A stretch of 32,390 nt of DNA from Gammaproteobacteria bacterium (lineage in GTDB: Bacteria; Pseudomonadota; Gammaproteobacteria; Steroidobacterales; UBA11654). The notes under the pieces were generated by a model, which was not told the origin of the DNA, searched no databases, and saw nothing but the letters and a program-made list of their open reading frames with translations. A program made the translations under genes and the position numbers. The stretch is taken from the NCBI GenBank assembly GCA_029941465.1, contig JAPYQN010000005.1, positions 41,330 to 73,719 of the forward strand, read 5' to 3'. This document shows, in pieces, positions 1-32,390 of the stretch. Numbering within the stretch: position 1 is the first letter of the stretch; every line of letters begins with the position of its first letter.

Positions 1-1
1 A

Positions 2-97
2 GAAGATAACACTTGGAATAACGCGGTTGAGGTGGCGATGCAACTTTGGGTTACTACCGTTCAAATAATTTTCAGGGTGATTGAAGCAACTCAATAA
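2..97 (+). CDS. C-terminal fragment of an unidentified protein (…EDNTWNNAVEVAMQLWVTTVQIIFRVIEATQ*), truncated by window edge
   Basis: Open frame from base 2 to TAA at 95-97, convergent with the permease stop at 91; too short to identify. Confidence 0.3.
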   Translation, partial: EDNTWNNAVEVAMQLWVTTVQIIFRVIEATQ

Positions 98-2559
98 TTT
101 CTCAGTGTCAGAATAGCTGGGCTGTATATGGCTTGTCGCACTGCCAACATGCCGGCAACAGCAATTGAGGTTACCCCAACCAAAAAACCACTAATAAATA
201 TAATTGGGTTTGGCGTGTAGTTGAGCTCAAAGATTTGGGTTGATAAAAACCCTGAAAATATCATTGCTGCTGACACAGCAGTGAGCCCTGATAAGACGCC
301 GAGACCTAAAAATTCAGCCGCGACGGTAGCAAAAATTTTTCTTCGTGTTGCCCCCATGGTGTGTATAACTGCGGTTTCCTTTTTACGTTGATCAACGCTT
401 GAAAAAATAGCCGCCACCAAAGTCAGAACTCCAGCAAATAGAGACAAAATAAATATAGCCTGAACAGCGAGTGAAGCGCTGTTGACGATGGCTCTAATTT
501 GTCCGAACGCTGCCTCCAAATCTACACTGGTGACTGTGGGAAAGCGCTCAATAAACTCGTCTGCAACACCAGAATCAGGCGGAATATTAAGACTGGTTAT
601 AAAGGATTGAGGTAAATCTCTGCCTAAAGCAGGTGACAGGATAAAAAAGAAATTTGGGGCAAAGCTTTCCCATTGCACCTCCCTAAAACTGGACACCCTT
701 GCCTCAAAACTCATGCCGCCTGCAGTAAAATTTAAACGATCACCAATAGAAAGATTCATCGAGGTAGCAATACCTTTGTCTACTGAGACAGAGTGGGTGT
801 TGCTGTTGTTTGACCACCATTCCCCTTCAACCACTAAATTATTCTCGGGCAAGGAGTCAAACCAAGTAAGGTTAGCCTCACGATCAATCATATTGTGTGT
901 GTTAATAGACTCACCGGATGATGCAGTCGCCCCAAGCAACCGTCCGCTTATCAATGGAGTAAAAACGATGGGTTGTTCTAATCTATCTTTAAAAAAAGAA
1001 CTAATATCGACAGTCTCATAGTCCTGAATATTAAAAAAGAAGTAATTTGGAGTGTCATCTTTTAGTGTTTCTTTCCATGATTCAATTAAATCAGTGCGTA
1101 TCTCTGTTAGCGCCATAAGAAAAGTAAGTGACAGGCCAAACACAACGATCTGTAGGATGCTGGCATTGCGTCGTCGTGAAATATTTCTAAGGCCCATTCG
1201 CCAGCCTGACCCGGAGACATTACTATAGAGGGATAATAGCCAAATAATAAAGTAGCCCAAAACTGAGAGTATAATAACCAAAACACACATTGCGCCCAGA
1301 ATACTGAGCACTAAATTAACGTCCTCAAGCAACACCAATAAAAACACAGTTAAAGTTAATATCGCCAACGTGTAAATCCCGATGTTGTTTTTAAGCCGAA
1401 AAGTAAAATCATTTCTTAGAATGCGAATGGGTTCTACTTCGCCCAATAACTTTAAATAAGGTGTGGTAGCAGCAAAAACAAGGCTGAATGAGGTTAAAAA
1501 ACCTATAGAGACCGGTTTCAAAGATGCTGGAGGCAAGTCACTGCTAATCAACTCATCTAATAAATTAATTAATAATGATTGAACCAAATACCCGCAACAC
1601 AAACCCACTGAGGTTGCCAGAAATATCATCAATAATAATTGACTGATTTGTGAGCTCAGAATAAATTTTTTTGATGCGCCAAACACCTTCATTAAAGTTG
1701 TGTTTAAAAGATGCCGAGTAGCGTATCGTCTGGCAGCAATCATTGATGAAATAGCTGCTATCACAATCGTAAATAGCCCGGCTAGATTAAAAAAGCGAGT
1801 TGACCGATCTAGCGCTCTGCCTAGTTGGTCGCCAATTTCATCCACCTTTTGAACACGAACTTCTTCAGATAAATCAGCAACAGAATCAAAAAATAAATTG
1901 ATCTGACTCTCGCTACCAGAAAACAGTTGGCGATAAACCACGCGACTACCTGTTTGTATTACGCCCATTGACTTAAGATCAGCAATGTTGGTAATAATCG
2001 TTGGAGAAAATGCTAAAAACCCAACATTACGATCAGGGTAATCATCTAAAATTGCCTCAACCACAAATGAGGTATTGCCAATAACTAGTTGGTCGTTTTG
2101 TTTTAAATTGAGTGCCTCAACCAGTTTTGGCTCAACCCAGATATAGCCTGAGTTTGGCGTTCCTTTTTCATTTGATAAGATCTCACCTTTAAAACTCTTC
2201 AACACCACCTTACCTCTTAAGGGGTAGGTGTTGGTGGTGGCTTTAATGGAGGCAAGTAAATTATCATTATTAGCTAACGCCATACTTAAAAAAGAAACAG
2301 TTTTAGCCACAGCTAGTCCTTGGTTGGTAGCTGATGTTAGATAGCCCTCGGGTAATGGTGAAGTAGATCTAAAAGCCATGTCTGCTGCTAACACCACAGA
2401 GGCTTGTTGCTTAATTGAGGACTGCAGGCGATCACCTAAAAAACTAACGCCAGATATTGCGGTAACTGCTAACACGATTGATGAGAACAGAATAATTAAA
2501 TCTCCGCTTGATAAATCAAACCAGAATTTTTTTAGCCCGTAGTAAAAACCATTCAGCAT
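91..2559 (-). CDS. ybbP: ABC transporter permease, YbbP/FtsX-MacB-like, multi-TM
   Basis: 822 aa ORF with N- and C-terminal TM blocks and large extracytoplasmic domains; overlaps the ABC ATPase gene next to a TesA-like gene, as in the ybbAP-tesA locus. Confidence 0.85.
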   Translation of the reverse strand: MLNGFYYGLKKFWFDLSSGDLIILFSSIVLAVTAISGVSFLGDRLQSSIKQQASVVLAADMAFRSTSPLPEGYLTSATNQGLAVAKTVSFLSMALANNDNLLASIKATTNTYPLRGKVVLKSFKGEILSNEKGTPNSGYIWVEPKLVEALNLKQNDQLVIGNTSFVVEAILDDYPDRNVGFLAFSPTIITNIADLKSMGVIQTGSRVVYRQLFSGSESQINLFFDSVADLSEEVRVQKVDEIGDQLGRALDRSTRFFNLAGLFTIVIAAISSMIAARRYATRHLLNTTLMKVFGASKKFILSSQISQLLLMIFLATSVGLCCGYLVQSLLINLLDELISSDLPPASLKPVSIGFLTSFSLVFAATTPYLKLLGEVEPIRILRNDFTFRLKNNIGIYTLAILTLTVFLLVLLEDVNLVLSILGAMCVLVIILSVLGYFIIWLLSLYSNVSGSGWRMGLRNISRRRNASILQIVVFGLSLTFLMALTEIRTDLIESWKETLKDDTPNYFFFNIQDYETVDISSFFKDRLEQPIVFTPLISGRLLGATASSGESINTHNMIDREANLTWFDSLPENNLVVEGEWWSNNSNTHSVSVDKGIATSMNLSIGDRLNFTAGGMSFEARVSSFREVQWESFAPNFFFILSPALGRDLPQSFITSLNIPPDSGVADEFIERFPTVTSVDLEAAFGQIRAIVNSASLAVQAIFILSLFAGVLTLVAAIFSSVDQRKKETAVIHTMGATRRKIFATVAAEFLGLGVLSGLTAVSAAMIFSGFLSTQIFELNYTPNPIIFISGFLVGVTSIAVAGMLAVRQAIYSPAILTLRNY

Positions 2560-3224
2560 TTAAGACTGCCTTCATCAAGTTCATGCATGGTTTGGCAGTT
2601 TTGTGCTAACAATAAATCATGTGTCACAATTACAATGGTGGTTTGGTATGCATGGTTAATGGAGAACAATAAATCACTAATAATCTCAGTGCTAGCTTTG
2701 TCTAGATTGCCTGTGGGCTCATCAGCAAAAAGAATCTTCGGTTGCTTAACCATGGCTCTAGCTATTGCTACACGTTGTTTTTCTCCCCCTGATAACTGGT
2801 TGGGTAAATGTTTGACGCGTTTCTCAAGACCTATTTGACTAAGCGCTTCCATAGATTTATTCTTGGCGTTTTTATCGCCTAAAATCTCCAGTGGCAACAT
2901 CACATTATCTAGGGCTGAGAGTCTTGGCAGAAGATGAAATGACTGAAACACAAACCCCACATCATTGCTTCTGACTTGCGCCCTTTTATCTTCATTCATT
3001 GTTGTTATCTCATGACCTATGAGCTTAATACGCCCTCTGCTTGGCAAATCAAGACCTGCCATGATCGCTAATAAAGTGGTCTTTCCAGAACCTGATGGGC
3101 CAACAATTGAGGTTACATCACCTGTGTTAATTGTAAGATTTATATCTTTAAGTATTGTCAACACACCTTCGGGACTGTTAACTTCTTTAGTAATGTTTTG
3201 GACTTCTAAAATTGACTCTTTCAC
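2553..3224 (-). CDS. ybbA: ABC transporter ATP-binding protein, YbbA/LolD-like
   Basis: Walker A GPSGSGKTT, signature LSGGEKQR, Walker B ILFADEPTGNLD. Likely GTG start at 3224 (VKESILEVQNITKEV); the track extends to 3302. Confidence 0.88.
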   Translation of the reverse strand: MKESILEVQNITKEVNSPEGVLTILKDINLTINTGDVTSIVGPSGSGKTTLLAIMAGLDLPSRGRIKLIGHEITTMNEDKRAQVRSNDVGFVFQSFHLLPRLSALDNVMLPLEILGDKNAKNKSMEALSQIGLEKRVKHLPNQLSGGEKQRVAIARAMVKQPKILFADEPTGNLDKASTEIISDLLFSINHAYQTTIVIVTHDLLLAQNCQTMHELDEGSLKC

Positions 3225-3852
3225 AAAGCGCTCTTGGTTCTTTGTTGCTATTTTACTCACAGTTATCGCAACAGCAACTTCTGCTTCTGAAGCAATAAGC
3301 ACAAATAAAAAAATACTTGTTTTAGGGGACAGCCTGAGTGCGGGATTGGGAGTCGATTATCAACAATCTTGGCCGCTGCTTTTACAAAAAAGGTTGGACC
3401 AGGGTGCTTACAATTATTCAGTGATCAATGCTGGGATAAGTGGTGACACAACCTCAGGTGGGGTGTCTCGATTACCTAAATTAATTAAATTCTATCAACC
3501 TGAGATTTTAATTTTAGAACTTGGTGGCAATGACGGGCTGAGAGGCACTTCATTAAAGGCTATTGAAAAAAACCTTAGGCACATGATTAATTTAGCACAA
3601 CGCAGCAATATTACTGTGCTGCTAATAGGTGTTCAGCTGCCGCCTAATTACGGGATTGTTTACACAGCGGGTTTTGAAAAAGTTTTTTCCGTCTTGGCAA
3701 AAGAATATAGTCTTAAATTAATCCAAGGGGCCTTAAAGGCGATGGTTAAAGAAGGGTTGATGCAGCCTGATGGGGTTCACCCTAATATTAAAGGTCATAG
3801 AGAAATTGAGAAAATGATTTGGGAACACCTCAGCGCACATCTAAAAAGCTGA
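3193..3852 (+). CDS. tesA: Arylesterase / lysophospholipase L1-like SGNH hydrolase (TesA-like) with signal peptide
   Basis: GDSLSAG block, LGGNDGLRG block, DGVHPN block; hydrophobic leader FFVAILLTVIATATSASEA. Start inferred at ATG 3193. Confidence 0.87.
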   Translation: MFWTSKIDSFTKRSWFFVAILLTVIATATSASEAISTNKKILVLGDSLSAGLGVDYQQSWPLLLQKRLDQGAYNYSVINAGISGDTTSGGVSRLPKLIKFYQPEILILELGGNDGLRGTSLKAIEKNLRHMINLAQRSNITVLLIGVQLPPNYGIVYTAGFEKVFSVLAKEYSLKLIQGALKAMVKEGLMQPDGVHPNIKGHREIEKMIWEHLSAHLKS

Positions 3853-3865
3853 TTAAGTTCAAGGC

Positions 3866-4567
3866 CTAATGAAAAACGGACTCGATGGTTTCCTGAATAT
3901 CTAAAGCTGCTTGCTTGGGGCTATCTGCGTTTTGAATAGGTCTGCCAACAACAATGTGATCTGCGCCCCTTTGAAAAGCCTCTTCAACGGTTACTACTCG
4001 TTTTTGATCGTCTGTTGGTCGATTGTGAACTGGGCGTATACCTGGAGTAACAATTATAAGTTTTTGATCAACCTCGTTTCTTATATGCTCTAACTCCAAG
4101 CCTGAAGCAACAATGCCGTCACACCCTGAGCTAAGAGCCCTTTTGGCTCTAGAGATCACCAACTCTTGGATGTCACATGTAAACCCCATGTCATTAAGAT
4201 CGCCTTGATCTAGGCTGGTAAGCGCTGTAACAGCCAGGACTTTTAAATCACCCTTTTCAGCTGCAGCGGCCTCCATCATGCTTTGGTTGCCGTGTATTGT
4301 TGTAAAATAGGCGCCTCTGTTACTTAAACGTTTGATTGCTTTAGAAACTGTTGCCGGAACATCAAATAACTTTAAATCAACAAAGACTTTCTTGTCTTTT
4401 TTAACCAACCAATCCAGGAGATCAAAATAGTCCCCTGTCATCATTAGCTCCATACCAATTTTATAAAAACTCACCCCATCCCCTAACTCATTCACCAATT
4501 GTTTCGCTCGATCGGCTTCTGGTACATCAAGAGCAACTATTAGGCGGTCTTTATTATCAATGCTCAT
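3866..4567 (-). CDS. pyrF: Orotidine 5'-phosphate decarboxylase
   Basis: DKDRLIVALD start, VDLKLFDVPATV motif, VTPGIRP motif, 233 aa. Confidence 0.95.
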   Translation of the reverse strand: MSIDNKDRLIVALDVPEADRAKQLVNELGDGVSFYKIGMELMMTGDYFDLLDWLVKKDKKVFVDLKLFDVPATVSKAIKRLSNRGAYFTTIHGNQSMMEAAAAEKGDLKVLAVTALTSLDQGDLNDMGFTCDIQELVISRAKRALSSGCDGIVASGLELEHIRNEVDQKLIIVTPGIRPVHNRPTDDQKRVVTVEEAFQRGADHIVVGRPIQNADSPKQAALDIQETIESVFH

Positions 4568-5640
4568 TAAATAACCCCTTTCAATACATCCTCAAGATCT
4601 TGCTCAAGATAATCAGCTGTTAAAAATGCATTGCCAATCTCTTCTAACAACACCAACTGAATCACTCTGTCTTTAACCTTTTTGTCTGCTCTCATGGTAT
4701 CCATAAAATCATTTACATTAATTTTTGGAGGCTCCACCGGTAAGCCTGCTTTTAATAATATATCTTTTACCACCTCAACATCATCTTCTGAGATCAGCGA
4801 CATTTTAGCTGATAATTTAGACGCAAGGACCATGCCGGCTGCAATTGCTTGCCCATGGCTCCACTGGCCATAACCAGCTTGGTTTTCTATAGCGTGGCCA
4901 AAGGTGTGTCCAAAATTAAGGATGGCCCTGATGGATTGTTCTTTTTCATCTTGGGCAACTATTTCAGCTTTTATTTGGCACGACCGTTGCACAGCATGTC
5001 CTAATGAACTCCTATCTTGCTCTAAAATATTAGAAACATTGGATTGCAACCAAACAAAAAAATCACGGTCATAAATAAGGCCGTATTTTATAATTTCAGC
5101 TAACCCATCTGACATCTCTTCTGGGCGGAGGCTAGACAAAAAAGCTGTGTCACAGATAACAGCTGATGGTTGATAAAAGGTGCCAATAAGATTTTTTCCA
5201 AGCCTATGATTGACTCCGGTTTTGCCTCCTACAGAAGCGTCAACTTGGGCGAGTAAGGTTGTTGGTATTTGTATAACATTAACGCCCCTCATAAAAATTG
5301 AAGCAACAAAACCAGTTATATCGCAAACAACTCCACCGCCCAAAGAGATTAATGTTGCGTCTCTACCAAAACCATTCTCAAGCAAGTGATCTATAATTTT
5401 ATGAGCAGTTTTTAATTTCTTCTCTGGCTCTCCATTAGGAAGGATATGGGTAATGACATTCTTATCAGGCAACGCTTTTAAAAGTAGCTCAAGATATAGA
5501 GGAGCCACTACCTCGTCACTGACAATAGCTACATCGGACCCTTTGATTCTTTCAATTAATGATTCGGGTTCTTGGCTAGCACCCTTACCTATATATATTG
5601 GGTAGCTCCTATCGTTTAAATTTACTGTTTCAATGTTCAT
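4567..5640 (-). CDS. aroB: 3-dehydroquinate synthase
   Basis: GGGVVCDITGFVAS, PTTLLAQVDASVGGKTGVN, LNFGHTFGHAIE motifs; next to aroK. Confidence 0.96.
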   Translation of the reverse strand: MNIETVNLNDRSYPIYIGKGASQEPESLIERIKGSDVAIVSDEVVAPLYLELLLKALPDKNVITHILPNGEPEKKLKTAHKIIDHLLENGFGRDATLISLGGGVVCDITGFVASIFMRGVNVIQIPTTLLAQVDASVGGKTGVNHRLGKNLIGTFYQPSAVICDTAFLSSLRPEEMSDGLAEIIKYGLIYDRDFFVWLQSNVSNILEQDRSSLGHAVQRSCQIKAEIVAQDEKEQSIRAILNFGHTFGHAIENQAGYGQWSHGQAIAAGMVLASKLSAKMSLISEDDVEVVKDILLKAGLPVEPPKINVNDFMDTMRADKKVKDRVIQLVLLEEIGNAFLTADYLEQDLEDVLKGVI

Positions 5641-6163
5641 TTATTTTTGAGCTGGCCTCTGTGGCTACTTCTTCTAGTGATTTATTGTCTGTGTTTATTG
5701 TTATGTCTGCTATTTCTTCATAGAGCGGGCCTCTTGTCAACATCAACTCTTGAAGGGTTTTTTTATGTTCTGTGTTTTTCAACAAAGGTCTGTTTTTGCT
5801 GAATGACGTTCTCGCTTCTTGAGACTCAATACTTGTTTCTAAATACACAACCACCCCATGTTTTTTTAAAAGCAGTCTATTCTTGGTTGAAAGAACAATG
5901 CCCCCGCCAGTTGATAAAACAATATTATTTTCAAGAATGCATTCTTTGAGTGTTGCCTCTTCTCTTTTTCTAAACCCAATCTCACCCTCAACATCAAAAA
6001 TATAATTAATATCAACCCCGGTTTTATTAGAGATCTTCACGTCTGTGTCAACAAACTGTTTACCTAGTTTTGCGGATAGTTTTTTTGCTACAGAAGTTTT
6101 ACCGGAACCCATAGGGCCGATTAAAAAAATGTTATTTTTATTTTTAGGCATCGGTATCACCAA
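5630..6163 (-). CDS. aroK: Shikimate kinase
   Basis: P-loop GPMGSGKTSVAKKLS, FVDTD, STGGG motifs; start may be at 6151 (MPKNKNN). Confidence 0.94.
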   Translation of the reverse strand: MVIPMPKNKNNIFLIGPMGSGKTSVAKKLSAKLGKQFVDTDVKISNKTGVDINYIFDVEGEIGFRKREEATLKECILENNIVLSTGGGIVLSTKNRLLLKKHGVVVYLETSIESQEARTSFSKNRPLLKNTEHKKTLQELMLTRGPLYEEIADITINTDNKSLEEVATEASSKINEH

Positions 6164-6216
6164 GCAATAAAACTAAGAATATAATAAGTGAAAAAAGAGA
6201 GTTTAATACAATTATA

Positions 6217-7509
6217 TTAGCGTTGATCAATAGATATATAGTTGCGTCTTTCTTCGCCCAGGTAGAGTTGCCTTGGTCTGCCAATTTTCAATTTCGGTTG
6301 CGCCATCATTTCGCACCAGTGAGTTGCCCAACCGACTGTTCTTGCTAAAGCAAACATTACAGTGAACATTTCTTTGGGTAAGCCCATCGCTTGGTAGATT
6401 ATTCCTGAATAAAAGTCCACGTTAGGGTATAGATTACGCTCAATAAAATATTCATCTTGAAGCGCTATTTGCTCTAACTCTTGTGCAAGCTCAAACATTG
6501 GGTTGTTATTGTTTTCTAACGCATTGAGCACTTTGTGGCATTCTTCTCTAATGATGGTTGCCCGAGGGTCAAAGTTCTTATAAACCCTGTGCCCAAACCC
6601 CATTAACCTAAAACGATCATTCTTATCTTTAGCCTTCGCAATGTATTTTGAAATGTTCTCTTTACTCTCAATTTCACCAAACATTTTAACAACTGCTTCA
6701 TTAGCACCACCATGTGCAGGGCCCCACAAAGCTGCTACGCCTGCTGCTATTGCAGCATAGGGATTGGTTCCCGAACTGCCTGCCAACCTTACAGATGAGG
6801 TGCTGCAGTTTTGTTCATGGTCAGCATGTAGAACCAACAAAATATCTAAGGCTTTTGCAAAAACTGGGTTGATTTCGTAATTTGTATCGCCGCCGAAAAA
6901 TAATCTTAATATATTCTCTGCGTATGTCAGGTCTTCATCATATTGACCCATGTTGGTATGGTTTCTATGGTTGAAAATATTAGCCACTAATATTGGTGTT
7001 TTTCCCAAAACATTGAAGAAAAACTCTTTTTGGTGCTTGTAATTTTTAACATCTATACCCTCATGATAAAGACTTGAGAGTGACGCAATTGATGTGGTTA
7101 ACATTGCCATAGGGTGAGCGCTCTCATCAAAACCCTGAAAGAGTGTTTTTGTTTGTTCTGGCAAGATCATATTAGCCTTAACTTGTGATCTAAATTCTTG
7201 TAAATTGTTTACGCTTGGAAGCTCGCCATTAAATAATAAGTAAGCAACCTCTAAATAGGTGCTTTTAGCAGCAAGCTGCTCAATAGGGTAGCCTCTGTAT
7301 TCTAATATCCCCTCATCACCATCAATATAGGTCACATGGCTTACACAACTGGCAGTGGTGGAATAAGCTGGGTCAAAGGTAAAAAGCCCAGTCTCCTTAT
7401 AAAGGTTTTTTAAATCAACAACACTTGGGCCGACACTTGCCTCTTTTATATCAAGCTCGATTGAGCTCGAGTCACTTGTTAAATTGACACTTTTATTTTT
7501 TGATGACAC
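6217..7509 (-). CDS. gltA: Citrate synthase (type II, hexameric family)
   Basis: LHADHEQNCSTSSVRLAGSSGTNPYAAIAAGVAALWGPAHGGANEAV and MGFGHRVYKNFDPRA motifs. Confidence 0.97.
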   Translation of the reverse strand: MSSKNKSVNLTSDSSSIELDIKEASVGPSVVDLKNLYKETGLFTFDPAYSTTASCVSHVTYIDGDEGILEYRGYPIEQLAAKSTYLEVAYLLFNGELPSVNNLQEFRSQVKANMILPEQTKTLFQGFDESAHPMAMLTTSIASLSSLYHEGIDVKNYKHQKEFFFNVLGKTPILVANIFNHRNHTNMGQYDEDLTYAENILRLFFGGDTNYEINPVFAKALDILLVLHADHEQNCSTSSVRLAGSSGTNPYAAIAAGVAALWGPAHGGANEAVVKMFGEIESKENISKYIAKAKDKNDRFRLMGFGHRVYKNFDPRATIIREECHKVLNALENNNNPMFELAQELEQIALQDEYFIERNLYPNVDFYSGIIYQAMGLPKEMFTVMFALARTVGWATHWCEMMAQPKLKIGRPRQLYLGEERRNYISIDQR

Positions 7510-7528
7510 TAATAATAAATATTAAAAA

Positions 7529-7735
7529 TTAAGACTGGATACCAAAACGTTTTCTAAACTTATCAACCCGTCCTGCCGTGTCTACAATTTTCTGTTGGCC
7601 TGTATAAAAAGGATGGCAAGCAGAACAAACCTCAATAGATAAATCAGAGAGTAAAGTTGATTTTGTGACAAACGAATTGCCGCAAGAACAAGTTACCTTA
7701 ATCTCTTTATAATCTGGATGTGTTTCTTTTTTCAC
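7529..7735 (-). CDS. rpmE: 50S ribosomal protein L31, zinc-binding (four-Cys) type
   Basis: [22 protein letters not shown]…[29 protein letters not shown]. Confidence 0.96.
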
Positions 7736-7762
7736 GTGTTTCTTTGTTAGGTTTATTAATTA

Positions 7763-8008
7763 TATCTTATTGTATAAGCCCAAATATTTTTTGGGATGCA
7801 AGCATAACGACTTGTTAAGATATTTTCAAGAAAATTAGAACTATTCTATGTAAATGTTATCCACAAAATCTGTGGATAACTTTGTGGATATTCTTGAAAA
7901 ACAAACCAATAAGTTAACAATACTTGAAAACCTTTGAATTGTATAAAAAATAGACAGTTTTTGATATTTTCTATGTACTTCATATATTTATAAGGCTATC
8001 TTATTGTA
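7763..8008. repeat. 12-bp direct repeat TATCTTATTGTA (7763-7774 and 7997-8008) bracketing the DnaA-box cluster
   Basis: Exact repeat read from sequence; related TATCTTTATTTAT at 8081-8093. Confidence 0.7.
7857..7891. promoter_or_regulatory. Cluster of three DnaA boxes: TTATCCACA (7857-7865), TGTGGATAA (7871-7879), TGTGGATAT (7883-7891)
   Basis: Two perfect TTATCCACA boxes as a 9-bp inverted repeat with 5-nt spacer; third box one mismatch in ATATCCACA orientation, 3 nt away. Confidence 0.8.
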
Positions 8009-8061
8009 ATATATTTGAAATGAACTCTAATTACTTAATAAAAAATCAATGAATTTTTTTC

Positions 8062-8070
8062 TGTGAATAA
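8062..8070 (-). promoter_or_regulatory. Fourth DnaA box: TGTGAATAA (revcomp TTATTCACA)
   Basis: Exact match to TTATNCACA in the same gap. Confidence 0.6.
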
Positions 8071-8140
8071 TTGACAGTTTTATCTTTATTTATAAATTAG
8101 GCAAATTCATTAATGATCAATACTTTAACGAAGTTTTTGT

Positions 8141-8743
8141 TCAATCTTTGAGTTTTATTATATGTTCTTTTAAGGCTGTTAAAGCCAAAGCCCTATGGCT
8201 AACTTTGTTTTTTTCTTTATCAGAAAGTTCAGCTGAAGATTTTCCAATAACGGGGTCAAAAAACAACGGGTCATAACCAAAACCATTGCTTCCTTTAGGG
8301 TTATTTAAAATTACCCCTTCCCAAGTCCCCCTAAAGGTATGGATTTGATTATTATGTTCTTTGTCAATTAATGCGATGACGCATTCAAATCTAGCGCCTC
8401 TTGCTTCTTTATTAAGATGTGACATGTTTTTAAGTAGCGCTATATTGTTGTTTGAATCGTTTGCATTCTCACCGCTATAGCGTGCTGAAAAAACCCCAGG
8501 CTCACCATTTAAAGCATCAACAACTAACCCAGAATCATCGGCTATTGTTGTTATGCCAGTTGCCTCAAAGACACCGGTTGCTTTAATTATAGCGTTTTCC
8601 TTGAAACTTAACCCTGTTTCAAGAATGGGTTTTATCTTGTAATCGGACTGTTTTACAATTTTATAGTCTGAACCTAATATTGCTTTTACTTCAAAAATTT
8701 TATGTTGGTTGTTTGAAGCAAGTATTAGTGTTTTGTTTTTCAT
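8141..8743 (-). CDS. rdgB: RdgB/HAM1 family XTP/dITP diphosphatase
   Basis: LILASNNQHKIFEVKAIL, ADDSGLVVDALNGEPGVFSARYSGENA, GFGYDPLFF motifs. Confidence 0.95.
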   Translation of the reverse strand: MKNKTLILASNNQHKIFEVKAILGSDYKIVKQSDYKIKPILETGLSFKENAIIKATGVFEATGITTIADDSGLVVDALNGEPGVFSARYSGENANDSNNNIALLKNMSHLNKEARGARFECVIALIDKEHNNQIHTFRGTWEGVILNNPKGSNGFGYDPLFFDPVIGKSSAELSDKEKNKVSHRALALTALKEHIIKLKD

Positions 8744-8801
8744 TTTATTTTTAAAAAACTTTTAGGGGAATTAAATAAAGCATTATATATTTATTATACT
8801 A

Positions 8802-9419
8802 ATGAATAATAACACTCCCCATCTAGTTGTCATTTCAGCCCCTTCAGGCACCGGAAAAACAACCCTTGTAAGAGCGCTTCTTGCTAGCAACAGCAATATG
8901 GTTGCTTCTGTTTCTTATACAACTAGAACTAAAAGAGCAAATGAACTAGATGGTGAAGACTATAATTTTGTTACCAATGATGTTTTTGAATCTATGATTG
9001 CAAACGGGGACCTTTTAGAATACGCAAAAGTCTTCGGCAACCATTATGGAACACCAAAAAAAGATGTTAATGAGCAGTTAAGTTCTGGGCATAATGTTAT
9101 TTTAGAAATTGACTGGCAAGGCGCAATACAGGTAAAACAAAAAGTCGCTGATTGTTTGTTGCTGTTTATATTACCCCCTTCAAAAAACGAATTGATGAGC
9201 CGGTTACAAAAAAGAGGCACTGACTCAAATGAGCAAATTAAAATGAGGTTTGATGAAGCGCTTAATGATATTAAGCAATTTGAGCATTTTGATCGGGTGT
9301 TTGTTAACCAAGATATTAACGTCACTGTAAATGAAATATTGGCCTATATTGAAAAGCCTAACTTAAACAAAACCAGGCTGCCTGAAGATGTTTTATCAAT
9401 AATTAAGGGTTTTCAGTAA
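8802..9419 (+). CDS. gmk: Guanylate kinase
   Basis: VVISAPSGTGKTTLVRALL, SVSYTTRTKRANELDGEDYNFV motifs. Confidence 0.96.
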   Translation: MNNNTPHLVVISAPSGTGKTTLVRALLASNSNMVASVSYTTRTKRANELDGEDYNFVTNDVFESMIANGDLLEYAKVFGNHYGTPKKDVNEQLSSGHNVILEIDWQGAIQVKQKVADCLLLFILPPSKNELMSRLQKRGTDSNEQIKMRFDEALNDIKQFEHFDRVFVNQDINVTVNEILAYIEKPNLNKTRLPEDVLSIIKGFQ

Positions 9420-9435
9420 AGCCCTTAGAAAGCGG

Positions 9436-9463
9436 TTGACATATTTAAAACTCCAAGTAGTCT
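9436..9463 (+). promoter_or_regulatory. Possible sigma70 promoter upstream of rpoZ (TTGACA-N16-TAGTCT)
   Basis: Perfect -35, weak -10 (4/6), in the gmk-rpoZ gap. Confidence 0.35.
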
Positions 9464-9495
9464 AACGCTCCTGAACCTATATATAAGTGGTACAA

Positions 9496-9747
9496 ATGGC
9501 TAGAGTAACAATAGAAGACTGTTTAGAACATACAGATGGTGCTTTCGACCTTGTCAGGCTTGCAGCAAGTCGTGCTCGCAGGATAGCTAATGGTTCAGAA
9601 ACTCTTCTTGAAGACGAAGAAAACGATAAACCAGCCGTTCTTGCTCTTAGAGAAATAGCTGAAGGGCACCTTGATAACCCAGATTTTCATAAAACAGACA
9701 ACGATTTTGAAAAAGAATTAGCTGAAGAGTTAGCAAAAACAGACTAA
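9496..9747 (+). CDS. rpoZ: DNA-directed RNA polymerase omega subunit
   Basis: MARVTIEDCLEHTDGAFDLVRLAASRARRI; follows gmk and precedes spoT. Confidence 0.95.
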   Translation: MARVTIEDCLEHTDGAFDLVRLAASRARRIANGSETLLEDEENDKPAVLALREIAEGHLDNPDFHKTDNDFEKELAEELAKTD

Positions 9748-9862
9748 GACTTACCCTAAACAACCTTTAGTTTAGAGCCAAAAATAACAAACCAATTTCT
9801 ATTATTGCAACGCGCTGTTGTAGAATTATTGGTAACACTAATAAATAAGTCGCGTTAACCAA

Positions 9863-12019
9863 TTGATTGAGTCCATTAAAAAATCAGCCGCAGACATGCA
9901 GAAAGGGAGGCCTCCAAAACTTCTAAAGCAACTATTGTCTGAACTAGATTACCTTGAGCCAGATGATCACACGCTAATAAAAAAGGCTTATGCTTACTCC
10001 AGTGTTGCTCATGAACACCAAGCGAGAAAAACAGGTGAGCCCTATATTATTCATCCTGTTGGCGTTGCCAATATCTTGTCTGAACTGCATTTAGATAAAG
10101 AGGCTATTGCCGCAGGACTCCTTCATGATGTATTAGAGGATACTGTTATTAACAAAGCCCTTCTGTTGGAAGAATTCGGTGAAGAGGTATTAAGTTTAGT
10201 TGATGGGGTAAGTAAACTAGATCAAATTGAACACGGCGATATAAAGCACCACCAAGCAGAGAGTTTTAGAAAAATGATGTTGGCAATGGTCCAAGATATT
10301 AGAGTGATCTTAATTAAATTAGCAGATCGTCTTCATAATATGCAAACTCTGTATGCTCTAGATCAAACCAAACAAATAAAAATAGCCAAAGAGACCTTAG
10401 AAGTTTATGCGCCAATTGCAAACCGTTTGGGGATTTTTAATATAAAAACAGCCTTAGAAAAAGAGGGTTTTAAGTACGCCTACCCGTATCGCCATAAAAT
10501 TTTAAGCTCCGCTTTAAAGCGTAAGTTAGGCAACCAAAAACGCATATTAAAAAAAATCAGCACCCGAATTAGCAAAAACCTTACTCGCGATGGCATTGAG
10601 CACACCGTTGTGGCCAGAGAAAAAGATTTGTACAGCATTTACACAAAAATGAAGCGGCGTCACTTACCACTAGATAAAATTATTGATGTGTACGGCATCA
10701 GAGTTCTTGTTGGTAGCGCTCAAGAATGTTACCAAGTCCTGGGACTAGTTCATGAGATTTATAAACCAATCATAGGAAAGTTCAAGGATTACATTGCAAT
10801 ACCAAGGGTTAATGGTTATCAATCAATACACACTAGCTTGTTGGGCCCAAATGGCACCCCAATTGAGGTGCAAATTAGAACCAAAGATATGAATCGAGTA
10901 GCTGAAAATGGTATTGCTGCACACTGGAAATATAAAGCTTCCAGCAATAAAGACACTTCACCTCAAATCAAGGCAAGAGAGTGGTTAGCCACTATAAAAG
11001 AAATTCAAGGGGCCACTCACCCTGAGGAATTTCTAGAAAGCATTAAGGTTGCTTTATACCCTGATAAAATTTATATCTTTAGCCCTACTGGTGACATTTA
11101 TAGATTGCCCAATAAATCAACTTGTGTAGATTTTGCTTATGCTGTTCACACTGATATAGGAAATAGCTGCATTGGCGCTAAGATTGACCGCCAACAAGTG
11201 CCTCTTAGAACCGTATTAGAAAGCGGTCAAACTGTCCAAATTGTTACCTCTCGATATGCAAACCCTGACCCGAGTTGGTTGTCTTTTATTACTACGGCAA
11301 AAGCTAGGCATAATCTTCGAGCTTTCCTAAAAGATCTAACCATTGAACAAACCACTGTTTTGGGTAAGCGCTTATTCAGCAATGCTTTGAACTCTTTGGG
11401 CAAAAAACAAAGAAACATCAAAAAAGAACCCCTTGAGTCTTTGCTGCAAAGAATGAATTTTAAAGGTATGGATCAATTATATGAAAGCATTGGTATCGGC
11501 GATAAAAACCCTTTATTAATGGCACAACTTTTATTGGGTGATGACCTAGAAAACTCAGAAAAAAAAGACCGTGCTCCACTACTAATAAAAGGCACTGAAG
11601 GGGTTTCAATAACGTTTGCTAAATGTTGTCTGCCGATACCTGGAGACACCATTATTGGTCATTTAAGCAAGGTAAAGGGTCTGGTTATTCATAGAAGAAA
11701 ATGTAGGCATCTTGGCACCTTCATTAAAGAAAGCAGTCGTTGGATTAGTGTTGAATGGAGCGATGGAATTAACCACCAACTCTCTACAGAAATAAATGTA
11801 CACGCAAAGCATGAAACCGGTTCATTGGCAGAAATTGCAGGAAAAATTGCAGACAATGGTTGTAATGTTGAACAAGTTTCCATCACCACAGAATATGAGG
11901 ACGAAACCATTGATATACTGTTTCAAATACAGGTAGAAAACAGAAAAGCTCTAGCAGATATTATGAGAGATATTAAATCCATGGCTAGTGTAGAAAAGGT
12001 CTCTAGAGGACTACATTAA
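9863..12019 (+). CDS. spoT: Bifunctional (p)ppGpp synthetase/hydrolase SpoT
   Basis: HD hydrolase motif HDVLEDT, synthetase YQSIHTSLLGPNGTPIEVQIRT, TGS and C-terminal ACT-like regions. Start TTG 9863 or ATG 9896. Confidence 0.95.
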   Translation: MIESIKKSAADMQKGRPPKLLKQLLSELDYLEPDDHTLIKKAYAYSSVAHEHQARKTGEPYIIHPVGVANILSELHLDKEAIAAGLLHDVLEDTVINKALLLEEFGEEVLSLVDGVSKLDQIEHGDIKHHQAESFRKMMLAMVQDIRVILIKLADRLHNMQTLYALDQTKQIKIAKETLEVYAPIANRLGIFNIKTALEKEGFKYAYPYRHKILSSALKRKLGNQKRILKKISTRISKNLTRDGIEHTVVAREKDLYSIYTKMKRRHLPLDKIIDVYGIRVLVGSAQECYQVLGLVHEIYKPIIGKFKDYIAIPRVNGYQSIHTSLLGPNGTPIEVQIRTKDMNRVAENGIAAHWKYKASSNKDTSPQIKAREWLATIKEIQGATHPEEFLESIKVALYPDKIYIFSPTGDIYRLPNKSTCVDFAYAVHTDIGNSCIGAKIDRQQVPLRTVLESGQTVQIVTSRYANPDPSWLSFITTAKARHNLRAFLKDLTIEQTTVLGKRLFSNALNSLGKKQRNIKKEPLESLLQRMNFKGMDQLYESIGIGDKNPLLMAQLLLGDDLENSEKKDRAPLLIKGTEGVSITFAKCCLPIPGDTIIGHLSKVKGLVIHRRKCRHLGTFIKESSRWISVEWSDGINHQLSTEINVHAKHETGSLAEIAGKIADNGCNVEQVSITTEYEDETIDILFQIQVENRKALADIMRDIKSMASVEKVSRGLH

Positions 12020-12020
12020 A

Positions 12021-12404
12021 ATGAGCAAAACAATTATACGTACCGATAAAGCGCCCCAAGCAATAGGCCCTTATTCCCAAGCGGTCAAATCAAATGGGTT
12101 GCTGTTTTTGTCGGGTCAAATTCCTCTGACCACAAGTGGGGAGATGTGTGAGGGAGATTTTGAGGCAAGAACACGTCAGGTTTTTAGTAATATTAAAGGC
12201 CTACTTCAGTCTGCAGACTTAACATTTAAGAACATTATAAAGGTTAATGTCTATCTCATTGATATAAATAATTTTGCGGTTGTAAACCATGTAATGGAAG
12301 ATCTTTTTAATGCGCCCTATCCAGCACGGGTTCTTGTACAGGTGTCTGCGTTGCCAAAAAACTCAGAGATAGAGATTGAGGCTGTGGCTTCTATGACCTC
12401 TTAA
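12021..12404 (+). CDS. ridA: RidA/YjgF/Rid family enamine/imine deaminase
   Basis: KAPQAIGPYSQAV, LFLSGQIPL, YPARVLVQVSALPKNSEIEIEAVA motifs. Confidence 0.94.
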   Translation: MSKTIIRTDKAPQAIGPYSQAVKSNGLLFLSGQIPLTTSGEMCEGDFEARTRQVFSNIKGLLQSADLTFKNIIKVNVYLIDINNFAVVNHVMEDLFNAPYPARVLVQVSALPKNSEIEIEAVASMTS

Positions 12405-12424
12405 ACATTGTTTCTACTATAACA

Positions 12425-14479
12425 ATGAAAAATGTGGAACTCACTGGATTAAAAGGGGTTGGGCCAGCAGTCAAAGCAAAGCTCGAAAAGCTCAATATCA
12501 AAACCCAGTCCGATTTACTGTTTCTTCTTCCAACACGTTATGAAAATAGAACTTTTATTAAAAATATTGGCTTATTAGTTCCTGACGAAGAAGCTCAAAT
12601 AGAAGGCAGGGTTGTGGTTTGCAACATCGTTTATCGAGGCAGAAGAATGATGGTTATGCAACTAGCAGATGAGACTGGGTTTTTAACGGTGCGTTTCTTT
12701 ACTTTTAATAAGTACCAAGCAGCAGGGTTAAAGCCAAACACTATAGTTAGGTGTTTTGGCAAAACAAGGAAAATCAGCTCTGGGGTTGAAATGATTCACC
12801 CCAGTTATCAAATAATTAATAATAATGACCTAAAACCCTTGCCTAAAACATTAACCCCCGTTTACCCAACAACAAAAGGCCTGCCCCAAGCAAAGTTAAG
12901 GCAGATTGTTTCTTTGGGCATTCAAGAACAACTCAAGCAAACTGATGAGTTGCTGCCAGAGGTTATTGTTAAAGAAATGGGGTTTGGTACATTGGAAGAG
13001 GCTTTGGTCAAAATCCACAACCCAACACCAGAAGAATTTTATAACGCTGACCGTTTTGCTCCTTTGAAAAGATTGGTTGCTGAAGAGCTGATAGCAAACC
13101 AGCTTGCGTTAAGGAGAATAAAAAAAACCACACAATCAAACCCTGCACAAGCGTTGGTTAGAAACACATTAATAAAGGCGCTTGTTGGGCGACTCCCTTT
13201 TACTCTTACTCATAGCCAAGAAAGGGTCGTCAATGAAATAAAAGAAGACTTAAAAAAGCCGCGGCCAATGATGAGATTGTTACAAGGTGATGTTGGTTCT
13301 GGCAAGACCGTGGTTGCAGCGCTTGCAATGTCTATAGCTGCGGACAATGAGACACAATCAGTGTTAATGGCGCCAACTGAATTGTTAGCTGAACAACACC
13401 TGGATAATCTTAGAGGTTGGTTTGAACCATTAGGGGTTAAAACAGTTTTACTTAAAAGCAACCTTACTCAAAAAGAAAAAGGGTTAATACTAAGTGACAT
13501 TAAGAATGGAGAGGCGTCTATTATTGTTGGTACCCATGCGTTATTTCAAAATAAAGTTGAGTATAAAAACTTAAGCCTAGTTATTGTTGATGAACAGCAT
13601 CGTTTTGGAGTTGATCAACGCTTAAGTTTAGTAAAAAAAACTGGGGACAACGACTCTGTAGCGCACCAACTAATTATGACCGCAACCCCTATTCCAAGGA
13701 CCCTTGCAATGACCGCCTACGGAGATCTTGATACCTCTGTTTTGGATGAACTACCCAAAGGTCGTGGACAAATTAAAACGATAGTTATACCAGACGATAA
13801 ACGCAGTGAAGTGGTGCAAAAAATAACTCAAGAAACAAACAAAGGAAGGCAGGTCTATTGGGTTTGTCCACTCATTGAAGAATCTGATGAATTAAATTAT
13901 GAAGCTGCAGAGACAACATTTAAAACGCTGTCATCAGAGTTGCCAACAAAAAAAATTGGACTTGTGCATGGCAAACTTAAGCCCAATATGAAAACCAAAA
14001 CAATGGTTGATTTTAAAAACAATATTCATGAGATTTTGGTTGCTACCACTGTCATAGAAGTGGGCGTTGATGTGCCCAACGCAACCATTATGGTAATTGA
14101 AAACTCAGAACGCCTGGGCTTATCACAACTTCACCAACTAAGAGGAAGAATAGGTCGTGGTGAACATGAAAGCTTATGTGTTTTGATTTATAAAAAACCA
14201 CTAAACGACATAGCCAAGCAGCGCTTAAACACCGTAAGAAAAAGTGTTGATGGATTTTATATATCTGAGAAAGACTTAGAGCTTAGGGGGCCTGGTGAGT
14301 TATTGGGTACAAGGCAAAAGGGGGTGATTGGGTTAAAAATTGCAGACATCTCAAGGGACGCTTATATGTTGCCTGCAATTAATCGTTATTGCGCAGACTT
14401 TGATAATAAGTATCCAGGGTTATCAGAAAGACTAATTGACCGGTGGGTTGGCCAACAAATTGTCTATCGAAATGTTTAA
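12425..14479 (+). CDS. recG: ATP-dependent DNA helicase RecG
   Basis: LLQGDVGSGKTVVA, VDEQHRFGV, MTATPIPRTLAMTAYGDLD, HQLRGRIGRG motifs. Confidence 0.97.
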   Translation: MKNVELTGLKGVGPAVKAKLEKLNIKTQSDLLFLLPTRYENRTFIKNIGLLVPDEEAQIEGRVVVCNIVYRGRRMMVMQLADETGFLTVRFFTFNKYQAAGLKPNTIVRCFGKTRKISSGVEMIHPSYQIINNNDLKPLPKTLTPVYPTTKGLPQAKLRQIVSLGIQEQLKQTDELLPEVIVKEMGFGTLEEALVKIHNPTPEEFYNADRFAPLKRLVAEELIANQLALRRIKKTTQSNPAQALVRNTLIKALVGRLPFTLTHSQERVVNEIKEDLKKPRPMMRLLQGDVGSGKTVVAALAMSIAADNETQSVLMAPTELLAEQHLDNLRGWFEPLGVKTVLLKSNLTQKEKGLILSDIKNGEASIIVGTHALFQNKVEYKNLSLVIVDEQHRFGVDQRLSLVKKTGDNDSVAHQLIMTATPIPRTLAMTAYGDLDTSVLDELPKGRGQIKTIVIPDDKRSEVVQKITQETNKGRQVYWVCPLIEESDELNYEAAETTFKTLSSELPTKKIGLVHGKLKPNMKTKTMVDFKNNIHEILVATTVIEVGVDVPNATIMVIENSERLGLSQLHQLRGRIGRGEHESLCVLIYKKPLNDIAKQRLNTVRKSVDGFYISEKDLELRGPGELLGTRQKGVIGLKIADISRDAYMLPAINRYCADFDNKYPGLSERLIDRWVGQQIVYRNV

Positions 14480-14509
14480 TTTATAGCTAGACTATCTTCT
14501 TTTAAAACC

Positions 14510-15058
14510 ATGAAACTGTCTTTTGAACAAATTGAAACGTTGTCTCCTGATTTAACATGGGGCAAAGGTGTTGAGAGCCTTGGGGCTCATCAACCGTCTT
14601 TGGGTTTAAAACACTGGCTAACAGAAACAACTCTTCTAACAGATAAAATCCGTCAATTACAACATAAACACTCTATTGAGGTGTTAAACGAATATCATGG
14701 GCCCGTGCCAAGACTTTTGAAAAACTCACAAACAGAACAAAATAATTTTATTAGAGAAATTCTTTTGTCTATTGATAAACAGGCTTGTGTGTTGGCACAA
14801 ACCATAGTGCCTCGTAAAACATGGGAACAAAACGATTGGATCAAAACACTGGGCACCCAACCTTTGGGTGAGCACCTATTAAAAAAACCCAATGTTTCAA
14901 GAAGCGAGTTTGAATACGCCTATTTAGAAGATTCAATGTCTCCGTTTTGGTTAAGGCGCTCTAGTTTTAATATTGATAAAGCAATACTTTGGGTGATTGA
15001 GTTGTTTTTACCCGCAATTGAAGCGTACACAGATGACCAAAACAAAGGCTTATTTTGA
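14510..15058 (+). CDS. ubiC: Chorismate lyase (chorismate--pyruvate lyase)
   Basis: 182 aa with WLTETTLLTDKIRQ, PRKTWEQN and SPFWLRRSSF; directly upstream of ubiA. Confidence 0.8.
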   Translation: MKLSFEQIETLSPDLTWGKGVESLGAHQPSLGLKHWLTETTLLTDKIRQLQHKHSIEVLNEYHGPVPRLLKNSQTEQNNFIREILLSIDKQACVLAQTIVPRKTWEQNDWIKTLGTQPLGEHLLKKPNVSRSEFEYAYLEDSMSPFWLRRSSFNIDKAILWVIELFLPAIEAYTDDQNKGLF

Positions 15059-15893
15059 GCTTATCAGGCTTGGCCGACCCATAGGGCTCTACTTGCTCCT
15101 ATGGCCAACTTTATGTTCTCTTTGGCTTTCTCACAAAGGGGTTCCAAATATCAAATTAATGCTGATTTTCTGTTTGGGTGTTTTTGTAATGCGCTCAGCC
15201 GGTTGTGTTATTAATGATATTGTTGATAGAGATATTGACCCCCAAGTGCAACGAACCAAAACAAGGCCCTTAGCCAATCAATCGATTAGCCTTGGAGAGG
15301 CTTATATTATTTTGTTTATCCTCTTATGTGTAGCCCTTATTTTAGTTTTACAGCTTAATGTAGGCGCGCTTCTTTGGTCTATATGTGGTTTGGCCCTTGC
15401 TGTTTTATACCCTTTTTGTAAGCGGTTTATTGCAGCGCCACAATTGGTGTTGGGCCTTGCTTTTAGTTGGAGCATTCCTATGGTTTATACTGCTGGGGGC
15501 TTTGTTTTAGATAAGGGCTTCATTTATTTATGGTTAAGCACAATCTTATGGATTGTTGTTTATGACACTTTTTATGCATTGGTTGATAAAGCTGATGATT
15601 TAAAAATCGGGGTGCGCTCAACAGCAATACTTTTTGGGGACAATGTTGGTTTAATTACTGGGGTTTTACAGGTTTTGGTTCTTGTTTTATGGGTTATGGT
15701 TGGAATAACCAGTGGCCTTGGTCAGTTTTATTTTTACTCTCTTTTGTTTGCTGCGGCTCTGTTCGTTCGCCAGCAATTCCTTATCAGGTCCTCAAATCCT
15801 GAGCAAATACTCAAGGCATTTACAGAAAATAACTATGTGGGCTTGTGTGTGTTTTTTGGTGTTTTTACTGGCCTTCTGCTTGGAGCTCATTGA
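15033..15893 (+). CDS. ubiA: 4-hydroxybenzoate octaprenyltransferase
   Basis: YFELIRLGRPIGLYLLLWPTLCSLW, NDIVDRDIDPQVQRTKTRPLA, DKADDLKIGVRSTAILFG motifs; start at ATG 15033 rather than 14997. Confidence 0.93.
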   Translation: MTKTKAYFELIRLGRPIGLYLLLWPTLCSLWLSHKGVPNIKLMLIFCLGVFVMRSAGCVINDIVDRDIDPQVQRTKTRPLANQSISLGEAYIILFILLCVALILVLQLNVGALLWSICGLALAVLYPFCKRFIAAPQLVLGLAFSWSIPMVYTAGGFVLDKGFIYLWLSTILWIVVYDTFYALVDKADDLKIGVRSTAILFGDNVGLITGVLQVLVLVLWVMVGITSGLGQFYFYSLLFAAALFVRQQFLIRSSNPEQILKAFTENNYVGLCVFFGVFTGLLLGAH

Positions 15894-16039
15894 ACCAACA
15901 AAGACTGACAAGACCTCTTGGGCGAACAGTGTTTTGCTTTAGGTGGTTTTGATTTGCTTTAAGTCATTGTATTTTTCTCTTCTTTTATGGATAATGCATG
16001 CGATCAAATTGGTTCAGTCGCTTTATATAGAGGGTATTT

Positions 16040-17122
16040 ATGGCTTTTGCAATCGTTGCCACAATCATTGTAATCGGAACGGTTCTTTGGAACGCCGTTA
16101 CCCCGTGGTGGTTTACACCCCTGGCTTCTAATTGGGGCGCCTTTGACCAAACAATTATTATTTCATTATGGGTCACTGGTGTGGCCTTTGTTTTGGTGTC
16201 GGGTTTTATTATTTACTGTGTTATTAAATTTCCTTATAGAGAAGGACACAAATCTGAATACGAACCAGAAAACACGAAACTAGAGCTCTGGTTAACGGTA
16301 ATCACAACCATAGGAGTGCTTGTTTTGTTGGCTCCGGGATTAATTGCTTGGAATGATTATGTTGCTCTTCCTGATGAAGGAATCGAAGTAGAGGGGGTTG
16401 GCCAACAATGGGTTTGGAGTTATCGTTTCCCAGGTGAAGACGGGGTTTATGGCAACACTAGTGGTCGCCTTTTTAGTTCAAAAAACACCTTTGGTCTTGA
16501 CCCAAATGACCCAAACAGCTTGGATGATATTTTAATCAGGTCAGCAGAAGTTCACCTTCCAATTAATGAAAACGTCATTATGCAATTAAGATCTAAAGAT
16601 GTCTTACATGACTTTTATATCCCTCAGTTCAGGGCAAAAATGGACCTCGTTCCTGGACAACACACAAACCTATGGTTTGAACCGACATTGTTAGGAACCT
16701 ATGAGGTTGCTTGTGCCGAATATTGTGGAACGGGGCATTTCGCAATGCGGGGGTTGATTACTGTGGACACAAAAGAAGATTTTCAAGTGTGGCTGGAAAA
16801 ACAACCAACGTTTGCACAAACCCTTAATGAAGGGGTTGAAGGAAGCGGGAAGCAAATCGCACAAACCCTAGGATGTGTTGCTTGTCATAGTGATAACGGA
16901 GTCAATGGCATTGGGCCAACATGGAAGGATAGTTTTGGGTCAACAAGAGAACTTGCAAGCGGAGAAATTGTGCTGGTTGATGAGACTTATATAAAAGAGT
17001 CAATTGTTAACCCAACAGCTAAGATAGCAAGCGGTTATGCACCCATAATGCCGGCTTATGCCACTCTTTCTGATGAGGAGCTGGATGCTATTGCTGACTA
17101 TATTAAAACTTTGTCGAACTAG
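16040..17122 (+). CDS. coxB: Cytochrome c oxidase subunit II with C-terminal fused cytochrome c domain (caa3-type)
   Basis: CuA motif CAEYCGTGHFAM; C-terminal CVACH haem-binding motif and a Met in APIMPAYA as possible axial ligand. Confidence 0.94.
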   Translation: MAFAIVATIIVIGTVLWNAVTPWWFTPLASNWGAFDQTIIISLWVTGVAFVLVSGFIIYCVIKFPYREGHKSEYEPENTKLELWLTVITTIGVLVLLAPGLIAWNDYVALPDEGIEVEGVGQQWVWSYRFPGEDGVYGNTSGRLFSSKNTFGLDPNDPNSLDDILIRSAEVHLPINENVIMQLRSKDVLHDFYIPQFRAKMDLVPGQHTNLWFEPTLLGTYEVACAEYCGTGHFAMRGLITVDTKEDFQVWLEKQPTFAQTLNEGVEGSGKQIAQTLGCVACHSDNGVNGIGPTWKDSFGSTRELASGEIVLVDETYIKESIVNPTAKIASGYAPIMPAYATLSDEELDAIADYIKTLSN

Positions 17123-17157
17123 TTCGGATATAATTTTTAGGAGGAAAAATAATAACA

Positions 17158-18888
17158 ATGGAGCAAAACGCAATGTATGAAGGACAAGCACTCTATCACC
17201 CAAAGGGCTGGTGGGGTCGCTATGTTTTCTCTCAAGATCATAAGGTAATTGCCTTGCAATATATCTGTGTGGCCTTAGCAATTGGCCTAACGGGAATGTT
17301 TTTGTCATTACTGATGAGAATGCAGCTTGGTTTTCCTGGGTTGTTTGAATCAATTGACGCGGGGAATTATTACCAAGATGTAACCATGCACGGGATGATA
17401 ATGGTAATTTATCTGCTCACAGCATTATTTTTAGGTGGTTTTGGTAACTATTTAATACCGCTTATGTTGGGCTCAAGAGACATGGCTTTTCCTTTTGTGA
17501 ATATGTTGAGCTTCTGGGTGTATTTCCTCTCTGTTATTATTTTGGTTTGCAGTTTTTTTGTTGAAAGCGGACCCACCGGAGCGGGTTGGACGCTGTATCC
17601 ACCTCAATCAATTTTACCAGGAACCCCTGGCGCTGATGGAGCAGGCATTCTATTAATGCTGGGCTCATTAGCAGTGTTTATTATTGCGTTTACTATGGGT
17701 GGGCTAAACTACATCACCACCGTCCTCCAATCTCGGGCCAAAGGCATGAACATGATGAGGATGCCCTTGATTATTTGGTGTCTCTTTTTAGCCACTTTCC
17801 TTGGTTTGCTGGCCTTTCCTGCATTGCTTGTGGGAGCAATTATGTTAATTTTTGACCGTGTTTTGGAAACAAGCTTTTTTATGCCTGAAATTTTCAAGGG
17901 CGGAGAAGTTTTAAATTACGGTGGTGGTAGTCCGGTTTTATTCCAACACTTGTTTTGGTTTTTTGGACACCCAGAGGTTTATATTATTGCGCTTCCTGCA
18001 TTTGGAATTATCTCTGAGCTTATAAGTTGTCATGCTAGAAAAAATATTTTTGGTTACAACATGATGGTTTGGGCACTTATTGCTATAGCAGGCATAGCCT
18101 TTATTGTTTGGGCGCATCATATGTACGTGGCCGGAATGAACCCTTATTTGGGGTTCTTTTTTGCAACCACCACCTTGATTATTGCGATACCAACAGCAAT
18201 CAAAGTCTATAACTGGGTTATCACTTTATGGAACGCAAACATTAGAATGACGGTGCCAATGCTCTATTGTTTAGCATTTTTAATTACCTTCCTTATAGGC
18301 GGTCTCACTGGGCTCTTTCTTGGGAATGTGGCTGTTGATGTGCCCTTATCAGACACCTATTTTGTCGTCGGACATTTTCACATGGTGATGGCGGTGTCGC
18401 CAGTTTTAGCTCTCTATGGGGGGCTTTATCATTGGTACCCCTCGGTGACTGGCAGAATGTTGGATGATCGCTTAGGTAAAATACATTTTTGGATTACTTT
18501 TGTGGGCACTTACCTAATTTACTTCCCAATGCACTACATTGGCTTCTTAGGTGTTCCAAGGCGGTACTATTCTAATGAACAATATGATTTTATTCCTGAG
18601 TCGGTCAATGACCTTAATCAGTTTATTACGGTTTGCGCCTTAATTGTTGGCGCTGCTCAATTTATCCTCTTATATAATTTTATTGTGAGCGCTGTCCGTG
18701 GAAAAGAAGCGGGATCAAATCCATGGGGTGCGTGCACATTAGAGTGGCAAACGCTGGAATCGCCTCCAGGACATGGCAACTGGGGAGATAAGTTGCCCGT
18801 GGTTTATCGGTGGCCTTATGATTATGGCCTTCCGGGAGCAACTGATGATTTTGTGCCACAAAACATTCCTGATGAGCAAATCACTTAG
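17158..18888 (+). CDS. coxA: Cytochrome c oxidase subunit I
   Basis: GHPEVYIIALPAFGIISE, HHMYVAGMNP, TAIKVYNW, VVGHFHMVM; AGGAGG Shine-Dalgarno upstream. Confidence 0.96.
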   Translation: MEQNAMYEGQALYHPKGWWGRYVFSQDHKVIALQYICVALAIGLTGMFLSLLMRMQLGFPGLFESIDAGNYYQDVTMHGMIMVIYLLTALFLGGFGNYLIPLMLGSRDMAFPFVNMLSFWVYFLSVIILVCSFFVESGPTGAGWTLYPPQSILPGTPGADGAGILLMLGSLAVFIIAFTMGGLNYITTVLQSRAKGMNMMRMPLIIWCLFLATFLGLLAFPALLVGAIMLIFDRVLETSFFMPEIFKGGEVLNYGGGSPVLFQHLFWFFGHPEVYIIALPAFGIISELISCHARKNIFGYNMMVWALIAIAGIAFIVWAHHMYVAGMNPYLGFFFATTTLIIAIPTAIKVYNWVITLWNANIRMTVPMLYCLAFLITFLIGGLTGLFLGNVAVDVPLSDTYFVVGHFHMVMAVSPVLALYGGLYHWYPSVTGRMLDDRLGKIHFWITFVGTYLIYFPMHYIGFLGVPRRYYSNEQYDFIPESVNDLNQFITVCALIVGAAQFILLYNFIVSAVRGKEAGSNPWGACTLEWQTLESPPGHGNWGDKLPVVYRWPYDYGLPGATDDFVPQNIPDEQIT

Positions 18889-18895
18889 TTAGGCA

Positions 18896-19465
18896 ATGAA
18901 CAACATCACAAACAATGAAGAGCGTTTTATGGGTTTGACCCATGGGCAAGTGTTTGTTTACACGTTGATGACCGTGATCTCGATACTCTTTTTATTTGTC
19001 ACCAATGCTTATTTATTTAGAATGAATTTTGAAGACTGGAGGTCAGTGCCTGTTCCTTCGCTTTTATGGGTAAACACCGGTTCATTGATTTTAGCGAGTG
19101 TGGGCATGGCTTGGACAACAAATGGTGCCAAAAAGAGTGACCTCCAAACCATAAAAGTTGGTTTAGCTATAGGCGGTCTGTTCGCTGTTATTTTTGTGTC
19201 TGGCCAAATATGGGCTTGGCAACAACTCACAACCTCAGGGTTTTTCATAGCCGCAAACCCTGCTAACACCTTTTTTTATTTAATCACGGCGCTGCATGCT
19301 CTGCATGTTCTTGGGGGAATCGCCGCCTGGTTTTACGTTACCTTAAAAACATTTAAACAAGATGCGTCTATCCTACAACCCGAATCCATTGGCCTGCTTG
19401 GAACTTATTGGCATTACATGCTTTTGGTTTGGGTTATGTTGTTTGGGCTGCTTTTAACCACTTAG
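18896..19465 (+). CDS. Cytochrome c oxidase subunit III-like protein (short, ~5 TM, copy 1)
   Basis: FYLITALHALHVLGGIAAW and GTYWHYMLLVWVMLFGLL match subunit III helices. Confidence 0.85.
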   Translation: MNNITNNEERFMGLTHGQVFVYTLMTVISILFLFVTNAYLFRMNFEDWRSVPVPSLLWVNTGSLILASVGMAWTTNGAKKSDLQTIKVGLAIGGLFAVIFVSGQIWAWQQLTTSGFFIAANPANTFFYLITALHALHVLGGIAAWFYVTLKTFKQDASILQPESIGLLGTYWHYMLLVWVMLFGLLLTT

Positions 19466-19475
19466 AGAGAAACCT

Positions 19476-20162
19476 ATGTCAAGTCAACCTGTGTCGTTTG
19501 AAGAATCGGTCCCTGATAATTTAAAGGGGTTGGTGTCTGACTGGTCGTCTGATGTCCAAACCTTCAAGGTTCGGTGGAGCAAGGCAATGATGTGGATCTT
19601 TTTGGTTAGTGACACCTTTATTTTTGGCTCATTTTTATCCGCCTACATGGCGGTTAGATTAACAACCACTGAACCTTGGCCAAACACCAGTGAGGTGTTT
19701 GCCCTACACGTTGGTGGTGCTGACATTCCATTACTTTTGATTGCAATCATGACTTTTATTCTTATCAGCAGCAGTGGCACCATGGCGATGGCGGTTACCT
19801 CTGGCTATAAAAAACAAAGGGTAAGAACCGGTGTTTTGATTTTACTCACCGCATTAGGTGGTGTTGCATTTGTGGGCATGCAAATGTTTGAGTGGAGCAA
19901 GCTAATCTTTGAAGAAGGCATTCGACCATGGGGCAATGATTTTGGAGCTGATCAATTTGGTGGGTTCTTTTTTATGATTACCGGATTTCATGGCTTGCAT
20001 GTCTCTATTGGGGTTATTTATTTAACAACCATTGCCGTTAGGGTGTTACAAGGCCGTTACGATCGGCTTGATGATTATCAAATTGTGGAAGTGGCTGGCC
20101 TTTATTGGCATTTTGTTGATTTGGTCTGGATCTTTATTTTTGCATTCTTTTATCTTTGGTGA
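19476..20162 (+). CDS. coxC: Cytochrome c oxidase subunit III (copy 2)
   Basis: FFFMITGFHGLHVSIGVIYL and GLYWHFVDLVWIFIFAFFYLW. Confidence 0.9.
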   Translation: MSSQPVSFEESVPDNLKGLVSDWSSDVQTFKVRWSKAMMWIFLVSDTFIFGSFLSAYMAVRLTTTEPWPNTSEVFALHVGGADIPLLLIAIMTFILISSSGTMAMAVTSGYKKQRVRTGVLILLTALGGVAFVGMQMFEWSKLIFEEGIRPWGNDFGADQFGGFFFMITGFHGLHVSIGVIYLTTIAVRVLQGRYDRLDDYQIVEVAGLYWHFVDLVWIFIFAFFYLW

Positions 20163-20536
20163 GCAATATGAACGAACAAGAAAAACATTTTAAACACCCT
20201 AGCTTTTATCCCGGGGATGCCCCTGAAACTGAACACCCTTTCAGTTTATATATAAGCGTTTGGATACTCTTATTTGTATTTAGTGGTTTTTCATACATGG
20301 TTGATTATATGAATGTCGAGGGTTACCTCAGGTGGTTCCTTGTGACTGTGTTTGCTTTTTTGAAAGCTGGCTTAGTGGTTGGTGTCTTTATGCATATGGC
20401 TTGGGAAAGGATGGCATTGTTATACGCAATAACTCTGCCGCCATTATTTTTGTTAGCCTTGGCTGGAATCCTTGCTGTGGATGGGTCGTTTATTTATTAT
20501 ATTAGAGATCTATTCATGTCCTTGACGCCGTCCTAA
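20156..20536 (+). CDS. Cytochrome c oxidase subunit IV (prokaryotic COX4/CyoD-like)
   Basis: 126 aa, 3 TM, FLKAGLVVGVFMHMAWER motif; follows subunit III. Confidence 0.8.
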   Translation: MVSNMNEQEKHFKHPSFYPGDAPETEHPFSLYISVWILLFVFSGFSYMVDYMNVEGYLRWFLVTVFAFLKAGLVVGVFMHMAWERMALLYAITLPPLFLLALAGILAVDGSFIYYIRDLFMSLTPS

Positions 20537-20553
20537 GGCAACCCAAAGACCTC

Positions 20554-21543
20554 GTGCCAAAAACCAAAACTATCTTAGCGCTAACAACCCTGCTTGCGTT
20601 CTGTGTGATAGTTTTTGGTGCTTATGTCAGGCTGACAGATGCAGGTCTTGGTTGCCCTGACTGGCCAGGTTGTTATGGTTTTATCGTTGTTCCTGATAGT
20701 GTTGAAGAGCTGTCTATCATTAAGGAATCATTTCCCAACCAAGTGGTTGAACCTGGAAAGGCTTGGCGAGAGATGCTACATCGCTATATAGCCAGCCTCT
20801 TGGGCTTGCTTATTTTAACTCTGTTTGCTTCAGAGCTTTTTAAAAAAAACAAACCAGCCTTTTCTGATAACTTTCCTTTAAAAATATCTTTGTTGTTATT
20901 ATTATTAGTAGTTTTTCAAGGCTTGTTGGGGATGTGGACCGTGACATTAAAAGTTCACCCCTTGGTGGTCTTGGCCCACTTGGTTGGTGGGCTATCAACA
21001 CTGTCATTATTGTTTATTTATTTAAAAAAAATTAGCTCCCCAGAAAAACTAACGGCCACTTTCACAGGCCTTTTATTTTTTGGGTTAACCTTATTAATAG
21101 CTCAAATTATGTTGGGGGGGTGGACAAGCACTAATTATGCTGCCTTGGGCTGTCCAGATCTTCCGCTGTGTTATGGACAGCTTTGGCCATCTAATATGGA
21201 TATAAAAGAAGGATTTTTAATGTGGCAATCTTTTGGAAAAAATTACGAGGGCGGACTGCTGTCACCCCCAGGAAGGACGGCCATTCATTTTTTTCACCGC
21301 TTAGGGGCTGTTGCTGTAACTCTAGGGCTTGGTGTTATAATTTTTAAATACTTTAAAAGCACTTCAACCAGAGTAAAAAACGCGTCACTAGTTTTGGCTG
21401 TAGCTTTGTTGTTTCAGCTCGTAATTGGAATAGTTATGGTGTGGTCGGGTATCGCTTTATCTTTGGCCACAGCTCATAATGCGTTTGCTGCTTTATTGCT
21501 GTTATCATTTTTAAACCTCGTATACACAATAAAACACAGATAA
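20554..21543 (+). CDS. ctaA: Haem A synthase, CtaA/Cox15 family
   Basis: GAYVRLTDAGLGCPDWPGCYG, HRYIASLLG, GCPDLPLCYGQLWP, HFFHRLGAVAV motifs; GTG start. Confidence 0.92.
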   Translation: MPKTKTILALTTLLAFCVIVFGAYVRLTDAGLGCPDWPGCYGFIVVPDSVEELSIIKESFPNQVVEPGKAWREMLHRYIASLLGLLILTLFASELFKKNKPAFSDNFPLKISLLLLLLVVFQGLLGMWTVTLKVHPLVVLAHLVGGLSTLSLLFIYLKKISSPEKLTATFTGLLFFGLTLLIAQIMLGGWTSTNYAALGCPDLPLCYGQLWPSNMDIKEGFLMWQSFGKNYEGGLLSPPGRTAIHFFHRLGAVAVTLGLGVIIFKYFKSTSTRVKNASLVLAVALLFQLVIGIVMVWSGIALSLATAHNAFAALLLLSFLNLVYTIKHR

Positions 21544-21561
21544 AGCTACAATAACTGTTCC

Positions 21562-23709
21562 ATGGAACCTGAGGATATTCTTGGCCAATTAAATGAGCCA
21601 CAAAGAGAGGCTGTAACCAGCGGCGCTAACCCAGTTATGGTTCTGGCTGGTGCTGGCAGTGGAAAAACCAGAGTGCTTGTTCATAGGATTGCTTGGTTAA
21701 TAGGTGTTGACAACATCTCTCCGTTCAATGTGTTTGCTGTCACTTTTACCAATAAAGCTGCCAATGAAATGCGAGAACGCATCAGTGAAATGTTGGGCCT
21801 AGAGACTCGCGGCATGTGGGTTGGAACCTTTCATGGTTTGGCTCATAAGTTTTTAAGGCTGCATTGTAAAGAGGCTGGGCTTGAGCAAGGTTTTCAGGTT
21901 TTGGATTCTGGCGACCAACATAGACAAATCAAAAAGATAATTAAAGAACGGCGTCTTGACGAATCATACTACCCACCCAAAGAGGTTCAGTGGTTTATTA
22001 ACAGCCAAAAAGATTTGGGCCTAAGGGCCAAACAAGTTAAAGAAGATGCAGGGAAGAAACAACATATCCAACTTTATAGGGATTATGAGAAAAGGTGTGC
22101 TCGCTCTGGTTTGGTTGATTTTGGCGAATTGTTGTTATGTTGTTATGAAACGCTTAGTAAAAACAACGACCTTTTAGCGCACTACCAACAACGCTTCAAA
22201 AATATTCTTGTCGATGAATTTCAAGACACCAATGAAATACAATACCAAATGATTAAGCTTTTATCTGGTGAGGATGGCGCTGCATTCGTGGTTGGGGATG
22301 ATGACCAATCCATTTATAGGTGGAGAGGCGCTAATTCTGCCAACATGTCAAGATTTCAAAAAGAGTTTGTCGACACGCGGGTTATTAAAATGGAGCAAAA
22401 CTATCGCTCTACCAAAACGATACTTGCTGCTGCTAATGCTGTTATTGCGAACAATGATGAGCGCCTTGAAAAAACCTTATGGACCTCTGCTGAGGAGGGA
22501 CCTCAAATTAAACTTGTTGCCAATCATGATGAATACGGGGAGGCACACAATATTATTGACACTATTCAAGCTAAATCCAAGTCAATTGGTTTAAACAATA
22601 TGGCGGTTCTTTATAGGTCTAACGCTCAGTCAAGGGTTATTGAGGAGGCGCTCTTACGGCAAGCTATTCCTTATCGGGTTTATGGGGGGTTTAGGTTTTT
22701 TGATAGGGCTGAGGTTAAAGACGCCCTAGCTTACTTGAGGCTAGCTGTTAATCAAAACGATGATTTAGCTTTTGAAAGAGCGTCAAGCATGCCGCCAAAA
22801 GGTTTGGGTGCAAAAACATTGAGCGATATACAGTCTTTTGCCCAAACAGAAGGGGTGTCACTTTTTGTGGGAGCCTCACAGTTATTGGAGCACTCATTAA
22901 TAAGTGGGCGCGCTAAAAATGCTGTTCGTGATTTTGTTGCTCAGCTTCAAAAAATAAAAAATGAGACTGAAAATAAGTCTCTTAAAGAACAGTTTGAGAC
23001 GGCAATACACTTATCAGGGTTAATCAACTTTCTTCAACAGAAAAAAAGCGAACAATCGGCCACAAAAATAGACAACGTTATGGAGTTAATCAATGCGGCC
23101 CATGGGTACCGCCCGCTGCTAGATGAGGATGAAATTACCCCTCTTGAGTCTTTTTTGTCACACGCTGCCCTTGAATCAGGTGACAATCAAGCCTCAGAGT
23201 GGCAAGACAGCGTTCAACTAATGACTATGCACTCTGCAAAAGGTTTGGAATTTCCTTTGGTTTTTATTGCGGGCATGGAGGATGGTTTGTTCCCTCATCA
23301 ACGCTCTCAAATCGAGGTTGGGGGTTTAGAAGAAGAGCGCCGCTTATGTTATGTGGCCATCACACGATCAATGAGAGAACTGTATATTAGTTATGCCAAC
23401 CAAAGGCTTATCCATGGGTTAACAAATTATAGTCGACCATCTCGCTTTCTTTACGAAATACCAGAAGAGCTTATTGATGAAGTATCTAATCAAGGGGTGC
23501 TGTCTGGCTCAACTAAAAAAAACCATAAGCGCTCTTCTAAAAATAAGTCTTCTTCCTTGTTGGGACAAAGAATACATCATCACGTTTTTGGAGAAGGTGT
23601 TGTTATAGCGATCGAGGGAGATGGGGACAACACAAGGGCCCAAATTAATTTTGAAACTGAGGGCACGAAATGGTTGGTTTTAAGTTATACAAAGCTAAAT
23701 TTGATGTAA
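21562..23709 (+). CDS. uvrD: DNA helicase II (UvrD)
   Basis: LNEPQREAV, GAGSGKTRVLVHRIAWL, VDEFQDTN, GDDDQSIYRWRGA, QNYRST, TMHSAKGLEF; tudor-like C-terminus GQRIHHHVFGEGVV as in E. coli UvrD. Confidence 0.96.
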   Translation: MEPEDILGQLNEPQREAVTSGANPVMVLAGAGSGKTRVLVHRIAWLIGVDNISPFNVFAVTFTNKAANEMRERISEMLGLETRGMWVGTFHGLAHKFLRLHCKEAGLEQGFQVLDSGDQHRQIKKIIKERRLDESYYPPKEVQWFINSQKDLGLRAKQVKEDAGKKQHIQLYRDYEKRCARSGLVDFGELLLCCYETLSKNNDLLAHYQQRFKNILVDEFQDTNEIQYQMIKLLSGEDGAAFVVGDDDQSIYRWRGANSANMSRFQKEFVDTRVIKMEQNYRSTKTILAAANAVIANNDERLEKTLWTSAEEGPQIKLVANHDEYGEAHNIIDTIQAKSKSIGLNNMAVLYRSNAQSRVIEEALLRQAIPYRVYGGFRFFDRAEVKDALAYLRLAVNQNDDLAFERASSMPPKGLGAKTLSDIQSFAQTEGVSLFVGASQLLEHSLISGRAKNAVRDFVAQLQKIKNETENKSLKEQFETAIHLSGLINFLQQKKSEQSATKIDNVMELINAAHGYRPLLDEDEITPLESFLSHAALESGDNQASEWQDSVQLMTMHSAKGLEFPLVFIAGMEDGLFPHQRSQIEVGGLEEERRLCYVAITRSMRELYISYANQRLIHGLTNYSRPSRFLYEIPEELIDEVSNQGVLSGSTKKNHKRSSKNKSSSLLGQRIHHHVFGEGVVIAIEGDGDNTRAQINFETEGTKWLVLSYTKLNLM

Positions 23710-23727
23710 AATAACAATTGAAGAATC

Positions 23728-25086
23728 ATGAACATTTTAATATTAGGCGCAGGGCAAGTAGGATCAACAACAGCTGCTCAGTTGACCAAAGAAGAGAATA
23801 ATAATGTTACGGTTGTTGATGTTGATCCTGAGAAACTTGATAAGCTTGCCAGCAAATCTGATCTAAGAGTTATTGAGGGAAATGCCTCATACCCTAAAAC
23901 CCTAATAGCTGCGGGCGCTGATAGTGCCGATATATTAATTGCTGTGACCAGCAGTGATGAGATTAATATAGTGGCCTGCCAAGTTGCCTCAACCTTATTT
24001 AACACACAAACCAAAATAGCCAGAATAAGGGCTGCTGCTTATACAGATAAGCCAGAACTGTTCTCTGAAAACGATATGCCTGTTGATTTTGCAATCAGTC
24101 CCGAGGACCTAATAACTGACTATATTGTAGAAGTAATTCAACACCCTGGCGCTTTTCAGGTGCTTGATTTTGCTGATGGCAAGATCAGGATGGTTGGTGT
24201 CAAAACTAAACAACAAGGCTTTTTGGTGGATAACCCCATTCGCTATCTACACGACCACCTTGGTAACGAAAAAGTAAGAATTGCGGCCATCTACAGAGAC
24301 GGTCAAATGATTGCTCCTGAGGGTGACACAATTATTAGAAGGGGTGACGAGGTCTATTTTATTGCGGCACCTGAAGATATTGACCACATGATTACTGAGT
24401 TCAGTCAAGATCAAGAAAAAGCCAGAAATATTGTTATTGCAGGCGGGGGGAGAATTGGGTTAAAGCTTGCGTCGAGGCTAGAAGACACTAACCATGTAAA
24501 GCTGATTGAAAAATCAACAGCCCGAGCAAAAACACTATCTGAAATACTAGAGTCGACAATTGTATTAAAGGGTGACTCTTCTGATGACGCTCTCCTTAAA
24601 GAAGAAAATATTGATAATAATGATGTGTTTGTAGCTACCACCAACTCAGAAGAAACCAACATTCTCTCAGCCATGGTTGCAAAAAAAATGGGGAGCAAAA
24701 AAGTAATGGCTCTTATCAATAAAGACTCCTTCTCTGGCCTAATGGAAACAGAAAGTATCGATATTGCGATCTCTGCTGAGCAAATCACTGTTAGCTCGTT
24801 GTTGTCACATATTAGAAAAGGCGATGTTGTAAAGGTTCATAGTTTAAAAAGAGGTGGTGCTGAAGCCCTTGAGGCTATTGCCCATGGTCATGAAAAGTCA
24901 AAAGTTGTTGGGAAGATGGTTGGTGATATTAATCTTCCTGAGGGTTCTTTTATCACCGCAATTGTTTCAAACCAAGGTGAAATCAAAACCGTACATCACA
25001 CAACATTTGTTGAGGCGGACGATCATGTGGTTGTTTTTATAGACAACAGGGATACTATTACAGAAATAGAAACAATTTTTGAATAA
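23728..25086 (+). CDS. trkA: Trk potassium uptake system peripheral protein TrkA
   Basis: Two RCK/TrkA-N domains: MNILILGAGQVGSTTAAQL and NIVIAGGGRIGLKLASRL. Confidence 0.96.
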   Translation: MNILILGAGQVGSTTAAQLTKEENNNVTVVDVDPEKLDKLASKSDLRVIEGNASYPKTLIAAGADSADILIAVTSSDEINIVACQVASTLFNTQTKIARIRAAAYTDKPELFSENDMPVDFAISPEDLITDYIVEVIQHPGAFQVLDFADGKIRMVGVKTKQQGFLVDNPIRYLHDHLGNEKVRIAAIYRDGQMIAPEGDTIIRRGDEVYFIAAPEDIDHMITEFSQDQEKARNIVIAGGGRIGLKLASRLEDTNHVKLIEKSTARAKTLSEILESTIVLKGDSSDDALLKEENIDNNDVFVATTNSEETNILSAMVAKKMGSKKVMALINKDSFSGLMETESIDIAISAEQITVSSLLSHIRKGDVVKVHSLKRGGAEALEAIAHGHEKSKVVGKMVGDINLPEGSFITAIVSNQGEIKTVHHTTFVEADDHVVVFIDNRDTITEIETIFE

Positions 25087-25098
25087 GCAGATAAAGCG

Positions 25099-26586
25099 TT
25101 GTTACGCCTATCTAAGAACATGACCTTAAAAAACTTTCAATCAGTACAAAAAACCTTGGGGTTATTATTAATGGTTTTTAGCTCATCAATGCTGTTGCCC
25201 TTTCTTGTGGCTGGCTTGTTTAACGATGTGTACACTGCTTCGTCTTTTTTAGCTTCATTTTTCTTAACTCTGCTTTCTGGGTTTATCATTTGGTACCCCA
25301 GCAGGAAGACAGCTGGCGAACTTCGCCTTCACGAAGGCTTTATGATTGTTTCTATGTTTTGGGTGATATTGGCTTTATTTGGGGCTATTCCTTTTTTAAT
25401 GTTGCCTGAGAGCACCCTCTCTTTAACTGACGCTATTTTTGAGTCTACCTCGGGGTTAACAACAACGGGAGCAACTGTCATCAACAACCTAGACTCGCTA
25501 CCGAAGGGGTTATTGTTTTATAGGGCGCAGCTTCAATGGCTTGGAGGTTTGGGGATTATTGTTTTAGCGGTTGCTGTTCTGCCTATGTTGGGGGTTGGTG
25601 GCATGCGCTTATACAAAGCGGAATCTGCCGCCTCAGTAAAAGAGTCAAAACTTACCCCAAGGCAAAAAGAAACTGCCAGATCCTTGGCAACTATTTATGT
25701 TGTGTTAACTGTTTTTTGCGCTTTAGGGTATTTGCTTGGAGGAATGTCCTTTTTTGATGCTGTTTGTCATGCCATGACGACTATCGCCATTGGTGGTTTT
25801 TCGACCCATGATGCTAATTTTGGTTTTTTTCAGGGCTCGTCTTTTATTTATTGGGTATCAAGCATTTTTATGTTGTTGGCTGGTATAAACTTTTCATTGC
25901 ATTTTTTTGCTTGGAAAAACAAAGCTCTAACAACCTATTTAGCAGATTCTGAGTTTAAGGCCTACATTGTTTTATTATTAACCGTGGTGTTTGTAGCTGG
26001 GGTTTCATTGTTGGTTAGCCAGGCTCAAAACCAATCGCCAGCCACCTTCACGGAGTTATTTTTTCAGGTGATCTCTATAGGAACAACAACTGGTTATACC
26101 ACATCGGGCTATGGTTATTGGCCAGTGTTGATCCCTTTTTTATTGCTTTTAGTAAGCTTTGTTGGTGGGTGCGTGGGCTCCACTGGTGGTGGCCTAAAAG
26201 TTGCTCGGTGTTTAATCCTTTTAAAACAAGGGTTAAGAGAGGCAAAACGACTAGTTCACCCTAGCGCTGAGATTGCCGTAAAAATAAACTCGAAAGCAGT
26301 GGATCAAAGAATTTTGGATTCTGTTTGGGGTTTTATGTCAGCCTATATCGTTATTTTGGTGGTGTTCATATTAATTCTTTTAGCTTGTGGCCTAGATGAA
26401 CTAACCGCCTTCTCTGCAGTCGCCGCTTCACTAAACAACCTTGGACCCGGTTTGGGTGAGGTCTTTGTAAACTACATGGATTTATCTTTGTTGCCTAAGT
26501 GGGTTTGTATCGCCGCAATGGTTTTGGGCAGGTTAGAAATTTTTGCATTGTTGGTGCTTTTTACCCCAACGTTCTGGCAAGACTAG
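25099..26586 (+). CDS. trkH: Trk potassium uptake protein TrkH/TrkG
   Basis: Selectivity-loop-like TSGLTTTGAT, AIGGFSTHD, FVGGCVGSTGGGLKVAR; start TTG 25099 or ATG 25120. Confidence 0.95.
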   Translation: MLRLSKNMTLKNFQSVQKTLGLLLMVFSSSMLLPFLVAGLFNDVYTASSFLASFFLTLLSGFIIWYPSRKTAGELRLHEGFMIVSMFWVILALFGAIPFLMLPESTLSLTDAIFESTSGLTTTGATVINNLDSLPKGLLFYRAQLQWLGGLGIIVLAVAVLPMLGVGGMRLYKAESAASVKESKLTPRQKETARSLATIYVVLTVFCALGYLLGGMSFFDAVCHAMTTIAIGGFSTHDANFGFFQGSSFIYWVSSIFMLLAGINFSLHFFAWKNKALTTYLADSEFKAYIVLLLTVVFVAGVSLLVSQAQNQSPATFTELFFQVISIGTTTGYTTSGYGYWPVLIPFLLLLVSFVGGCVGSTGGGLKVARCLILLKQGLREAKRLVHPSAEIAVKINSKAVDQRILDSVWGFMSAYIVILVVFILILLACGLDELTAFSAVAASLNNLGPGLGEVFVNYMDLSLLPKWVCIAAMVLGRLEIFALLVLFTPTFWQD

Positions 26587-26592
26587 TTATCC

Positions 26593-27105
26593 ATGGGTTT
26601 GTTTAAAAAGCTGTTACAGAGCTTTAACACCATTAATATTATTATCGGCAAGGCTGTCTCTTGGTTGGTCTTAATTATGGTGATTGTTGTTTTTAGCATT
26701 GTTGTCATGCGTTATGTTTTTTCTACCGGAAGGATTTGGGTGCAAGAGTTAGTGATTTGGATGCATGCCGCAGTTTTCTTGTTGTCAGCGGCCTACACAT
26801 TAAGCGAAGACTCGCATGTTCGTGTTGATGTTTTTTTTAGGCGGTGGAATCTTAAAACTCAAAGCCGCATTAATCTTATTGGTAGCGTGTTATGTTTGTG
26901 TCCCGTGTCTTTGTTTTTGGTGTTTGGCTCTCTGGACTATGTTGCCAGCTCTTGGGCAGTAAAGGAGGCCTCTAAAGACGCTGGGGGGCTTGTTTTTCCT
27001 TTTATATCTTTATTAAAAACAATAATCCCTGTGTGTGGATCAATGTTGTTTTTCCAGGCTTTGTTTATTGGTCATCGCTCAATTCAGGAAATTCGCAATG
27101 ATTGA
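26593..27105 (+). CDS. dctQ: TRAP transporter small permease (DctQ)
   Basis: 4-TM protein, RIWVQELVIWMHAAVFLLSAAYTLSEDSHVRVDVF. Confidence 0.9.
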   Translation: MGLFKKLLQSFNTINIIIGKAVSWLVLIMVIVVFSIVVMRYVFSTGRIWVQELVIWMHAAVFLLSAAYTLSEDSHVRVDVFFRRWNLKTQSRINLIGSVLCLCPVSLFLVFGSLDYVASSWAVKEASKDAGGLVFPFISLLKTIIPVCGSMLFFQALFIGHRSIQEIRND

Positions 27106-28468
27106 GTCTGTTCTTCTTTTTTTTACTGTAATTGTGTTTTTGCTAGCTGGTTATCCGGTTGCGTTCACCTTGGCTGGAGTGGCCTTATTGTTTGCTGGTA
27201 TTGGGTTAATTACGGGTAATTTTGAGCCTGGTTACCTTAATGCTCTCCCCAGCAGGTTGTTTGGAATTATGACAAACGAAACATTAATTGCTGTGCCGTT
27301 ATTTGTTTTTATGGGGGTCACTCTTGAAAAATCCAAAATTGCAGAAGATTTATTAGAAACATTAAGCTCATTATTTGGAACCTATAGGGGTGGCCTTGGT
27401 TTAGCAGTAATAATTGTGGGCATGTTGTTAGCAGCCAGCACTGGGATAGTTGGTGCCACTGTTGTCACTATGGGGCTTTTATCTCTTCCAACTATGTTAA
27501 AGCGTGGTTATTCTCCTGAGATTTCAACCGGTGTTATTGCGGCATCAGGAACCCTGGGTCAAATCATACCCCCCTCTATTGTTTTGGTGTTATTAGGAGA
27601 TGTGCTCTCTTCAGCTTACCAACAGTCCCAACTCCAATTAGGAATTTACTCGCCCAAAACCGTTTCTGTTGGTGACCTTTTTGCTGGAGCAATTATTCCT
27701 GGGTTAGTTTTGGTGGGGTTGTATATGGTGTATGTCGTTTTCATTTCTATTACAAAACCTGAAAGCATGCCTTCTGTTGAGCCTACCCTTAAATCGAAAA
27801 AGACATTATTCATTGATCTTGCTTTTGTTTTAGCGCCTCCTCTGTTTTTAATGGTCGCTGTTTTGGGATCAATTATAGGTGGGTTAGCAACCATTACTGA
27901 GGCTGCTGGGGTTGGTGCTGTGGGTGCTTTATTTTTAGCTGGAATAAAAAAACAACTGACTGTCAAGGTTTTAAGGGGTGTTTCACAAGAAACTGCCAAG
28001 CTCACCAGCATGGTGTTTTTAATTTTAATCGGGGCGTCAATTTTCTCGCTTGTTTTTAGGGGTTATGAGGGTGATGAGTTGGTTCGGTCTTATTTATCCT
28101 CTGTTCCCGGCGGGGTTGTTGGAACAATAGTTGCGGTGATGTTGGTAATGTTTATTTTGGGGTTTGTTCTTGATTTTATTGAGATTACTTTTGTGGTGGT
28201 GCCTATTGTTGCGCCGGTAATTCTAGCTCTAGGTGTTGACCCAATTTGGTTGGGAGTCTTGATAGCTGTCAACCTGCAAACGTCATTTTTAACGCCGCCC
28301 TTTGGTTTTGCTTTATTTTATTTAAGAGGGGTTGCTCCTGATTTTGTTGAAACAAAATCCATATATAAAGGCGTGCTTCCGTTTGTGTTAATTCAGTTGT
28401 TTGTGTTGTTTTTAATTGCCCTCTTTCCAGAGTTGGTAACCTGGTTGCCAAACAAAATATACGGTTAA
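27098..28468 (+). CDS. dctM: TRAP transporter large permease (DctM)
   Basis: GYPVAFTLAGVAL, LIAVPLFVFMG, GTLGQIIPPSIVLVLLGD, LQTSFLTPPFGFALFYLRGVAP; overlaps dctQ by 8 nt. Confidence 0.95.
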   Translation: MIESVLLFFTVIVFLLAGYPVAFTLAGVALLFAGIGLITGNFEPGYLNALPSRLFGIMTNETLIAVPLFVFMGVTLEKSKIAEDLLETLSSLFGTYRGGLGLAVIIVGMLLAASTGIVGATVVTMGLLSLPTMLKRGYSPEISTGVIAASGTLGQIIPPSIVLVLLGDVLSSAYQQSQLQLGIYSPKTVSVGDLFAGAIIPGLVLVGLYMVYVVFISITKPESMPSVEPTLKSKKTLFIDLAFVLAPPLFLMVAVLGSIIGGLATITEAAGVGAVGALFLAGIKKQLTVKVLRGVSQETAKLTSMVFLILIGASIFSLVFRGYEGDELVRSYLSSVPGGVVGTIVAVMLVMFILGFVLDFIEITFVVVPIVAPVILALGVDPIWLGVLIAVNLQTSFLTPPFGFALFYLRGVAPDFVETKSIYKGVLPFVLIQLFVLFLIALFPELVTWLPNKIYG

Positions 28469-29085
28469 CCGCCGTCGCCTCCGCCGCCGCCGTCGCCTCC
28501 GCCCATCATTGCCACGCCACCGTCACCACCAGAAGCAGAAGCAATTACAGAAAACAACGCCATTTGATCGATGCCATTACCACAAGCTGCTGTTATTTCA
28601 TCCTGGGTAAAATTTACTAATTCTGGGATTTCTATGCACTCCCCTGATGTTTGGCCCACCTCAAAAGTTTTTTTCTTAGAGATTAAATAAATTTTATTCT
28701 GTGCTATAGCCAACACGTATTGTGTGGAGTCATACCATTTTTTAAATTTTGTTTCATACAATAAAGAGCCTGTGTTACCACAAAGCTTACAGATGTGTCC
28801 CTTGTGGTTAAAAAAATAAATATCTCCATTGTGATATGCGGGAACTATCCAGCCTTTAATATCCTGGGTGCACCAAACCTCTTTGCCTGTGTGGGCATTT
28901 AATAATTGATGGGAGTTTTTTGTTTGCCAAGAATTCATGCTTTGGACCAATATATTGTTTCCACATGTGGTAATAATATAAGGGGTGTCTTCAACAGCTC
29001 TGCTCCAAACTGCCTCATTTGTGTCCATGTTATATCTGGCAACAGATTTTTTTTGGCCTAAAAATACTTCGTTTGATGCGCTCAT
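28465..29085 (-). CDS. PQQ-like beta-propeller repeat protein with Gly/Asp-rich C-terminal tail (…SASGGDGGVAMMGGGDGGGGGDGG)
   Basis: Repeats such as LLNAHTGKEVWCTQ…GDIYFFNHKGHICKLCGNTGSLLYET; no signal peptide; start ATG 29085 (MSASNEVF) preferred over track start 29139, which overlaps the amidase. Confidence 0.65.
   Translation of the reverse strand: MSASNEVFLGQKKSVARYNMDTNEAVWSRAVEDTPYIITTCGNNILVQSMNSWQTKNSHQLLNAHTGKEVWCTQDIKGWIVPAYHNGDIYFFNHKGHICKLCGNTGSLLYETKFKKWYDSTQYVLAIAQNKIYLISKKKTFEVGQTSGECIEIPELVNFTQDEITAACGNGIDQMALFSVIASASGGDGGVAMMGGGDGGGGGDGG
28471..28503 (-). repeat. 18-nt-period GC-rich direct repeat encoding GGDGG units
   Basis: GCCGTCGCCTCCGCC at 28471-28485 and 28489-28503, exact. 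Confidence 0.85.
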
Positions 29086-29110
29086 AATTATTCTTTTTTT
29101 TATGTTGCTG

Positions 29111-30532
29111 TTATAGGTTGTTTGCCTGCTCAAAAGCATAGGCCATTTCTATTATCCTTTTGTCTTGCCAGGCGGTCGAGATAAATGACAGCCCTACAGG
29201 CAAACCTTGTACGAAGCCTAAAGGTATGGTGATGTGGGGGTAACCTGCCATAGCAGCGTAACTGCCCATTCCCCACGAGAGTTGGTTTTTAGCTGCAGCT
29301 TGATCGCCTCCCTCATAGTCAATTTCCCAAGCTGGCCCCATGGTTAAACCAACGATAGCATCTAACTCGTTTGTGTTAAGTAAATTATCAAGGTGTTCGG
29401 TTGAGACTGCTTTGGTAATTTTTAGTGCGCCTAAATATTTTTCCTTCTGTCCTTTAGTTTGTTCGCTAAGGAGAAAAATATCTTGGTCAAAATAGGCTAA
29501 GACTGTTTTTTTGTTTTTAATATTAAAATCAATGAGCTCTTTTAGGTTTTTTGGTTGGTTGGGGTGTGTTGAGAGATACTTGTTTATCCCCTCTCTAAAC
29601 TCGTACAGAAGGACAAAATATTCTTCTTCGCCAGGGTAGTCTTGTTTGGCAGTTAGCATAATTACCCTTGCTCCGGCGGCAATCAAAATTGTTTTTGCTT
29701 TAATTATTAACCTGTTTTCCTCTGGTTCATTTGATGACGCTGACATTAAACCAATCGTTTTCCCTTTTAGGTTTGTTTTGCTCAGGTTTGTAGAAAAATT
29801 TAACCGCATGTTTTTTGGTATTTTTGCAGTGGCCGGATCTCCAGGATCAAAACCAGCCATGTAACTCAAAAGCCTTGCCGCGTCTTTCACATTTGTCCCC
29901 ATTGGTCCCGCTGTATCTTGAGAATGAGATATCGGGATAATTCCACTGCGGCTCACAAGGCCTACTGTTGGTTTTATCCCAACCACACCGTTAACAGATG
30001 CCGGGCATGAGATGGAGCCGTTAGTTTCTGTGCCGATTGCAACACCAACCAACCCTGCTGCCACAGCAACAGCTGAACCAGAGCTCGATCCACAAGGATT
30101 ACGATTCACTCCATAAGGGTTAACTGTTTGGCCGCCTAAACTAGACCACCCGCTCACTGAGTGGGTTGATCTAAAATTTGCCCACTCAGAAAGATTGGTT
30201 TTTCCGACAATATAATAGCCCCCGCTTCGTAACCGCTTGGTTAGGTGTGCGCTTTTTATGGGCCTGTTATTTTGCAAAGCAAGAGAGCCTGCTGTCGTTG
30301 GAAAGCCCACAACATCAATATTATCTTTAACTCCTAGCGCTATGGGCACCAAGGACATGGCCTCAATATTTTTTATTACTTTGTTTGCGTCGCCCTTAGA
30401 AACGACAGAAATAAAAGCATTGTGTTGGTCTTTATCAACAAATATTTCAATGTCATTGTTTGTTGGTGAGCCCCATAAATTTATGCCAAACAAAACAACA
30501 AAAAAAGAGGTTGGCAATAATTGTTTGGTCAT
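29111..30532 (-). CDS. Amidase-signature family hydrolase with N-terminal signal peptide
   Basis: GSSSGSAVAVAAGLVGVAIGTETNGSISCPAS, ALGVKDNIDV; leader MTKQLLPTSFFVVLFGINLWGSP. Confidence 0.9.
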   Translation of the reverse strand: MTKQLLPTSFFVVLFGINLWGSPTNNDIEIFVDKDQHNAFISVVSKGDANKVIKNIEAMSLVPIALGVKDNIDVVGFPTTAGSLALQNNRPIKSAHLTKRLRSGGYYIVGKTNLSEWANFRSTHSVSGWSSLGGQTVNPYGVNRNPCGSSSGSAVAVAAGLVGVAIGTETNGSISCPASVNGVVGIKPTVGLVSRSGIIPISHSQDTAGPMGTNVKDAARLLSYMAGFDPGDPATAKIPKNMRLNFSTNLSKTNLKGKTIGLMSASSNEPEENRLIIKAKTILIAAGARVIMLTAKQDYPGEEEYFVLLYEFREGINKYLSTHPNQPKNLKELIDFNIKNKKTVLAYFDQDIFLLSEQTKGQKEKYLGALKITKAVSTEHLDNLLNTNELDAIVGLTMGPAWEIDYEGGDQAAAKNQLSWGMGSYAAMAGYPHITIPLGFVQGLPVGLSFISTAWQDKRIIEMAYAFEQANNL

Positions 30533-31593
30533 TCGTACCTATTTTGTAACAGTGCGTACTCAGAGATTTTTGTCCATTTTTCCACGGTGTTTTTATATTC
30601 AGAAAACGACTTATATATTTTTGCAAACACAGGATCTTTGGTAATTATTTCTGCAATTATTTCTTCTGCTTTTTGTTTAAAGGCGTCCATAACGTCTTTT
30701 GGAAACGGGGCAATCTTTATGTCTTCCATCATTTCAATTTGTTTTAAAGAAAACGCATTTCGTGCCACAAACTCTGCCAGCATGGTGTCATTAGTGGCGC
30801 TGGCAGCAATATCGATTATTGTTTGCAGGTCTTCTGGAAGCTCTTCATAAGCCTCTTTGTTCACAATGCACTCAAGCGCAGGTCCACCTTCATGCCAACC
30901 TGGATAATAATAGTGTTTGGCCACCTTATGAAAACCAAATGTTAGGTCGTTGTAGGGACCAATCCATTCAGCGGCATCGATGGTGCCTGTTTGGAGTGCG
31001 GTAAAAATTTCTGATCCTGGCATTGCCACCGGGGTTCCACCGTTCCGCCTTAAAACCTCTCCACCAAACCCTGGGATTCTCATCTTTAAACCTTGAAGGT
31101 CTTCAATGGAGTTTATGGGCTTTTTAAACCACCCTCCCATTTGGCACCCTGAGTTTCCTGCTGGGTATGGTCTTAGATTAAAGGGCTCATACAACTCTCT
31201 ATAAAGCTCCATTCCACCCCCATAATAAAGCCAGCCATTCAACTCCATGGCGTTTAAACCAAAGGGCAGTGTTGTAAAAACCTGTGTTGCTTCGCTTTTG
31301 CCGCGCCAATAATAAGCAGCGCCGTGTCCCATTTCGGCCCCACCACTTGAAACAAAATCAAATGACTCAAAGGCTGGTACTAGCTCCCCACCAGCAAAGA
31401 CTTTAATTTTTATTCTGCCACCCGAGGCTTTTTCAATGTTTTTGGCCATCCCCATTGCTCCCGTGCCTAGCCCTGGAAAATTAGGCGGCCAGGTGGTGAC
31501 CATTTTCCACTTATAAACTTCTTTGTTGGCGGCCTTGATTTGGCTTGTGGCGGCAAGGCCCGCGGTCCCAATAAGCAAGTCTCTTCGTTTCAT
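30529..31593 (-). CDS. dctP: TRAP transporter substrate-binding protein, DctP/TakP-like
   Basis: WKMVTTWPPNFPGLGTGAMGMAKNIEKASGGRIKIKVFAGGELVPAFESFDFVSSGGAEMGH resembles TakP as I recall it; twin-arginine leader MKRRDLLIG. Confidence 0.93.
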   Translation of the reverse strand: MKRRDLLIGTAGLAATSQIKAANKEVYKWKMVTTWPPNFPGLGTGAMGMAKNIEKASGGRIKIKVFAGGELVPAFESFDFVSSGGAEMGHGAAYYWRGKSEATQVFTTLPFGLNAMELNGWLYYGGGMELYRELYEPFNLRPYPAGNSGCQMGGWFKKPINSIEDLQGLKMRIPGFGGEVLRRNGGTPVAMPGSEIFTALQTGTIDAAEWIGPYNDLTFGFHKVAKHYYYPGWHEGGPALECIVNKEAYEELPEDLQTIIDIAASATNDTMLAEFVARNAFSLKQIEMMEDIKIAPFPKDVMDAFKQKAEEIIAEIITKDPVFAKIYKSFSEYKNTVEKWTKISEYALLQNRYE

Positions 31594-31669
31594 TGTTTGT
31601 CCTGGTTTATTTGGTGGGTTGCTAATGATAGTAAATCATATTGTTTAATTATTATGGTATTTTTAACTG

Positions 31670-32116
31670 GTGATTGCATTAATACAAAGAGTTTCAAGCG
31701 CTGCTGTGCTGATAAACCAAGAAAAGGTGTGCTCTATTGAAAAAGGGTTACTGGTTTTGCTTGGGATTAAATCTGATGACTCTGTGGTGACTGCTCAAAA
31801 ACTTTGTGACAAAATTATTTCTCTACGGGTGTTTGATGATAGCGCTGGCAAAATGAATTTAGATGTTGTGTCAGTGAGTGGCGAGGTTCTAGTGGTGCCT
31901 AATTTTACTCTTGCAGCAGACACATCGAGAGGTAATAGGCCTGGATTTTCATCAGCTATGGCCCCTATTAAAGCGGAGCCGTTATTTCAGCTTTTTATGG
32001 AAAAACTACAGGCCACATACCCTAAGGTTAGGCAGGGTGTTTTTGGGGCTGACATGCAGGTGCATTTGGTCAACGATGGGCCAATAACAATTTCATTGGA
32101 AACAAAAAATCCATGA
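31670..32116 (+). CDS. dtd: D-aminoacyl-tRNA deacylase
   Basis: MIALIQRVSSAAV, FTLAADTSRGNRPGFSSAM, GVFGADMQVHLVNDGPITI. Confidence 0.95.
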   Translation: MIALIQRVSSAAVLINQEKVCSIEKGLLVLLGIKSDDSVVTAQKLCDKIISLRVFDDSAGKMNLDVVSVSGEVLVVPNFTLAADTSRGNRPGFSSAMAPIKAEPLFQLFMEKLQATYPKVRQGVFGADMQVHLVNDGPITISLETKNP

Positions 32117-32159
32117 TATGATTGTGAAAAGCAACTAAGAAAATTTAAGGGGCAAACAC

Positions 32160-32390
32160 ATGGGTGCAAGCGGAATCAGTATATGGCAGCTTTTAATAGT
32201 GCTTTTAATAGTGGTGTTGGTGTTCGGGACCAAAAGACTCAAAAGTCTTGGTGGTGACCTAGGCGGCGCGATTAAAAGTTTTCGAAAAGGCATGACAGAG
32301 GCTGAAAAAGCAGAAACAGAACTATCCAGTATTGGAGAAGAAATCTCAACTTCTGCTGAAGAAGAAATCTCAACTTCTGCTGAAGAAGAA
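32160..32390 (+). CDS. tatA: Sec-independent translocase TatA/E (partial, runs off window)
   Basis: [45 protein letters not shown], from own translation; not in ORF track. Confidence 0.9.
32337..32390 (+). repeat. 24-bp in-frame tandem repeat GAAGAAATCTCAACTTCTGCTGAA (~2.25 copies to window edge) in tatA
   Basis: Identical units 32337-32360 and 32361-32384, then GAAGAA. Confidence 0.9.

Follow-up and report, generated by a model that had tools for sequence, protein, structure and literature searches.

A DnaA-box element between rpmE and rdgB is probably a DARS-type DnaA-reactivating site and not a replication origin

The gap between rpmE and rdgB in this gammaproteobacterial genome raises the question of whether its DnaA boxes mark the chromosomal replication origin or a site that acts on DnaA in some other way. 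A preliminary description of the locus had offered both possibilities: an oriC at an unusual place in this lineage, or a secondary DnaA-binding locus. The window, that is, the whole stretch of 32,390 nucleotides that was analyzed, corresponds to G000:C5:41330-73719, and its own genome (G000) comprises 1.39 Mb in 52 contigs. Here we compare the layout of the site, its conservation and the strand asymmetry around it with those of relatives and of known E. coli elements. We conclude that the site is probably a DARS-type DnaA-reactivating element and not a replication origin.

The DnaA-box cluster and its setting

To one side of the gap lie gltA and rpmE, to the other rdgB, gmk, rpoZ, spoT and recG (Table 1). 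The name rpmE rests on tblastn of the relatives' copies against E. coli rpmE, with the window's open reading frame matching at the same place. The four DnaA boxes that had been placed at 7857, 7871, 7883 and 8062 are all present, the one at 7883 with one mismatch, and the reported GC content of 34 in the 180 positions 7921-8100 is exact; the AT content of the gap is 72-82%. On the plus strand the core reads TTATCCACA-AAATC-TGTGGATAA-CTT-TGTGGATAT, i.e. TTATCCACA-N5-TGTGGATAA-N3-TGTGGATAT, such that a forward box I is followed after 5 bp by a reverse box II and after a further 3 bp by a reverse box III.

Table 1. Coordinates of the element, the gap and the neighboring genes in the window
Feature	Position	Strand	Remark
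rpmE (ribosomal protein L31)	7529..7735	-	conserved neighbor of the element
Gap	7736-8140		intergenic, between rpmE and rdgB
Whole predicted DARS-type element: boxes I-III, Fis site, weak IHF site, distal inverted box	7857..8070	+	layout conserved in the order and the class
DnaA box I, TTATCCACA	7857..7865	+	corresponds to box I of E. coli DARS1 and DARS2 in place and orientation
DnaA box II, TTATCCACA	7871..7879	-	5 bp from box I
DnaA box III, ATATCCACA	7883..7891	-	one mismatch; 3 bp from box II; TGTG here in 30/30 order loci
Predicted Fis site GTATAAAAAATAGAC	7941..7955	+	0 mismatches to consensus GNNNAWWWWWTNNNC; offset +84
Place of the conserved IHF site	7972..7989	+	+115 to +132; degenerate, best match at 7972-7984 with 3 mismatches
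Distal inverted DnaA box, TTATTCACA	8062..8070	-	offset +205; relatives mostly +202 to +207
rdgB (XTP/dITP pyrophosphatase)	8141..8743	-	other neighbor of the element

We analyzed whether this cluster exceeds what chance would produce. Allowing one mismatch, the window contains 37 DnaA-box matches versus 43 expected, a number that by itself is not above chance. The three-box core, by contrast, should occur 0.01 times per window even with up to three mismatches; in the 1.39-Mb genome it was found once, even when two mismatches were allowed. Furthermore, the genome has 67 perfect TTATNCACA sites, and no other two of them lay as close together. A genome-wide count of box clusters, which the preliminary description had named as a check, thus left this site as the only tight DnaA-box cluster.

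Scans of the window with Rfam and for tRNAs gave no matches. Promoter-like matches numbered 12, compared to 6.5 in shuffled sequences, and were left out of the evidence. The gap contains an exact 12-nt direct repeat, TATCTTATTGTA, at 7763-7774 and 7997-8008; repeats in the gap other than the DnaA boxes are probably due to chance in AT-rich DNA.

Strand asymmetry and the position of the origin

An origin at rpmE/rdgB would be consistent with a box cluster lying in an AT-rich gap, and the raw cumulative GC skew pointed in the same direction: in five genomes of the genus its minimum fell within about 1.1 kb of the site. An oriC beside rpmE therefore looked convincing on the raw skew. However, the genes on either side are mostly directed away from the site, and these divergent operons produce the raw turn. 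A first control, based on third codon positions, was noisy. A second control used fourfold-degenerate sites: their skew was measured with gene strand as a covariate, the best-fitting breakpoint was sought by a scan, and the break now fell at the gap between dnaA and dnaN. The break was located at 124-125 kb in G002 (C1; dnaA-dnaN gap at 125,354-125,543), at 100,654 in G006 (C1; gap at 100,490-100,683), at 59,308 in G005 (C9; gap at 58,968-59,159) and at 16,183 in G004 (C6; gap at 15,505-15,692). Permutation of the T/A skew gave p values of 0.003-0.005 in all four genomes, and the G/C skew placed the break at the same location in all four, although in G005 it was not significant by itself. No strand-controlled fourfold-site break was found at the rpmE site in any of these four genomes. 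As a breakpoint, the rpmE site accounted for no more than 1.5% of the skew variance in G000, G002 and G006. In G004 and G008 it accounted for no more than 10%, and there much better fits were obtained with other breakpoints. Thus, of the skew signal that had been proposed as a check on the oriC reading, the raw minimum at the site stood, whereas the strand-controlled break lay elsewhere.

Across the 350 bp examined, the dnaA-dnaN side itself has an AT content of 72-73%, and it contains 3 to 5 box-like sites, so that the combination of a DnaA-box cluster with an AT-rich region, present at the rpmE site, is not specific to it. In G006, a 140-bp stretch inside the dnaA-dnaN gap (C1:100536-100675) contains five DnaA boxes, three of them perfect and two near-perfect, and this gap is the strongest candidate for the origin in the genus. 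The distance from the dnaA-dnaN gap to the rpmE site was 41-60 kb in the two relatives that have both on one contig.

Two complete genomes from two other families of the order, G032 and G057, likewise contradict an origin at rpmE. Their skew minimum lies about 10 kb from dnaA and within about 20 kb of it, respectively, while the rpmE site is positioned inside one arm, 90 or 212 kb off, with its boxes kept. A dif site was found in both, in G057 almost exactly opposite dnaA; none was found in the genus of the window. In G032, G057, G034 and G006 parS adjoins dnaA, and no parS was found in G000 or G002. Altogether, the real origin of the genus is most probably the dnaA-dnaN gap, and we regard an origin at rpmE/rdgB as highly improbable. 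The case also exposes a trap for origin prediction, in that raw GC skew can mark a DARS-like site situated between divergent operons.

The preliminary description was correct that the usual origin genes are not visible here: dnaA and dnaN are missing from the window's own assembly. dnaN was not found in 6 of the 11 family assemblies (G000, G001, G003, G007, G009 and G010), full-length dnaA is missing in the same six, and this absence is commoner than would be expected from the completeness stated for these assemblies; the origin region of these assemblies may have been lost in assembly or binning. We also observed that the sign of the fourfold-site skew is inverted in the genus, where the dnaA-dnaN gap is a plus-to-minus switch and the leading strand is A- and C-rich; in G032, a member of the same order, the sign is opposite to that of the window's genus.

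Conservation of the core and its flank

Conservation in related genomes was another check named at the outset, and the boxes proved to be kept beside rpmE across the order. The pattern TTATCCACA-N5-TGTGGATAA was present in 35 of 60 relatives, nearly always as a single copy, and its spacer was 5 bp in all 35 in a search that permitted 3 to 8 bp; the reversed control pattern had no match among the 60. At 29 of 30 loci in the order rpmE lay within about 350 bp of the core, the single exception being cut by a contig end. The orientation of the core relative to rpmE was kept, as was the 3-bp spacing to the third box (30/30), and the core 23-mer was identical in all eight family members that have it.

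The element extends well beyond the order. Of 387 genomes sampled from across the class, 169 contained a strict core pattern, frequently in more than one copy, while its reversed control gave 0 matches in the same 387 genomes. This suggests that recharging of DnaA by DNA sites is widespread, and it may be old. A scan of the genome collection for the exact 23-mer returned at least 120 loci, including ones in Legionella, Nitrosomonas and Methylobacter, and the third box was present in 97 of the 120 loci listed.

Some genomes deviated from the single-copy pattern or from the common layout. G044 carries two cores. G032 has a second, imperfect DARS-like core at C1:2789347 (locus L083); there the Fis consensus is matched perfectly at +85, and a box-like TGTGGACAA lies at about +193. 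In Legionella cores (e.g. L142, L151 and L153) the distance to the extra DnaA box is about 115-133 bp and not about 204 bp, and this box is apparently on the opposite side of the core, which makes these cores a different variant of the element.

To analyze the flank we aligned 73 non-identical cores, picked by the presence of the core and of an inverted box at +185 to +213; Fis and IHF sites played no part in the choice. The consensus of the alignment contained two further blocks, first Fis and then IHF. The Fis consensus GNNNAWWWWWTNNNC lay at +84 to +87, and a match with at most one mismatch at +79 to +89 was present in 63 of the 73 cores, compared to about 4 of 73 in equally wide windows elsewhere. 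The IHF consensus WATCAANNNNTTR lay at about +120, and 41 of the 73 cores matched it with at most one mismatch at +114 to +131, against a background of 1.1 of 73 in other windows. Relatedness among the sampled cores makes them non-independent, and these counts are not to be read as formal probabilities. In E. coli DARS2 a 5-bp shift of either the IHF or the Fis site cuts activity (PMC4245941), and such sensitivity would explain why positions in the flank are held among the relatives.

The start of rpmE is about 120 bp downstream of the core, and the two are neighbors throughout the order, which would fit boxes that regulate transcription of rpmE or rdgB and thereby couple a ribosomal protein gene to DnaA. 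However, the core, the Fis position and the distal box also occur at loci without rpmE, priA, hemW or rdgB: among the 19 such cores with a distal box, a Fis match was present in 17 and an IHF match in 10. Furthermore, the core geometry equals that of the E. coli DARS sites, which lie in unrelated gene contexts. Regulation of the neighboring genes is thus quite unlikely to be what the boxes are for, and a side effect of the element on rpmE is possible.

A DARS-type reading and its E. coli counterparts

We assign the site to the DARS type on the basis of its core geometry, its perfect match to the Fis consensus, its distal inverted box, the conservation of this layout, and the presence in the genome of genes for Fis, IHF-alpha and an Hda-like protein. 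A function of this kind is predicted from the layout. The Fis homologue (G000:C33) has 49% identity, IHF-alpha (G000:C1) scored above the family cut-off, and the gene for the Hda-like protein is on G000:C7; dnaA, the remaining component expected of a host, was found in genus mates. The earlier suggestion of a secondary DnaA-binding locus was therefore right in kind, with a layout that is that of a DARS rather than of a plain titration cluster. Points against the DARS reading are that the IHF place is degenerate in the window's own genome, with 3 mismatches, and that the flank differs from that of DARS2 in the order of Fis and IHF and in the direction of the distal box.

By analogy with E. coli, where boxes I and II bring two DnaA molecules head to head so that ADP is dropped (PMC8682772), ADP-DnaA molecules would pair head to head on boxes I and II, box III would aid assembly, and Fis, together with IHF at what is here a weak site, would bend the flank. 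ADP would then leave DnaA, the freed DnaA would reload with ATP, and the recharged protein could fire the real origin nearby. The distal box may serve as a feedback sensor, like box V of DARS2 (PMC8682772), or as a loop anchor.

DARS itself is known, DARS sites have been characterized in E. coli, and publications already describe DARS2 as conserved in E. coli-like beta- and gammaproteobacteria (PMC4245941, PMC8682772, PMC5742627). In the open-access PMC literature we found no description of the present layout, of the location at rpmE or of the wide spread, including Legionella and Pseudomonas. The fixed positions offer exact sites for deletion or assay in cultivable species.

Among the known E. 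coli systems, oriC resembles the site in combining several DnaA boxes with AT-rich DNA within about 250 bp. It differs in that it lacks the three-box core, and the skew break of the genus lies at the dnaA-dnaN gap instead. The datA locus is likewise an intergenic DnaA-box cluster that controls DnaA, and a titrating or datA-like inactivating locus would bind DnaA or spur hydrolysis of its ATP and hold initiation back. The site has a high-affinity box cluster and possible IHF control, any such cluster titrates DnaA to some degree, and origin-proximal clusters, of which this is one, suit titration (PMC12371093). However, the head-to-head core with its fixed 5- and 3-bp spacing is characteristic of DARS and absent from the E. 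coli datA stretch, and titration alone would not demand positions fixed within a few base pairs. To our knowledge, datA has no conserved Fis site. In contrast, such a site is a feature of DARS2 (PMC4245941), and we consider titration or datA-like inactivation an unlikely role.

The DARS-type reading draws on the two E. coli DARS cores, which read TTATCCACT-N5-TGTGGATAA-N3-TGTGTATTA in DARS1 and TTATTCACC-N5-TGTGGATAG-N3-TGTGAAGAA in DARS2 of strain K-12. Equal spacing, and a box I opposed to boxes II and III, are the features common to DARS1 and DARS2 (PMC5742627), and the site has the same three boxes in the same orientations with the same N5 and N3 spacing. One pattern with 19 fixed bases fits the window core and both E. 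coli cores, and it had no match in oriC, dnaA, datA or other E. coli stretches (eight stretches checked). DARS1, in the bioD-uvrB gap, differs from the site in requiring only a short flank, and since it is active without Fis and IHF (PMC5742627), a flank is not needed in every DARS. It carries ATTGGCG at +83 (L128, from position 3108), where many relatives in the order begin their Fis site with the same sequence, and this hints, at the level of sequence, at common descent with them; DARS1 has no match to the Fis consensus at that place and no match to the IHF consensus with at most one mismatch.

DARS2, in the rppH-mutH gap and dependent on IHF and Fis, resembles the element in its flank too: Fis and IHF consensus sites lie to the right of the core, and another DnaA box is found at about +205 to +211. 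The Fis site in the window, at a conserved position, matches perfectly, and the IHF site at about +120 is recognizable in relatives but degenerate in the window's own genome, as described above. However, the order in the window is core, Fis (+84), IHF (about +120) and inverted box, whereas in E. coli it is core, IHF, Fis and box V (PMC4245941); the E. coli box at +211 points the opposite way to the distal box of the window; and the element lies beside rpmE near the origin, whereas DARS2 is at mutH, midway between oriC and the terminus. Because of these differences in order, distal-box direction and location, we do not file the element as DARS2. We put forward, tentatively, that it could represent a widespread and possibly ancestral third DARS type (core, Fis, IHF, inverted box at about +204), often situated at rpmE, priA or hemW, which would be a main DnaA-recharging site across Gammaproteobacteria, kept even in a 1.4-Mb genome, with DARS1 and DARS2 as its relocated and rearranged relatives.
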